Origin: Oscillospiraceae bacterium Marseille-Q3528
GTDB taxonomy: Bacteria; Bacillota; Clostridia; Lachnospirales; Lachnospiraceae
DNA: 64,000 nt
Direction: 5' to 3'
Assembly (NCBI GenBank): GCA_018223385.1
Contig: JAGTTR010000003.1
Coordinates: 62,001 to 126,000 of the forward strand
Position 1 is the stretch's first letter. Every line of letters begins with the position of its first letter. The translations under genes and the position numbers were made by a program. The notes under the pieces were generated by a model. It saw nothing but the letters and a program-made list of their open reading frames with translations, did no database searches and was not told the DNA's origin. Shown here piece after piece: positions 1 through 64,000 of this stretch.

Positions 1-159
1 GCAGTCAGTGCTTACCGGATGCTGAAGGACGGCGCGGCGCTGGCAAAACAGCTGAAAAAAGAATACCATCCGGTATTTGCATCCAAAGAGGAATACATCG
101 CATTTATGGATCAGTTCCGTGTGGTGAAGGAGGAAAATTATGGAAACAGGAGCCTATGA
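1..159 (+). CDS. C-terminal end of an unidentified protein (truncated by window start)
   Basis: Frame 1 is open from the first base to a TGA at 157-159, giving 52 residues of a C-terminus. The residues are charged and helical-looking (rich in K, E, A), with no motif I recognise. Its last 20 bases overlap the start of the next gene, so the two are probably translationally coupled and in the same operon as the importer downstream. No function can be assigned from this fragment. Confidence 0.6.
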   Translation, partial: AVSAYRMLKDGAALAKQLKKEYHPVFASKEEYIAFMDQFRVVKEENYGNRSL

Positions 160-739
160 GTATCGGGAGAATGCCCCGGAGGAAGAAAAGAAACGCTGGA
201 AGGAACGGTATGAGAAGCTTTCCGAGCCGGTAGAGCGGCGGCAGATGGTATACGAGATCCGAAAGGCAGCCAGACAGTTCGCCATGCTGTACTTCCATTT
301 CTGTAAAACCCTGTATGATACCTTCGGCTTGGAGCGGACGAAGGAGCTGGTACGGCAGACCATCTTTGAACTGGCCGTTGACCGTTCCGACGAGATGCGG
401 GCCAAAGCCAGGGCAGAGGGCGTCTGTTTTGACACGGTGAAGGATTTCCGTTCCGTCACCGATCTTCCCAAATGCGGCTGGATCCCGGAATGGGGCGCTG
501 ACCACTGTCCCTACGGCCAGGTATGGCGGGAATATGCGAAAGAATATCCCTGGTTCCTGGAGCTGGCGCCTTACTACTGTGATGTGATCGACACCACAAC
601 GATAGAAAATTTCAGCCGTCACCTTTCCCACCGGCTGGTACAGAATGTGATCATCAGCGGGGAAAGCTGTGAAAGAGAATATTTTGAGAGCGAGAAGGTC
701 AGAGAGGGGGCGTTTACCTATGGCAGCAAAAACGACTGA
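140..739 (+). CDS. L-2-amino-thiazoline-4-carboxylic acid (ATC) hydrolase family protein
   Basis: This 199-residue protein resembles the ATC hydrolase family, whose founding members open the thiazoline ring of ATC on the way to L-cysteine. The family resemblance is by overall look: a helical N-terminal half with FHFCKTLYDTFG around residues 52-63 and a C-terminal part with conserved Cys/Trp/His such as CGWIPEWGADHC near residues 112-123. An aggagg ribosome site lies about 6 bases before the ATG. The start overlaps the preceding gene and the end overlaps the permease by 20 bases, which places it firmly in the importer operon. The true substrate is not shown by sequence; many family members sit beside nitrate/sulfonate-type importers. 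Family call is fairly good, reaction is inferred. Confidence 0.7.
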   Translation: METGAYEYRENAPEEEKKRWKERYEKLSEPVERRQMVYEIRKAARQFAMLYFHFCKTLYDTFGLERTKELVRQTIFELAVDRSDEMRAKARAEGVCFDTVKDFRSVTDLPKCGWIPEWGADHCPYGQVWREYAKEYPWFLELAPYYCDVIDTTTIENFSRHLSHRLVQNVIISGESCEREYFESEKVREGAFTYGSKND

Positions 740-1514
740 CGCAAAGCAGAAGAAATCAAAGATAAACGGCATTCTGATCCTGCAGATCGCGACGGTGGTA
801 GCCCTTCTTCTGTGGATGGAGATTTCCGTCACCACAGGAAGAGTCAGCAAGGTATTCATGGCGGCGCCCAGCGGCATCGTAGAGGAAGCGGTAAAAATCA
901 TTTCCAACGGCACGCTGCAGCCTCATCTGCTTGTGACCCTGGAGGAGGTGGCGGTGGGATATGTGCTGGCCGGTGTGGTGGGCGTGGCTCTGGCGCTCCT
1001 GTGGACGTTATTCCCCAAAACAGAAGCCTACGGCAGCGTGTTCTGCTCCGCCATCATGGCTATCCCCAAGACGGCCATTTTACCCATCCTGGTACTCTGG
1101 TTCGGCATCGGCTTCCAGTCCAAGGTCGTTCTGATCTTCCTGTTTTCGGTATTTCAGATCCTGTACAATACGCTGACCGGCGCCAAGCAGTGTAAAGAAG
1201 AATATTTAAAGGTGGCGCGGGTGTTCCGGGCATCCCGGGTACAGACCGTCTTCGGCGTCATTTTACCGGCGGCGCTGCCGTCCATGTTCAACGGCTTCCG
1301 GATCGCGGCAGCCACAGCCATGACCGGCGTGGTCTTTTCGGAAATGCAGTCGGCCAAGGGGGGACTTGGGTATCTTTTGCGGGAATCCCAGGAGCTGTTA
1401 AACACCTCCCGGATGTTTTTTCTGATCATCCTGGTGACCCTGATTTCCGTATTACTGACAAAGCTTGTGACAGCGGTGGAATACATGATCTGCCATCGCT
1501 GGAGAAAAGTATAA
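720..1514 (+). CDS. ABC transporter permease, SsuC/TauC-like
   Basis: A 264-residue inner-membrane permease with about six hydrophobic segments and the EAA-loop region (EEYLKVARVFRAS, near residues 155-170) that contacts the ATPase. This arrangement is typical of nitrate/sulfonate/taurine-type importers. I chose the ATG at 720 because gagggggc lies just before it and because the longer frame starting at 669 would add an unlikely charged leader inside the upstream gene. It overlaps the ATC-hydrolase-like gene by 20 bases and is followed by the binding protein after 25 bases. The substrate is unknown. Confidence 0.88.
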   Translation: MAAKTTDAKQKKSKINGILILQIATVVALLLWMEISVTTGRVSKVFMAAPSGIVEEAVKIISNGTLQPHLLVTLEEVAVGYVLAGVVGVALALLWTLFPKTEAYGSVFCSAIMAIPKTAILPILVLWFGIGFQSKVVLIFLFSVFQILYNTLTGAKQCKEEYLKVARVFRASRVQTVFGVILPAALPSMFNGFRIAAATAMTGVVFSEMQSAKGGLGYLLRESQELLNTSRMFFLIILVTLISVLLTKLVTAVEYMICHRWRKV

Positions 1515-1539
1515 AAACACATTGAGAGGAGAAAAGAAG

Positions 1540-2637
1540 ATGAAAAAATTTGCAGCCCTTTTACTGACAGCAGCACTGACCACGGCGGTGTTTACCGGAT
1601 GCGGCGCATCCACATCCACAGACGGAACAGCGGCAGACACAAAGACAGACAGCGCACAGGCTGGCGATGCATCCGCAGATACGGACGCTGCCGCAGAGAC
1701 ATCGGATGGAAGCGAGGAGCCCATCACCTTAAAGGTCAGCTTTACCACCGGCATGACCGGCGCGGTGAACAGCTTTGCTATCGAGAAAGGCTTCTATAAG
1801 GATCTGGGTATCGAGTTCGAGCAGGTTTCCAGACCGGATTACAACGAACTGCTCTCCCTCATTTCCAGAGGCGAGATCGACATTGCGGACGGCGATCCCA
1901 GCACCTTTATACCGGCGATCTACAACGGCGTTCCGGCAAAAATGGTCGGTAACCTGTGGCGGTATGCAGGCTGCTACTGGCTCATTGCCAACAATGACAT
2001 CAAGGATTTCTCCGATCTGAAAGGAAAAACCATCGGAAGCTGCGCAGCATCCGGCGGCCTGCGTCTCTCTGTGCTGAAAATGCTGGAAGCCAACGGCATT
2101 TCCGAGGATGAGGTAACCCTCGTTGCCAACGGCAAACACCAGACCGCTTACGCGACCCTGACCTCCGGCGAGGTAGATGCCACCATCATCCACAACCCTT
2201 ACGCCGCACTGGCAGAGGCAGAGGGAACCGGCCACATTCTCGGACGTGCCTGGGACTACATCCCGGATTACTACACCGGCACCATCGTTGCTTCTGATCG
2301 GATCATCAAGGAAGAGCCGGAGAAGCTGCAGCGTTTCCTGAATGCCTACTATGAAGTGCATGAGAAAGTGAAAAACGAGTATTTCGACGAGTTCATCACC
2401 TGGCTGGCACAGCAGATGGATGTTTCTGAGGATGTGATGCGCAAAGCCGTAGAGGATGAGATCGACGTATGGTCTGATTATCCGGTGATCCCTGAGGATC
2501 GTGTGGAAAAGACCGTAGAGTATCTGAAAGAGTACGGCTGGCTGGATGAAAATGTACAGGCAGAGGGTACTTACACCAACGAGTTTGCCGAGAAAGCGGC
2601 AGAGACACTGGGACTGACAGACCCGGCAGAAAAATAA
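1540..2637 (+). CDS. ABC transporter substrate-binding lipoprotein (SsuA/TauA/NMT1-like)
   Basis: A 365-residue extracellular binding lipoprotein. Residues 1-21 form a lipoprotein signal peptide ending in FTGC, with Cys21 the predicted lipid anchor. A Thr/Ala/Asp-rich linker follows (about 22-55), then a periplasmic-binding-protein fold of the NMT1/SsuA type. The ATG at 1540 is preceded by gagaggag. The shape resembles binding proteins for sulfonates, nitrate or thiamine precursors. With the ATC-hydrolase-like enzyme in the operon, a sulfur-containing small molecule is a reasonable guess but is not shown. Confidence 0.88.
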   Translation: MKKFAALLLTAALTTAVFTGCGASTSTDGTAADTKTDSAQAGDASADTDAAAETSDGSEEPITLKVSFTTGMTGAVNSFAIEKGFYKDLGIEFEQVSRPDYNELLSLISRGEIDIADGDPSTFIPAIYNGVPAKMVGNLWRYAGCYWLIANNDIKDFSDLKGKTIGSCAASGGLRLSVLKMLEANGISEDEVTLVANGKHQTAYATLTSGEVDATIIHNPYAALAEAEGTGHILGRAWDYIPDYYTGTIVASDRIIKEEPEKLQRFLNAYYEVHEKVKNEYFDEFITWLAQQMDVSEDVMRKAVEDEIDVWSDYPVIPEDRVEKTVEYLKEYGWLDENVQAEGTYTNEFAEKAAETLGLTDPAEK

Positions 2638-2669
2638 GCATCTGACCGGACAGAAAGGAGATATGCAGG

Positions 2670-3452
2670 ATGCCTTCGATAACGATTCGCAATCTGACCA
2701 AACAATATAACGGAGAGGACGGACAGGCGGTAACGGCGCTGGATCACATTGATCTGCACATCAAAGACGGTGAGTTTGTGTGCATTGTGGGCCCCTCCGG
2801 CTGCGGCAAGAGCACCATGCTGGAAATTGTGGCAGGCCTGCTGGAAAAAAGCGGCGGCGAGGTGCTGCTGGATGACGAGCCGGTGACCGGGCCCAGCCGG
2901 GATATCGGTGTGGTATTTCAGGATGCGTCCCTGTATCCGTGGAAAACGGTGAAGAAAAATATCGCTTTCGGCATGGATATCTCGAAGGTACCCAAGGCAG
3001 AGCAGGAGGAACGGCTGAAAAAATATATTCATCTGATGAATCTGGACGGCTTTGAAAGCAAGTATCCGTCCCAGCTGTCCGGCGGTATGCGGCAGCGGGC
3101 GGGTATTGCCAGAGCCCTGGTGATGAATCCGAAGGTCATCCTCATGGATGAGCCCTTCAGTGCCGTGGATCATCTGACGAGGACAACCCTGCAGGACGAG
3201 CTGGTGCGCATCCGACAAGAGGAGAAAAAAACCATTCTCTTTGTTACCCACGACATCAACGAGGCCGTATATCTGGCAGACCGGGTCATTCTCTTAAGCC
3301 CGCGCCCCAGCCGGATCCAGGAGGAGTACGAGGTCAACGCGCCCCATCCCCGCAGCAGAAACGACCGCTACCTGGTGGATCTGGCGGCCCGGATCGTGAC
3401 TGACATCGGCAGAGGCGCTTCCGAGAAAGAGAATGTGGAGTACTTTATTTAG
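2670..3452 (+). CDS. ABC transporter ATP-binding protein, SsuB/TauB-like
   Basis: A 260-residue ATPase. It has Walker A GPSGCGKST (about 43-51), the Q-loop, signature LSGGMRQR (about 138-145), Walker B VILMDEP and the H-loop FVTHD. It completes the importer with the permease and binding protein just upstream. An aaaggag site precedes the ATG. Its stop codon overlaps a short hairpin repeat (3451-3484) that recurs after pfkA near the other end of the window. The ATPase call is certain; the substrate is not. Confidence 0.92.
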   Translation: MPSITIRNLTKQYNGEDGQAVTALDHIDLHIKDGEFVCIVGPSGCGKSTMLEIVAGLLEKSGGEVLLDDEPVTGPSRDIGVVFQDASLYPWKTVKKNIAFGMDISKVPKAEQEERLKKYIHLMNLDGFESKYPSQLSGGMRQRAGIARALVMNPKVILMDEPFSAVDHLTRTTLQDELVRIRQEEKKTILFVTHDINEAVYLADRVILLSPRPSRIQEEYEVNAPHPRSRNDRYLVDLAARIVTDIGRGASEKENVEYFI

Positions 3453-3484
3453 GATTGCGGGAGTGGGCAGCACGGAGCAATCCT
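3451..3484. repeat. 3'-UTR hairpin repeat, copy 1
   Basis: The arms AGGATTGC (3451-3458) and GCAATCCT (3477-3484) are a perfect inverted repeat around a loop containing GGGAGTGGGCAGCACGGA, which itself can pair GTG with CAC. The loop sequence is almost identical in the copy at 60723-60763. It begins within the stop codon of the ATPase gene. No T-run follows, so it is not a classical terminator. Confidence 0.6.
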
Positions 3485-3537
3485 CAGGTATCATGGATGA
3501 AAGCAATGATATTTAATATTGACTAGGAGGAAAAACA

Positions 3538-4419
3538 ATGTTTCGAGATACGAGTATGGATTACCTTACCTTAGAGGAAATCCAGGAGATCAAAAACAAC
3601 AATCAGAAACTGACAGACGAGGATTTCCTGGCCATGGATGAATCGGAATTCCGTGCCAGAGTCCGGGAGAGAAGCCATCACACCCTGGAGATTCAGATGT
3701 ACCATGCAGCATACAGAAATGAGAAATTAAAGGCTTCCCAGGCGGATTATGTGAAACATCTGCTGGAGCTGTGGAGAAAGAGAGGGCTGGGCACAGACCT
3801 GCCGGAGTACAAGTACGCCAGCTTCCTCATCGAGTCTGCGGACAAGCTTTCCAGAGGAGAAGCGGTGGATCTGTCTCCCTACAAGCCGAAGACGGTAACG
3901 CCCCAGATGGAGGAGGATTTCTTCACCATCGTAAAGGAGCGCCGTTCCGTCAGAGAGTTTACGGATCAGGAAGTGCCGGACGAGCTCATCGACAAGGTGC
4001 TGGAGGCAGGACTGTGGGCAGCTCACGGCTGTAACGTGCAGTCCATCCGCTACATTGTGGTGCGGGAGAAAAACGAGCCCGGTTTGTTCCGGGGCAGTGA
4101 TGTGCCCGGCGGCCCGGTACATCTGATCGTATTACAGGATATGCGCTGCTACCGTGCCAATTCCTTCACCCCGGTGAGAAACCAGCTGCTGGATGCAGGC
4201 GCAGCCGGACAGAATATGGTGCTGGCCGCTCATGCCGTGGGACTGGAAAGCGTATGGCTGACGTTCCGCAACAAGGAGTTCAGCGACCGGTTAAGAGCCC
4301 GTTTCAATCTGCCGGATTACATGCGTCTCGTGACCTATGTGGATGTGGGATACGGCGATCAGACGCCTTACCCGCCGCTTCGCTGGGATGTGAAGGACAC
4401 GGTTCTGGGAAGATATTAA
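3538..4419 (+). CDS. Nitroreductase family FMN-dependent oxidoreductase
   Basis: A 293-residue protein with a nitroreductase fold from about residue 125 (VKERRSVREFTDQEVP marks the FMN-binding start, then AGLWAAHGCNVQS) to about 285. The first 120 residues are a helical, charged extension absent from standard nitroreductases, which are about 180-220 residues long. An aggagg site precedes the ATG. It lies 85 bases after the importer ATPase, so it may be co-transcribed through the hairpin repeat. Substrate unknown; a role in reducing an imported heterocycle or nitro compound is only a guess. Confidence 0.8.
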   Translation: MFRDTSMDYLTLEEIQEIKNNNQKLTDEDFLAMDESEFRARVRERSHHTLEIQMYHAAYRNEKLKASQADYVKHLLELWRKRGLGTDLPEYKYASFLIESADKLSRGEAVDLSPYKPKTVTPQMEEDFFTIVKERRSVREFTDQEVPDELIDKVLEAGLWAAHGCNVQSIRYIVVREKNEPGLFRGSDVPGGPVHLIVLQDMRCYRANSFTPVRNQLLDAGAAGQNMVLAAHAVGLESVWLTFRNKEFSDRLRARFNLPDYMRLVTYVDVGYGDQTPYPPLRWDVKDTVLGRY

Positions 4420-4538
4420 AACTTTTTACTATAGCTTTTTCCTATATCCCATAATAGAATATTCTGATTATTCAGCGCGTTTGTTTGGTGATAAAATATA
4501 TCTATAAAAACGAATAAAACCTATAGGAGAGATATAGT

Positions 4539-5690
4539 ATGAATAGAGGACGCAATACCCGTTGTCTTCATTTAGAAGAAACCGAAGGAAAAACAGAAAA
4601 CTATGGTGCGATCAGTTATCCCATTTATCAGACAGCAACGTATGCCCATCCCGGTGTCGGACAAAGCACCGGATATGATTACAGCAGATTACAGAATCCC
4701 ACCAGAGAACAGTTGGAGAAGGTGGTTGCCAGCCTGGAAGGAGGCATTGATGCGTTTGCGCTTTCCAGCGGCATGGCGGCAATCACGCTGTTGATGGAGA
4801 TCTTTCAGCCGGGCGATCATTTTGTCGTGGAAGCAGATTTATATGGCGGGAGCATCCGTTTGTTTGACAATGTTTCGAAAAAGAACAACTATGAATTTAC
4901 CTATCTGGACTGTTCCAGGGACGATATCGAAAGCGCGATCCGGGAAAATACGAAAGCCATTTACATAGAGACACCGACCAATCCCATGATGCATGTATCG
5001 GATATTGCGGCCATTGCAGAGATTGCCAGGAAGCATCAGATCCTCCTGATCGTGGATAACACCTTCCTGTCTCCGTATTTTCAGAATCCGTTAAAGCTGG
5101 GCGCAGATGTTGTGATCCACAGTGGCACAAAGTTTTTGGGCGGACACAATGATACGCTGGCCGGATTCCTTGTGACAAACAACGAGGAGATACAGGAGAA
5201 GCTGCGGTTCCTGATCAAGACCACGGGAGCGGGGCTGGCGCCCTTTGACAGCTGGCTGCTTCTTCGGGGGATCAAGACCCTTGGCATCCGCATGGAGCGA
5301 TCCCAGGAGAATGCGATAAAAATTGCGAACTGGCTGAAAGCGCAGCGCGTTGTGAAACAGGTGTATTACCCGGGGCTGCCGGAACATCCCGGATATACGG
5401 TGATGAAAAAACAGGCAAGCGGTTTTGGCTCCATGCTCACCTTCGATGTGGATACGAAAGCGCATGCCTTACAGATTCTGGAACGTGTAAGGATGATCAA
5501 ATTTGCAGAGAGCCTGGGAGGCGTAGAAACACTGATCACGTATCCGACGACCCAGACCCATGCGGATGTGCCGGAGGATGTCCGTCTGAAAAACGGAATT
5601 ACCCACTGTACCCTCCGGTTATCTGTTGGAATCGAAGATATTGAGGATCTGCTGGCCGAGTTATCGGATGTATTTCAGTCGCTGGAATAG
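4539..5690 (+). CDS. Trans-sulfuration family PLP enzyme (cystathionine gamma-synthase / C-S lyase type)
   Basis: A 383-residue PLP-dependent enzyme of the Cys/Met metabolism family, full length for the family. It has the YDYSRLQNPTREQLE segment (about 45-60), the glycine-rich PLP phosphate loop (LSSGMAA, about 79-85) and the lysine of SGTKFLGGH (about 197-205). These enzymes make or break cystathionine, homocysteine or methionine, and sequence alone does not separate synthase, beta-lyase and gamma-lyase. A ggagag site precedes the ATG. It forms a probable pair with the MalY-type lyase 56 bases downstream, giving two C-S bond enzymes beside a possible sulfur importer. Confidence 0.85.
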   Translation: MNRGRNTRCLHLEETEGKTENYGAISYPIYQTATYAHPGVGQSTGYDYSRLQNPTREQLEKVVASLEGGIDAFALSSGMAAITLLMEIFQPGDHFVVEADLYGGSIRLFDNVSKKNNYEFTYLDCSRDDIESAIRENTKAIYIETPTNPMMHVSDIAAIAEIARKHQILLIVDNTFLSPYFQNPLKLGADVVIHSGTKFLGGHNDTLAGFLVTNNEEIQEKLRFLIKTTGAGLAPFDSWLLLRGIKTLGIRMERSQENAIKIANWLKAQRVVKQVYYPGLPEHPGYTVMKKQASGFGSMLTFDVDTKAHALQILERVRMIKFAESLGGVETLITYPTTQTHADVPEDVRLKNGITHCTLRLSVGIEDIEDLLAELSDVFQSLE

Positions 5691-5746
5691 CATGCGATCT
5701 GGAAAAATGCATGGCGGATGGAACGAACGGGAAAGGATGAATGGAA

Positions 5747-6922
5747 ATGCCGGAAAGAAATTTAAATTTTGATGAGATCATCGAGCGGAAAGGAACCGAC
5801 TGTTTAAAATATGATTTTGCCGTAAAAAGAGGCAAGCCGGAGGATGTGTTGCCTTTTTGGGTGGCAGATATGGATTTTCGGACAACTTCCTATGTGGAGG
5901 ATGCGCTGATTGAAAGAGCGAAGCATGGGATTTTTGGATACAGTGAATCCCTGGAGGATTATTTCCGCGCGATCGCAGGCTGGATGCACAGACGCCATCA
6001 CTGGGATGTGGAGCCGGACTGGCTGATCAAAACGCCGGGCGTGGTATTTGCACTTGCTATGGCGGTAAAAGCCTTTACGGAAGTGGGGGACTGCGTGCTT
6101 ATCCAGCAGCCGGTGTACTATCCGTTTTCCGAGGTGATCCAGGATAACGGAAGAGTTGTTGTCAGCAATGATTTATACCTGGGAGAGGATAACCGTTATC
6201 ACATTGACCTGGAAGATTTCGAGCAGAAAATCGTGGAGCATCAGATCAAGCTGTTCCTTCTGTGCAATCCCCATAATCCCTCCGGAAGAGTATTTACGAG
6301 GGAAGAACTGACCGGAATGGGCGAGATCTGTCTGAAGCATGGGGTCACGGTGGTCTGTGACGAGATCCACAATGATTTTGTGTTTCAGGGAGAGCATACC
6401 GTGTTTGCTTCTATTAAGAAGGAATATGCGGATGTCTCTGTCACCTGCACTTCGCCGAGCAAAACCTTCAACCTGGCAAGTATGCTGATCTCCAACATCT
6501 TTATCCCCAATGAAAAGCTGCGGCAGAGATTCCAGCATGAAGTGAATGCAGCCGGCATCAGTCAGTTGAGCGTATTGGGACTGGTTGCTACCCAGGCCGC
6601 ATACGAGCATGGCGATGAATGGTATGAGAAAATGATGGCTTATGTGAAGTCGAATATTGACTATGCAAGAAACTATGTGGAAGAATATCTGCCGGGGGTA
6701 AAGATGATCAATGGCGAAGGCACCTATCTGGTCTGGCTGGATTTCCGGGGAACTGGTATCGAAACAGAAGAACTGGATCGCCGGATCATATACGATGCGA
6801 AGCTGTGGCTGGACAGTGGAAAGATCTTTGGAAAAACAGGACAGGGATTCCAGCGGATCAACGTGGCTGCGCCGAGAAAAACAGTGACAGAATGTTTTGA
6901 GAGGATTCGGAAAATTTTATAA
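5747..6922 (+). CDS. MalY/PatB-type pyridoxal-phosphate C-S lyase (cystathionine beta-lyase)
   Basis: A 391-residue fold-type I aminotransferase-like protein with the typical MalY start (MPERNLNFDEIIERKGTDCLKYD) and a PLP lysine in SPSKTFNLASM (about residues 240-250). Such enzymes split cystathionine or cysteine conjugates into pyruvate, ammonia and a thiol. Two in-frame ATGs exist at 5741 and 5747. The second has better spacing from aaagga (5732-5737) and matches the usual family N-terminus, so I chose it. A strong terminator follows at 6941. Confidence 0.85.
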   Translation: MPERNLNFDEIIERKGTDCLKYDFAVKRGKPEDVLPFWVADMDFRTTSYVEDALIERAKHGIFGYSESLEDYFRAIAGWMHRRHHWDVEPDWLIKTPGVVFALAMAVKAFTEVGDCVLIQQPVYYPFSEVIQDNGRVVVSNDLYLGEDNRYHIDLEDFEQKIVEHQIKLFLLCNPHNPSGRVFTREELTGMGEICLKHGVTVVCDEIHNDFVFQGEHTVFASIKKEYADVSVTCTSPSKTFNLASMLISNIFIPNEKLRQRFQHEVNAAGISQLSVLGLVATQAAYEHGDEWYEKMMAYVKSNIDYARNYVEEYLPGVKMINGEGTYLVWLDFRGTGIETEELDRRIIYDAKLWLDSGKIFGKTGQGFQRINVAAPRKTVTECFERIRKIL

Positions 6923-6940
6923 TGAATTGAAAAGCAAATA

Positions 6941-6973
6941 AGAGGATGTCCTGTAAAAAGGGCATCCTCTTTT
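6941..6973. terminator. Intrinsic terminator, bidirectional
   Basis: AGAGGATGTCC and GGCATCCTCT form a near-perfect stem around a short A-rich loop and are followed by TTT. It lies between the convergent malY-like gene and prs and can serve both. Confidence 0.8.
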
Positions 6974-7041
6974 CGTGCTGTATAGACTCCTGAATACGCT
7001 GCCAGTGGCAGGTTTTCCAGGATTCATTTTCCTTATGAAGC

Positions 7042-8229
7042 TTAGAAATCCATGGTGCCGTTGCGGTACTGGGTCAGGCGCTTCTGGATACGGTCACTGG
7101 GATCCAGAAGACCGCTGATGGAAGCGTCGTGGTTCAGCGTGTCGATGATGTACGCAATGTATTTGCTCATGTCACAGCTGATGTAGTAAGGCTTCTCCAG
7201 CAGCTCCGGTGTCTGATATACCAGGTTGGTGGTCAGCACGCGGGTGATATAGCCTTCCTCATAAGCCTTGTCAAACTTCTCCAGACCGTTGGTGAACAGA
7301 CCGAAAGTGGAGAAGATAAAGATGCGGTTGGCTTTGCGGCGCTTCAGTTCGGAAGCAACTTCCAGAACGCTGTCACCGGAAGAGATCATATCGTCAATGA
7401 TGATCAGATCCTTGCCGGTCACGTCGGTACCCAGGAACTCATGGGCAACGATGGGGTTGCGTCCATTGACAATCTTCGTGTAGTCTCTTCTCTTATAGAA
7501 CATACCCATGTCCAGACCAAGAACGTTGGCAACGTAGATGGCACGTCCCATACCGCCTTCATCCGGGCTGATGACCATCATGTGGTCACTGTCGATCTTA
7601 AGATCCGGGATGTTGCGAAGAAGGCCCTTGATAAACTGGTAAGCAGGCTGTACGGTTTCAAACCCGTTGATCGGGATTGCATTCTGTACCCGCGGGTCAT
7701 GGGCATCGAAGGTAATGATGTTGTTGACACCCATATCAATGAGCTCCTGCAGTGCCAGCGCACAGTCCAGAGACTCCCGGCCGCTGCGCTTGTGCTGACG
7801 GCTCTCATAGAGGAACGGCATGATGACGGTGATGTTCTTGGCTTTACCGCCTACTGCTGCAATGATTCTCTTCAGATCCTGATAGTGGTCATCCGGAGAC
7901 ATATGGTTTGTCTGGCCGCACAGGGAGTAGGTCAGACTGTAGTTACATACGTCAACCATCAGATACAGGTCATAGCCCCGGACAGATTCACCGAGAACGC
8001 CCTTGGCCTCGCCGCTTCCGAATCGGGGAACACGCGCGGAAATAATGTAGTTATCTCTCTGATAACCTTCGAAAACGATATTGGCATGATGCTCGTTCTC
8101 TCTTTCATTTCTCCACTCAACGAGATAGTTGTTGACCTTCTCGCCGAGTTCCTTGCAGCTGGCAAGGGGAATGATGCCGAGTTTGCCTACAGGAATGGTT
8201 TCCAGATTTCTGGTTTCTTCATTAGACAT
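7042..8229 (-). CDS. prs: Ribose-phosphate pyrophosphokinase (PRPP synthase), long form
   Basis: Makes PRPP from ribose 5-phosphate and ATP for nucleotide, histidine, tryptophan and NAD synthesis. Seen: FDAHDPRVQNAIP, the catalytic flexible-loop region YKRRDYTK, and the PRPP-binding loop LIIIDDMISSGDS (about residues 277-289). At 395 residues it is about 80 longer than the usual 310-320; the extra lies mainly at the N-terminus and in an extended middle. The start has ggaggag about 7 bases upstream. It is last in the minus-strand series murC, dnaD, dnaI, prs but is separated from the loader gene by 170 bases containing an intergenic repeat, so it probably has its own promoter. Confidence 0.93.
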   Translation of the reverse strand: MSNEETRNLETIPVGKLGIIPLASCKELGEKVNNYLVEWRNERENEHHANIVFEGYQRDNYIISARVPRFGSGEAKGVLGESVRGYDLYLMVDVCNYSLTYSLCGQTNHMSPDDHYQDLKRIIAAVGGKAKNITVIMPFLYESRQHKRSGRESLDCALALQELIDMGVNNIITFDAHDPRVQNAIPINGFETVQPAYQFIKGLLRNIPDLKIDSDHMMVISPDEGGMGRAIYVANVLGLDMGMFYKRRDYTKIVNGRNPIVAHEFLGTDVTGKDLIIIDDMISSGDSVLEVASELKRRKANRIFIFSTFGLFTNGLEKFDKAYEEGYITRVLTTNLVYQTPELLEKPYYISCDMSKYIAYIIDTLNHDASISGLLDPSDRIQKRLTQYRNGTMDF

Positions 8230-8335
8230 TGGTTTTCTCCTCCGTTGTGATGATGAACATAATTAATTATACTATAGCACAAATCAGAATGATATGCCAG
8301 AGCCATCCGCCGAATCAGCACGATAAGTTAGGTCC

Positions 8336-8389
8336 AGTTTACTCGCATCGAAAATACGATTTTGCGAATGGCGCGGGTAAACTGTAATG
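8336..8389 (-). repeat. Dispersed intergenic repeat, copy A (palindromic)
   Basis: AGTTTACTCGC (8336-8346) and GCGGGTAAACT (8373-8383) form an inverted repeat with one mismatch. Read on the minus strand, the core TTACAG...CGCGCCATTCGCAAAA recurs at 45807 and 46786. It sits in the gap between the helicase-loader gene and prs. Confidence 0.65.
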
Positions 8390-8399
8390 CGCGGTGCTG

Positions 8400-9395
8400 T
8401 TACGAAACCGTATGCTCCAGCAGTTTCTTCCGGAGCCGGATATCATCCCCGAACAGCTTGAGGATCTGGTAGCTGCTGGAGATCCGGGAAAAGATCCGCT
8501 CCGAGTACGTGTTGAGAAAATTTTCCGGCGTCAGGTTTGTGGAAATGACCGTGGATTTCCTGCGCATGAGCCGCTCATTGATGAGCAGGAACAGCTGGGA
8601 GGAGACGAAGGCGTTCACCATCTCCGTGCCCAGATCATCAATGATGAGCAGGTCACAGTCGAAGACGTGATACCGGAAATCATCGTCCTCTTTTTCACTG
8701 GAAAAGCTGTGCCGGGAAAACCGGTCAAACAGCTGCCCGGAGGAAAAATAGAGGACGGAGAAGGAGCGTTCCAGAAGCTCCTTGGCAATGCAGTTGGTCA
8801 GAAAGGTCTTGCCGGTGCCGGTGCTCCCGTACAGAAACAGGTTCGGATGTGTCTGGGAGAAATCCTCGATGAACCGGTGGGCTTCCGCCAGTGCAGTCTG
8901 GGCCAGACGGCGGGAAGAAAGACCGGTGCCGGGATCGATCATGTCTTCCGGATAGTAGTCTTCCCGGAAATGGGAAAAATTCTCCCGTTCCAGCACCTGC
9001 CGCAGGTTGGACTGGTGGTACAGCAGGTCGATCTCCGCCTGCCGGAAACAGTGACATTTCTGACTGCCGATATAACCGGTATCCTGACAATCCGGGCAGA
9101 TATAGTGCGGTTTCAGATAATCTGCCGGAAAACCGTGCTCGGCCAGAAGGTGATTCCTTTTCTCACAAAGGGTATGAAGCCTGTCGGCGCAGCGTGTGGC
9201 CTGTCCGGTCTGGTCGCCCAGCATGAGACGGGCCCGGCTGGCCTGGAGAGAGGAGATCTTTGTCTCCAGATCCGCGAATGCCGGGATCGCGTCGTAGACG
9301 GCCTGCTGCCGCTCCTTCTGGCGGAAACGGTTGTCCGCCTGCCGTCTGCTGTAGATGCGCATGATCGTATCGTACTGTTCATTCGTCAGAGACAT
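8400..9395 (-). CDS. dnaI: DnaI/DnaC-type replicative helicase loader ATPase
   Basis: A 331-residue AAA+ helicase loader. The N-terminal half is helical and carries a zinc-type cysteine cluster (CPDCQDTG...CHCF, about 99-115). The ATPase core has Walker A GSTGTGKTF (about 190-198) and Walker B LLIIDDLGTE (about 250-259). Such proteins load DnaB/DnaC helicase at origins together with DnaD. It starts 27 bases after the dnaD stop, so the two form an operon. DnaC-like ATPases also occur on mobile elements, but pairing with a chromosomal dnaD next to murC favours the housekeeping loader. Confidence 0.87.
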   Translation of the reverse strand: MSLTNEQYDTIMRIYSRRQADNRFRQKERQQAVYDAIPAFADLETKISSLQASRARLMLGDQTGQATRCADRLHTLCEKRNHLLAEHGFPADYLKPHYICPDCQDTGYIGSQKCHCFRQAEIDLLYHQSNLRQVLERENFSHFREDYYPEDMIDPGTGLSSRRLAQTALAEAHRFIEDFSQTHPNLFLYGSTGTGKTFLTNCIAKELLERSFSVLYFSSGQLFDRFSRHSFSSEKEDDDFRYHVFDCDLLIIDDLGTEMVNAFVSSQLFLLINERLMRRKSTVISTNLTPENFLNTYSERIFSRISSSYQILKLFGDDIRLRKKLLEHTVS

Positions 9396-9422
9396 GGATT
9401 GCTCCTCCTTCCTTAATAAGAT

Positions 9423-10658
9423 TTACTTGATATTCAGCAGCTGCCGCTCCAGGTTGTTGAAATCATAGCTGCGCTGTTCGAAGTTGTTGAACCGGTTGCG
9501 CCGGTCAGGCCCCTTGCTGTTGTCTGCCGTCTGGGCGGGCTGGGGCTGATTCTGCCGGTGGGCGGCGTCCAGCTTCACAATATCCGACGGATGGCGGACG
9601 CCCTGCCGGTTCCAGCTGGACAGGATCTTGTCCGCATATTCGAAGGACGGCTGGTGGATCTGGGTCACTGTGCGTTCACAGGCCTGAGAGATGATCTCCA
9701 CCGGGAAACCGTACTCGGACGACCACTTCTTGATGTAAGCCAGCTCGGAAGCCACCGGATTGCGGCCCTTGATGCCGAAGCTTTTCAGCACGGTGAACAC
9801 GTACTTGTTGTACTGGCTCGTCACCTCCTGGGCCTGCTCCACGGTGGTGATGTGCTCGGCATGCCATGCCAGAGCCACTGTCTCTATGTACCGGATGCTG
9901 CGGTTCCCGCGGGAAACACAGTACTCCACCAGATACTCGATGAGCTCCTCGGAAAAATGCAGCTCGTCGTACAGGTACAGGATGGTGTTGATGTGGGTGC
10001 TGCCCAGCGTCCGTCCCAGATACTGTTCCACGATGAACAGAAGCTGCCGGATGTTGTCCTGCTGCTGCAGCTCTTCCAGCCGCTGACGGGAGATATCGTG
10101 GGAACCTGCCTTCTTCGGTTCCGGCTGCACAAAGGTGACGGCTGAGGGTTCGGCACCATTCTGGCCGGTGGTTGTACCGGCGGAGGCCGTCTGCATGGAG
10201 GCCTGCGCCTGTCCGGGAACTGTACCGGTCTGCATAGAACCGTTCACCTGCCCGGCAACCGTTGCTGCGGAAAGTATCTTGCCATCTGTGACAGGTGCCT
10301 GCAGCAGGGCGTCTGTGCGTTCCGCAGCAGGCGCAAATGCTGCCTCGGGAGCAGCTGTCTGTACCGGCAGCTCCTTCAGGCAGATGCCGCAGGCAGCGCC
10401 GCGGTCATCGGTCTCGATGGACAGAAGCCCTTCCTTCTCCCAGTAGCGCAGTGCCCGGCAGATATCCTTCTCCGTGTTGCTGAACCGGTCGGCCAGCGTG
10501 CTCACAGACAGGGCATCCTGCCCGGCGGACAGACACCGGAGCAGATACAGATACAGTTTGACAAATTCGCCGTTGGCAGACGGCATGTAATGATCAATAA
10601 AATCATTGGAAACCGAAGTATATCCCCGGTCTCCTTCCCGATACAGACGTATAGCCAT
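9423..10658 (-). CDS. dnaD: Primosomal DnaD-domain protein
   Basis: A 411-residue replication-initiation protein. Residues about 1-85 are a DnaD-like winged-helix region. A long Ala/Thr/Gln/Pro-rich linker follows (about 100-190), then two DnaB_2/DnaD C-terminal helical modules (about 205-285 and 290-365) and a polar tail. The open frame reaches back to 10808, but that extra part is Pro/His-rich and is formed by the DnaA-box region. I chose the ATG at 10658 (GGGTG upstream); 10670 is an alternative. The gene directly precedes the helicase loader and follows a cluster of DnaA boxes, which may control it. Confidence 0.85.
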   Translation of the reverse strand: MAIRLYREGDRGYTSVSNDFIDHYMPSANGEFVKLYLYLLRCLSAGQDALSVSTLADRFSNTEKDICRALRYWEKEGLLSIETDDRGAACGICLKELPVQTAAPEAAFAPAAERTDALLQAPVTDGKILSAATVAGQVNGSMQTGTVPGQAQASMQTASAGTTTGQNGAEPSAVTFVQPEPKKAGSHDISRQRLEELQQQDNIRQLLFIVEQYLGRTLGSTHINTILYLYDELHFSEELIEYLVEYCVSRGNRSIRYIETVALAWHAEHITTVEQAQEVTSQYNKYVFTVLKSFGIKGRNPVASELAYIKKWSSEYGFPVEIISQACERTVTQIHQPSFEYADKILSSWNRQGVRHPSDIVKLDAAHRQNQPQPAQTADNSKGPDRRNRFNNFEQRSYDFNNLERQLLNIK

Positions 10659-10745
10659 ATGTTCACCCATCTCTTCTCTTCTAAGTATTCGAATTATAGC
10701 ACATGTCCCGGGAAAAGAGAATAGGGTTTTTGGCGGCGGCAGACC

Positions 10746-10961
10746 TGTGGGAAAATGGTGATAAAAATGTGGATAATGTGGAAAATGTGGATAACTCAGA
10801 CGGGGCAACTGCGGGGCAGGTGCGGAAAAGGGCGAAAAAAGGGGGATCAGGGGAAATAGGGACGAAAATCGGCGAGAAGATTATGTCAACGGATAATCCA
10901 CAAAAAAATCCACATGCTTTTTCACACATTGTGTTGATAAGCATGTGGATAATGTGGATAA
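10746..10961 (-). promoter_or_regulatory. DnaA-box cluster upstream of dnaD-dnaI
   Basis: On the minus strand there are four exact TTATCCACA boxes, at 10768-10776, 10786-10794, 10944-10952 and 10953-10961. Near-matches lie at 10746-10754, 10777-10785, 10894-10902, 10906-10914 and 10932-10940. At 10768-10794 three 9-mers are abutted head to tail with no spacer, and two more are abutted at 10944-10961. The cluster fills the gap between the murC stop codon and the dnaD start. Binding by DnaA is inferred from the motif. Confidence 0.75.
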
Positions 10962-12341
10962 CTATTTCTCAACGAGGTTTTCGCCGATATTTACGACGTC
11001 TCCGGCACCCATAGTTATCAACAGGTCACCGTGTACACAATTTTTTTTGAGAAAATTTTCTATTTGTTCGAAGGAGGGGAAATAGTAGGCTTCTGCACCT
11101 TCTTTTTGCAGTGCCTCCTGCAGCGTCCGGGAGCTGATACCCAGCGTGTCGGTCTCTCTGGCGGCATAGATGTCAGCCAGTACCACCTTGTCGGCCAGCT
11201 TTAATGCCCGGGCAAATTCCGGAAGCAGCGCTTTTGTCCGCGTATATGTATGGGGCTGGAATACACACCAGATCGTGCGGTGCGGATAATTCCGGGCAGC
11301 GGTGAGGGTAGCTGCGATCTCCGTGGGATGGTGGGCATAGTCATCGATGACAGTGACACCCTGGAAGGTACCCTTGGATTCAAACCGGCGGTCTGTACCC
11401 TCGAAGGCCAGCAGACCCTTGCGGATCGTCTCCGCCGGGATGCTTAAGCGGTCACACAGGGCAATGACAGCCAGCGCATTGGACACGTTGTGGATGCCGG
11501 GCACTTTCAGGGCACATTGGATGCCGGGGGTGCCGTTTTTCACAACGGTGAAGGACGGATGGCCGAAGCCGTCAAAGCTGATATCTGTGGCGGTATACAT
11601 GGCCTCATGCTCCAGACCGAAGGTGATGACAGAGGCGTTGATGTCTGCAGTGATCTCTTCATAATCCGGGATATCGGCGTTGATGATGACAGAACCGCCG
11701 TCCGCCGTCTGGGATGCAAACTGATGGAACGATCTGCGAATATCGTGGATATCCTTGAAGAAGTCCAGATGGTCTTCTTCAATATTTAAGATGATGGAAT
11801 CCGTCGGATAAAAGTTCAGGAAACTGTTGGTGTACTCACAGGCCTCCGTGACGAACATCTCCGGGCCGCCCACGCGGATGTTGCCGTTGATGGATTTCAG
11901 GATGCCGCCCACGGAAACGGTGGGGTCGGTGTCCGCCAGCATGAGGATCTCGGAGAGCATGGAAGTGGTCGTCGTCTTGCCATGGGTGCCGGAAATGGCG
12001 ATGGAAACTTTGTAGTTGTGCATGAGCTGTCCCAGGAGCTCTGCCCGGGAAAGCATGGGAATGCCCTTTGCCTTGCAGGCAGCGAACTCCGGGTTATCCG
12101 GGTGGATGGCAGCCGTGTATACAACGGCGTCGATGTCATCGGTGATATTTTCCGCACACTGCCCATACTGCACGGTGCATCCCAGCGATTCGAGATGGGT
12201 TGTCAGGGCAGAACGCTTGGCATCAGAGCCGGAAATGTGGAAATTTTCTTTGAGCAGAATCTCTGCCAGACCGCTCATGCTGATGCCGCCGATGCCGATA
12301 AAATGAATGTGGATCGGTTTATGGAAATTAATCTGAAACAT
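10962..12341 (-). CDS. murC: UDP-N-acetylmuramate--L-alanine ligase
   Basis: Adds L-alanine to UDP-MurNAc in the cytoplasm, the first peptide step of peptidoglycan synthesis. The 459-residue length is normal. Seen: N-terminal UDP-binding loop GIGGISMSGLAEILL (about 16-30), ATP P-loop GTHGKTTTTSM (about 116-126), and the Mur-ligase region with NIEEDHLDFF and DDYAHHPTEI (about 335). AGGAAGGA lies 6 bases upstream of the ATG. The stop codon abuts the last DnaA box. A TATAAT on the minus strand near 12368 may be part of its promoter. Confidence 0.95.
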   Translation of the reverse strand: MFQINFHKPIHIHFIGIGGISMSGLAEILLKENFHISGSDAKRSALTTHLESLGCTVQYGQCAENITDDIDAVVYTAAIHPDNPEFAACKAKGIPMLSRAELLGQLMHNYKVSIAISGTHGKTTTTSMLSEILMLADTDPTVSVGGILKSINGNIRVGGPEMFVTEACEYTNSFLNFYPTDSIILNIEEDHLDFFKDIHDIRRSFHQFASQTADGGSVIINADIPDYEEITADINASVITFGLEHEAMYTATDISFDGFGHPSFTVVKNGTPGIQCALKVPGIHNVSNALAVIALCDRLSIPAETIRKGLLAFEGTDRRFESKGTFQGVTVIDDYAHHPTEIAATLTAARNYPHRTIWCVFQPHTYTRTKALLPEFARALKLADKVVLADIYAARETDTLGISSRTLQEALQKEGAEAYYFPSFEQIENFLKKNCVHGDLLITMGAGDVVNIGENLVEK

Positions 12342-12674
12342 AAAAATCCTTCCTGTTCTTCATTATTATAATAGGAAACAAGAGCGCTGCTCCTGTTTGT
12401 CACTAAGTATATCACACCCGGGCCGAAAACACAAAAACTATATGGGTGAACACCAAATGGATTGTAAAAACTGCAATAAAATCATGTAAAATCAAAATGA
12501 AAACTATGCAAAATATAGATAAAGAAAATAAATCAAAAAGAGAATTTTGAAATAAAATACGACATTATGTAATAAAAAAACAAATAATGGGGCAAAAAAA
12601 TTGTAAAATATGTTCACTTATCAGAACCAGTATGCTATAATGATAAAAGAACTACAACTACGAGAGGTGATAAC
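12342..12674. other. A+T-rich intergenic region with the glgC promoter
   Basis: This 333-base gap separates divergent murC and glgC. It is very A-rich, with many short A and T runs, and contains no convincing gene. Near its right end TTCACT (12613-12618) and TATAAT (12636-12641) are 17 bases apart, a good SigA-type promoter for glgC. I see no clear operator. Confidence 0.55.
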
Positions 12675-13949
12675 GTGATTAGAAAGGAAATGATAGCAAT
12701 GCTCCTTGCCGGTGGACAAGGCAGCAGACTGGGTGTGCTGACTTCCAAGGTGGCCAAGCCGGCCGTATCCTTCGGAGGAAAGTACCGCATCGTCGATTTT
12801 CCACTGAGCAACTGCATCAATTCCGGCGTTGATACCGTGGGTGTGCTGACACAGTACCAGCCGCTGCGGCTGAATGCCCATATCGGAATCGGTATTCCGT
12901 GGGATCTGGACCGCAATGTGGGCGGCGTTTCTGTTCTGCCCCCTTACGAGAAGAGCAGCAGCAGTGAATGGTATTCCGGCACGGCCAATGCGATTTACCA
13001 GAATCTGGAGTATATGCAGAGTTATAATCCCGAATATGTGCTGATCCTGTCCGGCGACCATATTTACAAGATGGACTATGAAGTGATGCTGGACTACCAT
13101 AAGGCAAGCCACGCGGACGTGACCATTGCGGCCATGCCGGTGCCGATGGAGGAGGCCAGCCGTTTCGGCGTCGTGATCACGGATGAGAACGGCAAGATCC
13201 AGGAATTTGAGGAGAAGCCGGAGCATCCGAGGAGCAACCTGGCTTCCATGGGAATCTACATATTCAGCTGGAAGGTGCTCAAAGAAGCGCTGATTGCCAA
13301 CGCAGAAGTCCCCGGCTGCGATTTCGGCAAGCATGTCATCCCTTATTGCCACGAGAAGGGACAGCGTCTTTTTGCCTATGAATACAATGGCTACTGGAAG
13401 GATGTGGGAACCCTCGGCTCCTACTGGGAAGCCAATATGGAACTGATAGATATTATTCCCGAATTCAATCTTTATGAGGAATTCTGGAAGATTTATACAA
13501 GAAGTGAGATCATCCCGCCGCAGTACATTGCAGAGGATGCGGTGGTGACCCGCAGTATCATCAGCGAGGGCACGGATGTGTACGGAGAGGTGCACAATTC
13601 CGTCATCGGTTCGGGTGTCACCATCGGCAAGGGCAGTGTGATCCGGGATTCTATTATCATGAAGAATACGGTTATTGGCGAGAACTGCGTCATTGACCGG
13701 GCCATCATTGCGGAGAACAGCGTGGTGGGCGACGGAGCCGTGCTGGGCGTGGGAGAGGACATCCCGAATAAGAAGAAGCCCAGCGTATACTGCTTCGGCC
13801 TGGTGACCATCGGTGACAGTACCGTGATCCCGCCGAATGTGAAGATCGGCAAGAATACGGCCATAGAAGGTGAGACGACGCCGGAGGATTATCCGGGCGG
13901 CGTTCTGGACAGCGGAGAGACTTTGATTAAGGCAGGTGGCGTATTATGA
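12675..13949 (+). CDS. glgC: Glucose-1-phosphate adenylyltransferase, catalytic subunit
   Basis: Makes ADP-glucose from glucose 1-phosphate and ATP, the committed step of glycogen synthesis. The 424-residue protein has the nucleotidyltransferase start [10 protein letters not shown] (about 10-19), [19 protein letters not shown] (about 121-130) and FEEKP, then a left-handed beta-helix C-terminus of hexapeptide-like repeats. It begins with GTG, preceded by gagaggtga. It overlaps glgD by 4 bases (ATGA), so the two are translationally coupled. Confidence 0.94.
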
Positions 13950-15064
13950 GGGCAGTAGGAATCATTTTGGCAGGCGGCAACAACAACAGGATGCGCGAAC
14001 TGTCCAACAAGCGGGCGATTGCGGCAATGCCCATTGCCGGAAGCTATCGGAGCATTGACTTTGCACTGAGCAACATGACGAATTCCCATATTCAGAAGGT
14101 GGCAGTGCTGACCCAGTACAATTCCCGGTCCCTGCATGAGCATTTAAGCTCCTCCAAGTGGTGGGATTTCGGAAGAAAACAGGGCGGCCTGTTCGTATTT
14201 ACACCGACAGTGACCGCGGATAACAGCTTCTGGTACCGGGGAACGGCGGATGCCATCTGGCAGAACCTGGATTTCCTCAAGAAGAGCCATGAGCCATATG
14301 TGGTCATCGTATCCGGTGACTGTGTATACAAGATGGATTACAACAAGGTGCTGGAATACCACATTGCCAAGAAGGCAGATATCACTGTGGTATACAAGCA
14401 GCTTCCTCCGGAAGAGGATGCCACAAGATTCGGCATCCTGAAGATGGATGAAGACGGACGGATCCAGGACTTCGATGAGAAGCCCATGATAGCTACCGGT
14501 AATGACGTTTCTGCGGGTATTTATGTGATTCGCAGACGTCAGCTCATTGAACTCATTGAACGCAGCGCCGCAGAGTCCCGGTTTGATTTCGTGCGGGATA
14601 TCCTGATCCGTTACAAGGGATTGAAGCGCATTTACGGATATCGGATGGATTCCTACTGGAGCAACATTTCCACGGTGGAATCTTATTATCAGACAAACAT
14701 GGACTTCCTGAAGCCGGAAGTGCGGGATTACTTCTTCAAGCAGTATCCCGATGTGTATTCGAAGATCGATGATCTTCCGCCGGCCAAGTACAATCCGGGA
14801 GCGCATGTAAAAAACAGCCTGATCTCCAGCGGTTGTATCATCAACGGAACGGTGGAAAACTCCATATTGTTTAAGAAGACATTTGTGGGAAATAACTGCG
14901 TCATCCGCAATTCCATTATTCTGAATGATGTATACCTCGGGGATAACACATATATCGAGAACTGTATTGTGGAGAGCAGGGACACCATCCGTGCCAATTC
15001 CTGTTACAAGGGAGAGGATGGCGTGCGCATCGTTGTGGAAAAGAACGAGCGTTATATTATCTGA
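13946..15064 (+). CDS. glgD: GlgD, ADP-glucose pyrophosphorylase regulatory subunit
   Basis: A 372-residue GlgC paralogue typical of Firmicutes, forming a hetero-oligomer with GlgC. The N-terminal loop is [13 protein letters not shown] rather than the catalytic GGxGxRL, and the SGD motif reads [10 protein letters not shown]. Loss of the standard loop agrees with a regulatory role. It is 52 residues shorter than GlgC, mainly in the beta-helix. It is coupled to glgC by an ATGA overlap. Confidence 0.92.
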
Positions 15065-15128
15065 CGGCAAATACGTTTTGGGGTAGGGTATATTGCCGGA
15101 AAATACCGACAAGGGGGGCATAATTCGA

Positions 15129-15407
15129 ATGCAGATAACAGATGTTAGGGTTCGAAAAGTTGCAAAGGAAGGCAAGATGAAAGCGGTTGTTTCCATTACG
15201 CTGGATGACGAGTTTGTAGTGCATGACATTAAAGTGATCGAGGGAGAGAAGGGCCTTTTCATTGCAATGCCGAGCCGTAAGGCGTCTGATGGGGAATACC
15301 GGGACATCGCACATCCGATCAATTCGGGTACGCGGGACAAGATCCAGCAGATGATCCTCGGCAAGTATGAGACAGCGCTGACAGAAGTCGAAGAGGAGGA
15401 AGCGTAA
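15129..15407 (+). CDS. spoVG: Septation/sporulation regulator SpoVG
   Basis: A 92-residue nucleic-acid-binding regulator that affects asymmetric septation, exoenzymes and capsule in Firmicutes. The family signature ITDVRVRKV at the N-terminus and the middle [21 protein letters not shown] are clear. The ATG at 15129 follows aaggggggc. The longer frame from a TTG at 15093 lacks a ribosome site and was not used. It lies 64 bases after glgD. Confidence 0.95.
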
Positions 15408-15533
15408 CGGCATAAGTGCATGGATGAACATGTGTGAGAGCACATGCGCAGGTGCACAGGGAAGGTGATATGCGGGAACGCAGATGGAACGGAAGCACAC
15501 GCGCAGGGCGAGCCTGCGAACAGTTTTAGAGAG

Positions 15534-15562
15534 AGGGATCCCGTCATGGACGGGGTCCTTCT
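15534..15562 (+). terminator. Probable intrinsic terminator after spoVG
   Basis: GGGATCCCGTC and GACGGGGTCC can pair around ATG, with two G-T wobbles, followed by a TT-rich stretch. It is the only clear element in the 284 bases between spoVG and pth; the rest shows no gene. Confidence 0.55.
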
Positions 15563-15691
15563 TGCGCCTTCCCCCTTTTCAATTTTCCATTTACCTGCTA
15601 AAATAGACAGGCGCAGATGCATCCGCAGACGGCGGGAAATGTGTCCGCGCAGGGAAACAGACAATCGTGATGACAAGGAAAGAGGATCATT

Positions 15692-16279
15692 ATGTATATC
15701 ATTGCAGGCCTGGGCAATCCGGGCGGAAAATATGCCCACACAAGACACAACGTGGGATTTGACACGATCGACCGGCTGGCGGACCGGTACGGCATCCGCC
15801 TGGATACGAACAAATTCAAAGGAGAATACGGCATGGGCGTCATCGACGGTCACAAGGTGCTGCTGTTAAAACCCCAGACGTACATGAATTTAAGCGGCGA
15901 GTGCATCCGGGACGTGCTCGGCTATTACAAGGCCGATCCCAACGAGGAGCTTATCGTCCTTTTTGACGACATCAGTCTGAACCCGGGGCTCATCCGCATC
16001 CGCAAAAAAGGAAGCGCGGGCGGCCACAACGGCATCAAGAATATCATTCTCCACACGGGGACAGAAGGATTTTCCCGGGTGAAGATTGGCGTGGGTGAGA
16101 AGCCCAAGGGCTGGGATCTGGCGGACTACGTGCTCAGTACCTTCCCGAAGGAAGACAGGGAGAAGGTGGAAGAAGCCATGGATCACGCGGTGGAGGCTGT
16201 GCGGATGATGCTGGACGGCGAGACCGAGGCGGCCATGAACCGGTACAATCGGAAATCCTATGAGGAAAATGAGGCATAA
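15692..16279 (+). CDS. pth: Peptidyl-tRNA hydrolase
   Basis: Releases peptides from peptidyl-tRNA dropped by ribosomes. The 195-residue length is typical. Seen: GLGNPGGKYAHTRHNVGFD with the catalytic His (about residue 20), the QTYMNLSGE segment (about 63-71) and GSAGGHNGIKNI (about 110-121). An aaagagg site precedes the ATG. It is followed by mfd after 128 bases, a common Firmicutes order. Confidence 0.95.
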   Translation: MYIIAGLGNPGGKYAHTRHNVGFDTIDRLADRYGIRLDTNKFKGEYGMGVIDGHKVLLLKPQTYMNLSGECIRDVLGYYKADPNEELIVLFDDISLNPGLIRIRKKGSAGGHNGIKNIILHTGTEGFSRVKIGVGEKPKGWDLADYVLSTFPKEDREKVEEAMDHAVEAVRMMLDGETEAAMNRYNRKSYEENEA

Positions 16280-16407
16280 ACGGGTCTATACAATCGGAAG
16301 TTTTGCAAAATATTGTGTAAGCGGGAGTGCGCGTAAAACAAAAAGGCAAAGAAATTTGCCAAAGCAGAACATCAATAACGAAAGAAAATGAAATGAGGTG
16401 AGAGGCA

Positions 16408-19400
16408 ATGCAGACATTTCTGGCGCCCCTGGGGGAACTGGAAGAGTACCATTCCATCAAAAACGCCTGTGAAAAGGATGCAGGCGTGGTACAGATCGCG
16501 GGCTGTATGGATTCCCAGAAAACCCATCTGATCTATGGCTTGAGCCAGGGAAAGAAATACCGGCTCATTCTGGCGGCCAACGAACTGAAAGCCAGAGAAA
16601 TCTATGAGGATTACCGGTTCTTTGATCCCGGTGTGCTCTATTATCCGGCCAAGGATCTGATCTTTTTCAGCGCGGACGTGCACGGCAATTTTCTGGTAAA
16701 GGAGCGGATGCAGGTCATCCGGGCGCTGCTGTCCGGGGAGCCTCTCACCGTGGTGACCAGCATTGACGGCTGCATGGATCATCTGCTGCCCCTGGAGGAG
16801 ATGCGGGAGGCGGCTCTTCGCATCACCCAGACGAGCCTGGTGGAGCCGGAGGCGCTGAAGCTGCGTCTGGTGAACATGGGCTATGAGCGGTGCGCCCAGG
16901 TGGAGGAAGCCGGGCAGTTTGCTGTCCGGGGCGGCATCGTAGACATTTTCCCGCTGACGGAGGAGAGCCCTTACCGGCTGGAATTTTGGGATGATGAAGT
17001 GGATTCCATCCGCAGCTTCGACGCCCAGAGCCAGCGCTCCATTGAAAATCTGGACGAGATCACCATTTATCCGGCGTCCGAGGTGCTGTTATCCAAGAGC
17101 CGGATCAAAAAGGGCGTCGCTAAGATGAAGCAGGAGGCGGATCGGCAGACCGCCCTGTTTGAAAAAGATGGGAAAATAGAGGAAGCAGGACGCGTCCACC
17201 GTCTTGTCCGGGAGCTGACAGAGCAGCTGGATTATCTGGACGGGGCAGCAGGCGTGGATGGCTTTGTGGATTATTTTTATGAAAAAACGGTTTCGTTTCT
17301 CGATTATTTTCCTAAAGAAGACACGTGCGTATTTCTGGATGAGCCCAACCGGCTGACGGAGAAGGCCGAGGCGGTGGAGACGGAATTCCGGGAGAGCATG
17401 GCGGGACGTCTGGAGAAGGGGTATCTGCTGCCGGGACAGCTGAACCTGCTGTACAGCTATAAGGATGTGGTGATGAAGCTGAATCGTTTCCACTGTACAT
17501 CTCTGTGTATGATGGAAGCCAAAAGCGGTGATTATAAGGTCAAGGACAGCTTTCATCTGGAGGTGCGTTCCGTCAGCAGCTTCAACAACAGCTTTGAACT
17601 GCTGGCCCAGGAGCTGGGCGACTGGAAAAAGAAGGGCTACCGGACGGTGCTGCTGTCCGCCTCCCGTACCCGTGCCAAACGTCTGGCGGAGGATCTGCGG
17701 GGCTTCGGCCTGAACAGTTTTTATTCGGAGGACACCGACCGGGTCGTGCAGAAGGGCGAGATCCTGGTACTCCACGGCAGCATCCGGCGGGGGTACGAGT
17801 ACCCTATGATCCGGTTCGGCGTGCTGTCCGAGAGCGATATTTTTGGAAAAGAGAAGAAAAAGAAGCGGAAAAAGACGGTCTACGAGGGGCAGAAGATCCA
17901 GAGCTTCACGGAGCTTTCCGTGGGCGATTATGTGGTGCACGAAAATCACGGCCTGGGTATTTACCGGGGCATCGAGAAAGTGGAAGTGGATCACACCGTC
18001 AAGGATTATATCAAGATCGAGTACGCAGCCGGGGGCAACCTGTACATTCTGGCCACCCAGCTGGAAGCGCTGCAGAAATATTCCGGCGCGGAGGGCAAGC
18101 GCCCCAAGCTGAACAAGCTGGGCAGCCAGGACTGGAACAAGACCAAGACCCGGGTGCGGGGCGCGGTGCAGGAGATCGCGAAAGATCTGGTGGAGCTGTA
18201 TGCGGCCCGGCAGGCCAGAGAGGGCTTTGTCTACGGCCCGGACACGGTGTGGCAGCGGGAATTCGAGGAAATGTTCCCCTTCGAGGAGACGGAGGATCAG
18301 CTGGCGGCCATCGAAGCGGCCAAGCGGGACATGGAAAGCCACAAGATCATGGATCGGCTCGTCTGCGGGGACGTGGGTTACGGCAAGACGGAGATCGCCA
18401 TCCGGGCTGCCTTCAAGGCAGTGCAAGAGGGCAAGCAGGTGGCCTACCTGGTGCCCACCACCATTCTGGCCCAGCAGCATTACAACACCTTCGTGCAGCG
18501 GATGAAGGAATTCCCGGTGCGGGTAGATCTTATGTGCCGGTTCCGCACGGCGACGGAGCAGAAGAAGACCATCGCTGATCTGAAAAAAGGACTGGTGGAC
18601 ATTGTCATCGGCACCCACCGGCTGCTGTCCAAGGATGTGGAGTTCAAGGATCTGGGTCTGCTGGTCATCGATGAGGAGCAGCGGTTCGGTGTTGCCCATA
18701 AGGAAAAGATCAAGAAATTAAAGGAAAACGTGGATGTGCTGACGCTGACAGCCACGCCCATTCCCCGGACGCTGCACATGAGCCTCATTGGCATCCGGGA
18801 TATGAGCGTGCTGGAGGAGGCGCCGGTGGACCGTATGCCCATCCAGACCTTTGTCATGGAATACAATGATGAGATCGTGCGGGAGGCCATCAACCGGGAG
18901 CTGGCCCGGAAAGGCCAGGTTTTCTATGTATACAACCGGGTCAATTCCATCGTGGAGATGACCAACCGGATCGCGGCGCTGGTGCCCGAGGCCAGTGTGG
19001 CCTTTGCCCACGGCCAGATGCGGGAGCAGGAGCTGGAAAAGATCATGGTGGATTTTATCAACGGCGACATTGACGTGCTGGTGTCCACCACCATCATCGA
19101 GACGGGGTTGGACATTGCCAATGTCAACACCATGATCATTCACGACGCGGATCAGCTGGGGTTGTCTCAGCTCTATCAGCTCCGGGGCCGGGTGGGCCGC
19201 TCCAACCGCACGGCCTATGCCTTCCTTATGTATAAGCGGGATAAGATGCTAAAAGAAGTGGCGGAGAAGCGGCTTCATGCCATCCGGGAATTCACGGAGC
19301 TGGGCAGCGGCTTCAAGATCGCCATGCGGGATCTGGAGATCAGGGGCGCGGGCAATTTGCTGGGAGCCCAGCAGTCCGGCCACATGGAGGCTGTCGGCTA

Positions 19401-19938
19401 TGATCTGTACTGCAAGATGCTCAACGAGGCGGTGAAGAGCCTGAAAGGACTGCCCGTCCGGGAAAGCTACGATACCACCATCGACGTGGACATCGATGCC
19501 TACATTCCCGACAAATACATCCGCAACGAATACCAGAAGCTGGATATTTACAAGCGGATCGCGGGCATTGAAAACCATGAGGAATACGAGGATATGCTGG
19601 AGGAGCTGCTGGATCGGTTCGGCGAACCGCCTAGATCTGTGCTGAACCTGCTGGAGATTGCCTCTGTGAAGGCCCTGGCCCACAGTGCCTACGTCACCGA
19701 GGTTTCGGAAAAAGCAGACTTCATCCGGTTTACGCTCTATGAAAAAGCGGCCATCAATCCGGCGGGCATCCCGGGGCTGGTGGAGGAATGGAAGGGACTG
19801 CTGAAATTCACCGTGGACACCCGGCCGTATTTCCTCTATCAGCGAAAGAAAAACAACCGTCAGGCCAAAGAGGACACCATGGAGATCGTGAAGAAAGTGC
19901 TGCTGGGGATCAAGGCGCTGGTGGATGAAAAGGCCTGA
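16408..19938 (+). CDS. mfd: Transcription-repair coupling factor Mfd
   Basis: A 1176-residue DNA translocase that removes stalled RNA polymerase and recruits UvrA. Domains in order: UvrB-like N-terminal region (about 1-330), the RNA polymerase-interacting domain (SVGDYVVHENHGLGIYRG, about 505-522), RecG-like helicase motor with Walker A GDVGYGKTE (about 654-662) and DEEQ box (about 755), motif VI QLRGRVGRS, and the C-terminal TRCF domain. Length is normal. Between pth and this gene I see only a modest aggtgag ribosome site. It precedes a foldase-like lipoprotein gene by 114 bases. Confidence 0.96.
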   Translation: MQTFLAPLGELEEYHSIKNACEKDAGVVQIAGCMDSQKTHLIYGLSQGKKYRLILAANELKAREIYEDYRFFDPGVLYYPAKDLIFFSADVHGNFLVKERMQVIRALLSGEPLTVVTSIDGCMDHLLPLEEMREAALRITQTSLVEPEALKLRLVNMGYERCAQVEEAGQFAVRGGIVDIFPLTEESPYRLEFWDDEVDSIRSFDAQSQRSIENLDEITIYPASEVLLSKSRIKKGVAKMKQEADRQTALFEKDGKIEEAGRVHRLVRELTEQLDYLDGAAGVDGFVDYFYEKTVSFLDYFPKEDTCVFLDEPNRLTEKAEAVETEFRESMAGRLEKGYLLPGQLNLLYSYKDVVMKLNRFHCTSLCMMEAKSGDYKVKDSFHLEVRSVSSFNNSFELLAQELGDWKKKGYRTVLLSASRTRAKRLAEDLRGFGLNSFYSEDTDRVVQKGEILVLHGSIRRGYEYPMIRFGVLSESDIFGKEKKKKRKKTVYEGQKIQSFTELSVGDYVVHENHGLGIYRGIEKVEVDHTVKDYIKIEYAAGGNLYILATQLEALQKYSGAEGKRPKLNKLGSQDWNKTKTRVRGAVQEIAKDLVELYAARQAREGFVYGPDTVWQREFEEMFPFEETEDQLAAIEAAKRDMESHKIMDRLVCGDVGYGKTEIAIRAAFKAVQEGKQVAYLVPTTILAQQHYNTFVQRMKEFPVRVDLMCRFRTATEQKKTIADLKKGLVDIVIGTHRLLSKDVEFKDLGLLVIDEEQRFGVAHKEKIKKLKENVDVLTLTATPIPRTLHMSLIGIRDMSVLEEAPVDRMPIQTFVMEYNDEIVREAINRELARKGQVFYVYNRVNSIVEMTNRIAALVPEASVAFAHGQMREQELEKIMVDFINGDIDVLVSTTIIETGLDIANVNTMIIHDADQLGLSQLYQLRGRVGRSNRTAYAFLMYKRDKMLKEVAEKRLHAIREFTELGSGFKIAMRDLEIRGAGNLLGAQQSGHMEAVGYDLYCKMLNEAVKSLKGLPVRESYDTTIDVDIDAYIPDKYIRNEYQKLDIYKRIAGIENHEEYEDMLEELLDRFGEPPRSVLNLLEIASVKALAHSAYVTEVSEKADFIRFTLYEKAAINPAGIPGLVEEWKGLLKFTVDTRPYFLYQRKKNNRQAKEDTMEIVKKVLLGIKALVDEKA

Positions 19939-20052
19939 TGTTCTCGGCTGCCTGATGAATATCCGGGTAAACTGGTGAAAAAAGGCGTTGATTGCTGTGT
20001 GGAAAACAGATATAATAAAATTTATGATAAAAACGGGAGGACATATAGAAAT

Positions 20053-21330
20053 ATGAAAAATAGAAAATTGACAGGTATCATCGCCGGTGTGATGCTGGCG
20101 GCTATGGTCATGACCGGATGCAGCGGCAATGGGCTGGATGGCAGCGCCACAGTGGCAACGGTGGGCGACGAGACGATTTCTCTGGGCGTAGCCAATTTCC
20201 TTGCCAAGGTACAGCAGTCCCAGATGGAGACCTACTATAAATCCTACTTTGGGGATTCCATGTGGAGCATGGACATCGGCGGCATGACCTACGAGGAATC
20301 CGTGAAAAATTCCGTGATGGATACGCTGAAAGAGTATTACATCGTGCGGGATCACGCAGCAGACTACGGCGTTACTTTGAGTGATGAGGACGAGCAGAAG
20401 ATCGCCGATACAGCAGCAGCCTTCATGGCAGATAACTCCGCGCTGACCATCAAGCAGATGACCGCTTCTGAGGATGTGGTAAAGGAGCTTCTGGAGCTGG
20501 CTACCATTCGGACAAGAGTGTACAATGCGGTTATCGCAGAGGCAGACACCAACGTGTCTGATGAGGAAGCTGCCCAGAAGAAGGCAGAGTACTTCTACAT
20601 TTCCGTGGCAGATTACACCAACGATGACGGCGAGACCGTTTCCTATACCGATGAGGAGAAGGCCGAGAAGAAGCAGCAGGCCCAGGATATCCTGGATCAG
20701 GCAAAAGAGAGCGGCAATTTTGAGGAAGCCATTACCGCCCAGGATCTGACCATGTCTACCACTACTTTTGGCGGGGATGCCACCACAGCTCTTCCGGATG
20801 CGGTGAAGGAAGCCGCAGATGCGCTGGCAGAGGGCGAGTACACCGATGTCATCGAGGCCAACAACAGCTACTATGTGGCACACCTCATCAGCGAGTTTGA
20901 CCAGGAAGCAACCGACAGCCGCAAGGCAGAGATCGTTTCCAAGCGCCAGACTGAGCATTATGATGAGACATACGAAAACTGGTCAGTGGATGTGAACTTC
21001 TCCGTCAACGAGAAGGTATGGAAGAAGGTTACCTTCGATGCACCGCTCACCATCACTACCAACCAGACCGTTGATCTGAGCACCGAGCAGACAACCGATG
21101 GAAGCGACGAGGCAGAGGCAGCGGACGAGACGACGGCTGGTGATGAGAGCACAGACAGCACGGATGCAGAAGCAGCGGACACGACAGACGGCGCAGCGGC
21201 TGAAAATGCAGATACTGGCGCGGATGCAGAAAACGCAGCCGAGACGGGAGCAGATGCCGGAGCAGCGGACAGCGCAGCTGCCGCCGATGAGACCGCAGCC
21301 GACAATGCAGATAACGCAGAAGCAGAGTAA
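20053..21330 (+). CDS. SurA/PrsA-like foldase lipoprotein (peptidyl-prolyl isomerase family)
   Basis: A 425-residue predicted lipoprotein. The signal peptide ends in MVMTGC with Cys23 as the lipid anchor. The region after it resembles the SurA/PrsA N-terminal chaperone domain (ATVGDETISLGVANFLAKVQ, about 37-56). A parvulin-like segment follows at about 170-300 (AEYFYISVADYT, GNFEEAITAQD, LAEGEYTDVIEANNSYYVAHLI). The last 80 residues are a low-complexity Ala/Asp/Glu/Thr tail. I chose the ATG at 20053 since the upstream extension lacks sense before a signal peptide. A strong terminator follows. It probably folds exported proteins at the outer face of the membrane. Confidence 0.83.
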   Translation: MKNRKLTGIIAGVMLAAMVMTGCSGNGLDGSATVATVGDETISLGVANFLAKVQQSQMETYYKSYFGDSMWSMDIGGMTYEESVKNSVMDTLKEYYIVRDHAADYGVTLSDEDEQKIADTAAAFMADNSALTIKQMTASEDVVKELLELATIRTRVYNAVIAEADTNVSDEEAAQKKAEYFYISVADYTNDDGETVSYTDEEKAEKKQQAQDILDQAKESGNFEEAITAQDLTMSTTTFGGDATTALPDAVKEAADALAEGEYTDVIEANNSYYVAHLISEFDQEATDSRKAEIVSKRQTEHYDETYENWSVDVNFSVNEKVWKKVTFDAPLTITTNQTVDLSTEQTTDGSDEAEAADETTAGDESTDSTDAEAADTTDGAAAENADTGADAENAAETGADAGAADSAAAADETAADNADNAEAE

Positions 21331-21352
21331 ATACAGAAACAGAGATAACATG

Positions 21353-21380
21353 GGCCGATCACGATTGTGGTCGGCCTTTT
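21353..21380 (+). terminator. Intrinsic terminator
   Basis: GGCCGATCAC and GTGGTCGGCC pair (one G-T) around GATT and are followed by TTTT. Confidence 0.85.
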
Positions 21381-21396
21381 CAAATGAAATTATTTT

Positions 21397-21463
21397 ATTC
21401 GGTTGGAACTGACTCGGTCGCGACCGAATAAAAATTGACATTTGCGCGCATGCTTATTATACT
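21397..21463 (+). promoter_or_regulatory. SigA-type promoter with upstream palindromic operator
   Basis: TTGACA (21435-21440) and TATACT (21458-21463) are 17 bases apart. Just upstream is the perfect 14-base palindrome TCGGTCGCGACCGA (21414-21427). ATTCGGT (21397-21403) also mirrors ACCGAAT (21423-21429). The placement suggests a regulator site controlling the ATPase gene downstream. Confidence 0.6.
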
Positions 21464-21509
21464 ATATATATCAATTCTTATCATTTCTTCAGTTTGGAGG
21501 ATGCTGCGT

Positions 21510-22886
21510 ATGTTTTATGGAAGAGAAAATGAGATAAAAAAGCTGTGTGCAATGTTTCGTGCAGACGGGCAGAGGATATCCCTGATTTATGGAAGACGCC
21601 GGATTGGAAAAAGTGAGCTGATCAAACAGGTATTAAAAGAAACCGATCGTAAAAGTATTTATTATGAATGCAAGCAGACTACAGAACAGAATAATACAGA
21701 AAGTTTGGCGGAGTTGATCGGGGAGACATTTGATTTCCCCAAGCCTACATTTGAAAACATGGAGGCTTTGTTACGATTTTTATTCCAAAAATCAGAAAAA
21801 GAACCGTTGATTCTCGTTTTAGATGAGTATCCATATTTGCGGGAAAATACAAAGGGACTTGACAGCGTTTTGCAATCTGTTATTGATCATTACAAAGACA
21901 CTTCTCATATGAAGCTGATCGTCTGTGGTTCCTATGTGGATACGATGAAGGCACTTCTGGAAAAACAGAATCCGCTGTATGGAAGAATTGATCTTACGCT
22001 GAATCTGAAACCGATGGACTATTTTGAATCCGCATTGTTCTACCCTGCATTTTCAGAAGAAGATAAAGTAAGACTGTTCAGCGTGTTCGGCGGCATTCCT
22101 TATTATAATCGCTTGATCGATGCCAAGAAAAGTGTGCGGGAAAATATCATAGACCTGATCGCGTCGCCTGGGGCGCGTCTGGAAAATGAGGTATCTATGT
22201 ATCTGAATGCAGAGATTTCCAAAATTACAAATGCAAATGAAGTTTTTGAAGCCCTCGCAAAAGGATTTTCCAGATATAAGGACATTCTGGATCAGTCCAA
22301 TGTCTCCAGCGGGCCTGCATTGATTGATGTTCTTGATAAGCTGATGCGCATGGATGTTGTTGCAAAAGAGGCGCCCATTAACGATGAAAACAATAAGAAA
22401 AAATCAGGATATTTTATTTCAGACAATCTGTCCCTGTTTTATTACAAGTATATTTTCAGAAATATGTCGAGAATGAATATTATGGACGCAGACATTTTTT
22501 ATGACAGATATATCGCAGATGATTTTGAAACAAAGCATGTTCCGAGAATATTCGAACGGATTTGTAAGCAATATCTGATCAGAAGAAACCGGAAAGGCTT
22601 GATGGACGAGATTTTTGAAAAAATCGGAAAATACTATTACGATGATCCGGTTGAGAAAAAGAATGGAGAATTTGATATTGTAACACAGGATGACAAAGGA
22701 TACATTTTTTATGAAGCAAAATTCAGAAAAGAGCCTGTAACAGAGAGCAGTGTGCAAAATGAAATTCGTCAGGTAAAGCAAACTGGTCTGGAATGCTATA
22801 GATACGGCTTTTTTTCAAGGGCAGGGTTTACCTGTGAGGAAGGAAATGACCGGATATTGATTCCATTAAGTGAGCTGTATCAATAA
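21510..22886 (+). CDS. Archaeal-type STAND/AAA ATPase with DUF234-like C-terminus
   Basis: A 458-residue ATPase of the ATPase_2 / DUF234 type, common in archaea and gut anaerobes. The N-terminus MFYGRENEIKKL is typical, with Walker A YGRRRIGKSEL (about 28-38) and Walker B LILVLDEYPYL (about 103-113). The C-terminal third includes a nuclease-like segment (EFDIVTQDDKGYIFYEAKFR, about 406-425) that resembles an Archaeal_ATPase-associated DUF234/restriction-like fold. TTGGAGG lies 9 bases before the ATG at 21510. The gene is visibly richer in A+T than its neighbours, which suggests transfer. Role unknown; possible links to defence or mobile elements are not shown. Confidence 0.75.
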   Translation: MFYGRENEIKKLCAMFRADGQRISLIYGRRRIGKSELIKQVLKETDRKSIYYECKQTTEQNNTESLAELIGETFDFPKPTFENMEALLRFLFQKSEKEPLILVLDEYPYLRENTKGLDSVLQSVIDHYKDTSHMKLIVCGSYVDTMKALLEKQNPLYGRIDLTLNLKPMDYFESALFYPAFSEEDKVRLFSVFGGIPYYNRLIDAKKSVRENIIDLIASPGARLENEVSMYLNAEISKITNANEVFEALAKGFSRYKDILDQSNVSSGPALIDVLDKLMRMDVVAKEAPINDENNKKKSGYFISDNLSLFYYKYIFRNMSRMNIMDADIFYDRYIADDFETKHVPRIFERICKQYLIRRNRKGLMDEIFEKIGKYYYDDPVEKKNGEFDIVTQDDKGYIFYEAKFRKEPVTESSVQNEIRQVKQTGLECYRYGFFSRAGFTCEEGNDRILIPLSELYQ

Positions 22887-22955
22887 AGATCTGATGATAG
22901 CCGATGCCCTGTTAAAAACAGAGTGAAAATTTGGGACTCCTGGTCTCGTTTTCTG

Positions 22956-22984
22956 TTGCTGTCGGGTTTTGAAGGTGTTATAAT
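22956..22984 (+). promoter_or_regulatory. SigA-type promoter of surface-protein gene
   Basis: TTGCTG (22956-22961) and TATAAT (22979-22984) lie 17 bases apart, about 50 bases before the ATG at 23037. Confidence 0.55.
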
Positions 22985-23036
22985 AAATGACACAAGAGAA
23001 ACCATAGACCGGAAAAGTACGACGAGGGGGAAAACA

Positions 23037-23543
23037 ATGAAGAAACGGATATGCAGTTTGGTGTCTGTCCTGTGCCTGATGTCAGCCATGCTTCCCATGA
23101 CTGCATTTGCAGAAGCCAGCACCATCGCAGAAGAGACGACGGAAGAGATGGTGGGAGAGGCGCTGGTGGCTGCGCCTGCAGCGGACGGCATCGTGGAAAT
23201 GCCGACGGAAGAGAAACTGGCAGCTGTGCCTGCAGCGGACGATATGGAGGATGCGAAGACGGAAGAGGCGCTGGAGGCTGCGCCTGCAGTGGATGACATC
23301 GCGGAAATGAAGGCAGAAGAGGGAATGATCGCTGTATTTGCGGCGGATGGCATCGCGGAAGTGACGACGAAAAAGGAAATGCAGACGGCACTTGCAGATG
23401 ACAGCGTGACAGAGATTCATGTGATCCAGGATATGGCATTTACGGATTCGATAGACAGCAGTAAGGTAATCGAGGTTGAACCAGATGTAACCTTAACGGT
23501 GGGGGGGGTATCAAACGACCGTATCCGGTACGATTGTAAATAA
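23037..23543 (+). CDS. Secreted surface protein, N-terminal part (interrupted by frameshift)
   Basis: Residues 1-25 are a signal peptide (MKKRICSLVSVLCLMSAMLP then TAFAEA). A degenerate acidic repeat of about 17-20 residues follows, with variants of AAPAADGIVEMPTEEK occurring four to five times (about 40-120). The frame then enters a predicted beta-rich region and reaches G8 (23501-23508), after which it stops at 23541-23543. With seven G the reading would continue as VGGYQTTVSGTIVNNG straight into the downstream frame. A gaggggg site precedes the ATG. I read this and the next entry as one gene of about 930 codons split by a one-base insertion. Confidence 0.75.
   Translation: MKKRICSLVSVLCLMSAMLPMTAFAEASTIAEETTEEMVGEALVAAPAADGIVEMPTEEKLAAVPAADDMEDAKTEEALEAAPAVDDIAEMKAEEGMIAVFAADGIAEVTTKKEMQTALADDSVTEIHVIQDMAFTDSIDSSKVIEVEPDVTLTVGGVSNDRIRYDCK
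23501..23508 (+). repeat. G8 homopolymer tract inside a surface-protein gene
   Basis: Eight consecutive G inside the coding region; seven would restore one continuous frame. Such tracts are prone to slippage in replication and also to sequencing error. Confidence 0.8.
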
Positions 23544-23556
23544 TGGTACGATCAGA

Positions 23557-25833
23557 GTGACCAGCAGCGGTAAATGTACCTGGAAGGCAGTGACCAGCGG
23601 AAGCGGAAAGCTTGTGGCGGCGAATGTCAAGTGGGGAGAATACCAGACTTATGTGGATTATGGATGCGTGCCGGAAGCCATGATGGAAAACTGCCAGATT
23701 AACATTGTGAAGGATGTTTCGGTTCGGCCGACAGTCAGCCTGCCGGAGAATATGCAGGTCGGGGACACGATCGCACCGACCGTCACGAATCTGATCGATG
23801 GTGTGGACATTGCGAATGTGTTCAAATACACATGGAAGAATGGAAACAGCAGCCAGGTGTATAATGGCGCAGCGACTCCCACGCTGACAGCGAAGGGAAC
23901 ATTGAAGCTGAACCTTGCGGCGAAGAAACCATATGTCATGTGTTCTTCTTCGGGATCTTATGGAAGCATCGATGCATCGGGAACAGTTGCGGCAAAGCTG
24001 CTTGATGTGGTGTATGTGGATGCGGCGAATGGCAAGGATTCGAATATAGGTGACAGCACGGCGGCTGCAGTAAAAAACCTTGGAGCAGCAGCCGATAAAA
24101 TGAAAGATGGCGGAACCATCGTGCTTTGCGGAGATTATTCCGGTTCCATGGCATACATAGAAAAGAATGTGACGATCAGAAGTGCCGGGGAGAATCCGGT
24201 GAAACTGGCGCTGTCAGATTTCAGCGGCCTGATGATCGCCGGAGGCGTGAACGTGACCCTGGATCATATTGATCTGGCAGGAACTACCGTATCTGCTTAC
24301 GGAAGCGGAACAGACAGGGCGATGGTATTCCATCATTGTACAGGAGAGACGACGCTTACCAATGGGAATGCGCAGTTTGGCTCTGTGACACTGAGTAACA
24401 GCAATCTGTCCGGTTATCTCTATGCGGCAGACAGCCTGACAATGCATGCTTCGACTTTTTCCGGGCAGTTTGTGACAGACAATTTTGTGGCGACAGGCAG
24501 CAATCAGATCGTCTCAAAGAAGAATGCACCGGTCAGAATAAACGGAACGATCACAACAGAATCACCGGTAACGATCGCACCGGCAGTGCTGGAGCGGGGA
24601 GAAAAGCTGGTAGAGGTGGCAAAAGATTCTGCGGTTGATACAGCGGATCATTTTGCGCTTACAGATGATCAGAATGGGAAGTATGTGCTCAAATGCAGAA
24701 TCCGTTATAATGGTACCTATATTGGACTGTCGGAGCGTGTGGAAACGCAGGATGGCAGATTTGCGGTTTCGGATGAACCTGTGATCGGGCAGGAGGTGAA
24801 AGATCCTGCGGTAAACTTCAACCGCTCGGAATTTGGGTCAGCAGCCATATCGCTTAAGAGCGCCGTATGGAGCGGTTATACAGATGTGGATGGGAAAACG
24901 TGGAGCCTGGGGGATATCCCGGAACTGACGATCACACTGAGTACAGATGTATATGATAATCCATTTTCTCATTTTGATGATACGTTTGATGCCGCCAAAC
25001 TGAAAATATGCACCTGGGCAGATACGGATGAAATGTCCCGTTTTGATGACGAACTGGTGAATGCGGCGGCAGTGTGCCTTGTGAAAGAGGGACAGGGGGT
25101 CAGTGATGATGGCCGGACGTTTACCTTTACGGTAAGATATCCGGAAGTCACCAGACTGTCGCAGCAGATCGCGGTAGATACCGTGGAGCGGACGGCAAAT
25201 TGCGGGGATGTGCTGGAGGCAAGAGAAGCAGCTGCTCAGAGTAAGATCACCTATGAGAGTAGTGACCCGGAGGTTGCGTCCGTGGATGCACAGACCGGAA
25301 AGATCACGGTGCATAAGGCCGGTAGGGTAATGATCACCCTTCGGGCAGAACAGACAGATGTATACGAAGCAGCAGAGACAAAGTATCCGCTCATCGTAAC
25401 ACATGCGTTTTCTTCTGAATGGAAACATGATGATAAAGAGCATTGGAAGGAATGTGCGTGTGGAGAAAAGGGTGAAGTGGGCTCCCATTCTGGCGGGAAA
25501 GCAGATACCGCCCATAAAGCGGACTGTGCGATCTGTGGCACCGCGTATGGAGAGATAGCGAAAGCGGATGATATTCCGAAAAAAGACGATGGCCAGAATA
25601 AAGATAATGACCAGACGAAAGACAATACTCAGAACAACGGCAACAGTCAGACAAAGGATGATACGCAGTCAACAGGCCATACGGATAATAGCGGAACCCG
25701 GCAGCAGGATAATGGCAATCAGAGAGCGGTGGCGACCGGAGATGACCAGCCTGTGATGATGTGGGCAATGTTGCTTCTGATCAGTGGGCTGGCTGTGGCA
25801 GCAGGAATGCGGAAAAGAAAAAACAGAGGATAG
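23557..25833 (+). CDS. Surface protein, C-terminal part with beta-helix-like, Ig-like and sorting-tail regions
   Basis: The 758-residue frame begins at a GTG, but coding sense extends upstream to the G8 tract, so this is the continuation of the preceding entry. Seen: a right-handed beta-helix-like region (VYVDAANGKDSNIGDSTAAAVKNLGAAADKM, about 151-180, is typical of pectate-lyase-like repeats), a BIG2-like segment (ITYESSDPEVASVDAQTGKITV, about 565-587) and a Cys/His segment (HWKECACGEKGEVGSHSGG). A Lys/Asp/Gln-rich wall-spanning linker follows, ending in VATGDD, a hydrophobic segment and RKRKNRG. The tail resembles sortase signals with a non-canonical TGD motif. No ribosome site precedes the GTG. 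Probably a cell-wall-displayed adhesin-like protein. Confidence 0.72.
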   Translation: MTSSGKCTWKAVTSGSGKLVAANVKWGEYQTYVDYGCVPEAMMENCQINIVKDVSVRPTVSLPENMQVGDTIAPTVTNLIDGVDIANVFKYTWKNGNSSQVYNGAATPTLTAKGTLKLNLAAKKPYVMCSSSGSYGSIDASGTVAAKLLDVVYVDAANGKDSNIGDSTAAAVKNLGAAADKMKDGGTIVLCGDYSGSMAYIEKNVTIRSAGENPVKLALSDFSGLMIAGGVNVTLDHIDLAGTTVSAYGSGTDRAMVFHHCTGETTLTNGNAQFGSVTLSNSNLSGYLYAADSLTMHASTFSGQFVTDNFVATGSNQIVSKKNAPVRINGTITTESPVTIAPAVLERGEKLVEVAKDSAVDTADHFALTDDQNGKYVLKCRIRYNGTYIGLSERVETQDGRFAVSDEPVIGQEVKDPAVNFNRSEFGSAAISLKSAVWSGYTDVDGKTWSLGDIPELTITLSTDVYDNPFSHFDDTFDAAKLKICTWADTDEMSRFDDELVNAAAVCLVKEGQGVSDDGRTFTFTVRYPEVTRLSQQIAVDTVERTANCGDVLEAREAAAQSKITYESSDPEVASVDAQTGKITVHKAGRVMITLRAEQTDVYEAAETKYPLIVTHAFSSEWKHDDKEHWKECACGEKGEVGSHSGGKADTAHKADCAICGTAYGEIAKADDIPKKDDGQNKDNDQTKDNTQNNGNSQTKDDTQSTGHTDNSGTRQQDNGNQRAVATGDDQPVMMWAMLLLISGLAVAAGMRKRKNRG

Positions 25834-25865
25834 GAGCATAACCCGGACAGGTTTCAGAAACGATA

Positions 25866-25905
25866 CAGCAAAAAGCAGTCGGAAAATTGACTGCTTTTTT
25901 GCTGC
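25866..25905. terminator. Intrinsic terminator
   Basis: AAAAAGCAGTC and GACTGCTTTTTT pair around GGAAAATT; the outer AGC/GCT also pairs. The long T-run marks termination after the surface-protein gene. Confidence 0.85.
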
Positions 25906-26108
25906 ATCGGCGTGAATCTGGTATGGGGCAAAAAACGGAATGTTGCCAACATGCTCCCGGCGGTGCATTCTGCTCGATGGATCGATACGCTTCTGCTGTT
26001 TACGCAGCATTATTTTCTGTGCTATAATCATTTCAATAAGTTCGTGTAACACGCATCGAACCCGAAGAACCGGACGGCACAGAACCGGCCGAAGCATGGG
26101 GCAGAACA

Positions 26109-26540
26109 ATGAAGAAGATTAAACTGACAGAAAGTGATAAAACGGGGCTGCTGGCTGCGCTGGCGGTCTGTCTGATCGGCATACTGGTGGCGGTGGTCAT
26201 TGTGGTGGGTGTCGATATCTATCGCAAGCATACCTACACCTGCGCAATCCCGCCGGACGGGTACCGCATCATCGACATGAAACGAGAGACACATACGTCT
26301 TATTCCGTCAATGGAGACAACACCGAGGAGGTCTATATCCTTTCGGTCGAATACGAAGTGGACGGGAACAGCTACACAGATACGATACAGATTCTTGCCG
26401 GGACCAACTTTGCAGCTGAACTGCACGGCAGGTACATCGCTGACGATGCGCCGGAACAGGTGCTGGGCGATATTTTCTATTCTGCCAGGGATCCTTCCCA
26501 TATCGGACGGTATGGGGATGATTCGATTTTTGTGGAATAA
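26109..26540 (+). CDS. Small membrane-anchored protein of unknown function
   Basis: A 143-residue protein with one N-terminal membrane segment (about 14-37, TGLLAALAVCLIGILVAVVI) followed by an extracellular beta-rich domain of about 100 residues. I recognise no family. TTTACG (25999-26004) and TATAAT (26023-26028) form a plausible promoter with 18-base spacing. It stands between a terminator and a gene remnant, so it is probably transcribed alone. Confidence 0.6.
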   Translation: MKKIKLTESDKTGLLAALAVCLIGILVAVVIVVGVDIYRKHTYTCAIPPDGYRIIDMKRETHTSYSVNGDNTEEVYILSVEYEVDGNSYTDTIQILAGTNFAAELHGRYIADDAPEQVLGDIFYSARDPSHIGRYGDDSIFVE

Positions 26541-26591
26541 GGGTGGAAAACAGGCGATGGCTGCGATTTCTGAAATTGTGAGGGTAAGAAG

Positions 26592-26669
26592 ATGAATGAT
26601 CGGTGGGTCGAATTTGCAATCCGGATCCAGAGTATTGCGCAGGCGGGGCTTCAGTACGGAAAAGACCAG
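26592..26669 (+). pseudogene. N-terminal remnant of a NUDIX hydrolase
   Basis: The first 25 or so codons read MNDRWVEFAIRIQSIAQAG then LQYGKD. This matches the start of NUDIX hydrolases with the NUDIX_N helical domain (typically W-E-A-x-x-L-Q-x-I-A-Q-x-G-L-x-Y-x-K-D). After that the frame runs into the start region of the following GNAT gene with no NUDIX box. The rest of the gene has been deleted, so this is a relic. Confidence 0.55.
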
Positions 26670-26709
26670 TCCGTGGCATCCAATGCGGAAAAGAAAGGAA
26701 GAAAACATC

Positions 26710-27195
26710 ATGAATATTACCTATGCAGAGGCAAAAGATATCGCCGCCATCGCTGCGGTGGAGGCAGCGTGCTTCCCACCTGCGGAAGCGGCAACGGAAA
26801 AGGAATTTGTGGAAAGAGTCACATATTACGGCAGCCATTTTTGGCTGCTTTATGAAGAGGGAAAGCTGATCGCGTTTGTGGACGGATTTGTGACGGACGA
26901 GCCGGATCTGACGGATGAAATGTATGCCCATGCGTCGATGCACAACGAAAATGGCGCATGGCAGATGATCTTTGGGGTCAATACCCTGCCGGACTATCGC
27001 CGACACGGATATGCCGGGGAACTGCTCCGCCGTGCCATCGCCGATGCGAAGCAGCAGGGACGAAAGGGACTTGTGCTGACCTGCAAGGAAAGGCTTCTTC
27101 CTTATTATGCCAAATTTGGTTTTGTTGACGAAGGGGTGACGGATAAATCCACCCACGGAAATGTCCAGTGGCATCAGATGCGGCTGACCTTCTGA
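26710..27195 (+). CDS. GNAT family N-acetyltransferase
   Basis: A 161-residue acyltransferase of the GNAT fold. The acetyl-CoA-binding motif A appears as FGVNTLPDYRRHGYAGELLRRAI (about 87-109, R-x-x-G-x-A), and the C-terminus has YYAKFGFVDEG. The N-terminus ITYAEAKDIAAIAAVEAACFPPAEAA resembles serotonin/polyamine-type GNATs. aaaggaagaaaac precedes the ATG at 26710. It follows the NUDIX remnant directly and is closed by a terminator. Substrate unknown. Confidence 0.82.
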   Translation: MNITYAEAKDIAAIAAVEAACFPPAEAATEKEFVERVTYYGSHFWLLYEEGKLIAFVDGFVTDEPDLTDEMYAHASMHNENGAWQMIFGVNTLPDYRRHGYAGELLRRAIADAKQQGRKGLVLTCKERLLPYYAKFGFVDEGVTDKSTHGNVQWHQMRLTF

Positions 27196-27214
27196 TAAGA
27201 ATTTCCGATAAATA

Positions 27215-27261
27215 AAAGTGCAGAAATGTATGTAATATTCCCATACATCTCTGCACTTTCT
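27215..27261. terminator. Bidirectional intrinsic terminator
   Basis: AAAGTGCAGA-ATGTATG pairs with CATACAT-CTGCACTTT around a short loop. It separates the convergent GNAT and yqeY-like genes. Confidence 0.8.
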
Positions 27262-27280
27262 TTGTAAATGGGGGATGCTT

Positions 27281-27727
27281 TTATGACAGCAGGGAAGCGA
27301 TGACCTCGTTTACCAGCTTGCCGTCTGCCTTGCCTTTGACCCTGGGCATAAGCTCTTTCATGATCTTGCCCTTGTCCTTGGCGGTGGGCGTCTCGATGCC
27401 GAGTCCTGCCAGCACCTCAGCGGCAACGGCGCGGATCTCTGCCTCGTCCATCATGTGAGGAGCGAACTCCTGGAGCACGGCGATGCGGCTCTTGCACTCT
27501 TCGATAATGTCGGTACGATCCGGCGGGGTCAGTTCCAGCGTCTCCTGGGTCTGCTTGATCTCTTTTAAGATGACCTGGTTCTCTTCCTCTTCGGTCAGAT
27601 CTGCGCGCTTATCGATGGCCTTGTTTTTCAGAGCGGATAAAAGCGCGGAAAGGGAATCCTTACGGTCTTTGTCTCTTGCCTTCATGGCAGCAACCATGGC
27701 ACTTCTTACTTCATCAATTTTGCTCAT
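27281..27727 (-). CDS. yqeY: GatB/YqeY domain protein
   Basis: A 148-residue protein of the YqeY family, related to the tail domain of the GatB amidotransferase subunit. The N-terminal KIDEVRSAMVAAMKARDKDRKDSLSALLSALKNK pattern and the C-terminal GKIMKELMPRVKGKADGKLVNEV pattern are typical. AGGAGGAATGAAC precedes the ATG. Function in tRNA metabolism is presumed in the family but not settled. Confidence 0.9.
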   Translation of the reverse strand: MSKIDEVRSAMVAAMKARDKDRKDSLSALLSALKNKAIDKRADLTEEEENQVILKEIKQTQETLELTPPDRTDIIEECKSRIAVLQEFAPHMMDEAEIRAVAAEVLAGLGIETPTAKDKGKIMKELMPRVKGKADGKLVNEVIASLLS

Positions 27728-27784
27728 TGTTCATTCCTCCTGTTGAAATCTAATTATAGCACTGGTGCCCGGAATTGAAAAGGG

Positions 27785-28567
27785 TTACGTGGCCGGTAGC
27801 TGTTCTGTGATCTGCAAGGTGTTTTCCGGGGAACTGCCCGGGCATTTTGGTGTGCAGACGGACAGTACATAGGAATCCCGCAGCAGCCGCTGCTGAAAAC
27901 ACAGGTCTTCGTCCGAACCGATGACCGTTCCCTTGGGGCTGATCCGGAAGGAAAAAGAGGACAGCCGCACGGACATGCCGGTGCCGGACTGCTTGATGCG
28001 GCTTTCTTTCAGCGTCCAGAACCGGAAAAACCACTCCTGGCGTTTCTCCTCCGTGGTGCTGAAGGCTTCCAGCTGGGCCTGTTCTTCGGGCGTCAGCACC
28101 CGGTGCAGCAGGTGATCCCGGAAGGGCCGGATGTGTTCCACGTCAATGCCCACCGGAAACGGCGCAAAGGCGCAGGCCACCAGACCGTGGCAATGGCTGA
28201 TGTTGAAATGGATATCCGGGTATGCGGCGAGGGTCGGCTTCTTGTGCGGGCCGACAGTGATCCAGGTGTCGGGTACAGCCATGGATGTTTGCCTGTCCGC
28301 TGTTACGTTTGCCATCTGTCTCTTGCTATGGTCAGGTGCGATTGACGTTCTAAGATCGCTATCGTCAGTACCAGTCGTTGTGGCTCGTTGACCGGTATCA
28401 GATACGCGATCAGTTTCAGCTGTTCCGGGAAATGGAGTCTCTTGTACGCTGATTCCATACAGTTCTTTCAACCCCACCGCCAGCAATTCCCGTCCGATCC
28501 GATGCTCCAGTGCAGGCACCTTTTCACCGGGCGCGGGGGTGTAAAACCGGGTATAAACAGTGATCAT
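27785..28567 (-). CDS. 4'-phosphopantetheinyl transferase (Sfp-type)
   Basis: A 260-residue enzyme that transfers phosphopantetheine from CoA to carrier proteins. Core motifs are VGIDVEHIRP (about 136-145, Mg-binding Asp) and RFWTLKESRIKQSGTGM (about 181-197, Trp-Thr-x-Lys-Glu). Residues about 45-95 are a Thr/Asp/Ala-rich low-complexity insert absent from standard Sfp proteins. The start ATG overlaps the stop of the threonine-dehydratase gene by 4 bases. No PKS or NRPS gene lies in the window, so it may serve acyl carrier protein or a distant cluster. Confidence 0.85.
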   Translation of the reverse strand: MITVYTRFYTPAPGEKVPALEHRIGRELLAVGLKELYGISVQETPFPGTAETDRVSDTGQRATTTGTDDSDLRTSIAPDHSKRQMANVTADRQTSMAVPDTWITVGPHKKPTLAAYPDIHFNISHCHGLVACAFAPFPVGIDVEHIRPFRDHLLHRVLTPEEQAQLEAFSTTEEKRQEWFFRFWTLKESRIKQSGTGMSVRLSSFSFRISPKGTVIGSDEDLCFQQRLLRDSYVLSVCTPKCPGSSPENTLQITEQLPAT

Positions 28568-29541
28568 CGGGCGATCACATCCGGCAGAGCGACATCATCC
28601 AGCATGCGCAGCTGCTCAAATCCTACGCTGCCGCCGGAGATGACGAAGCATACCTTTTCTTCCGGCTGAACGTGGATCAATCCTGCCAGGACAGCACCGA
28701 TGCCGATGGCGGAGGACGGTTCGCACAGCAGTTTCCCTTCCATGAGAAGCAGCTTCATAGCCTGCAGCGTATCGCGGTCTTCCACAGGAACCACACCATC
28801 CGCATGGGCCTGCACGCAGGGGAAACATTTTTCACCGGGCATCTGGGCCACCAGCGCATCCGCGATGGAAGATTTCTGTTCCACCTTGGTGCGGACATGA
28901 TTTCGCAGGCTGGTGCTGTAACGGGGCAGGGCTGCCGGTTCCGCACCGTATACAAGCGTCTTCGGGGAGATCCCCTTCACGGCTGTGGAAATGCCGGAAA
29001 GCAGACCGCCGCCGCTGGTGGGAACGATGACCCTGGAAAGCGCGGGGCACTGGGTGATCAGCTCCAGCCCTGCCGTTCCCTGCCCGGCCATGATCTCCTC
29101 ATCGTCATAGGGCGGCACCATGACCGCACCCCGCTCCTGGCAGAGCGCCTGGGCGATCTGAAAACGCTGGGACGTCTCGCACTGGACAATTTCGGCGCCC
29201 AGTGCGCGGATGGCTTCTACCTTCACCGGCGGTGCGGTGTAGGGCATCACGATGGTGGCTTTGGTGTGCAGCATTCTGGCCGTGTAGGCTACGGCTTTTC
29301 CGTGATTGCCGGAGGAGGCGGCCACGATGCCGCGCTGCAGCTGTTCTTCTGTCAGCTGGCAGATCTTGTTCAGGGCGCCCCGCAGCTTGAAGGCGCCGGT
29401 GATCTGCATGCATTCCGCCTTGGCGTACACCTGGCAGCCCAGATAGGCGTCCAGGCTGTGCAGCCGCAGCAAAGGCGTCTCGGTGATGTAAGGAGCGATG
29501 CGCTCTTTTGCTTTTTGAATATCGTTCAATGTGATTGACAT
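28564..29541 (-). CDS. Threonine/serine dehydratase, IlvA/TdcB family
   Basis: A 325-residue fold-type II PLP enzyme. The PLP lysine is in GAFKLRGALNKI (about 49-60), the phosphate loop is in ASSGNHGKAV (about 76-85), and the glycine-rich SGGGLL is at about 176. It lacks the C-terminal ACT regulatory domain of biosynthetic IlvA, so a catabolic dehydratase or a serine/threonine racemase-like role is more likely. GAAAGGGAGC precedes the ATG. It forms an operon with the phosphopantetheinyl transferase. Confidence 0.85.
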   Translation of the reverse strand: MSITLNDIQKAKERIAPYITETPLLRLHSLDAYLGCQVYAKAECMQITGAFKLRGALNKICQLTEEQLQRGIVAASSGNHGKAVAYTARMLHTKATIVMPYTAPPVKVEAIRALGAEIVQCETSQRFQIAQALCQERGAVMVPPYDDEEIMAGQGTAGLELITQCPALSRVIVPTSGGGLLSGISTAVKGISPKTLVYGAEPAALPRYSTSLRNHVRTKVEQKSSIADALVAQMPGEKCFPCVQAHADGVVPVEDRDTLQAMKLLLMEGKLLCEPSSAIGIGAVLAGLIHVQPEEKVCFVISGGSVGFEQLRMLDDVALPDVIAR

Positions 29542-29565
29542 GACAGTAGCTCCCTTTCTGATGGG

Positions 29566-30429
29566 TTAGTACTTTTGCAGAAATTCTTCTGCGGGCATGG
29601 GTTTCCCGTACAGGTATCCCTGGGCGAAGGTACAGCCGGAGGACAGCAGGTAGTCGGCCTGCTCTTTTGTCTCCACGCCTTCGGCCAGAATGTGGAGATC
29701 CAGACTTTGGGCCAGCTGGATGATGAACTGAATGATCTCTGCATGGCGTTTGCTGTGGGCGGCGGACACGAGGAAATACCGGTCCAGCTTCAGCAGGTCG
29801 ATGGGCATCTCTGCCACCATGGCCAGGGAGGATTCCCCGGTGCCGAAGTCGTCCATTTCAATGAAAAATCCCGCTTCCCGAAGCTCGGAAAGTACGTGGA
29901 AAATATGCTGAGAATCATGGACATAGGCCCGCTCCGTCACTTCCAGGTGCAGCGCTGCAGCATTTAGTTCATATTTTTTCAGTAAGCTCTGGAGTGTCTG
30001 CTGCAGATCCTTCTGGTACAGATCGCCCCGTGCCACATTGACGGAAATGGGAAAGACTTTTTTGCCGGCCTTTTGCCGTTGCTGCAGCAGCCGACAGGTG
30101 TCCTCCCACACGTATTTGTCCAGCGGATAGATTTCTCCGGCCTCTTCCAGAAGGGGGATAAACTGATCCGGCGGAATAAAACCAAACTCCGGGTGGATCC
30201 AGCTGATCAGTGATTCGGCACCGATGACTTCTCCGGTGCGCATATCGACCTTGGGCTGCACATACAGGTGAAACTGCCGGTCTTCCAGCGCCTGCTGTAC
30301 CTGATTGCGCATCTGGGTTTCCCTGATGAGCCGCTCCTGCAGGGTCTGATCATAAAAAGCGATCCGCTGTTTGGTTTTTCCGTCAATGGTATCTGCGGCC
30401 AGCCTCGCCCGGTCGCAGAGGAGTTCCAC
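29566..30429 (-). CDS. EAL-domain c-di-GMP phosphodiesterase part (of a broken GGDEF-EAL gene)
   Basis: The 287-residue frame is an EAL domain that should hydrolyse c-di-GMP. Catalytic and binding residues are all present: ESLISW (variant of EALxRW, Glu kept, about 72-77), SVNVARG, LEVTER, DDFGTGESSL (about 196-205), LLKLDRYFL and LAEGVET, ending with GYLYGKPMP. It starts at a GTG without a ribosome site, inside the end of the upstream frame. Coding sense continues upstream as CSTKDRSVSV, the linker normally found between GGDEF and EAL. It is therefore the C-terminal half of a frameshifted protein. Confidence 0.75.
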   Translation of the reverse strand: MELLCDRARLAADTIDGKTKQRIAFYDQTLQERLIRETQMRNQVQQALEDRQFHLYVQPKVDMRTGEVIGAESLISWIHPEFGFIPPDQFIPLLEEAGEIYPLDKYVWEDTCRLLQQRQKAGKKVFPISVNVARGDLYQKDLQQTLQSLLKKYELNAAALHLEVTERAYVHDSQHIFHVLSELREAGFFIEMDDFGTGESSLAMVAEMPIDLLKLDRYFLVSAAHSKRHAEIIQFIIQLAQSLDLHILAEGVETKEQADYLLSSGCTFAQGYLYGKPMPAEEFLQKY

Positions 30430-30907
30430 GGAAACGGAACGGTCTTTTGTGGAGCAGACCGGGCAGGAACAGCGCCAGGTTCTGCAGCAGCTGATCCCCG
30501 GCTTTTCTTCCGAAAACCTCGTTGATGAGCTGGTTGTTCATCTGCTGAATGCAGGAATATTCATCCGTGTAAGGCATCTGCAGGTGATCCTGGGCCCAGT
30601 TCAGATATTTTACATAAAGATCGGTAAACCGGGTAAAGCCCTGCTCGTCCGTCACGCGGACGAGAAAGACCAGATGATACCTGGGGAACGGGCAGAGAAT
30701 GGCACAGAACGATTCCGTCCCGCCTTTCAGCTGCCACAAAGAAACGCTTTGCACCTGATTTTCCAGGGCATCGGGAAGCGGCAGCAGCTCCGGGTTTTCC
30801 AGCAATTCCGGTAGACGGGCACCCTCTGACAGCGGACAGGTGGGAGAGCTGTCCATGATTTTCACAATATTCCATTGGTGGTCGCACAGAAAAATACAGT
30901 ATTTCAT
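30383..30907 (-). CDS. N-terminal sensor part of the broken GGDEF-EAL gene
   Basis: A 174-residue frame starting with an ATG that overlaps the B12-protein stop by 4 bases. Residues 1-110 look like a PAS-type sensory domain. Then YTDEYSCIQQMNNQLINEVFGRKAGDQLLQNLA includes only the early part of a GGDEF domain (compare NxxFGHxxGDxxL). The rest of the GGDEF domain, including the active-site loop, is absent, and the frame slips into a nonsense tail where the EAL frame begins. This looks like an internal deletion that also broke the frame. Confidence 0.6.
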   Translation of the reverse strand: MKYCIFLCDHQWNIVKIMDSSPTCPLSEGARLPELLENPELLPLPDALENQVQSVSLWQLKGGTESFCAILCPFPRYHLVFLVRVTDEQGFTRFTDLYVKYLNWAQDHLQMPYTDEYSCIQQMNNQLINEVFGRKAGDQLLQNLALFLPGLLHKRPFRFRGTPLRPGEAGRRYH

Positions 30908-31692
30908 GATAAGTGTTTCGAGGGCAGAAGCCGGTTGGCTTCGGTGAGCAGTTGGCGGGCATCGGTTGTGTACAGATCAACGGGCCACTGGTTCCAGATG
31001 TCGTGGGTGCTCTGGAATGCCTTGCCGCCCACAGCGATTTTCAGCGTGGGAAAGGCAGCCCGGATGGCGTCCACCAGATCCCGGCACGTCATAAGATGCT
31101 GGGGCATGGTGACGGACAGCGCCACCAGATCGGGAGTCTGCTCCCCGATGCTTTGTAGCATGGCATCCACAGGAACGGCGGCACCGAGATAGGTGCTGTC
31201 CCAACCGTCGTTTTCGAACAGGTCAGCCACCATGCGGGAACCCATTTCATGAAGCTCGGTGCCGGGACAGGCGCACAGGATCCGCCGGTTTTTGCGCTCG
31301 CTGGAAAATAACTGCGGATACATCTGGGACATGGCCATCTGGGTGACGGAGGTGCAGTAATGTTCCTCCGCAACAGAGATCCGGGCAGTGTGCCACAGAT
31401 CGCCGACACGGTGCATGCTTTCAGCCAGAATTTCCACATAAATATCATTCAGCGGGATGCCCTTTTCCAGAAACTGCTGGATGAGATACAGCGCCTGGCG
31501 GGTATCCTCCCGCAGCAGACTGTTCATATACTGTTCAATCTCGGCTTCATAGGGCGAAGACGCTGCGCTTTCGGTATGGGAAAACGGCGTCGCCTTCCCG
31601 GATACCGGCCTGGGCACAGTCGATGAGGGCAAAAAGGGCTGCCTGCTTTTCTGCGGGAATGACTTCGCTGATCGCCTGCCGGATATGTTCAA
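30904..31692 (-). CDS. Cobalamin-binding sensor domain (CarH-like Wx9EH cap plus B12 domain)
   Basis: The recognisable part begins near residue 45 of this 262-residue frame. A four-helix cap contains DLWHTARISVAEEHY, an exact Wx9EH pattern known from CarH-type B12 photoreceptors. The Rossmann B12 domain follows, with ELHEMG (ExHxxG; His is the lower cobalt ligand), ALSVTMP and AVGGKAF. The first 40 residues look like a shadow frame. The matching N-terminal part lies in the overlapping frame at 31547-31978, so the gene is probably one of about 360 residues with a frameshift in the linker. Its stop overlaps the start of the PAS/EAL gene, implying a joint signalling role. Confidence 0.72.
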   Translation of the reverse strand: MNISGRRSAKSFPQKSRQPFLPSSTVPRPVSGKATPFSHTESAASSPYEAEIEQYMNSLLREDTRQALYLIQQFLEKGIPLNDIYVEILAESMHRVGDLWHTARISVAEEHYCTSVTQMAMSQMYPQLFSSERKNRRILCACPGTELHEMGSRMVADLFENDGWDSTYLGAAVPVDAMLQSIGEQTPDLVALSVTMPQHLMTCRDLVDAIRAAFPTLKIAVGGKAFQSTHDIWNQWPVDLYTTDARQLLTEANRLLPSKHLS

Positions 31693-31978
31693 AATGCCGG
31701 AAGACGTAATCCTCGGTCTTTTCAGGCAGGTTGTCCTTCAGCACCGATTTCATCAGGCGCAGCAGCCAGCTGGCATAATCCTTCATGATTTTATCATCGT
31801 TCAGAACGTATGCGGTGTACAGAAAATCAATGTTGTAGCGGGTATCCCGGTAAATGATCCGCTGTACATGCTTTGGCAGTGCGTCAAAATAGGACGTCTG
31901 TTCCTTCTGGCAGTGGTCGAAAGCCGTATCCACCAGATGTAGAAATTCCGGTTCGTGTTCCATCCATAATAAACTCAT
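31547..31978 (-). CDS. N-terminal helical region of the B12 sensor (frameshifted)
   Basis: A 143-residue all-helical frame (RYNIDFLYTAYVLND, then FHYxxWL-like DYASWLLRLMKSVLKDNLPEKTEDYVFRHF). This architecture is found ahead of the B12 cap in non-MerR cobalamin sensors. Sense is lost after about residue 128, where the 30904-31692 frame takes over. No long homopolymer lies at the junction, so slippage at a run is unlikely. The start is preceded by a G/A-rich ribosome site. Confidence 0.55.
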   Translation of the reverse strand: MSLLWMEHEPEFLHLVDTAFDHCQKEQTSYFDALPKHVQRIIYRDTRYNIDFLYTAYVLNDDKIMKDYASWLLRLMKSVLKDNLPEKTEDYVFRHFEHIRQAISEVIPAEKQAALFALIDCAQAGIREGDAVFPYRKRSVFAL

Positions 31979-32083
31979 ATTTGCTTCGCCCCCTCTTTTG
32001 TATATAAAATATCATACCATTTCGGGAAGAACCCGTCAATGAAGGGGCGCGCAGGAAATGTATCTGCAGAGACAGGTTGCCTC

Positions 32084-32112
32084 TTGCGTTTGGGAAGAGG
32101 ACAGCGTATAAT
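32084..32112 (+). promoter_or_regulatory. SigA-type promoter
   Basis: TTGCGT (32084-32089) and TATAAT (32107-32112) are 17 bases apart, upstream of the amidohydrolase gene. Confidence 0.55.
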
Positions 32113-32153
32113 TTCTAATTGTGAAAATCTGGAAAAACAGAGGAGAAGACATC

Positions 32154-33491
32154 ATGGAAAATTACGATATTGTGATAAAAAACTGTCAGGTACTGCGGCC
32201 GGATATGACCATTTCCGGGGAATGCTCTGTGGCGATCAAGGATAGCTGGATCCGGAAAATCGGTTCCGCAGAGGAAATTGCGGCAGCCGGAACGGCGGCA
32301 CAGACGCTGGATGGAAAAGGGAAACTTTTGATGCCGGGACTGGTGGACGGTCACACCCATACGTGCCAGCAGCTGCTGCGGGGAAGGGTGGCGGACGAAT
32401 ATCCGATGATCTGGACGCGGTTCCTGGTGCCCTTTGAGAGCAACCTGCAGCCGGAGGATTCCTACGTCAGCGGACAGCTGGCCTGCCTGGAAATGATCAA
32501 AAACGGCACCACTGCTTTTGCGGAATCCGGCGGTGTGCACATGGATCGGGTGGCAGATGCGGTCATCGAGTCCGGTATGCGGGCGGCCATCGCCAAATCC
32601 ACCATGGATATGGGAAATGCCATCACCGGTGCCATGAAGGAGACGGCCCAGGAGGCCATCGACAATACCATTGACCTGTATAAGCGCTATCAGGGAGCCG
32701 GGGATGGCCGGATCGATATCTGGTTTGCCATCCGCCAGGTCATGACCTGTTCCCGGGAGCTCATCTCTATGGTGGGGGAAAATGCGAAAAAATATCACAC
32801 CGGCATTCACGCCCATCTGTGTGAGCATAAGGATGAGGTCAGCTTCTGCCTGCAGAATTATAAAAAGCGGCCGGCCCAGTTTCTGGAGGAAATGGGCATT
32901 CTCGGGCCAAACCTGCTGACGGCCCACAACGTCATGCTGTCTGATGCGGATATTTCCATCATGGCAGAGCGGGGCGTGAAGATCATTCACTGTCCCAGAG
33001 CCAATCTGGCCAACCACGGCTTTCCCAAGACACCGCAGATCCTGGAAGCCGGCGCCAGCGTGGGCCTTGGCTGCGACGGTGCTGCGCCGTCCAACCTGGA
33101 TCTGTTCGACGAGATCAAGGTGCTGCGCTATGCCATGATCGGCTACTGGGGGCTTCCGTCCTTCAATCCGGTGGTGATGCCTTGCGCCAAGCTGCTGGAA
33201 ATGGCCACCCAGGGTGGTGCCAACGCCATCGGCCACGGGGATATTCTTGGTACGGTAGCAGAAGGGAAAAAGGCAGACCTGATTCTGCTGAACATCGATC
33301 AGCCACATATCCTGCCCACCCAGAATCTGGTGAATACCATTGTGGACGCAGCCAGCGGACATGATGTGACAGACTCTATTATCAACGGCAAACTGGTGAT
33401 GAAGGACCGGGAGGTACTGACCCTGGACGAGGAGAAGATCCTGTTTGAGGCAGACCGGCACATGAAAGAGATTGTAAAGAGAGCATATTAA
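32154..33491 (+). CDS. Metal-dependent amidohydrolase (TrzA/AtzA/SAH-deaminase-like)
   Basis: A 445-residue amidohydrolase of the cyclic deaminase/chlorohydrolase type. Metal ligands appear as DGHTHTCQQLLRG (about 62-74), HAHLCEH (about 219-225), LTAHNVMLS (His, about 258) and LGCDGAAPSNLDLF (Asp, about 310). The best-known relatives deaminate guanine, S-adenosylhomocysteine or 5'-methylthioadenosine. I chose the ATG at 32154 after gaggagaag. It has its own promoter and a terminator shared with the convergent DUF134 gene. Substrate uncertain. Confidence 0.85.
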   Translation: MENYDIVIKNCQVLRPDMTISGECSVAIKDSWIRKIGSAEEIAAAGTAAQTLDGKGKLLMPGLVDGHTHTCQQLLRGRVADEYPMIWTRFLVPFESNLQPEDSYVSGQLACLEMIKNGTTAFAESGGVHMDRVADAVIESGMRAAIAKSTMDMGNAITGAMKETAQEAIDNTIDLYKRYQGAGDGRIDIWFAIRQVMTCSRELISMVGENAKKYHTGIHAHLCEHKDEVSFCLQNYKKRPAQFLEEMGILGPNLLTAHNVMLSDADISIMAERGVKIIHCPRANLANHGFPKTPQILEAGASVGLGCDGAAPSNLDLFDEIKVLRYAMIGYWGLPSFNPVVMPCAKLLEMATQGGANAIGHGDILGTVAEGKKADLILLNIDQPHILPTQNLVNTIVDAASGHDVTDSIINGKLVMKDREVLTLDEEKILFEADRHMKEIVKRAY

Positions 33492-33518
33492 AAAGCTTAG
33501 AACAAATCATCGTAGACG

Positions 33519-33580
33519 AAAAAATACCTGTGGGGAGCTATCTTTCAAAAAAGAAACAGCTCTGCCACAGGTATTTTTTT
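33519..33580. terminator. Bidirectional intrinsic terminator
   Basis: AAAAATACCTGTGG pairs with CCACAGGTATTTTT, and AGCT lies within an inner stem. T-runs occur on both sides, serving the convergent amidohydrolase and DUF134-NifX genes. Confidence 0.85.
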
Positions 33581-34364
33581 AATGATGGCCGCAGCTATGG
33601 GATCCCTCCGCATGACTACAGCTGTGGGCATCGTCGCCGTGTGCCTGATCGTGATGGTTGCAGTGAACATTCGGGTCATAGCCCAGGGTGCCGTCCAGCA
33701 GGCGCGAAACTGCCTCGTCCGCGTCTCCGCTGCATCCGCCGTAAAGCCGGATGCCGGACGCGGCCAGCGCTGTCTGTGCACCGCCGCCGATGCCGCCGCA
33801 GATCAGGGTGTCCACGCCGTGCTGCATGAGAAAACCGGCCAGTGCGCCGTGTCCGCTGCCGTTGGTGTCTACAACTTCGCTGCCGGTGATTTTGCCACCG
33901 GCAATGTCATAAAGTTTAAACTGTTCGGTATGGCCAAAATGCTGAAAAATCTGGCCATTTTCATAAGTAACTGCAATTTTCATCGGTAATACTCCCTTTC
34001 TTTCCGTGAATGGATGTGCTGTATCTGTTCCTGATGGAAAACGGCAGCAGCGTCCGCAGCGGACAGCTTCCTGTCCGGCGCAGATCCGGTAATTGCCGCC
34101 GGTGATCACCAGTTTTCTGCCGTGAACAAGACACGCGGCAATTTTACTTCTGGCACTTCCGTAGATCTCCTGCACGGTAGAACGGGAGATATCCATCTGT
34201 GCGGCACATTGTTCGTGCGTTTGCTGCTCCAGATCCACCAGGCGGATGACCTCATATTCATCCAGCGTCAGGTAAATGGGATCTTCATTCTGACATTGTC
34301 GGGGACAGAAAGTATCTATCTGTGGTGCATGGCAGATTCTTCTGCATCGCTGCGGTCTTGGCAT
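33579..34364 (-). CDS. DUF134 - NifX/NifB-type (dinitrogenase Fe-Mo cofactor) fusion protein
   Basis: A 261-residue two-domain protein. Residues 1-105 are a DUF134 domain with a sigma-factor-like helix-turn-helix (LTLDEYEVIRLVDLE then MDISRSTVQEIYGSARSKIA). Residues about 127-230 are a NifX/NafY-like iron-molybdenum cofactor-binding fold (MKIAVTYENGQIFQHFGHTEQF). The tail is rich in His and Cys, a likely metal-binding end. A strong aaaggagg site precedes the ATG. A promoter with a 14-base palindrome lies directly upstream. Such fusions are common in Clostridia; the metal and target genes are unknown. Confidence 0.85.
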   Translation of the reverse strand: MPRPQRCRRICHAPQIDTFCPRQCQNEDPIYLTLDEYEVIRLVDLEQQTHEQCAAQMDISRSTVQEIYGSARSKIAACLVHGRKLVITGGNYRICAGQEAVRCGRCCRFPSGTDTAHPFTERKGVLPMKIAVTYENGQIFQHFGHTEQFKLYDIAGGKITGSEVVDTNGSGHGALAGFLMQHGVDTLICGGIGGGAQTALAASGIRLYGGCSGDADEAVSRLLDGTLGYDPNVHCNHHDQAHGDDAHSCSHAEGSHSCGHH

Positions 34365-34384
34365 AGGGTACGCCTCCTTTGTTT

Positions 34385-34426
34385 TCGGTATATACCGATT
34401 ATAAAACGAAAAGACGAATCCTGCAA
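34385..34426 (-). promoter_or_regulatory. Promoter and palindromic operator of the DUF134-NifX gene
   Basis: On the minus strand TTGCAG (34421-34426) and TATAAT (34398-34403) are 17 bases apart. The perfect palindrome TCGGTATATACCGA (34385-34398) follows the -10 box at once, covering the likely start of transcription. A repressor site is likely; the gene's own HTH is one candidate. Confidence 0.6.
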
Positions 34427-34440
34427 GAGGGGAAAGAAGA

Positions 34441-35805
34441 TTATTTTAAGTGCCGGTAATACAAATAGAACATGGGGGCTGTCGTGCAAATGGCGATAGT
34501 GTCTGCAATGGGCTCTGCCAGATAGACTCCGGTTACCGCGTCGGGCAAGAGGTGGGGCAAAATGAAAATCAGCGGGATCAGCAAAATGATTTTACGCCAG
34601 ATGGTGAGAAAAATCGCCTTCTTTGCCTGATCCAATGCCACAAAGCTATACTGACAGGCCACCTGTATGCCATACAGAAAAAGCATTGCCAGGTATATCC
34701 GCATGCTTTTCTCCGTATAAGCAATCAGCACTGCATCATCTGTAAAAATGGATGCCATGGCCGCGGGCATGGTCATACATGCAAGCCAGATCAGGAAAGA
34801 CCCGCTGACACAGCACAGCAGCAATAGCCGGAATGTTTTTTTTACCCGGGAGATATTCCGGGCACCGAGATTATAGCTGAGCAATGGCTGTGCGCCCTGA
34901 ACCAGCCCGGGAAGGAGCAGCATGACGAACTGCATAATGCTGGTCAGAATGCTCATAGATGCCACTGCCATATCACCGCCATATTTTTGCAGCGAGGTGT
35001 TAAAGCTGATGGCCACCATATTTTCAGTCAGCTGCATCAGCGCCGGAGAGGTACCCAGCAAAATACAGGGGCCAAGCAGCCTTTTTTCAAACCGGATATT
35101 TCGGAGATAAAGGTGCAGCTGGCTTTTGGGATCTTTCAGATAACGGATCACGAAACAGGTGGATACGCCCTGAGAAAGGACGGTTGCCAGTGCCGCGCCT
35201 TTCACACCGGCATGGAAGCCGTTTATAAATAGGGCATCCAGAACGATATTGGTCACTGCGCCTGCCGCAACGTTGCACATGCTGACCAGCGTTTTGCCCT
35301 GCGCCGTAATAAAAGCGTTCAGCCCTAAAGTAAGCTGTGTAAATAAGGTGCCGAGACAATACAGGTTCATATAATCGGTGGCATAAGAAATGGTCTCATG
35401 GCTGGCGCCAAACAGCTGTAAGATCTGTTTCCCCCAAAGCAGCATGAGTCCGGTTAATACCACGGATAGTACGATAAGCATCCAGGCGCAGCTGCCCATA
35501 ACTTTTTCGGCCTGTTCCCTGTCCCCTTTTCCCATAAAAATAGATGCTTTCGGCGCACCGCCCATGCTCACCAGTGATGCAAAGGCCGAAATGGCCAGAA
35601 TGACAGGCGTGGTTATGCCCACACCGGCCAGCGCGTATTTCCCGACACCGGGAATGTGGCCGATAAACATTTTATCCACCAGATTATACAAAATATTAAT
35701 CAGCTGCGCTGCCACCGCCGGAAGAGCCAGCCTGAAAAAGGCCTGTGGGATGGGCATGGCAGCCAGCATTTCGGCGTCTTCTGTTTTATGTTTATTTTTT
35801 TCCAT
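34441..35805 (-). CDS. MATE family multidrug efflux transporter
   Basis: A 454-residue protein with about twelve hydrophobic segments and the MATE pattern (FFRLALPAVAAQLINILYNLVDKMFIG near residues 24-50). Members export cationic drugs or metabolites using Na+ or H+ gradients. I chose the ATG at 35805 after GAAAGGTGA; the frame extends to a TTG at 35823 that overlaps this ribosome site. The substrate cannot be predicted. Confidence 0.9.
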   Translation of the reverse strand: MEKNKHKTEDAEMLAAMPIPQAFFRLALPAVAAQLINILYNLVDKMFIGHIPGVGKYALAGVGITTPVILAISAFASLVSMGGAPKASIFMGKGDREQAEKVMGSCAWMLIVLSVVLTGLMLLWGKQILQLFGASHETISYATDYMNLYCLGTLFTQLTLGLNAFITAQGKTLVSMCNVAAGAVTNIVLDALFINGFHAGVKGAALATVLSQGVSTCFVIRYLKDPKSQLHLYLRNIRFEKRLLGPCILLGTSPALMQLTENMVAISFNTSLQKYGGDMAVASMSILTSIMQFVMLLLPGLVQGAQPLLSYNLGARNISRVKKTFRLLLLCCVSGSFLIWLACMTMPAAMASIFTDDAVLIAYTEKSMRIYLAMLFLYGIQVACQYSFVALDQAKKAIFLTIWRKIILLIPLIFILPHLLPDAVTGVYLAEPIADTIAICTTAPMFYLYYRHLK

Positions 35806-35880
35806 ATAAAAATCACCTTTCAACGATTGTCTGGTCCAATTATAGCTGAAAGGTGATTGCCTTTAAAGTTACCATGAAAT

Positions 35881-36009
35881 TTATGAGTGGGAAGTATTTT
35901 CTGGAAACTGCTCCAATAATGCGCCGATGTCTTTGCTCAGGCACAGTGCCTGTGCTCGGATCTCCTGCGGACAGAGGGCCTGTCCCTGGTTGATACAGAC
36001 CATTTTTAG
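35881..36009 (-). pseudogene. 3'-terminal remnant of a second sirtuin (SirTM-like) gene
   Basis: Read on the minus strand, this stretch gives VCINQGQALCPQEIRAQALC followed by about 20 residues and a stop. It closely matches the C-terminus of the intact sirtuin at 37452 (VCINQGQALCPKEIEGQSIC). Nothing else of the gene remains. The match is strong but not identical, so this is a diverged copy, not a fresh duplication. It lies just beyond the AlbA_2 gene, which is thus bracketed by two sirtuin 3' ends. Confidence 0.7.
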
Positions 36010-36032
36010 CGGCCGTCTGCCACTATTTGACT

Positions 36033-37355
36033 TTACTTCTTAGACAACGCGTACCGGGTGGTACGGCTCCCACCGAGCTGCTTGATTTGACCGCTATCCA
36101 CCATTGCTTTTAGAATACGACCGGCCGTGGACTGGCTAACTTCCAGTAGTACCTGCGCCTCTTTTCGGGTAATCATTGTGTGCTCCTTCAAAAATTGAAG
36201 GACTTTTTCTTCGTTTGAATCTGAGACCAGAACTGCTGTATTCTCAATTTTCTTAGGTGCTTTGGATATGGTATTCACATTAGGCAGAATGATCTTGAAA
36301 GCGTTATGCGTTGCTGTGATTTTTGGCTGCACCGGGGTATCCGCATAAGCCCCCATGATTTTCTTCACACCTGTGCCGTATGCCTCAATCAGCTGTAAGC
36401 GGTAAAAGACATTGGCAAGATGCGGGTTTCTGCAAACAGAAACGCCCATCATCAAATCGTCTAGTTCCAAACCAGGAAGCAGCCCGCCAATGGATACGAA
36501 TTCAATTCGGTCCTCGTAAATGCTGATCAAGGTGCTGGCTCGGAAGGAATAGTCCCGGTGCACCAGCGAGTTCAGCAGCGCCTCGCGGACAGCAACCTCC
36601 GGGTAGTCCCGTGTATCAATCCGCAGGAGTTTCTGGAAGGTCGCAAGGGTCTGATTGTGGAAATCAATATAGTCGTAGACCTCATTGAGCTGCTGCATCA
36701 GGGAGCCGGAAAACTCCCGGCGATCTTTAAACACATTCTGATTGGTTCCTTCAAAAACAGCTGCCTTGATGGTATGGGGACACTGTTCAGACAGGAGTAG
36801 CCCCAGATTTGTATAAACGCCGTCTACGGAAACGATTTTCAGAGTCTGCATTTGCGGCTGCCCGAAGGCAACATTCCGTTTTTCAAACTCTTTTTTTGTT
36901 GCCTCAAAGGTCAACGCCTGATTGGTAGACCGCATATTCTCAAAGCTGTCCCCATCAGTTTCCTTGATCATCTGCCGAATGGCTGTATCCGTTGCCGGAA
37001 CAGAAGAATAGCCCTGCCGCACATAGACGCCCTCGGGCCGAATCCCTTTCTTTGCCAGGTAATAAGGACGGTTCGTGCCGCGCTGGATGTTGACGGCTAC
37101 AACTGCTTTTCCCTCGCAGTCCAGCGTTTCATAGTGAATGAACATGGTGACATCCGGCTTTATGGCATCCCGTACCATATTGGAAATCTGTAAGGCGCAT
37201 TCATCCGCATTCTCGACACCCAGCACTGTGCCATCGTCCGCCACGCCCACATAGACCGTGCCACCGTTGCAGTTTGCAAAAGCAATAATTTCCTTTTTGA
37301 TGTCATTCAGCACAATGGACTTTAGCTCAACGGTTTCTGTCTCCTGGAATCTCAT
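36033..37355 (-). CDS. AlbA_2 (Schlafen-like) ATP-binding/DNA-binding regulator
   Basis: A 440-residue protein. Residues about 1-130 are an AlbA_2 domain (ETETVELK, then KKEIIAFANCNGGTVYVGVADDGTVLGV). The middle (about 195-330) resembles the ATP-binding HATPase-like part often called RhbA/COG2865 (REALLNSLVHRDYSF). The C-terminus has a winged helix (ITRKEAQVLLEVSQSTAGRILKAMVD). The ATG at 37355 follows AGAGGTG; a GTG three codons earlier is less likely. It has its own promoter with three copies of an ATTCTAACCAT-type repeat, which suggests autoregulation. The family is often found on accessory DNA. Confidence 0.82.
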   Translation of the reverse strand: MRFQETETVELKSIVLNDIKKEIIAFANCNGGTVYVGVADDGTVLGVENADECALQISNMVRDAIKPDVTMFIHYETLDCEGKAVVAVNIQRGTNRPYYLAKKGIRPEGVYVRQGYSSVPATDTAIRQMIKETDGDSFENMRSTNQALTFEATKKEFEKRNVAFGQPQMQTLKIVSVDGVYTNLGLLLSEQCPHTIKAAVFEGTNQNVFKDRREFSGSLMQQLNEVYDYIDFHNQTLATFQKLLRIDTRDYPEVAVREALLNSLVHRDYSFRASTLISIYEDRIEFVSIGGLLPGLELDDLMMGVSVCRNPHLANVFYRLQLIEAYGTGVKKIMGAYADTPVQPKITATHNAFKIILPNVNTISKAPKKIENTAVLVSDSNEEKVLQFLKEHTMITRKEAQVLLEVSQSTAGRILKAMVDSGQIKQLGGSRTTRYALSKK

Positions 37356-37386
37356 TCTGCTCACCTCTTAGTCCTATTCTACCCAT

Positions 37387-37431
37387 ATTCTAACCATTCT
37401 AATCATTATTGTCAATTGCTATGGTTAGAAT
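37387..37431 (-). promoter_or_regulatory. Promoter and operator array of the AlbA_2 gene
   Basis: On the minus strand TTGACA (37410-37415) and TAGAAT (37387-37392) are 17 bases apart. ATTCTAACCAT occurs at 37387-37397, as ATTCTAATCAT at 37396-37406, and inverted (ATGGTTAGAAT) at 37421-37431. The copies cover the -10 box, the spacer and the upstream edge, as expected for a repressor. Confidence 0.65.
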
Positions 37432-37451
37432 AATGAGGAGCAGAGACACAA

Positions 37452-38369
37452 TCAAAGTTGAGTAAGAATTTCCCCGATATCCCCGTCAATACAGATGGAC
37501 TGTCCTTCGATTTCCTTTGGACAGAGGGCCTGCCCCTGGTTGATGCAGACGTAAATCGCCTTGGGATTCTTCGCCGTCATCTGCCAGAAATCATACTTGA
37601 TGATCCCCGGGGTATTGTACCCCACGCCCAGCTCCAGAAAAACAATCCGAAGTCCCTCGTGCCGCCGGAGAAATTCTGTATATCGTGCGGCAGCCCGATG
37701 CCACCCTGCGTCCTGGACGAAGGTGTTGTCACAGCGCAGGTTCATAGACATGGGTTTGCCGCAATGCGGGCAGCAGGGGATCAGATCGGAAGGAACGGAC
37801 ATCAACGGTGCGTCATGATCCGGTGGCTGCAGACATCCGTTCTCATTGATGCGATAGCCCTGGGCTTCTACCATCTGACGGATCTGCGCTTCATTGTCAA
37901 AGGTTTCCTGGCAGCAGGGGGTGCTGCACTGGAACAGGCCATAGTCTCCCTGGGTGTAGAAAAGTCTCTTTTTGTCAAAACCTGCCCGCTGGAAACAGTG
38001 ATCCACGTTGGTGGTGATGACGAAATAATCTTTTCCGTGTATCAGGGATAGCAGCTGCCCGTAAACAGGCTTGGGCGGCGGGGTGAACCGGTTGATCCAC
38101 ACATAACGGCTCCAGAACGCCCAGAATTCCTCCGGTGTGGGATAAGGGTAAAAGCCGCCGGAATACATGTCCGAGAAGCCGTATTTTTTCTGGAAATCAG
38201 AGAAGTATCGTGAGAATCGTTCTCCGCTGTAGGCGTAACCTGCCGCGGTGGACAGGCCGGAGCCTGCGCCTATGACAACGGCATCTGCTTTTGCTATCCG
38301 GGCCCGGAGGGCATCAGTGGACGGAAAGGAGCCGTTCGTAGATTTTTTTGTCCAGATCTTTGAAAACAT
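37452..38369 (-). CDS. SirTM-type sirtuin (protein ADP-ribosyltransferase class)
   Basis: A 305-residue NAD-dependent sirtuin. Seen: GAGSGLSTAAGYAYSGERF (about 36-54), then SDMYSGGFYPYPTPEEFWAFWSRYVWINRF, a signature of the SirTM class. The NAD-site segment is TTNVDHCFQRAG. The position of the catalytic His in deacetylases reads YTQGDYG, so Gln replaces His as in SirTM enzymes known to ADP-ribosylate a lipoyl-carrier protein. Cysteines CCPHCGKP fit the zinc site. The ATG follows AAAGGTGA and the gene overlaps the macrodomain gene by 56 bases. ADP-ribosylation is inferred from the family; no GcvH-L target gene is in the window. Confidence 0.85.
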   Translation of the reverse strand: MFSKIWTKKSTNGSFPSTDALRARIAKADAVVIGAGSGLSTAAGYAYSGERFSRYFSDFQKKYGFSDMYSGGFYPYPTPEEFWAFWSRYVWINRFTPPPKPVYGQLLSLIHGKDYFVITTNVDHCFQRAGFDKKRLFYTQGDYGLFQCSTPCCQETFDNEAQIRQMVEAQGYRINENGCLQPPDHDAPLMSVPSDLIPCCPHCGKPMSMNLRCDNTFVQDAGWHRAAARYTEFLRRHEGLRIVFLELGVGYNTPGIIKYDFWQMTAKNPKAIYVCINQGQALCPKEIEGQSICIDGDIGEILTQL

Positions 38370-39099
38370 TGAAAATCACCTTTCTCACACTGGTTTTGGT
38401 TTGCAGAAACTGCTGAACAGTGTTCACTGCAATTTGGGCTGCCTCTTCATTGGGAAAATGGAACACGCCGGTGGAAATACAGCAGAATGCCACACTTTCC
38501 AGATCATAGGCAGCTGCCAGCTCCAGGCAGGAGCGGTAGCAGGATGCCAGAAGCTGCCGGTCGCTGGCTGTGACCCGGGATTGTATTATGGGTCCCACCG
38601 TGTGCAGCACATATTTGCAGGGCAGATTAAAAGCTGGCGTGATCTTGGCCCGGCCGGTGGGTTCCTCGTGTCCCTGCCGTCTCATCAGTTCGGCGCAGGC
38701 CAGCCGCAGCTGTACACCGGCAAAGGTATGGATACAGTTGTCGATACAGCTGTGATTGGGGATATAGCAGCCTGTCAGTCCGCTGTTGGCGGCATTGACA
38801 ATGGCATCGCACCGCAGAGCTGTGATATCCCCCTGCCACACGCAGATCCCATTCTGCAGGGGTGTCAGATCCTGTACATCGGTGATGCCTTTTTGGGCTG
38901 TTTCATCGGTGAGATAGGCATCCTGTACTTCCAGAAATGCCGGGTCGCAGGCCTTTGGGGCACGGACATTCAGCAGCGCCCGCAGCAGCTGCTTCTGCCC
39001 GGCGGGATCCCCGGGGATGGCCAGATCCTCATACTGCGGGTTTTCTCTCAGGAGAGACTGGATCAGAAATAATCTTTTTGCGCTTTGATTCATTGTCAA
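38314..39099 (-). CDS. Zinc macrodomain protein-ADP-ribose hydrolase
   Basis: A 261-residue hydrolase that removes ADP-ribose from protein. An N-terminal helical part (1-75) is followed by a macrodomain (WQGDITALRCDAIVNAANSGLTGCYIPNH, about 88-116). Cys and His residues in GCYIPNHSCIDNCIH fit the zinc-binding site of the SirTM-linked class. CISTGVFHFPNEEAAQIA forms the phosphate loop near 208-225. It overlaps the sirtuin gene by 56 bases and the flavin/ferredoxin gene by 4. Pairing a writer (SirTM) with an eraser (macrodomain) is the hallmark of this system. Confidence 0.88.
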   Translation of the reverse strand: MTMNQSAKRLFLIQSLLRENPQYEDLAIPGDPAGQKQLLRALLNVRAPKACDPAFLEVQDAYLTDETAQKGITDVQDLTPLQNGICVWQGDITALRCDAIVNAANSGLTGCYIPNHSCIDNCIHTFAGVQLRLACAELMRRQGHEEPTGRAKITPAFNLPCKYVLHTVGPIIQSRVTASDRQLLASCYRSCLELAAAYDLESVAFCCISTGVFHFPNEEAAQIAVNTVQQFLQTKTSVRKVIFNVFKDLDKKIYERLLSVH

Positions 39100-39704
39100 A
39101 ACCTTCTTTCAATTGCCTGACAGGGGCAGACCTCCGCACAGCGTCCACAGTGCAGGCAGTGGTGCCGGTCAATGATAACCTGTTTAACCGATATATCAAT
39201 ACATTTCTGGGGACAGACGGAATAGCATAGCTTGCAGCCGATACAGTTTTTTCCGACATAGTAACCGGACGCGGCATGCGCAGCCTGTCCGATGGAGATA
39301 CTGTCCCGCATGATATGGGATGGATCACTGATGTCAAAATATTCGCCCTCAGCCTCGTACAGACAGAAGACCTCCAGGGCACTGCGGGTATCACCGGGGT
39401 AAATAGACTGCATATAGGGATTTTTTTCAAAAATCTCGTCCAGTTTTTCACTGCCGATATTTTTGATTTTTCCGCGCAGAGAAATGGAAATCTTGCCTTT
39501 GGTGGCAGACAGGGCAATATAGCCCTGTTCCATAAGCTGCGTGTAGAATATCTTGCCTTTTGCGGTCAGAAAATATACGCCCTGTTCGTCCCACAGCATC
39601 ATATCAATGATACGGGTCTGCGGATGCCCGTCAGCACCAATGGTGGCAACCGTGGTGGAGTGAATGCCTGTTACCAGAAGCTTCAGATAATCATTTCTCT
39701 GCAT
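39096..39704 (-). CDS. PNPOx-like flavin domain fused to a 2[4Fe-4S] ferredoxin domain
   Basis: A 202-residue protein. Residues about 1-130 resemble the FMN-binding split barrel of the pyridoxamine-phosphate-oxidase family (HSTTVATIGADGHPQTRIIDMM). The C-terminus has two classical iron-sulfur motifs, CIGCKLCYSVCPQKCID and CLHCGRCAEVCPCQAIE. I chose the ATG at 39704 for spacing from GAAAGGA; 39713 is an alternative. It is the first gene of the operon that continues into the macrodomain and sirtuin genes. It may supply electrons to, or sense redox for, the ADP-ribosylation module; this is inference. Confidence 0.8.
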   Translation of the reverse strand: MQRNDYLKLLVTGIHSTTVATIGADGHPQTRIIDMMLWDEQGVYFLTAKGKIFYTQLMEQGYIALSATKGKISISLRGKIKNIGSEKLDEIFEKNPYMQSIYPGDTRSALEVFCLYEAEGEYFDISDPSHIMRDSISIGQAAHAASGYYVGKNCIGCKLCYSVCPQKCIDISVKQVIIDRHHCLHCGRCAEVCPCQAIERRF

Positions 39705-39730
39705 GATACTCATTTCCTTTCAGAATAATT

Positions 39731-40126
39731 TTAGAATTCGTAGGGCGGGTTACCGGAGAAATCTGCGATGATGCCGTGTGCGTTTTCCAGATAAAACACT
39801 TCAAAAATCGGGTTTGCGGCATCTCCGTACTGTCCCTTTACAATGGGATTCTGGATGCACATTTCCTTGGCAGCCATGTTGTTTTCGAAAACAGCCTTGC
39901 TGTGAAGACGGATCCATGCATAGGAAGGGCTGGAAACGGAAATCTCAATTTCCGGATTTGCCTGCATATCCTTGTATACTTCTTTGGTGTTGTTGGTGCA
40001 GAACCAGAGCTTGCCGTCAAGTTCACCGGCAAACATGAACGGGCGGCATTTTGCTTTGCCATCGCGGCCTACAGTGGCCAGATACTGTACCGGGTTCTCG
40101 TTTAAAAATGCAACTACTTTCTTCAT
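39731..40126 (-). CDS. Pyridoxamine 5'-phosphate oxidase family flavoprotein
   Basis: A 131-residue single-domain split-barrel flavoprotein (NPVQYLATVGRDGKAKCRPFMF then KLWFCTNNTKEVYKDMQANP). Small members bind FMN and reduce assorted small molecules; the vitamin-B6 reaction should not be assumed. CAAGGAGG precedes the ATG at 40126. It lies 26 bases upstream of the flavin/ferredoxin gene and diverges from the HxlR regulator. Confidence 0.83.
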   Translation of the reverse strand: MKKVVAFLNENPVQYLATVGRDGKAKCRPFMFAGELDGKLWFCTNNTKEVYKDMQANPEIEISVSSPSYAWIRLHSKAVFENNMAAKEMCIQNPIVKGQYGDAANPIFEVFYLENAHGIIADFSGNPPYEF

Positions 40127-40241
40127 GATAATACCTCCTTGAAATAATGGAAAATGTTTTTTGAAAAGGAAGGATTTCCTTTCGATGGTTTTATCATAAA
40201 GCAGTAGGGCAGAATCGTAAAGTAAGCACAATAAAGTGCGG

Positions 40242-40261
40242 TAGTTACCAAAAGGATACTA
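40242..40261. promoter_or_regulatory. Candidate HxlR operator
   Basis: TAGTTACCAAAAGGATACTA is a dyad (TAGT-WW-CC around AAAA) midway in the 197-base divergent intergenic region between the flavoprotein operon and the HxlR gene. Position and symmetry suit a dimeric winged-helix regulator. Confidence 0.45.
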
Positions 40262-40323
40262 TTGAAAAAGAGGCGGTAAACTGGTACGATAACAGTATTG
40301 TAGCAGGAAAGGCTGGGATAGAA

Positions 40324-40737
40324 ATGTCAGAAGATAACAGAATAATGGAAACAGCAGTAACCGGAGAAACAGTGGAAGTAAAACCAGAGACGCCGCTGGC
40401 CCGGATACTTCCGGCCTGCCCGGTGGAGACAACGCTGACACTGATCAGTGATAAATGGAAGGTACTGATCCTCCGGGATCTGCTGTCGGGAACAAAGCGG
40501 TTCGGCGAGTTGAAGAAATCCATTGGCCATGTGACGCAGAAGGTACTGACGGCGCAGCTGCGCCAGATGGAGGAAAGCGGCCTTCTGACCCGGACAGTTT
40601 ACGCGGAGGTGCCGCCCCGGGTGGAATATACCCTGACGGATCTGGGCTACAGTCTGAAACCGATTCTGGATGCCATGTGGACCTGGGGAGAAAATTATAA
40701 GAAAACCATAGAGAAGGAATGTGAGCGGGATGCATAA
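40324..40737 (+). CDS. HxlR family winged-helix transcriptional regulator
   Basis: A 137-residue regulator. The HxlR pattern is clear: CPVETTLTLISDKWKVLILRDLLSGTKRFGELKKSIGHVTQKVLTAQLRQMEESGLL (about 36-90), followed by the wing and DLGYSLKPILDAMWTWGENY. Relatives often sense reactive aldehydes, quinones or redox changes through cysteine, and a Cys lies before the HTH at about residue 36. It is divergent from the flavoprotein/SirTM operon and likely controls it. Its end overlaps the hydrolase gene by 8 bases. Confidence 0.88.
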   Translation: MSEDNRIMETAVTGETVEVKPETPLARILPACPVETTLTLISDKWKVLILRDLLSGTKRFGELKKSIGHVTQKVLTAQLRQMEESGLLTRTVYAEVPPRVEYTLTDLGYSLKPILDAMWTWGENYKKTIEKECERDA

Positions 40738-41365
40738 GAGACAGGATGCGGGCACCGGCAGAAAGCTGGCAGTTTATTTTCCCGGCATTGGCTATCACTG
40801 TGATAAGCCTCTTCTGTACTACAGCCGCCGTCTGGCAAAAGAGGCCGGGTATGAGGAGCTGCAGCTGTCGTATACCTTTTCCGGTGGCAATATCAGGGGA
40901 AACAAAGAGAAAATGCGGGAAGCCTTTTTCACACTGTATGACCAGGCTGCGGAGCAGCTGGCCGATGTAAACTGGGAATCCTGGGATGAAGTTTTATTTG
41001 TGTCCAAGAGTATCGGCACGATTATCAGCGCAGCTTACGCGGCAAAGCAGCACATTCCCTGCCGCCAGATTCTGTATACGCCGCTGGAAGATACCTTCCG
41101 GATAGAGGAAGAACTGGGACTTACCCGGGAGGCGGTACAGGATCGGAAATCCGCAGGAAAAGAGAACCATGCCATTGCCTTTATCGGGACAGCGGATCCC
41201 TGGAGCAAGGTGCCCCAGGTGATCTCGCTGAGTGAAGAGAAAGGAATTCCCATCTTTTCCTATGAAGGCGCCAACCATTCCCTGGAAACAGGAAATGCGC
41301 TGGCCTGTCTGGATATCCTCACGGATGTGATGGCAAAAACCAGTTCCTTTCTGCACAGAATTTAG
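40730..41365 (+). CDS. Alpha/beta hydrolase family protein
   Basis: A 211-residue predicted alpha/beta hydrolase. The N-terminal strand AVYFPGIGYHCDKPLLYYSRRLA, the nucleophile elbow FVSKSIGT (about 90-97), FIGTADPW (Asp) and YEGANHSLE (His) suggest a catalytic triad. The elbow is S-K-S-I-G, a variant of GxSxG. The ATG at 40730 lies about 10 bases after aaggaa and overlaps the HxlR gene. Substrate unknown; co-transcription with the regulator is likely. Confidence 0.7.
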   Translation: MHKRQDAGTGRKLAVYFPGIGYHCDKPLLYYSRRLAKEAGYEELQLSYTFSGGNIRGNKEKMREAFFTLYDQAAEQLADVNWESWDEVLFVSKSIGTIISAAYAAKQHIPCRQILYTPLEDTFRIEEELGLTREAVQDRKSAGKENHAIAFIGTADPWSKVPQVISLSEEKGIPIFSYEGANHSLETGNALACLDILTDVMAKTSSFLHRI

Positions 41366-41393
41366 AGAGGAATCCTGTGCGGCCGGTGTGATT

Positions 41394-42704
41394 TTATAAA
41401 ATGTCGATATATTCTCCGGCAAGTGCTTTGTTCATGCTTCGCACGGCACAGAATTTTCCGCACATGCTGCAGGTGTCGCTGTGGTCATCCTCCGGACTTC
41501 TGCTGTCCCGGATGGCCTTGGCGGTATCCGGATCCAGTGCGCAGGCAAACTGGGCATCCCAGTCCAGCTTCTGGCGGGCCTCTGCCATGCGGTCATCGAT
41601 GTCCCGGGCACCGGGAATGCCTTTGGCGATGTCTGCCGCGTGGGCAGCAATCTTGGAGGCGATAATGCCCTGTTTTACGTCATCCACATTGGGCAGGGCA
41701 AGGTGCTCCGCAGGGGTGACATAACACAGGAAAGCGGCACCGCTCATGGCAGCCAGAGCACCGCCGATGGCAGCTGTGATGTGGTCATAGCCCGGGGCGA
41801 TATCCGTGACCAGAGGCCCCAGGACATAGAAGGGAGCGCCCATGCAGATGCTCTGCTGTACCTTCATATTGGCAGCTACCTGGTCCATGGGTACATGGCC
41901 GGGGCCTTCCACCATGACCTGTACGTTATGAGCCCAGGCCCGTTTGGTCAGTTCTCCCAGGCGAACCAGCTCTTCGATCTGGCATACATCGGTAGCATCA
42001 GCCAGACATCCGGGACGGCAGGCATCTCCCAGGGAGATAGTTACATCGTATTCTTCGCAGATGTCCAGAATTTCATCGAAATATTCATAAAAAGGATTTT
42101 CCTCCCCTGTCATGCACATCCAGGCAAATACCAGACTGCCGCCGCGGCTGACAATGTTGGTTTTCCGCTTGTGGGTTTTGATCTGGTCGATGGTTTTTCT
42201 TGTGATGCCGCAATGCAGGGTGACAAAATCTACACCGTCCTCGGCATGGAGCCGGATGACATCAAGGAAGTCCCTGGCAGTCAGAGAGGCCAGATCCCGC
42301 TGGTAATGAATGACGCTGTCATAGATGGGAACGGTGCCGATCATCACCGGACATTCCTGGGTGAGTTTCCGGCGGAAAGGCTGGGTATTGCCGTGGCTGG
42401 ACAGATCCATGATGGCTTCCGCACCCAGATTGACAGCACTCATCACTTTTTCCATCTCAATGTCGTAATCCTTGCAGTCTCTGGATACGCCCAGGTTTAC
42501 ATTGATCTTTGTGCGCAGCATACTGCCCACGCCCTCCGGATCCAGACAGGTATGGTTCTTGTTGGCACAGATGGCAACCTTTCCCTCGGCCACCAGCTTC
42601 ATCAGCGCTTCCTGCGTCATGTTCTCTTTTCTGGCTACCGTGGCCAGCTCCGGGGTGACAATTCCTTTTCTTGCAGCATCCATCTGCGTTGTGTAGTTTC
42701 TCAT
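41394..42704 (-). CDS. thiC: Phosphomethylpyrimidine synthase
   Basis: A radical-SAM-like enzyme that turns aminoimidazole ribotide into HMP-phosphate for thiamine. The 436-residue length fits the short bacterial form without the N-terminal extension. Seen: GADxxMDLSxxG-like [14 protein letters not shown] (about 95-108), [11 protein letters not shown] (about 261-271), and the C-terminal cluster CSMCGKFC binding [4Fe-4S]. A TPP riboswitch with an attenuator stem lies upstream, so thiamine represses it. Confidence 0.95.
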
Positions 42705-42744
42705 TTGTTCTTCCCTCCATTTTCTTTTTTCGGGTTCCGGGCAA

Positions 42745-42772
42745 CAAAAAAGAGATGCGGAGGCATCTCTAC
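42745..42772 (-). terminator. Riboswitch-controlled terminator ahead of thiC
   Basis: AGAGATGC and GCATCTCT form a perfect 8-base stem, and on the minus strand it is followed by TTTTTT. It lies between the TPP aptamer and the thiC start and is the likely expression platform. Confidence 0.8.
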
Positions 42773-42782
42773 TAATTGCGTA

Positions 42783-42880
42783 TCATCGGTTCCCTCCGTT
42801 GGCATTATCCAAATCAGGTAAAGGGTCGAAGCGGAATCACGCTTCCTCTCAGCCGGCTTTCGCCAGCTCCCCTGCTCTAT
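42783..42880 (-). promoter_or_regulatory. TPP riboswitch (THI element)
   Basis: On the minus strand the conserved parts appear in order: AGGGGAGC, CTGAGAGGA, GACCCTTTACCTGAT, GGATAATGCCAACG and GGGAA. It lies directly upstream of thiC. Thiamine pyrophosphate binding is expected to favour the terminator stem at 42745-42772. Confidence 0.93.
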
Positions 42881-42893
42881 GTATATGATTTAT

Positions 42894-42922
42894 TATAAGG
42901 AAAAGCGGATAAGAAAGCAACA
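42894..42922 (-). promoter_or_regulatory. thiC promoter
   Basis: On the minus strand TTGCTT and TATAAT (42894-42899) are about 17 bases apart, just before the riboswitch. Confidence 0.55.
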
Positions 42923-43034
42923 GATTTTTTGTATACTTTCTGTCCTGCAATTCCCAGATTTTGCTTGTGGAAACCGGTTCCCTTCGTGTATGATAGAGAG
43001 GAATAGTATTTCAAATCAAACGGAGGATTGAAAA

Positions 43035-43478
43035 ATGGAAAATATGACAGGACGTAATGTGGGAAAAACATGCCGTACCCACTATAGAGGAACCTTTAAT
43101 GACGGAACACAGTTTGATTGCTCCTATGACCGTGGAGAGCCGCTGGAGTTCGTCTGCGGCGCGGGCCAGATGATCCAGGGCTTCGATGCCGCTGTGGCAG
43201 ATATGGAAGTGGGAGAGATCAAAGAGATTCATCTGATGCCGGAAGAAGCTTATGGCATGCCGGACCCCAAGGCGATTTTTGAAGTGCAGATCGCACAGCT
43301 GCCGGGCGCAGAGGATCTGGAAGTGGGACAGCAGGTATATTTGAGCAATCAGTACGGCCAGCCGTTCCCGGTGAAGGTTGTGGACAAGAATGAGACAATG
43401 ATTACTTTTGATGCCAACCACGAGATGGCGGGAAAAGAACTGAACTTTTCCATCGAACTGGTAGAGGTTGTCGAATAA
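43035..43478 (+). CDS. FKBP-type peptidyl-prolyl cis-trans isomerase (SlyD-like)
   Basis: A 147-residue protein with the SlyD arrangement: FKBP half-domains (YRGTFNDGTQFDCSYDRGEPLEFVCGAGQMIQGFDAAVADM, about 22-60) with an inserted flap domain (about 75-125) and the return strand NHEMAGKELNFSIELVEV. It lacks the His-rich metal tail of E. coli SlyD. A cggagg site lies 7 bases before the ATG. It probably helps fold proteins in the cytoplasm. Confidence 0.88.
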   Translation: MENMTGRNVGKTCRTHYRGTFNDGTQFDCSYDRGEPLEFVCGAGQMIQGFDAAVADMEVGEIKEIHLMPEEAYGMPDPKAIFEVQIAQLPGAEDLEVGQQVYLSNQYGQPFPVKVVDKNETMITFDANHEMAGKELNFSIELVEVVE

Positions 43479-43499
43479 ATAAAAGCTGAGAGGCTGCTT

Positions 43500-43528
43500 G
43501 TATAATTCCTCCTGTTTTCCGCATACTA
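43500..43528 (+). promoter_or_regulatory. Candidate SigG (forespore) promoter of spoVT
   Basis: GTATA (43500-43504) and CATACTA (43522-43528) match the Bacillus SigG -35 and -10 consensus (gHATR and CATWHTA) with a 17-base spacer, about 50 bases before spoVT. Confidence 0.6.
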
Positions 43529-43580
43529 CCCATACAGCACAAATTATGGAAGGTATGTAAGCTACAGGAGGAATTTTTAT

Positions 43581-44129
43581 ATGAAAGCTACGGGAATTGT
43601 AAGAAGGATCGACGACCTGGGCAGGGTGGTCATTCCGAAGGAGATACGGAGGACCCTGCGGATCCGGGAGGGCACGCCGCTGGAAATCTTTACAGACCGG
43701 GAAGGCGAGATTATCCTGAAAAAATACTCTCCCATCGGGGAACTGGGAGCCTTTGCTGGGCAGTACGCGGAGTCGCTGGCACAGACGACCGGCCTGACAG
43801 TCTGCGTCTGTGACCGGGATCAGGTGATCGCTGTATCCGGCGGCTTCCGAAAGGAACTGCTGGGCAGATCCATCAGCAGACAGCTGGAGACGGTAATAGA
43901 GGACCGGGAAAATATTCTGGTGGACAATAAGGAATATAAGTATATCCAGATCACGGACAATGACAGAGAAGATTTCACCGGGGAAGCTGTGAGCCCCATT
44001 CTCTGCGAAGGGGACGCCATCGGCGCGGTGGTGATCTTAAGCAGGGAACCCAAGCAGCTGCTGGGAGAGACGGAACAGAAGCTGGCCATTTCCGCCGCCG
44101 GGTTTCTGGGAAAACAGATGGAGCAGTGA
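43581..44129 (+). CDS. spoVT: Stage V sporulation protein T
   Basis: A 182-residue forespore regulator. The N-terminal SpoVT/AbrB DNA-binding domain is unmistakable (MKATGIVRRIDDLGRVVIPK then EIRRTLRIREGTPLEIF). The C-terminal GAF-like domain covers about 55-180. aggagg lies 9 bases before the ATG. A SigG-like promoter precedes it, matching its forespore role in Bacillus. A terminator follows. Confidence 0.95.
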   Translation: MKATGIVRRIDDLGRVVIPKEIRRTLRIREGTPLEIFTDREGEIILKKYSPIGELGAFAGQYAESLAQTTGLTVCVCDRDQVIAVSGGFRKELLGRSISRQLETVIEDRENILVDNKEYKYIQITDNDREDFTGEAVSPILCEGDAIGAVVILSREPKQLLGETEQKLAISAAGFLGKQMEQ

Positions 44130-44135
44130 TCATAA

Positions 44136-44183
44136 AAACGCCGCACCTGGACAGAAAAATCTGCTCAGATGCGGCGCTTTTTT
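44136..44183. terminator. Intrinsic terminator
   Basis: AACGCCGCA pairs with TGCGGCG, followed by TTTTTT; an inner CAG/CTG pair extends the stem. It separates convergent spoVT and pncB. Confidence 0.8.
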
Positions 44184-44188
44184 AAATT

Positions 44189-45649
44189 TTATTTATGGAT
44201 CTTCATAGAGTAGTCCTGAATGAGCTGTTTTTTCATGGCATACAGCTTGTCTGACAGGTCTACATATACCTGGTGCGGGTTGATGAGTCGGCGTGACTCA
44301 TCCCACAGGGTGTTCTGTTCCTCGATGGCGTACTGCCGGATATCCATCACTGCCGGAGATTCGTACACACAGACGCCGTCCTTGAATACGGGAACCATGA
44401 TCTCCCGCATCTCGTAGGTGCCGCCCTTCAGGGTGGTCTTCTTCCACGTCTCGATGGGATCGAAGATGGTCAGATCCTGTTCGGGATCGAAGGTCTCCTC
44501 CACCAGGGTGATCAGGTCAGCCTTGATCTTATGGGAGTCTTTTTCGTAGATACGGATAATCTTCTTATTGCCGGGGTTGGTAACCTTCTCGGTGTTTTCG
44601 GAAAGCTTGATCTTCGGCAGGAAGCTGCCGTCGGGCTGACGGATGGCAGCCAGCTTGTATACACCACCGAATGCCGGGCAGTCCTTGGAGGTGATCAGGT
44701 TCGTTCCCACACCCCAGGAGGTGATGGCTGCGCCCTGGGCCTTCAGGCTGTCGATCAGGTTCTCGTCCAGGTCGCTGGAGGCGGAGATGATGGCATCCGG
44801 GAATCCGGCGTCATCCAGCATCTTTCTGGCTTTCTTGGACAGGTAAGCTAGGTCGCCGCTGTCCAGACGGATGCCGTAGAACTTCATCGGGTTGCCTTCT
44901 TCCCGCATTTCCTTGAAAACGCGGATGGCAGCAGGCACGCCTTTTTTCAGTGTGTCGTAGGTGTCCACCAGCAAAATGCAGGCATCGGGATACAGCTTGG
45001 AATAGGTCTTGAATGCAGTATATTCATCGGGGAAGCTCATGATCCAGCTGTGGGCATGGGTTCCCTTGACCGGTACGTTGAAAAGCTGGCCGGTCAGCAC
45101 GTTGGAGGTACCGATACATCCGCCGATCATGGCTGCGCGGGCACCGTAAATACCGGCGTCAGGGCCTTGGGCACGGCGAAGGCCGAACTCCATGATGCCG
45201 TCCCCCTTGGCTGCGTAAACGACGCGGGCCGTCTTGGTGGCGATCAGGCTCTGGTGGTTGATGATGTTCAGGATGGCGGTTTCCACCAGCTGTGCCTCCA
45301 TGATGGGCGCGATAACCTTGATCATGGGCTCCCGGGGGAACATGACCGTTCCTTCGGGAATGGCGTAAATGTCACCGCTGAAATGGAAGTTTGCCAGATA
45401 ATCGAGAAAATCATCGGTGAAACAGTGCAGACCCCGCAGATAAGCGATGTCCTCCTCATCAAAGTGAAGATTCTTGATATAATCGATGACCTGATCCAGG
45501 CCGGCAGACAGGGCAAAGCCGTTGCCGCACGGATTGACGCGGTAAAAGGCATCGAAAATAACGGTTTCGTTCTTCTTGCTCTCGAAGTAACCCTGCATCA
45601 TGGTCAATTCATAAAGATCGGTCAGCAGAGTCAGGTTCATTGTACTCAT
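44189..45649 (-). CDS. pncB: Nicotinate phosphoribosyltransferase
   Basis: Converts nicotinate and PRPP to nicotinate mononucleotide for NAD salvage. The 486-residue length suits the Gram-positive form. Seen: LLTDLYELTMMQGYF at the N-terminus, FGLRRAQGPDAGIYGARAAMIGGCIGTSN (about 157-185), AHSWIMSF, and the phosphate-binding WGVGTNLITSKDCPAFGGVYKL (about 312-333). The ribosome site (GAGAGCG) is weak. NAD supply is pertinent to the NAD-using SirTM system nearby, although the genes are not linked in one operon. Confidence 0.94.
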   Translation of the reverse strand: MSTMNLTLLTDLYELTMMQGYFESKKNETVIFDAFYRVNPCGNGFALSAGLDQVIDYIKNLHFDEEDIAYLRGLHCFTDDFLDYLANFHFSGDIYAIPEGTVMFPREPMIKVIAPIMEAQLVETAILNIINHQSLIATKTARVVYAAKGDGIMEFGLRRAQGPDAGIYGARAAMIGGCIGTSNVLTGQLFNVPVKGTHAHSWIMSFPDEYTAFKTYSKLYPDACILLVDTYDTLKKGVPAAIRVFKEMREEGNPMKFYGIRLDSGDLAYLSKKARKMLDDAGFPDAIISASSDLDENLIDSLKAQGAAITSWGVGTNLITSKDCPAFGGVYKLAAIRQPDGSFLPKIKLSENTEKVTNPGNKKIIRIYEKDSHKIKADLITLVEETFDPEQDLTIFDPIETWKKTTLKGGTYEMREIMVPVFKDGVCVYESPAVMDIRQYAIEEQNTLWDESRRLINPHQVYVDLSDKLYAMKKQLIQDYSMKIHK

Positions 45650-45928
45650 AATTACAATACGCTCTCTTTCATAGTAATAATGTTTTCATTTCCTAAATAT
45701 AGATTTTTTTGAGTCTACCTTGTAAGTATAACTTATAAAATACCACAACTGCCGCAAATAAGCAAGGTTTTCATAGATATACAACTGTAAAGACAGTAAA
45801 AAAGTGTTACAGTTCACACGCGCCATTCGCAAAATCGCATCTTTGATGCTTTCCGCTGCTTCGCAGCTCATTTTTGCTTATTACAAGGCGCTGTTTACAA
45901 AAGATATCACCGATGTGCATGGAAAAAT
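45650..45928. other. Intergenic region with a repeat copy
   Basis: This 279-base gap lies between pncB and the YitT gene, both on the minus strand. It contains repeat copy B (45807-45849) and no convincing gene. The left part is A+T-rich and probably holds the pncB promoter, which I cannot place with confidence. Confidence 0.5.
45807..45849 (+). repeat. Dispersed intergenic repeat, copy B
   Basis: TTACAGTTCACACGCGCCAT followed by TCGCAAAATCGC matches the minus-strand core of copy A at 8336-8389. It also carries GCATC-TTT-GATGC, a short hairpin. Confidence 0.65.
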
Positions 45929-46612
45929 TCAGTTCTCGTCGGTATTGTGCGGACGTTTGTCCGCTGCTGAATCCAACATGGCAGGCAACGGCAGCGGCAG
46001 CCGCTGGATGAGCCCGATGATCTGGCCGGACAGCAGCACCGTCAGGATGGAGTAAATGATGCGCTGAAAGGGGATATAGCTTAAAGACAGCACCAGTACA
46101 ACGAAATCCGTCAGCAGGTAGACCGTCTGGATCTTCCAGTGGGTCAGGTGGGAGAGGCTCATGGCCAGGGCGTCATCTCCTCCGGCGGCGCCGCCCACCC
46201 GCACGCACAGTCCGGCACCGATGCCCACAAAGCAGGCACCCACCAGCGAAGCGATCAGCGGATGCTGGGCAATCTGGGGCCACAGCGGGGGGAACTGCTC
46301 GCAGATGCCGTAAGTCACCGAAAAGCTGGTGGATGCTACAGCAGAGCAGAAGATGAACCACTTGCCGAACAGCCGCCAGCCCATCACGTAGCAGATGGCA
46401 TTCATGACAAAGTTGGAAATAGACGGGGAAATGTGGAACCAATGCTCCAGCAGCAGGGTTGCGCCAAGCACACCGCCCTCGGTGATCTTGGAAATCGAGT
46501 GGACATGGTACATGCCGAAGGCCAGAAAGGCGCTGGCCAGAATGGCGGTCACGGTGCTGATGCCCATATCCCGCCAGGAATATTTTTTCTTATATAGAAA
46601 AGACAGCTGCAA
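45929..46612 (-). CDS. YitT family integral membrane protein
   Basis: A membrane protein of the YitT/DUF161 family with about five to six hydrophobic segments, 227 residues from the TTG start chosen here. Typical features include the early Gly-rich segment (SKITEGGVLGATLLLEHWFHISPSI) and GGAAGGDDALAMSLS (about 140-155). GGGAGG is 7 bases before a TTG at 46612, while the GTG at 46666 lacks a ribosome site. Many relatives have a C-terminal DUF2179 domain, which is missing here. Function unknown. Confidence 0.8.
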   Translation of the reverse strand: MQLSFLYKKKYSWRDMGISTVTAILASAFLAFGMYHVHSISKITEGGVLGATLLLEHWFHISPSISNFVMNAICYVMGWRLFGKWFIFCSAVASTSFSVTYGICEQFPPLWPQIAQHPLIASLVGACFVGIGAGLCVRVGGAAGGDDALAMSLSHLTHWKIQTVYLLTDFVVLVLSLSYIPFQRIIYSILTVLLSGQIIGLIQRLPLPLPAMLDSAADKRPHNTDEN

Positions 46613-46785
46613 AATAAAACCTCCCGAAAACGCAGATTGCGATTGATCTTTTTCAAATATGCGCACATGTTATGATCCGACGCTTCTAGTGCGGCGAATG
46701 CGCTCCTATGCTTCTATAGAAGAAGGAAAATGATAAAATCATAGTATCATAGGGGAGAAAACTTTGTAAATAGGGGAGAGTTTCC

Positions 46786-46813
46786 TTACAGCTCACGCGC
46801 GCCATTCGCAAAA
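46786..46813 (+). repeat. Dispersed intergenic repeat, copy C (short)
   Basis: TTACAGCTCACGCGCGCCAT then TCGCAAAA matches copies A and B over about 28 bases and then enters an A-run. Confidence 0.6.
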
Positions 46814-46851
46814 AAAAATAAATTTTTCCTCGAAAAACGGAATGAAAATGA

Positions 46852-46880
46852 TTGAGAACAGCGTGCGGTTTTGCTATACT
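46852..46880 (+). promoter_or_regulatory. SigA-type promoter of the large surface-protein gene
   Basis: TTGAGA (46852-46857) and TATACT (46875-46880) are 17 bases apart, about 190 bases before the ATG. The long leader holds three inverted repeats. Confidence 0.6.
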
Positions 46881-46903
46881 TTATTATATATGTTCCTGAA
46901 CGT

Positions 46904-46994
46904 AGAGGGGTATCCCTCTGTCATGGTATGTGACCATATCATGATAATAAACCTGTTCAGTGCACCATTAAGTCAGGGGCGCGCCCCTGACTTA
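46904..46994 (+). promoter_or_regulatory. Structured leader with three consecutive inverted repeats
   Basis: AGAGGG-GTAT-CCCTCT (46904-46919) is followed by TCATGGTAT...ATATCATGA (46921-46944, one mismatch) and a perfect 26-base palindrome at 46969-46994 with arms TAAGTCAGGGG and CCCCTGACTTA around CGCG. No T-run follows the palindrome. The 454-base gap from 46613 holds these, repeat C and a promoter, but no gene. Confidence 0.55.
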
Positions 46995-47067
46995 TGGGAT
47001 TGCAGATTCCATAAAATTTGAGGGCCGGTTCTTTCAAAATCAGATTTCCATGAGGAGGGAAACCAAT

Positions 47068-50000
47068 ATGAAGAAACAGAACGCAATGAAAAGAATATTC
47101 AGTATGCTGCTCTGTTTGTGCATGATGGTAAGTTACTTGCCTGTTGTGGCCTATGCTGCAGAGACGGCTTGTATCTGCACCACAGCCTGCACAGAGGACA
47201 GCATCGACACCGACTGCCCGGTGTGTGGTGTGGAGGGCGCCGATTTGGAAAACTGCACCCAGCATAGTCACACGCAGGAACAGGAGCCGTTGGAAACAAC
47301 CACACCGACGGAAGCTGTTGAGGAAACCTTGGAGTCAACTATGGGATCCACCGTTCCGAAAACTACCGATACCACAGGGTTGGAGGAGACTGTGGACGAA
47401 TCCGTGTCCGCCGTCCGATCCATGATCGATGCCCTGCCGGATGTGTCCACGGCAACAGAGGAGGAGCTGACCGCTGCCTATGATGCTGCCCAATCTGCCT
47501 GCGCTGCCTACGAAGCCCTGACTGCCGAGCAGATGGAGGAAATCGACTTGACCAAGTTGCTTTCTCTCATGGACTGGTACAATGGGCAGACTCAGACACT
47601 GGATGAAACTCCCGATACCAGCGGCACTTGCGGTACTGGTGTGAATTGGACATATTCTAATGGAACCCTGACCATTTCGGGTGCTGGTTCTATGGACAAT
47701 TATAAAGGACAGGTTCCGTGGCAATCTTTCAAGAGTTCGCTTACGAAAGTGGTGATTGAAAATGGTGTCACCAATATTGGTGAATGCGCCTTTTACCAGT
47801 GCAAAAAGTTGAAGTCTGTTGAAATTCCTGATACTGTTACAACCATTGGCGGTATGGCGTTTTTCGTTTGTATAAATTTGAGGACCGTTACTATTCCTGA
47901 TTCCGTTACAGAAATTGGTTACGAGGCATTTTGTAAGTGCACCAATTTAACTTCCGTAACTATCGGGAGCGGAGTAAAGAAGTTAGGCATGGGAGTATTT
48001 AGGGAGTGTACAAAACTTGCCTCTATTATTTTCAGAGGAACGAGCAACCCAAGCTACTCAGAAAATACACTCAAACCTACATTTGGCAACATTGACCCCA
48101 ATTATACAGTTGCAGTCCCGTCCGGTTATCCTGTCGAAGATGGATTCTGTGGGCTTACCATTACAAAGACCATCATCGACACCGTGACCCTTGAACAAAG
48201 TTCTGCGGTATATAATGCCGACAATCAGATACCTGCCATTACCGCAGTCAAGGCCGGGACGGTCGATGTTCCGACAACTGACTACACTGTTTCCTACAAG
48301 AATAGCAGTGGTCAGACTGTGACCGAGATGAAGAACGCCGGGATTTACAAGGTTGTGGTGACAGCAAATGCAAATTCCAAGTTCGCATGCTCTAAGGAAG
48401 TGGAGTGGAAAATCACCAAGGCTACCCCTGCAAGCCCCACCACCCCCACGGCGACAAATGAAATCAGCTATGGCCAGCTCTGCTCCGCTGTCACCCTCTC
48501 TGACACCACAAACTGGAAATGGCCTTATCCAGATCAGGTCATAAGAAGCGGCCAGCACCGGGCAGAACTGATTGCAGATTATGATAATTATGATTATACA
48601 CAGGTTGAGGGCTACGATTCCAACTATGGGACAGTCAGACGCAATGTAGCCGTGACTGTCAAACCGACAACGCCAACCATTACGGTGATGGCCACTCCCG
48701 CTTCTGCCTATGCAGGACAGACTATTACCGTCAGTGCCACGGTGAAAAACCCATATTATAATGCCAGTGGAAATACGCTGCCCACACCTGCCTGCACCTA
48801 TCAAATCGGGGCTGGTGCAGAAACAGCCATCACCGGAAATGCCTTTGTGATTCCCCAAAATACGCCAGCCAACACCACCATCACCATTAAGGCAGCCACT
48901 GCGGCAAAAGGTAATGACTATGCGGCGGGGTCAGGTACGGCAACGGTGACAGTGATTGCCAAAGCAGACCGCCCTGCCCCCACAGGCTTAGCAGCCGTTG
49001 ATGAAACCATCTCCGGCAAGGCCGACGGCAAGATCACCGGAGTAACTTTCGAAATGGAGTACCGCAAGGAAAATGAAGTCATCTACACGGCTATTTCCGG
49101 CGGGAAACTGGAAAATCTGGCAGTGGGCAAGTATTTCGTCCGCTATGCGGAAGATGCAAACCACAATGCTTCCCCGGACACCGAGATTGAGATCAAGGAA
49201 GGCCGGAAGCTGACCATCACTCTGCCCACGGAGCAGGAGGGCTATGAGATGACCTCCACCGTGACGGAGACAACCTATGGTGATTCCATCGTCCTGTTTT
49301 TCAAGCTGAAACCCGGCTACACCAAAGGTGAAAAATTCCAGATTTCCGCTTCTAACGGAACGGTGACGGAATCCTATGGAACATACATTCTTTCCGGTAT
49401 CACGGAGGATACTGTGATTTCTGTGACTGGCGTGGTAGACACCACCGCTCCTACTGCGGAAATCACGGTGAAGGACAATAGTTGGAATAAGTTTGTGGAC
49501 ACGATCACCTTCGGGCTATTCTTCAATGAGAAGCAGGATGTGACCATCACCGCCAGCGATGCAGGCAGCGGCGTGGACACGATTTCCTGTTATCTGTCCG
49601 AAAACACCCTGACGCTGGAGCAGGTCAAGGCTCTGGCTGACACAGACTGGACGGAGTACACGGGCAAGTTCAGTATCAACGCTGAGCGGAAATATGTCAT
49701 TTATGCCAAGGTAACGGACAACTGGGGCAACGCCACCTATATCAGCTCCGATGGGCTGATTCTGGACATGACCGCCCCGGTGATCTCCGGCGTGGGGAAC
49801 GGCAAGACCTACTACACCACCCAGAAGGTCACGGCCAGCGATACCTATCTGAAATCCCTGACCGGAACGGAAGCGGATGGCATCATCCCTGGTGATGTGG
49901 ATAAGGTCTATATCATCAAGGCCACAGACGAGGCTGAAAATTCTACCACGTTCACCATCACCATGAAGCCGATTTCCTCCATCAGCGAGAGGCTGCCTGC

Positions 50001-50781
50001 CCTGAATACCGTGAAGATCTCGGATAAGACTGCCATTGAAGCGGTCAAAGCTACCGCTTCTAACGTGCTGGCCAGCCAGTGTGCCAATGCTACCGCTGAG
50101 GAAAAGGCAAAGCTGGAACAGAACGTTGAGGATTGTGACAAGCTGCTGAAAGCGATCCTGAATGCTGAGCATGCCATCAAGCTGATCGATGCCATGCCCG
50201 ATGCGAAGAAAACACAGCCGGACGATAAGAACGCCATCGATGCCTATGAAGCCGCCCAGAGCACTTACGATAAGCTGACCGAAAACGAAAAACGTATGGT
50301 GGGCGATGAGAACAAGGCTAAGCTGGATGCCATGTACGAAGCACTCACCGCTTATGACATCACCAAGGGTGACGGCAGCACATGGACAAAGGGCAGCACC
50401 TCCGGCCTGACCTTCACCGCCAACGGCTACTTCGGAAAGTTTACCGAGATCAAGGTGGATGGCACAACCGTGGATGTGAAGAACTACGAGGCACAGTCCG
50501 GCAGCACGATCATCACCCTGAAAGCAAGCTATCTGCAAACCATGAAAACCGACAAACACACCATTCAGATAATTTACACGGACGGCACCACTGATGGTGC
50601 GGATACCTTTACCATCAGGGCTGCCAGCACCACCGAAGACAACTCTACGACCAACGGCGTGAATTCTCCGGCTACCGGAGATCATTCCAACATGGCACTG
50701 TGGATCTCACTCCTATGCGTCAGCGTTGTGGGCATGACGGCTCTGCTTCTGTTAAACAGAAAGCGCAGAACCACAATGTAA
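47068..50781 (+). CDS. Large cell-wall-anchored surface protein with BspA-type leucine-rich repeats
   Basis: A 1237-residue exported protein. Parts in order: signal peptide (about 1-33); Thr/Glu-rich region; a FIVAR-like helical segment (about 120-175); BspA-type LRR_5 repeats (about 200-330; VTNIGECAFYQCKKLKSVEIP is one unit); several Ig-like or MBG-type domains (about 370-950); a second FIVAR-like segment (about 1020-1095); and a C-terminal tail SPATGD, membrane segment, RKRRTTM. The tail is a sortase signal of the TGD type. A gaggaggg site precedes the ATG at 47068. Probable adhesin; ligand unknown. Confidence 0.88.
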   Translation: MKKQNAMKRIFSMLLCLCMMVSYLPVVAYAAETACICTTACTEDSIDTDCPVCGVEGADLENCTQHSHTQEQEPLETTTPTEAVEETLESTMGSTVPKTTDTTGLEETVDESVSAVRSMIDALPDVSTATEEELTAAYDAAQSACAAYEALTAEQMEEIDLTKLLSLMDWYNGQTQTLDETPDTSGTCGTGVNWTYSNGTLTISGAGSMDNYKGQVPWQSFKSSLTKVVIENGVTNIGECAFYQCKKLKSVEIPDTVTTIGGMAFFVCINLRTVTIPDSVTEIGYEAFCKCTNLTSVTIGSGVKKLGMGVFRECTKLASIIFRGTSNPSYSENTLKPTFGNIDPNYTVAVPSGYPVEDGFCGLTITKTIIDTVTLEQSSAVYNADNQIPAITAVKAGTVDVPTTDYTVSYKNSSGQTVTEMKNAGIYKVVVTANANSKFACSKEVEWKITKATPASPTTPTATNEISYGQLCSAVTLSDTTNWKWPYPDQVIRSGQHRAELIADYDNYDYTQVEGYDSNYGTVRRNVAVTVKPTTPTITVMATPASAYAGQTITVSATVKNPYYNASGNTLPTPACTYQIGAGAETAITGNAFVIPQNTPANTTITIKAATAAKGNDYAAGSGTATVTVIAKADRPAPTGLAAVDETISGKADGKITGVTFEMEYRKENEVIYTAISGGKLENLAVGKYFVRYAEDANHNASPDTEIEIKEGRKLTITLPTEQEGYEMTSTVTETTYGDSIVLFFKLKPGYTKGEKFQISASNGTVTESYGTYILSGITEDTVISVTGVVDTTAPTAEITVKDNSWNKFVDTITFGLFFNEKQDVTITASDAGSGVDTISCYLSENTLTLEQVKALADTDWTEYTGKFSINAERKYVIYAKVTDNWGNATYISSDGLILDMTAPVISGVGNGKTYYTTQKVTASDTYLKSLTGTEADGIIPGDVDKVYIIKATDEAENSTTFTITMKPISSISERLPALNTVKISDKTAIEAVKATASNVLASQCANATAEEKAKLEQNVEDCDKLLKAILNAEHAIKLIDAMPDAKKTQPDDKNAIDAYEAAQSTYDKLTENEKRMVGDENKAKLDAMYEALTAYDITKGDGSTWTKGSTSGLTFTANGYFGKFTEIKVDGTTVDVKNYEAQSGSTIITLKASYLQTMKTDKHTIQIIYTDGTTDGADTFTIRAASTTEDNSTTNGVNSPATGDHSNMALWISLLCVSVVGMTALLLLNRKRRTTM

Positions 50782-50852
50782 GGCTATATTAGCTGAGTAA
50801 CTATTTTGAGGGCTAAAAAGCCTTGTTTCAGCCGATTTAAGGCAAAAAATTA

Positions 50853-50885
50853 TGAGGAGTAAGGTCTGAAATGCCTTACTCCTCA
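50853..50885. terminator. Hairpin after the surface-protein gene
   Basis: TGAGGAGTAAGG (50853-50864) and CCTTACTCCTCA (50874-50885) form a perfect 12-base stem. The T-rich side is on the minus strand, so it is a weaker terminator for the plus-strand gene. Confidence 0.55.
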
Positions 50886-50965
50886 ATTATGCCTGTCTGT
50901 TTCATTTGGTCGTTGGCTTTCAGACAGGTGAAATCTCCATTGGGAGTTGCAGGAGGAAATTTTTA

Positions 50966-51502
50966 ATGAATATTACAGTTTATCTTGGTGCAAACGAAGG
51001 AAATGACCCATGCTTACGAAAAGCAGTTGAGGAATTGGGGGCATGGATTGGAAACAGTGGAAATGCACTGGTCTATGGTGGCTCCAAATCTGGGCTGATG
51101 GGTGCAATTGCGGATAGTGTTTTGAAAGCTGGAGGCGAAGTAACAGGTGTTGAGCCGAATTTTTTTATCGAAAACGAATTTCAGCATGACGGATTAACCA
51201 AGTTAATTGTGACCGAAGATATGACAGAGCGTAAAAAGAAAATGATTGAGTTGGGCGAAGCTTTTATTGCTTTCCCTGGTGGCACTGGAACATTGGAGGA
51301 AATTGCAGAAGTAATGTCGAAGGTATCTTTGAAACATCTGGATGCCCCCTGCATTCTCTATAACCTGAACGGTTACTACAATGATTTGAAAGCACTTCTG
51401 AATCATATGATTGAAAAAGGGCTGTCCTCCAACGAACGACAGGAAGGAATCTATTTTACCGAGAATCTGGATGATATAAAACGAATCTTGCAGTTTGCAT
51501 AA
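50966..51502 (+). CDS. LOG family (TIGR00730) Rossmann-fold protein
   Basis: A 178-residue protein of the LONELY GUY family, nucleoside-5'-monophosphate phosphoribohydrolases related to lysine-decarboxylase-like proteins. The signature AFPGGTGTLEEIAEVM (PGGxGTxxE, about 98-112) and GGSKSGLMGAIAD (about 37-49) are present. I chose the ATG at 50966 after aggagga. The gene is more A+T-rich than the chromosomal core. The true nucleotide substrate in anaerobes is unsettled. Confidence 0.88.
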   Translation: MNITVYLGANEGNDPCLRKAVEELGAWIGNSGNALVYGGSKSGLMGAIADSVLKAGGEVTGVEPNFFIENEFQHDGLTKLIVTEDMTERKKKMIELGEAFIAFPGGTGTLEEIAEVMSKVSLKHLDAPCILYNLNGYYNDLKALLNHMIEKGLSSNERQEGIYFTENLDDIKRILQFA

Positions 51503-51531
51503 TTTTGCGTTGCGGAGGACCAGGAAAGAAA

Positions 51532-51741
51532 AATGAATTTTCAAAAAGCAAGTGAAGTTGATTTCACATGATTCAAAAATTTTACTTGGATGTAATTGAT
51601 CATATTCACAAGAATAATGTGGAGAATAAAAATTTTTACTGGTATGGATTTATAACGGGGGATATAGAAAAAACTGTAGATAATGATAAAAGGTGTGATA
51701 AAATGATAAAAACTATAGATCCAAACACAAGGAGACAATAA
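51532..51741 (+). pseudogene. Probable remnant of a GNAT acetyltransferase N-terminus
   Basis: ATGAATTTTC... reads MNFQKASEVDFT then a stop. One frame over, from 51568, the reading continues MIQKFYLDVIDHIHKNN then about 40 residues to 51741. Joined, this resembles the first 60 residues of a GNAT enzyme (xFRKAxxxDFxxVxxFYxDVID). The acetyl-CoA motif is missing. The stretch is A+T-rich and ends at the next gene's ribosome site. Confidence 0.35.
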
Positions 51742-51744
51742 GGC

Positions 51745-52242
51745 ATGAAGAAGGAAAATTTTTCGATAATATTCAGCAGTTTAACCGGTAATACGAAGAA
51801 GCTGGCTGATACGATCCATGAAATGTTACCACATGATAAGTGTGATTATTTTGGAGAGAACGATTCACGGGTTCCTCAATCCGATCTGCTATATATCGGA
51901 TTTTGGACGGATAAAGGAAATGCAGACCATAAGACATTAGAATTGTTAGCCAAATTAAAAAACAAGAAGATTTTTCTGTTTGGAACGGCCGGTTTCGGTG
52001 GAAGTGATGTGTATTTTAAAAAGATTCTCGAACAGGTCAGACAGTCCATTGATTCAAGCAATGTTGTTATTGGCGAGTATATGTGTCAGGGGAAAATGCC
52101 GCTGTCTGTGCGTGAGCGATATATAAAAATGAAAGAAAGTCCGGAACATCCGGCGAATCTGGATATGTTGATTAAGAATTTTGACTGTGCGTTGTCTCAC
52201 CCTGACGGGGAGGATCTGGAAAGATTAAAAAGGTTGCTATGA
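51745..52242 (+). CDS. Flavodoxin family protein (BilS-like)
   Basis: A 165-residue flavodoxin-fold protein. The FMN phosphate loop is FSSLTGNTKKLAD (about 10-22; compare S/T-x-T-G-N-T). GFWTDKGNADHKTLELL (about 52-68) and FLFGTAGFGGSDVYF follow. Length and the GFWTDKG segment resemble BilS, a flavodoxin-like partner of gut bilirubin reductase. No BilR gene is adjacent, so an electron-transfer role with another partner is equally possible. ggagac precedes the ATG. Confidence 0.75.
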   Translation: MKKENFSIIFSSLTGNTKKLADTIHEMLPHDKCDYFGENDSRVPQSDLLYIGFWTDKGNADHKTLELLAKLKNKKIFLFGTAGFGGSDVYFKKILEQVRQSIDSSNVVIGEYMCQGKMPLSVRERYIKMKESPEHPANLDMLIKNFDCALSHPDGEDLERLKRLL

Positions 52243-52380
52243 AATGACAACTTCCATAAAACATCCATTGCTATCTGATCCTGTATCCGTATAATTCTTT
52301 TCCCACGGATAAACAGGAACAGATGCAGATAACAGGAATACAAAGACTGGAAAGATACATGAGAAAATGGTGGCAGGTAA

Positions 52381-52551
52381 TCACGAAAGAAAGGGCAGAT
52401 ATCCGGAAGCGGAAGGAAAGAGACAACAGCAGTTGCGACCGGTCAGACAGTGCCCCAAACAGGGGATACCAATTCCCTGTGGTGGCCGGGAATATGTCTG
52501 GGACTTTCTGCGCTGGTACTTGTACGAATATGCAGAGCAAATCGGGATTAA
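52381..52551 (+). pseudogene. C-terminal remnant of a sortase-anchored surface protein
   Basis: The frame from 52381 to the TAA at 52549-52551 reads as a polar linker, then TAVATGQTVPQTGDTNSLWW, a hydrophobic segment of about 16 residues and RICRANRD. This is a complete cell-wall sorting tail (VPQTGD, membrane span, positive end) without the body of the protein. No start or ribosome site fits. It points to a third surface-protein gene lost here. The surrounding gap (52243-52679) contains nothing else but the hairpin before spoIIID. Confidence 0.6.
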
Positions 52552-52633
52552 CGGTATGAGGACAAGCTGATGTGAATCATGTAGTAAACAATAGCGTATG
52601 CGGTACTGGATTTTAGCTAGACGTACATCCCGT

Positions 52634-52680
52634 CCCCCTCGCATAGATTGTAAAAAACAAACTATGCAGGGGGATTTTTT
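52634..52680 (+). promoter_or_regulatory. Hairpin covering the spoIIID ribosome site
   Basis: CCCCCT-C-GCATAG (52634-52646) pairs with CTATGCAGGGGG (52662-52673) with one bulged base. The 3' arm contains the AGGGGG ribosome site, and a T8 run leads into the TTG start codon. The element can act as a terminator or as a block on translation. Confidence 0.6.
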
Positions 52681-52940
52681 TGAAGGATTATATCGAGGAG
52701 CGAGCCGTTGAGATTGCGGAATATATTATAGAAAACAGTGCAACCGTGCGGCAGACGGCAAAAAAATTCGGAATCAGCAAGAGTACGGTACATAAGGATG
52801 TAACGGAACGGCTGAACCAGATCAATCCCGCACTGGCGGGACAGGCGAGGCAGGTTCTTGACGTGAACAAATCGGAGCGCCATATGCGGGGTGGAATGGC
52901 AACAAGAGAAAAATATCTGCATCAGCATGAGATAACATGA
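52680..52940 (+). CDS. spoIIID: Sporulation transcriptional regulator SpoIIID
   Basis: An 86-residue mother-cell regulator of sporulation. The N-terminus KDYIEERAVEIAEYIIENSATVR and the helix-turn-helix QTAKKFGISKSTVHKDV (about 26-42) are diagnostic. The start is TTG at 52680; the family consensus starts with MKDYIEER, so no longer start is plausible. The ribosome site GGGGG lies inside a hairpin, and the T-run of that hairpin joins the start codon. Confidence 0.95.
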   Translation: MKDYIEERAVEIAEYIIENSATVRQTAKKFGISKSTVHKDVTERLNQINPALAGQARQVLDVNKSERHMRGGMATREKYLHQHEIT

Positions 52941-53210
52941 CAAAATATTCTTGATTTCAAGTCATGCGAAACGGGCTGCCGGAATGTAGTCTGACAGCAG
53001 ATTTCAATCAGTTAGTGGTTAAAGCGTATCAGCTTAGGCGTCAGATTAATCTGTGCAGGTGCAATCGGCTTAAGCTGAAATGCTTTTAGGAGCTAACGTA
53101 AAAAGGCTGATGTAAAAACAGATAGGCGTAAAAATGTAAAAACATCAAAAATATCAAAAATCGAAATCAAAAGGATCGAAATCAAAAATAAATTTTTTTG
53201 TAAAAAAGGC
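52941..53210. other. Intergenic region with a possible structured RNA
   Basis: No gene is evident between spoIIID and the tRNA promoter. TCAGCTTA (53029-53036) pairs with TAAGCTGA (53071-53078) and encloses the palindrome AGATTAATCT. The right part has direct repeats of TCGAAATCAAAA. Both could be chance in such A+T-rich DNA. Confidence 0.35.
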
Positions 53211-53239
53211 TTGCATTTTCCTGAAACATCCTGTATAAT
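53211..53239 (+). promoter_or_regulatory. tRNA-Gln promoter
   Basis: TTGCAT (53211-53216) and TATAAT (53234-53239) lie 17 bases apart, 19 bases before the tRNA. Confidence 0.7.
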
Positions 53240-53258
53240 CCTCTTTGTTGGTAAGCGA

Positions 53259-53330
53259 TGGGCTATCGCCAAATGGTAAGGCAACGGACTCTGACTCCGT
53301 CATTTCAAGGTTCGAATCCTTGTAGCCCAG
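53259..53330 (+). tRNA. tRNA-Gln (anticodon CTG)
   Basis: The acceptor arm TGGGCTA pairs with TAGCCCA, with G as discriminator base. The D arm is GCC...GGC, the anticodon stem is ACGGA/TCCGT with loop CTCTGAC (anticodon CTG), and the T arm is CAAGG-TTCGAAT-CCTTG. The CCA end is not encoded. A promoter lies just upstream and a hairpin terminator follows at 53341. Confidence 0.95.
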
Positions 53331-53340
53331 TTTGCAGAAG

Positions 53341-53371
53341 AGGCTGTCTCAGATTCCTGGGGCAGCCTTTG
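53341..53371 (+). terminator. Terminator after tRNA-Gln
   Basis: AGGCTGTCTCAG pairs with CTGGGGCAGCCT (two G-T) around a short loop, then TTTG. Confidence 0.7.
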
Positions 53372-53475
53372 TTGTTACTAAACAAGCACCGGCCAAGGGA
53401 AAGAAAGATGCGCCGGGACTGTGCGGGATGGGTTCCTGCTATTGCTATGGCTAGAGAAGGAAAGGAAGGAACAGG

Positions 53476-54189
53476 ATGTACAGCTTTAAGAGCAGAGTGC
53501 GTTACAGTGAAGTGGGCAGTGACCAGAAGCTTTCTCTGGGTGGCCTGATCAATTATTTTCAGGATTGCAGTACATTTCATTCAGAAGATCTGGGATTGGG
53601 CATTGAATACATGGGGCCGAAGGGACAGGCGTGGATTCTTTCTTCCTGGCAGATCGTCATCAAACGGTTCCCGAAGCTCCTGGAGGAGATTGAGACAGGT
53701 ACCTGGGCCTACGATTTCAAAGGTTTTTACGGCATGCGTAATTACGCCATGAAGGATGCGGCTGGGGAGATGATCGCCTGGGCCAATTCCCTGTGGATCT
53801 TCATGGATGTGAACACCGGACGGCCCATCCGCATCACGCCGGAGCAGCTGCAGGGCTATACCAAGGAGGAAAGGCTGCCCATGGATTATGCCAGCCGGAA
53901 GCTGCCCATGCCGGAGGACATGACGCCCCAGGAGGGGATCGTCGTGCAGAAGCACCAGATCGACACAAATCAGCACGTAAACAACGGCCAGTATGTGATC
54001 ATGGCCATGGATTATCTGCCTGCGGATTATACGGTGGGGCAGATGCGGGCGGAATATAAGATTTCCGCCAGACTGGGGGATGTGATCATTCCTTATACTA
54101 AGGAGGAGAACGGGATCTACACCGTTGGCCTGTGCAACGAAGAGAAGAAGCCCTACGCGGTGGTGGAATTTTCCCCGCAGGAGGCATAG
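53476..54189 (+). CDS. Acyl-ACP thioesterase
   Basis: A 237-residue double hot-dog enzyme of the acyl-ACP thioesterase family (FatA/B-like), which releases fatty acids from ACP. The N-terminal hot dog (YSFKSRVRYSEVGSDQKLSLGGLINYFQDCS) and the second with the conserved DTNQHVNNGQYV (about 161-172, Asn/His site) are clear. An aaggaacagg site precedes the ATG. It is followed closely by cvfB. Bacterial members adjust membrane or exported fatty acids. Confidence 0.88.
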   Translation: MYSFKSRVRYSEVGSDQKLSLGGLINYFQDCSTFHSEDLGLGIEYMGPKGQAWILSSWQIVIKRFPKLLEEIETGTWAYDFKGFYGMRNYAMKDAAGEMIAWANSLWIFMDVNTGRPIRITPEQLQGYTKEERLPMDYASRKLPMPEDMTPQEGIVVQKHQIDTNQHVNNGQYVIMAMDYLPADYTVGQMRAEYKISARLGDVIIPYTKEENGIYTVGLCNEEKKPYAVVEFSPQEA

Positions 54190-54204
54190 AAAGGACGGAA
54201 AGAC

Positions 54205-55041
54205 ATGTTAAAATTAGGAGAAGTACAGACACTGACAGTCATTAAAAAAGTAGAGTTCGGCATTTATCTGGGCCTGGAGGACAACCCGGAGGAGCGGGTG
54301 CTGCTGCCGGGCAAGCAGGTGCCGGAGGGAACGAAGGTGGGCGATACGCTGGACGTGTTCCTTTACAAGGATTCCAGAGACCGGCTCATTGCCACCACCA
54401 GAGAACCCAAGGTGACGCTGGGCGGCCTGGCGGAGCTGACCGTTGCCGAGATCGGCAAGATCGGTGCATTCCTGGACTGGGGCCTGGAGAAGGATCTGTT
54501 CCTGCCCTTCCGGGAGCAGACGAGACGGGTGCGCAAGGGCGAGACATGCCTAGTGGCGCTCTACATCGACAAGAGTGAGCGGCTGTGTGCCACCATGAAC
54601 GTGTATCCTTATCTGCGGACGGATTCGCCTTACAAGAAGGACGATCATGTAAAAGGCACTATCTATGAGACGAGCAAGGAGTTCGGTGTGTTCGTGGCTG
54701 TGGACAACTGCTACTCTGCCCTGATCCCCAGAAGGGAGTGCTTCGGCGAGCTGCCGGTGGGCAAAGAGGTGGAGGCCCGGGTCACAGAGGTGAAGGAAGA
54801 CGGCAAGCTGAACTTAAGTATCCGGGAGAAAAGCTACTTACAGATGGACAAGGATGCAGAGCTGGTCATGCAGGTGATCAACGAGTTCGAGGGTGTCCTG
54901 CCTTTTAATGACAAAGTATCCCCGGAGGTCATCGACCGGGAATTTGGTTTGAGCAAAAATGCCTTCAAGCGGGCGGTGGGACGGCTTCTGAAGGAGAAGA
55001 AGATCGTCATCACCGAGAATCGAATTATGAAAGTGAAATGA
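54205..55041 (+). CDS. cvfB: S1-domain RNA-binding protein CvfB-like
   Basis: A 278-residue regulator with three S1-like RNA-binding domains and a C-terminal winged helix. Seen: VIKKVEFGIYLGLEDNPEERVLLPGKQVPEG (first), KIGAFLDWGLEKDLFLPFREQ (second), YETSKEFGVFVAVDNCYSALIPRREC (third), and the C-terminal VIDREFGLSKNAFKRAVGRLLKEKKI. CvfB influences virulence-factor expression in Staphylococcus. It follows the thioesterase gene by 15 bases, suggesting one operon. Confidence 0.88.
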   Translation: MLKLGEVQTLTVIKKVEFGIYLGLEDNPEERVLLPGKQVPEGTKVGDTLDVFLYKDSRDRLIATTREPKVTLGGLAELTVAEIGKIGAFLDWGLEKDLFLPFREQTRRVRKGETCLVALYIDKSERLCATMNVYPYLRTDSPYKKDDHVKGTIYETSKEFGVFVAVDNCYSALIPRRECFGELPVGKEVEARVTEVKEDGKLNLSIREKSYLQMDKDAELVMQVINEFEGVLPFNDKVSPEVIDREFGLSKNAFKRAVGRLLKEKKIVITENRIMKVK

Positions 55042-55205
55042 GAACCGATTTCAGACAACGCAAATTTGTCCGGGATGGACAATAATATCCGTGACGAAAG
55101 TGGTCTGCATCGGTTCACATACGGACAGGATGAGACGTGGCAGCAGCGAATACCAGATATCATAATAGAAGAATGGTTACAGAATGTGAAAGGAGAATCA
55201 TCGTT

Positions 55206-55583
55206 ATGACAAAAAAAGCAATCAGCACAGACAAGGCACCGGCAGCCATCGGCCCCTATTCCCAGGCCATTGAGATCGGCAATCTGATCTTCACCTCCGG
55301 CGTGATCCCGGTGGTTCCGGCCACAGGGGAGATCCCTTCCGGTGTGGAGGCACAGGCAGAGCAGGCCTTTGCCAACCTGACAGAGCTTCTGAAGGCAGCA
55401 GGCACTTCCACAAAGAAAACCGTGAAAACCACCGTATTTATCAAGAATATGGATGACTTTGGAAAGATCAATGAGATCTATGCCAGATACTTCCAGGGCG
55501 TTTTCCCGGCAAGATCCTGCGTAGAAGTGGCAAGATTGCCCAAAGATGTGCTCATTGAGATCGAAGCCATTGCTGAAAAGTAG
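55206..55583 (+). CDS. ridA: RidA family reactive intermediate/imine deaminase
   Basis: A 125-residue enzyme that hydrolyses reactive enamines/imines released by PLP enzymes such as threonine dehydratase. APAAIGPYSQAIEIGNLIFTSGVIP (about 12-36) and ARSCVEVARLPKDVLIEIEAIA (with the conserved Arg) are diagnostic. An aaaggag site precedes the ATG at 55206. A threonine dehydratase gene lies elsewhere in the window. A strong terminator follows. Confidence 0.93.
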   Translation: MTKKAISTDKAPAAIGPYSQAIEIGNLIFTSGVIPVVPATGEIPSGVEAQAEQAFANLTELLKAAGTSTKKTVKTTVFIKNMDDFGKINEIYARYFQGVFPARSCVEVARLPKDVLIEIEAIAEK

Positions 55584-55596
55584 AAAAGAAGCCTTA

Positions 55597-55622
55597 AAAG
55601 CCCCGTTTTTTCGGGGCTTTTC
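55597..55622 (+). terminator. Intrinsic terminator after ridA
   Basis: AAAAGCCCCG and CGGGGCTTTT are perfectly paired around a T-rich loop. Confidence 0.85.
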
Positions 55623-55661
55623 TGCTGTTTTTCACAAACTTCAAAAAAACATCAAAAATCG

Positions 55662-55690
55662 TTTGATTTTTAACAGTTCCATGCTATAAT
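55662..55690 (+). promoter_or_regulatory. SigA-type promoter
   Basis: TTTGAT (55662-55667) and TATAAT (55685-55690) with a 17-base spacer, upstream of the small gene at 55747. Confidence 0.55.
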
Positions 55691-55746
55691 CAAGGCGAAA
55701 AGCAAGAAATGAGAAGAGTACAGAAGATTATGAGGAGGAATTGGGT

Positions 55747-55986
55747 ATGAAGATTCAGAACATTACAAACGTAGACGGATTTTTTAAAGTAATTGACAGC
55801 TGCAAGGGCAAAGTAGAGCTGATCACCAGCGAGGGCGACGTATTAAACCTGAAGTCCAAATTATGCCAGTATGTTTCCCTGGCAAATATTTTTTCCAATC
55901 AGGCGTACATTCCGGAGCTGGAGCTGAAAGCTTATGATGAGGGCGACGTGGAGAAGCTGATCGACTTCATGATGAGCGGCAACTAA
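55747..55986 (+). CDS. Small conserved-looking protein of unknown function
   Basis: A 79-residue protein (MKIQNITNVDGFFKVIDSCKG at the start, FSNQAYIPELELKAY later). I recognise no domain. ggaggaatt sits before the ATG at 55747, and it has a good promoter and a normal codon pattern, so it is very likely real. It stands alone between the ridA terminator and dnaE. Its beta-alpha pattern and short length would suit a small regulator or binding protein. Confidence 0.65.
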   Translation: MKIQNITNVDGFFKVIDSCKGKVELITSEGDVLNLKSKLCQYVSLANIFSNQAYIPELELKAYDEGDVEKLIDFMMSGN

Positions 55987-56209
55987 GCGACGGGCAGTCT
56001 AACACACATCACCAGAATAAGAAAACGAAGATAGAATGGGAGAAGTCTCCGCTGGCAGAGAATGCCGGACGGGGGCTTTTCTTTTTTTTACACAGGGCAT
56101 TTGGAAAAAGTTTTATGCCCTCTTTTTTCGCTTATAAAAAAATGTTATACTATAAGATACGCCACGCATAATTACTTTTACATGATAGAAAAAAACAGGG
56201 AGGATCGCC

Positions 56210-59200
56210 ATGGAATTTACACATCTGCATGTCCACACGGAGTACAGCCTGCTGGACGGTTCAAATAAGATCAAAGAGTGCATTCAGCGGGTAAAGGAGC
56301 TGGGCATGGACAGCTGTGCCATCACCGACCATGGCGTCATGTTCGGCGTCATTGATTTTTACCGGGCGGCCAGGGAGGCGGGCATCAATCCGATCCTGGG
56401 CTGTGAGGTGTATGTGGCGCCCAATTCCCGGTTTGACCGTGAGGTTGGCGGCGGTGAGGACCGGTATTATCATCTGGTGCTGCTGGCGGAGAACAACACG
56501 GGCTATGCCAACCTGATGAAAATTGTGTCCAAGGGCTTCGTGGAGGGCTACTATTACCGTCCGCGGGTGGACAAGGAGCTTTTGAAAAAATATCACGAGG
56601 GCATCATCGCTTTGAGCGCCTGCCTGGCCGGAGAGGTGCCCCGTTATATTCAGAAAAATTTATACGATGAGGCGAAGAAGCGGGCGCTGGAGTACCGGGA
56701 TATTTTCGGGGAAAACAATTACTTCCTGGAGCTGCAGGATCACGGCATCCCCCAGCAGCAGACGGTGAACCAGCAGCTGCTGCGCATGAGCCAGGAGACG
56801 GGCATTCCGCTGATGGTGACCAACGACGTGCACTACACCTACGAGGAGGATGCGGTGCCCCACGACATTCTGCTCTGCCTGCAGACGGGCAAGAAGCTGG
56901 CGGACGAGGACCGGATGCGCTACGAGGGCGGCCAGTATTACCTGAAATCCCCGGAGGAGATGGAGCGGCTGTTCCCCTATGCCAAAGAGGCCATTGCCAA
57001 TACCCATAAAATCGCAGAGCGTTGTCACGTGGAGATCGAGTTCGGCGTGACGAAGCTGCCCCGGTACGATGTGCCCGACGGGTATACGTCCTGGGAATAC
57101 CTGAATAAACTGTGTGATGAGGGATTTGCAAGGCGTTACCCGGACGACGACGGGACACTGCGCGAGCAGCTGGATTACGAGCTGTCCATCATCCAGAAAA
57201 TGGGTTACGTGGATTATTTTCTCATTGTGTGGGATTTCATCAATTATGCCAGAAGCCAGGACATCATGGTGGGCCCAGGCCGTGGATCGGCGGCAGGCAG
57301 CATCGTTTCCTATGCGCTGGGCATCACGAACATTGATCCGGTGCGGTATCAGCTGCTGTTTGAGCGTTTCCTGAATCCGGAGCGGGTGTCCATGCCAGAT
57401 ATTGACGTGGATTTCTGCTTCGAACGGCGGCAGGAGGTCATCGACTATGTGGTGCGCAAATACGGCAAAGACCGGGTGGTGCAGATCGTCACCTTCGGTA
57501 CGCTGGCGGCCAAGGGTGTCATCCGGGACGTGGGCCGAGTCATGGATCTGCCCTATTCCTTCGTGGATTCCATTGCAAAAATGGTGCCCAACGAGCTGAA
57601 CATCACCATAGACAAGGCGCTGGTGGAAAATCCCGAGCTGCGCAAGATATACCAGACTGACGAGCGGGTGAAGAACCTCATCGACATGTCCAAGCGGCTG
57701 GAGGGGCTGCCCCGGCACACGTCCATGCATGCGGCGGGCGTGGTCATCAGCCAGAAGGAAGTGGACGATTACGTGCCCCTGTCCCGGGCATCCGACGGTT
57801 CCATCACCACCCAGTTTACCATGACAACGTTGGAAGAACTGGGCCTTCTGAAAATGGATTTCCTGGGCCTCCGCACCCTCACGGTGATCCAGAACGCGGT
57901 GCGCATGGCGGAGAAAAGCAGCGGAAAACACATCGACATCGACCACATTGATTTTGACGATAAAGCGGTACTGGATTCCCTGGGCACCGGTAAGACCGAT
58001 GGCGTGTTCCAGCTGGAAAGTACGGGCATGAAAAACTTCATGAAGGAGTTGAAGCCCCAGAGCCTGGAGGACATCATCGCCGGTATTTCCTTGTACCGTC
58101 CGGGCCCCATGGATTTCATCCCCCAGTACATCCGGGGCAAAAACCATCCCGAGACGATCACCTACGACTGCCCGGAGTTGGAATCCATCCTGAAACCCAC
58201 CTACGGCTGTATCGTTTACCAGGAGCAGGTCATGCAGATCGTGCAGAAGCTGGCCGGGTATACGCTGGGCCGAAGCGATCTGGTGCGCCGTGCCATGTCC
58301 AAGAAAAAAGCGGCTGTCATGGAAAAGGAGCGCCGCAATTTCGTGTACGGCAACCCGGAGGAGGGGGTGCCCGGCTGTATCGCCCGAGGCATTTCCGAGC
58401 AGGTGGCCAACAAGATTTACGACGAAATGATCGATTTCGCAAAATATGCCTTCAACAAATCCCATGCGGCGGCCTATGCGGTGGTATCTTATCAGACAGC
58501 CTGGTTAAAATACTACTATCCGGTGGAATTTATGGCGGCGCTCATGACGTCGGTCATTGATAACCCGGGAAAAGTTTCCGAATATATTCTGACCTGCCGG
58601 CAGATGGGTATTCAGATCCTGCCCCCGGACATCAACGAGGGCGAGGGCGGTTTTTCCGTTTCAGGGCAGAACATCCGCTACGGTCTGACGGCCATCAAGA
58701 GCATCGGCCGCCCGGTCATTGCAGCGCTGGTAAAGGAACGCCAGGAAAACGGTCCCTACAAGGATCTGAAGGATTTCATCAGCCGTCTGACCAGCAAGGA
58801 GGTCAACAAGCGTACCATCGAAAACTTCATCAAAGCCGGCGCCCTGGACAACATGGGCGGTACAAGACGGCAGCTGATGATGGTATACGTGCAGATCATG
58901 GATCAGGTCAATCAGGAGAAAAAATATTCCATGACCGGCCAGATGAGCCTGTTTGATTTTGTGGGGGAAGAGGAGAAAAAGGATTTCGACATTCCCATGC
59001 CCAACGTGGGCGAGTATGATAAGGAAACGATGCTTGCTTTTGAAAAAGAAGTGCTGGGCATTTATGTCAGCGGCCATCCGCTGGAAAAATATGAGGAGCG
59101 CTGGAGAAAGAGCATCACGGCGGTGACGGCGGATTTCCAGTGGGACGACGAGGTACATGCGGCCAAGGTACACGACGGCGCCCGGGCGGTCATTGGCGGC

Positions 59201-59692
59201 ATGCTCGCGGAAAAAACGATCAAATATACGAAAAACAACCAGGTGATGGCATTTCTCACCATCGAGGATCTGGTGGGAACGGTGGAGGTCATCGTTTTTC
59301 CCCGGGATTATGAGAAAAACGCCCCGCTGCTCACGGAGGATGCCAAGATTTTTGTGGTGGGACGGGTGTCCGGCGAGGAGGAGAAGGCCAGCAAGCTCAT
59401 CTGCGAGAAAATCGTGCCCTTTGACGAGGCCAGAAAAGAGCTTTGGATCAAGTTCCCGGATCCGGCAGCCTATCAGGAAAAGGCAGCTGAACTGATGCCC
59501 ATTCTGCGCCAGTCCGACGGGCAGGACAGTGTGGTGATCTATGTGGAGAATCCGAAAGCCATGAAGCGTCTGCCGCCTTCTGACAGCGTGTCTGCGGATG
59601 ATGGGCTCATCGAACAGCTGGTGTCGGTTTTTGGCAGAGAGAATGTGAAACTTGTGGAGAAAGGCATTGAAAATACAGGGCGGATGCTTTAA
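56210..59692 (+). CDS. dnaE: DNA polymerase III subunit alpha
   Basis: An 1160-residue replicative polymerase of the DnaE type. Domains in order: PHP (HLHVHTEYSLLDGSNKI, about 5-20), the palm with PDIDVDFCFERRQEVIDYV (catalytic aspartates, about 397-415) and GPGRGSAAGSIVSY (about 355-368), the helical fingers and thumb, a helix-hairpin-helix region (about 830-880), and an OB-fold (about 985-1060). It lacks the exonuclease insert of PolC. A ggagga site precedes the ATG. It is followed by pfkA after 56 bases. Confidence 0.96.
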   Translation: MEFTHLHVHTEYSLLDGSNKIKECIQRVKELGMDSCAITDHGVMFGVIDFYRAAREAGINPILGCEVYVAPNSRFDREVGGGEDRYYHLVLLAENNTGYANLMKIVSKGFVEGYYYRPRVDKELLKKYHEGIIALSACLAGEVPRYIQKNLYDEAKKRALEYRDIFGENNYFLELQDHGIPQQQTVNQQLLRMSQETGIPLMVTNDVHYTYEEDAVPHDILLCLQTGKKLADEDRMRYEGGQYYLKSPEEMERLFPYAKEAIANTHKIAERCHVEIEFGVTKLPRYDVPDGYTSWEYLNKLCDEGFARRYPDDDGTLREQLDYELSIIQKMGYVDYFLIVWDFINYARSQDIMVGPGRGSAAGSIVSYALGITNIDPVRYQLLFERFLNPERVSMPDIDVDFCFERRQEVIDYVVRKYGKDRVVQIVTFGTLAAKGVIRDVGRVMDLPYSFVDSIAKMVPNELNITIDKALVENPELRKIYQTDERVKNLIDMSKRLEGLPRHTSMHAAGVVISQKEVDDYVPLSRASDGSITTQFTMTTLEELGLLKMDFLGLRTLTVIQNAVRMAEKSSGKHIDIDHIDFDDKAVLDSLGTGKTDGVFQLESTGMKNFMKELKPQSLEDIIAGISLYRPGPMDFIPQYIRGKNHPETITYDCPELESILKPTYGCIVYQEQVMQIVQKLAGYTLGRSDLVRRAMSKKKAAVMEKERRNFVYGNPEEGVPGCIARGISEQVANKIYDEMIDFAKYAFNKSHAAAYAVVSYQTAWLKYYYPVEFMAALMTSVIDNPGKVSEYILTCRQMGIQILPPDINEGEGGFSVSGQNIRYGLTAIKSIGRPVIAALVKERQENGPYKDLKDFISRLTSKEVNKRTIENFIKAGALDNMGGTRRQLMMVYVQIMDQVNQEKKYSMTGQMSLFDFVGEEEKKDFDIPMPNVGEYDKETMLAFEKEVLGIYVSGHPLEKYEERWRKSITAVTADFQWDDEVHAAKVHDGARAVIGGMLAEKTIKYTKNNQVMAFLTIEDLVGTVEVIVFPRDYEKNAPLLTEDAKIFVVGRVSGEEEKASKLICEKIVPFDEARKELWIKFPDPAAYQEKAAELMPILRQSDGQDSVVIYVENPKAMKRLPPSDSVSADDGLIEQLVSVFGRENVKLVEKGIENTGRML

Positions 59693-59748
59693 AATAAGAT
59701 GGGATTAGGAGTATTGGGTACAGATAAACAGGGACAGGAGGAAGAGTT

Positions 59749-60723
59749 ATGGCAAAGGAAATCCATACAATAGGTGTCCTGACCAGCGGCGGAGATGCGC
59801 CGGGGATGAATGCTGCCATTCGGGCAGTGGTTCGCCGGGCGATTATCAGTGGCCGGAAGGTGAAAGGCATTAAGAAGGGCTATAATGGTCTTCTCAATGA
59901 GGAGATTGTGGATATGGATGTGACATCGGTTTCCGATATCATCCAGCGGGGCGGAACCGTTCTTTATACCGCAAGATGTAAGGAATTTGTTACCCCGGAG
60001 GGGCAGAAGGAAGGCGCAGAGATCTGCAGGAAGCACGGTATCGACGGGCTTATCGTTATCGGCGGAGACGGATCTTTCAGGGGCGCACAGAAGCTGGCCG
60101 CTCTGGGCATCAATACGGTGGGCATTCCGGGAACCATTGACCTGGACATTGCCTGCACCGATTATACCATTGGATTTGACACGGCAGTGAACACGGCCAT
60201 GGAGGCCATTGACAAGGTGCGCGACACCTCCACCTCCCATGAGCGGTGCAGCATCATCGAGGTTATGGGAAGAAATGCCGGATATCTGGCGCTCTGGTGC
60301 GGCATTGCCAACGGCGCGGAGGATATTCTCCTTCCCGAGCGATACGATTACGATGAGCAGAAGCTCATTGACAATATCATCAACAACCGGAAAAAAGGCA
60401 AGAAGCATCATATCATCGTCAACGCAGAGGGTATCGGCCACTCCGCCAGTATGGCGAAACGCATCGAGGCAGCCACAGGTGTGGAGACGAGAGCAACGAT
60501 CCTGGGCCACATGCAGCGCGGCGGCAGCCCCACCTGCAGAGACCGGGTATACGCATCCATGATGGGCGCCTATGCGGTGGATCTGCTGTGCGCAGGCAAG
60601 AGCAACCGCGTGGTGGCATACAAGAACGGTGCATTTGTGGATTATGATATTGATGAGGCGCTGGCCATGAAGAAGGACATCTCGGCTTACGAGTTCGAGG
60701 TCAGCAGAACCCTGTCGGTGTAA
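59749..60723 (+). CDS. pfkA: ATP-dependent 6-phosphofructokinase
   Basis: Phosphorylates fructose 6-phosphate in glycolysis. The 324-residue length fits the bacterial form. Seen: LTSGGDAPGMNAAIR (ATP site, about 9-23), GGDGSFRGA (about 103-111), PGTIDLDI with the catalytic Asp (about 126-133) and EVMGRNAG (about 167-174). aggagg precedes the ATG. The gene order dnaE-pfkA is common in Firmicutes. The hairpin repeat copy 2 starts in its stop codon. Confidence 0.96.
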   Translation: MAKEIHTIGVLTSGGDAPGMNAAIRAVVRRAIISGRKVKGIKKGYNGLLNEEIVDMDVTSVSDIIQRGGTVLYTARCKEFVTPEGQKEGAEICRKHGIDGLIVIGGDGSFRGAQKLAALGINTVGIPGTIDLDIACTDYTIGFDTAVNTAMEAIDKVRDTSTSHERCSIIEVMGRNAGYLALWCGIANGAEDILLPERYDYDEQKLIDNIINNRKKGKKHHIIVNAEGIGHSASMAKRIEAATGVETRATILGHMQRGGSPTCRDRVYASMMGAYAVDLLCAGKSNRVVAYKNGAFVDYDIDEALAMKKDISAYEFEVSRTLSV

Positions 60724-60763
60724 GATTACGGGAGTGCGCAGCACGGAGCAATTCGGGTAATCT
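60723..60763. repeat. 3'-UTR hairpin repeat, copy 2
   Basis: AGATTAC (60723-60729) and GTAATCT (60757-60763) enclose GGGAGTGCGCAGCACGGAGC and a few bases more, nearly the same loop as in copy 1 at 3451-3484. It also begins within a stop codon. The arms differ between the copies but keep pairing, which suggests selection for a structure. Confidence 0.6.
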
Positions 60764-60933
60764 GTATATGTAGATAAATAATAGGAAGCGTAAAGGGCAG
60801 TTTCATGGGCGAGAGACGGGAACTGCCCCTTTTGCTGAAAATAAGATCGATCATTGACGGCAGAGCGGAAAATGGTGTTTGTTGTAAAACACGATGACCA
60901 GCTGTGAAACGTGATAAAGAGAGAGAATAGGAA

Positions 60934-61740
60934 ATGACGATGATAACGAGTACATCCAACAGTCAGGTAAAAGAAATTATTCAGATCAATACGAAGGGAA
61001 AAGCGAGACGGGAGAGCGGCCTGTTTGTGACGGAGGGCATCCGCATGTTTCGGGAGGCCCCGGCGGACCGGATCGAGAAAATTTATGCCTCCGAAAGCTT
61101 TTCTCAGAATGAGGCACACGCTCGGGTATTGGAAGAAAAACTGGCCCAGTGTGGAAAAGACCGGCTGGAGCTGGTGTCAGACCGGGTGTTTGCTGCTTTG
61201 TCGGATACCAAGACGCCCCAGGGTGTCCTCTGTCTTGTGCGGCAGTACCGCTACGGACTGGACGATCTTTTACAGAAACCATCTCCCTGCGTCATGGTGC
61301 TGGAAAATCTGCAGGATCCCGGCAATCTGGGCACCATTCTGCGGGCGGGCGAGGGCGCCGGGATCTCCGGTGTGCTCATGAACCGGGGCTGTGTGGACAT
61401 CTACAATCCCAAGACTATCCGCTCCACCATGGGTTCCGTGTACCGTGTGCCTTTTTGTTATACCGAAGATCTGGCAGCGGGGATCGCAAAGCTGAAAAAA
61501 GCCGGGATCCCGGTATTTGCGGCCCATTTGCAGGGCAGCTGTGCCTATGATGAGCCGGATTATCACAGAGGCTGTGCTTTTCTCATCGGAAACGAGGGAA
61601 ACGGCCTGACGGAGGAGACGGCGGCGCTGGCTGATCAGTACATTCGCATTCCCATGGAGGGCCAGGTGGAATCCCTCAATGCGGGTGTGGCGTCCGCGTT
61701 GCTCATGTACGAGGCATTCCGACAGAGAAGACAGGGGTAG
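60934..61740 (+). CDS. TrmH/SpoU family RNA 2'-O-methyltransferase
   Basis: A 268-residue RNA methyltransferase with an N-terminal substrate-binding region (RRESGLFVTEGIRMFREA, about 26-43) and the SPOUT knot: VLENLQDPGNLGTILRAGEGAGISGVLM (about 119-146), LIGNEGNGLTEE (about 217-228) and IPMEGQVESLNAGVASALLMYEA. It probably methylates rRNA or tRNA ribose; target unknown. A 210-base gap upstream contains the hairpin repeat and no gene. Confidence 0.9.
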   Translation: MTMITSTSNSQVKEIIQINTKGKARRESGLFVTEGIRMFREAPADRIEKIYASESFSQNEAHARVLEEKLAQCGKDRLELVSDRVFAALSDTKTPQGVLCLVRQYRYGLDDLLQKPSPCVMVLENLQDPGNLGTILRAGEGAGISGVLMNRGCVDIYNPKTIRSTMGSVYRVPFCYTEDLAAGIAKLKKAGIPVFAAHLQGSCAYDEPDYHRGCAFLIGNEGNGLTEETAALADQYIRIPMEGQVESLNAGVASALLMYEAFRQRRQG

Positions 61741-61870
61741 CAGGTATTATCACGTTCGATTTTCTGACCACTTTTGGATGCTTGAATAAGGTTGTTTGTG
61801 ACAGAGCTGCCGGTGTTCATTTTTGCTGCGACCAGGTTGGCAATCGTGTTCGGAAGAAACGAGCAGAGTT

Positions 61871-61917
61871 TTGTAAAGAAAAAACTTTACAAATGATAGG
61901 AGAACTGCTAGTATAAT
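61871..61917 (+). promoter_or_regulatory. Dyad and -10 box before the LysM/G5 gene
   Basis: TTGTAAAG (61871-61878) and CTTTACAA (61885-61892) form a perfect 8-base dyad around A6. TATAAT lies at 61912-61917. No -35 box with good spacing is clear, so the dyad may be an activator site or a coincidence. Confidence 0.4.
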
Positions 61918-61948
61918 TATTACAAATATATTACGACCGGGTGTGTTT

Positions 61949-64000
61949 ATGAAAAGAAAAAGTAACAATTCAGGCAGACAGGTTCGCTCCCAGGAGGAGA
62001 TCGAGGCGCGTCGGGAGGCCCGCCGCAAGTACTACGAGGAGATGGAAGCCTTCGAGCGGGATCTGCCGGATTTTATTTTTGCAGATGAGCAGACGGACAG
62101 CAGGGAAGAACTGACAGAAGAATTTTATGCAAATACACATAATAATATAGAAGAAAACGAAAATCACGAGGACTTCGGGAGCGGGAAAGCTTCCGGAGCT
62201 GTTTTTGCGTCTGCTGGAAAGCGGCAGAAGCGGGCAGCAGATGAAACCCTGGAGGAATCTCGTCAGGAGCAGGCAGCAGACGGAATCTTTACAGGATCTC
62301 GTCAGGAACAGACAGCAGGCAGAATTTTTACAGAGCCGCGATATGCAGCAACGCAGCAGACCGAAGAGGAGGATGAGGACATCCCCCGGCGGCCCAGAAA
62401 AGCAGTGGTACAGTCCGAGGAGATCAGCAAGCAGCTGACGGCCATGATGGATACGGATGCCGTGCAGGAAGCTGTCCGGGCATCCAGGACGAAGGCAGCG
62501 AAAAAATCCAGCCGGATGGAAGAGAAGAAGGCTGATACCATACCCTATCAGACAGAGGATATGGCTGATTTTGACGAGGCAGAGATAACAGAAGACACAG
62601 CAGCAGAAGCAGCCCCTGTGAAGAAGAAAAAGGCGTCCGCCAAGTCCGGCAGAAAATCTGTCAGTGATAAGTCTGGCACAGGAAAGACCGACAGGAAAAA
62701 GTCCGGGCAGTTGAAATCCGTCAGCTCCAAATCTGCCACCGAGAAAAAGAAAAAGTCTTCCGGCAAACGCACATCCTCTTCCAGAAAACACAGAAGGCGC
62801 AGAAAGAACTGGAAACCGGCAGTGATCGCGGCATCTCTGGCAGTGGTGGTACTGGGCGGCGGCGGGTTTGGCCTGCACGCGCTGGGCATCATCGGCGGAA
62901 GAGAACTGTATGCGGTGTACGTCAACAACACGCTGGTGGGTAAGGTGGAAGATCCCAGTACTGGCCGTGACACCTACCTGCAGGTGCGCAGAGAGGTGGT
63001 TTCCAACGCGGACTCCATGGTGCTCATGGAGGCGGACTGTGACATCCGCAAGGTGGAGACGCTGGTGAAGCTTCCCTCCAAGGAAGAAGACCTGCAGAAC
63101 AACATGAAGCAGGCGCTGGAAGATACCATTGTGGGCACGGTGGACAAAGCCTACACGGTGAAAATCAACGATTATATTGTAAACCTTCAGGATAAAAACG
63201 AAGTGGTGGAGCTGCTGGATGCGGTGAAGAGCCCTTACGATACGGATAATCAGTATTCCGTACAGCTGGTGGCCGACACTTCCAAGGAACTGACCGGCCT
63301 CACAACCCAGATTGTGAAAACCGAGGAAAGTTCCGATATTGCCGGTGTGGCATCGGCAGATGACGGCCAGGCGCAGGAATTACTGGCAGCTGCGGGAGAG
63401 GGAGAAGATGCCGGTGCAGAGGAAGAAGCCGCTGCTGATACGGAAAATCTTCCCGAATCCACTGGGGAAGGCGACGGCCTGAAAAACCTGGCATTTGTGG
63501 AAAATATCGAGATCGCGGAGTCTTATGTGTCTGCGGACAGCATTTCCACGCTGGAGCAGGCCATTGAAGATGTGACAAAAGAAAAAGAAGAGAACCAGAC
63601 CTATGAGGTGACTTCCGGCGACTGTCTTTCCGTTGTGGCAGAGAAAAATGACATGACGGTGGCAAAGTTGCTGGAGATCAATCCTGACCTGGACGAGGAC
63701 ACCGTGCTGCAGATCGGCGACGAGATCACCGTCACCACGCCGGAGCCGGAACTTTCCGTGGTAACCCAGGAAGAAGTTTCCTATGAAGAAGACTATGAGG
63801 AGCCGGTGCAGTACGTGGACAACGACAGCTGGTATACCACTAAAGAAGTGGTGACCCAGGAAGCTTCCACGGGACATCGGAAGGTCACCGCTCTTGTGAC
63901 ATACAAAAATGGAAATGAGACCGGGCGGGAAATCATTGCCCAGACCATTGTGACAGAGGCAAAGCCCAAGATCATTGAGCGTGGTACCCAGGCACCGCCT
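61949..64000 (+). CDS. Membrane-anchored LysM and G5 domain cell-wall protein (truncated by window end)
   Basis: The frame is open from ATG 61949 through the last base (684 codons, no stop). Residues 1-285 are cytoplasmic and disordered, rich in Lys, Glu and Ser. One membrane segment lies at about 289-312 (VIAASLAVVVLGGGG). Then come a repetitive extracellular region, a LysM domain (SGDCLSVVAEKNDMTVAKLL, about 554-573) and a G5 domain (VVTQEASTGHRKVTALVTYK, about 633-652). Such proteins in Clostridia usually end in an M23 peptidase domain, which would lie beyond the window. Role: probable peptidoglycan remodelling. Confidence 0.85.
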   Translation, partial: MKRKSNNSGRQVRSQEEIEARREARRKYYEEMEAFERDLPDFIFADEQTDSREELTEEFYANTHNNIEENENHEDFGSGKASGAVFASAGKRQKRAADETLEESRQEQAADGIFTGSRQEQTAGRIFTEPRYAATQQTEEEDEDIPRRPRKAVVQSEEISKQLTAMMDTDAVQEAVRASRTKAAKKSSRMEEKKADTIPYQTEDMADFDEAEITEDTAAEAAPVKKKKASAKSGRKSVSDKSGTGKTDRKKSGQLKSVSSKSATEKKKKSSGKRTSSSRKHRRRRKNWKPAVIAASLAVVVLGGGGFGLHALGIIGGRELYAVYVNNTLVGKVEDPSTGRDTYLQVRREVVSNADSMVLMEADCDIRKVETLVKLPSKEEDLQNNMKQALEDTIVGTVDKAYTVKINDYIVNLQDKNEVVELLDAVKSPYDTDNQYSVQLVADTSKELTGLTTQIVKTEESSDIAGVASADDGQAQELLAAAGEGEDAGAEEEAAADTENLPESTGEGDGLKNLAFVENIEIAESYVSADSISTLEQAIEDVTKEKEENQTYEVTSGDCLSVVAEKNDMTVAKLLEINPDLDEDTVLQIGDEITVTTPEPELSVVTQEEVSYEEDYEEPVQYVDNDSWYTTKEVVTQEASTGHRKVTALVTYKNGNETGREIIAQTIVTEAKPKIIERGTQAPP

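Follow-up and report, generated by a model that had tools for sequence, protein, structure and literature searches.

Conserved one-way DnaA-box arrays upstream of predicted helicase-loader genes in Lachnospiraceae

Introduction

Why should a dense row of predicted binding sites for the initiator DnaA lie between murC and the genes predicted to supply DnaA with its helicase-loading partners? The question is raised by the window, by which we mean the whole stretch of 64,000 nucleotides analysed here. DnaA-box clusters away from the origin are known from B. subtilis, which has six of them (DBCs) outside oriC, the loss of which advances initiation (PMC5295017, PMC13220808). B. subtilis DnaD, in turn, counteracts the cooperative binding of DnaA and is required to recruit the helicase (PMC5295017). 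A preliminary description of the window had suggested a feedback loop on initiation, or a site that titrates or reactivates DnaA. Here, we follow the cluster through related genomes and relate it to the predicted signals around it.

Results

The cluster and its genes

Between positions 10746 and 10961, the window holds four exact DnaA boxes TTATCCACA, as the preliminary description had stated; they start at 10768, 10786, 10944 and 10953, all on the minus strand. The description's count of about five near-matches turns on the mismatch limit, with three boxes at one mismatch (10777 and 10932 on the minus strand, 10894 on the plus strand) and five at two (10746, 10756, 10821, 10906 and 10918). 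The head-to-tail runs on a 9-bp period were described correctly: 10768-10794 reads exact box, TTTTCCACA, exact box, and 10944-10961 consists of two exact boxes. These runs belong to array 2 and array 1, respectively (Table 1). The cluster reaches beyond 10961, to a reverse box at 11015-11023 (plus strand) within murC. Clusters outside oriC have been defined by at least three boxes with an average spacing below 100 bp (quoted in PMC7561715), and the seven boxes with at most one mismatch in these 216 bp fall under this definition. Elsewhere in the window, no 216 bp contain more than two such boxes, and among 100 first-order Markov simulations of 64 kb the maximum was one box in 58, two in 41 and three in a single simulation. 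The cluster is non-random. The sole exact box in the window besides the cluster is an isolated one at 49896-49904.

The gene that we call dnaD encodes a product with two DnaB_2/DnaD-domain stretches and two YxxxI/VxxxW motifs, seen in the translation. This is the three-domain layout described for B. subtilis DnaB and for CD3653 of C. difficile (PMC5204125). We therefore regard the product as a DnaD/DnaB-type protein, encoded beside a loader-type ATPase. The closest described gene pair is that of the three-domain, DnaD-like CD3653 and the loader CD3654 in C. difficile (PMC5204125).

Table 1. Genes, DnaA boxes and predicted signals at the murC-dnaD-dnaI locus (window coordinates)
Feature	Position	Strand
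dnaI-type loader ATPase gene (AAA+)	8400..9395	-	
dnaD-type gene, DnaD/DnaB family, two DDBH2-type stretches	9423..10658	-	
Predicted extended -10 TGCTATAAT of dnaD promoter, with weak -35	10693..10701	-	
Array 2, exact box TTATCCACA	10768..10776	-
Array 2, one-mismatch box TTTTCCACA	10777..10785	-
Array 2, exact box	10786..10794	-
One-mismatch reverse box TAATCCACA, just past terminator T-run	10894..10902	+	
Intrinsic terminator predicted for murC: stem of 12 bp enclosing an inner hairpin, followed by a T-run; a DnaA box makes up the stem base	10901..10950	-	
Array 1, third box TTATCAACA, 3 bp past the second, within hairpin	10932..10940	-	
Array 1, second exact box; ATCCACA within it forms the 5' base of the stem in the predicted murC terminator	10944..10952	-	
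Array 1, first exact box, abutting the murC stop codon (10962-10964)	10953..10961	-	
murC, UDP-N-acetylmuramate--L-alanine ligase, upstream neighbour	10962..12341	-	
Reverse box TTATCAACA within murC, codons 440-443, synonymous-codon constraint	11015..11023	+	

Conservation within Lachnospiraceae

Scanning named genome contigs with DnaD yielded 49 loci, one of them (L049) without a usable gene. murC lies upstream of dnaD in 48 of the 49, and for 46 of these 48 the stretch also contains dnaI. In the 49 stretches, the window included, exact boxes occur at 6.7 per kb between murC and dnaD (95 in 14.2 kb) vs 0.019 per kb elsewhere (9 in 478 kb). At least one exact box separates murC from dnaD in 44 of these 49 stretches, and 93 of the 95 exact boxes face dnaD.

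Together with 64 of 75 loci collected later (the other 11 were left out for lack of the murC-end motif, searched as a regular expression), these loci make 113 regions or, after removal of five duplicates, 108 distinct ones. A box is carried by 100 of these 108 murC-dnaD intergenic regions, a count that is not one of independent cases, the genomes being related; 213 exact boxes are on the dnaD strand vs 8 in reverse. That the cluster is kept upstream of dnaD across Lachnospiraceae, a point which the preliminary description had put up for checking, is thereby borne out. Neighbouring forward boxes are spaced by 9 bp in 143 cases and by 12 bp in 35. Box presence goes with region length, at 73 of 74 regions above 190 bp, 27 of 30 at 66-190 bp and none of four at 65 bp or less. 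Four of the eight regions without a box exceed 100 bp (L008, L038, L186, L208). At six loci (L199, L204, L210, L219, L243, L255), murC and dnaD are at most 60 bp apart or overlap, and there is no intergenic box. These loci form a natural test of whether the array accompanies a separate dnaD promoter; array loss in very short gaps says little, because such gaps have no room for promoter or boxes alike.

The 18-mer TTATCCACATTATCCACA is present in 166 of 299 family genomes, with no match to its reversed pattern among those listed. Double boxes occupy 150 places among the matches listed, 79 of them in 48 genomes for which a DnaD place is also listed; 43 of these 79 (32 genomes) lie at most 900 bp upstream of dnaD, all 43 on its strand, and the remaining 36 elsewhere in the genome. 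An exact forward box lies within 600 bp in 35 of 40 genomes, an even draw from the better-scoring DnaD matches listed. The figure is 14 of 25 for hand-picked low-scoring family genomes, 23 of which have murC adjacent.

The genome nearest to the window among those compared (G001, 3.62 Mb) is identical to it over the aligned stretch 10640-11060. It has 50 exact boxes, four of them in the murC-dnaD region, with 16 for the reversed pattern as control; away from dnaA, three exact boxes within 250 bp occur at only one further place, 340833-340867.

Other families

Among 63 loci from 53 other Clostridia families, none has the array adjacent to the dnaD-type gene, and none has a same-strand murC match upstream of it. 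What boxes there are take other forms: an abutting pair, one of the two exact, 583-592 bp upstream of the gene (L144), one exact box inside the gene (L143) and three scattered one-mismatch boxes (L111); at L109, just 170 bp upstream of the gene were open to inspection. Near murC, the stretch between 60 bp upstream and 600 bp downstream of the stop codon is free of exact boxes in all 26 other-family loci, also when the search was repeated with measured murC ends, and seven have one or two one-mismatch boxes near the murC end. The idea that the array is a universal companion of murC or of dnaD is ruled out by these 26 murC and 63 dnaD-type loci.

Array 1 and the predicted murC terminator

In 77 of the 108 regions, the first forward box begins 0-3 nt past the murC stop, and a frequent layout of array 1 is box, box, 3 bp and then TTATCAACA or TTATACACA. 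The window's hairpin rests on the second box of array 1, is followed by T residues and has a predicted energy of -21.2 kcal/mol (z -5.2). A terminator-like hairpin, sought with no box required, is present in 65 of 75 long regions, and 45 of the 65 rest on a box, each of these counts including three duplicates (pairs L003/L226, L006/L239 and L033/L259). In a set of 23 hairpins, upper-stem pairs 8-10 are paired in 23, 22 and 22 sequences though their letters vary, and stems pair with their own partners at 4.26 of 5 positions vs 2.28 (maximum 3.04) with swapped partners. As these 23 were picked because the base of the stem resembles a box, the informative part is the upper stem alone. A simple terminator scan of the window region with loops limited to 3-8 listed no terminator, and an Rfam search (E up to 1) gave no match at gathering level and three weak ones below it. 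The fusion of array 1 with the predicted terminator may insulate dnaD from murC transcription, or may let DnaA affect read-through; this would be the boldest way to read the locus.

Array 2 and the predicted dnaD promoter

An extended -10 is found upstream of dnaD in 41 of the 49 loci vs 1.2 expected from shuffles, and in 95 of the 108 regions. Its -35 is weak, the best match scoring 3.39 of 6 vs a local background of 2.53, and a sigma-70 consensus scan of the window region listed no promoter. In 45 of 63 long regions, array 2 ends with two to four boxes in a row, and in the other 18 with just one. From the last box to the extended -10 there are 42-87 bp in 83 of the 95 regions, distances that are typical for an upstream activator. 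In long regions, they peak at 49, 58-60, 67-70 and 78-81 bp. They are periodic, with a best period of 10.2 bp (R 0.66, 46 spacer clusters), a value as high being reached in none of 500 simulations. We take helical phasing as suggestive, because gain or loss of one 9-bp box already shifts the distances by 9; the step from 49 to 69-70 bp, two helical turns, is not explained by such gain or loss.

The reverse box inside murC

Among 35 sequences with Leu-Leu-Ile-Thr at murC codons 440-443, 22 have TGTTGATAA vs 0.22 expected from codon usage. Kinship inflates the nominal probability of this result, and it is fairer to rank the codons within the gene; there, codons 440-443 take ranks 1, 3, 4 and 6 of 328 for codon bias. 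Bias is also high at codons 446, 447 and 450, for which the reverse box does not account. Further into murC, about 328 bp before its stop, the window has a box-like site at 11281-11289 (TTATCCGCA), and forward boxes occur there in L186, L190, L191, L194 and L195. This site probably reflects the coding of N-Y-P-H rather than DnaA binding.

Chromosomal position

In G001, dnaA is at 14.9 kb, with box clusters on both sides, and the dnaD region at 607 kb, about 590 kb away. GC skew is positive on either side of the window's cluster, with no switch, and an origin at this place, which the preliminary description had asked GC skew to reveal, is thus not borne out. Runs of at least three TAA/TAG-type trios were not found in the region by a simple search, which found none at the dnaA of G001 either. 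The distance between dnaD and dnaA is 2.8-16.3% of the chromosome length, on either side, in all 11 family genomes that consist of a single contig (lengths are rounded, and distances across the record start approximate). If oriC is at dnaA, dnaD is head-on to replication in nine of them. The murC-dnaD box is present in ten of the 11, the exception being G233 (L186).

Two further observations concern boxes elsewhere on the chromosome. Near dnaA, locus L072 (G193:C188:12948-13297) has four double boxes without spacer, which shows that such pairs are also present at an origin region of the family. A second DnaA-box module recurs away from dnaD, at L055 4758-4867 (G001:340758-340867), L058, L061, L064, L075, L076, L079 and L083. 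It consists of an abutting pair, preceded at 52-53 bp by another box and followed, about 50 bp on, by a conserved GAACG-NN-TGTTTTGT-like motif, which we take to be LexA-like, with ATnATAAAA. Its geometry is constant and its adjoining genes vary, several of them presumably hpf or trmB. This module may act as a sink for DnaA or be an element akin to datA or DARS.

Discussion

In most of the Lachnospiraceae sampled, the genes predicted to encode helicase loaders are preceded by DnaA boxes in a conserved, one-way row. Arrays that face one way, at an apparently regular distance from a predicted promoter, are read most simply as DnaA control of dnaD-dnaI. Judging from sequence, we give a probability of roughly 0.6 to the proposal that the two conserved arrays are bound by DnaA and control dnaD-dnaI transcription, which would link the initiator to its helicase-loading partners. 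DnaA would bind both arrays and thereby tune the supply of these partners. At array 1, which is fused with the predicted murC terminator, it would help to part murC from dnaD transcription. At array 2, activation of dnaD by DnaA would be likelier than a block of the promoter, since the array sits upstream of the weak -35 and the predicted extended -10. The sign of the regulation is the least certain step of the proposal. If DnaA raised DnaD, and DnaD dispersed DnaA, a homeostatic loop would result; such a loop is plausible because B. subtilis DnaD has the two activities cited above, inhibition of cooperative DnaA binding and a part in helicase recruitment. The preliminary reading survives in part: the cluster is non-random, conserved, one-way and, apparently, regularly placed relative to a predicted dnaD promoter, as a feedback loop on initiation needs; titration or reactivation may apply, and what falls away is the origin.

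The main rival is that the array chiefly titrates DnaA, the spot before dnaD being no more than a convenient origin-proximal site. The boxes are dense and high in consensus, dnaD is near dnaA in all 11 single-contig genomes, and the six DBCs of B. subtilis hold initiation back (PMC5295017, PMC13220808). A pure sink would have no use for the strand bias of 213 vs 8, though, and the apparently regular distance to a predicted promoter and the constant neighbour genes throughout the family would be just as superfluous. We think it possible, if on balance not what we expect, that titration is the main function; it is compatible with the same array and may coexist with control of dnaD. The ordered cluster, with its fixed internal spacing (0, 9, 21 in array 1), could also recall datA or DARS, that is, an element that inactivates or reactivates DnaA through its nucleotide state. 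Such a role is improbable, as the known B. subtilis regulators, as described in PMC4447404, affect DnaA binding and not nucleotide state.

Several boxes in two arrays might suggest a second replication origin or the relic of one, which the uniform GC skew and the separate box clusters around dnaA in G001 make highly improbable. Equally remote is coincidence, or a by-product of terminator and coding sequence: one box does lie within the predicted terminator stem, and the box-like site near murC codon 350 does fit N-Y-P-H coding, but array 2 is outside the terminator, and density, strand bias and conservation contradict this account. An elaboration of the preferred reading, DnaA control of dnaD-dnaI, would make the locus a DnaA-gated switch between terminator and promoter, in which DnaA filaments on both arrays seal the murC terminator and fire the dnaD-dnaI promoter, the initiator thus governing how much helicase-loading machinery it has, and DnaD in its turn disperses DnaA, one 9-mer serving as protein site and as terminator stem. 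We consider this full version unlikely. The fusion of box and terminator, if true, would be an unusual dual use of one motif.

How does the array compare with known systems? Like the B. subtilis DBCs, several of which are by promoters, it groups consensus boxes at a distance from oriC in a Gram-positive bacterium (PMC5295017, PMC4447404). Unlike them, it is one site beside the helicase-loader operon that is kept throughout a family, and the top 20 in vitro DnaA regions of B. subtilis, as given in PMC4447404, exclude dnaD, dnaB and dnaI. The DnaA-activated sda promoter of B. subtilis also has a box array upstream and needs several boxes for full activation (PMC4447404); it differs from the present case in its target, here predicted to be helicase-loading genes, and in that the boxes here are head-to-tail at 9 bp and the promoter has an extended -10. 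DnaA acts on replication genes in the control of dnaA-dnaN and of Caulobacter dnaB (PMC8203912, PMC13220808), but there the gene and the lineage are others. Among the replication targets in a review of genes regulated by DnaA is Caulobacter dnaB, whereas the words dnaD and dnaI are absent from it (PMC8203912).

Adjacent boxes in one orientation are used cooperatively in E. coli as well, where DnaA prefers pairs 2-3 bp apart (PMC11317965), whereas spacers in the Lachnospiraceae array are mostly 0 bp, with 3 bp second. The zero spacer, which the preliminary description had called unusual, is so by comparison with E. coli; within Lachnospiraceae it is the rule for this element. Boxes within a transcribed hairpin have a parallel in the DnaA-dependent attenuation proposed for his in E. 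coli (PMC10989985), with the difference that the hairpin here is predicted to terminate transcription of the upstream gene and that of his is a leader attenuator. Among the literature matches listed (titles and beginnings of abstracts, with partial coverage), no report concerned regulation of Lachnospiraceae dnaD by DnaA or a murC terminator that contains a DnaA box; the 'dnaD operon' of PMC10201431 is wording from a B. subtilis strain construction.

The array provides a natural set of zero-spacer arrangements for studying how DnaA packs on double-stranded DNA. It also bears on how DnaA activity is coupled to helicase loading in bacteria beyond the two model species: since it stands at the helicase-loader operon throughout the family, a direct link between the initiator and the supply of its loaders becomes testable in a large lineage.
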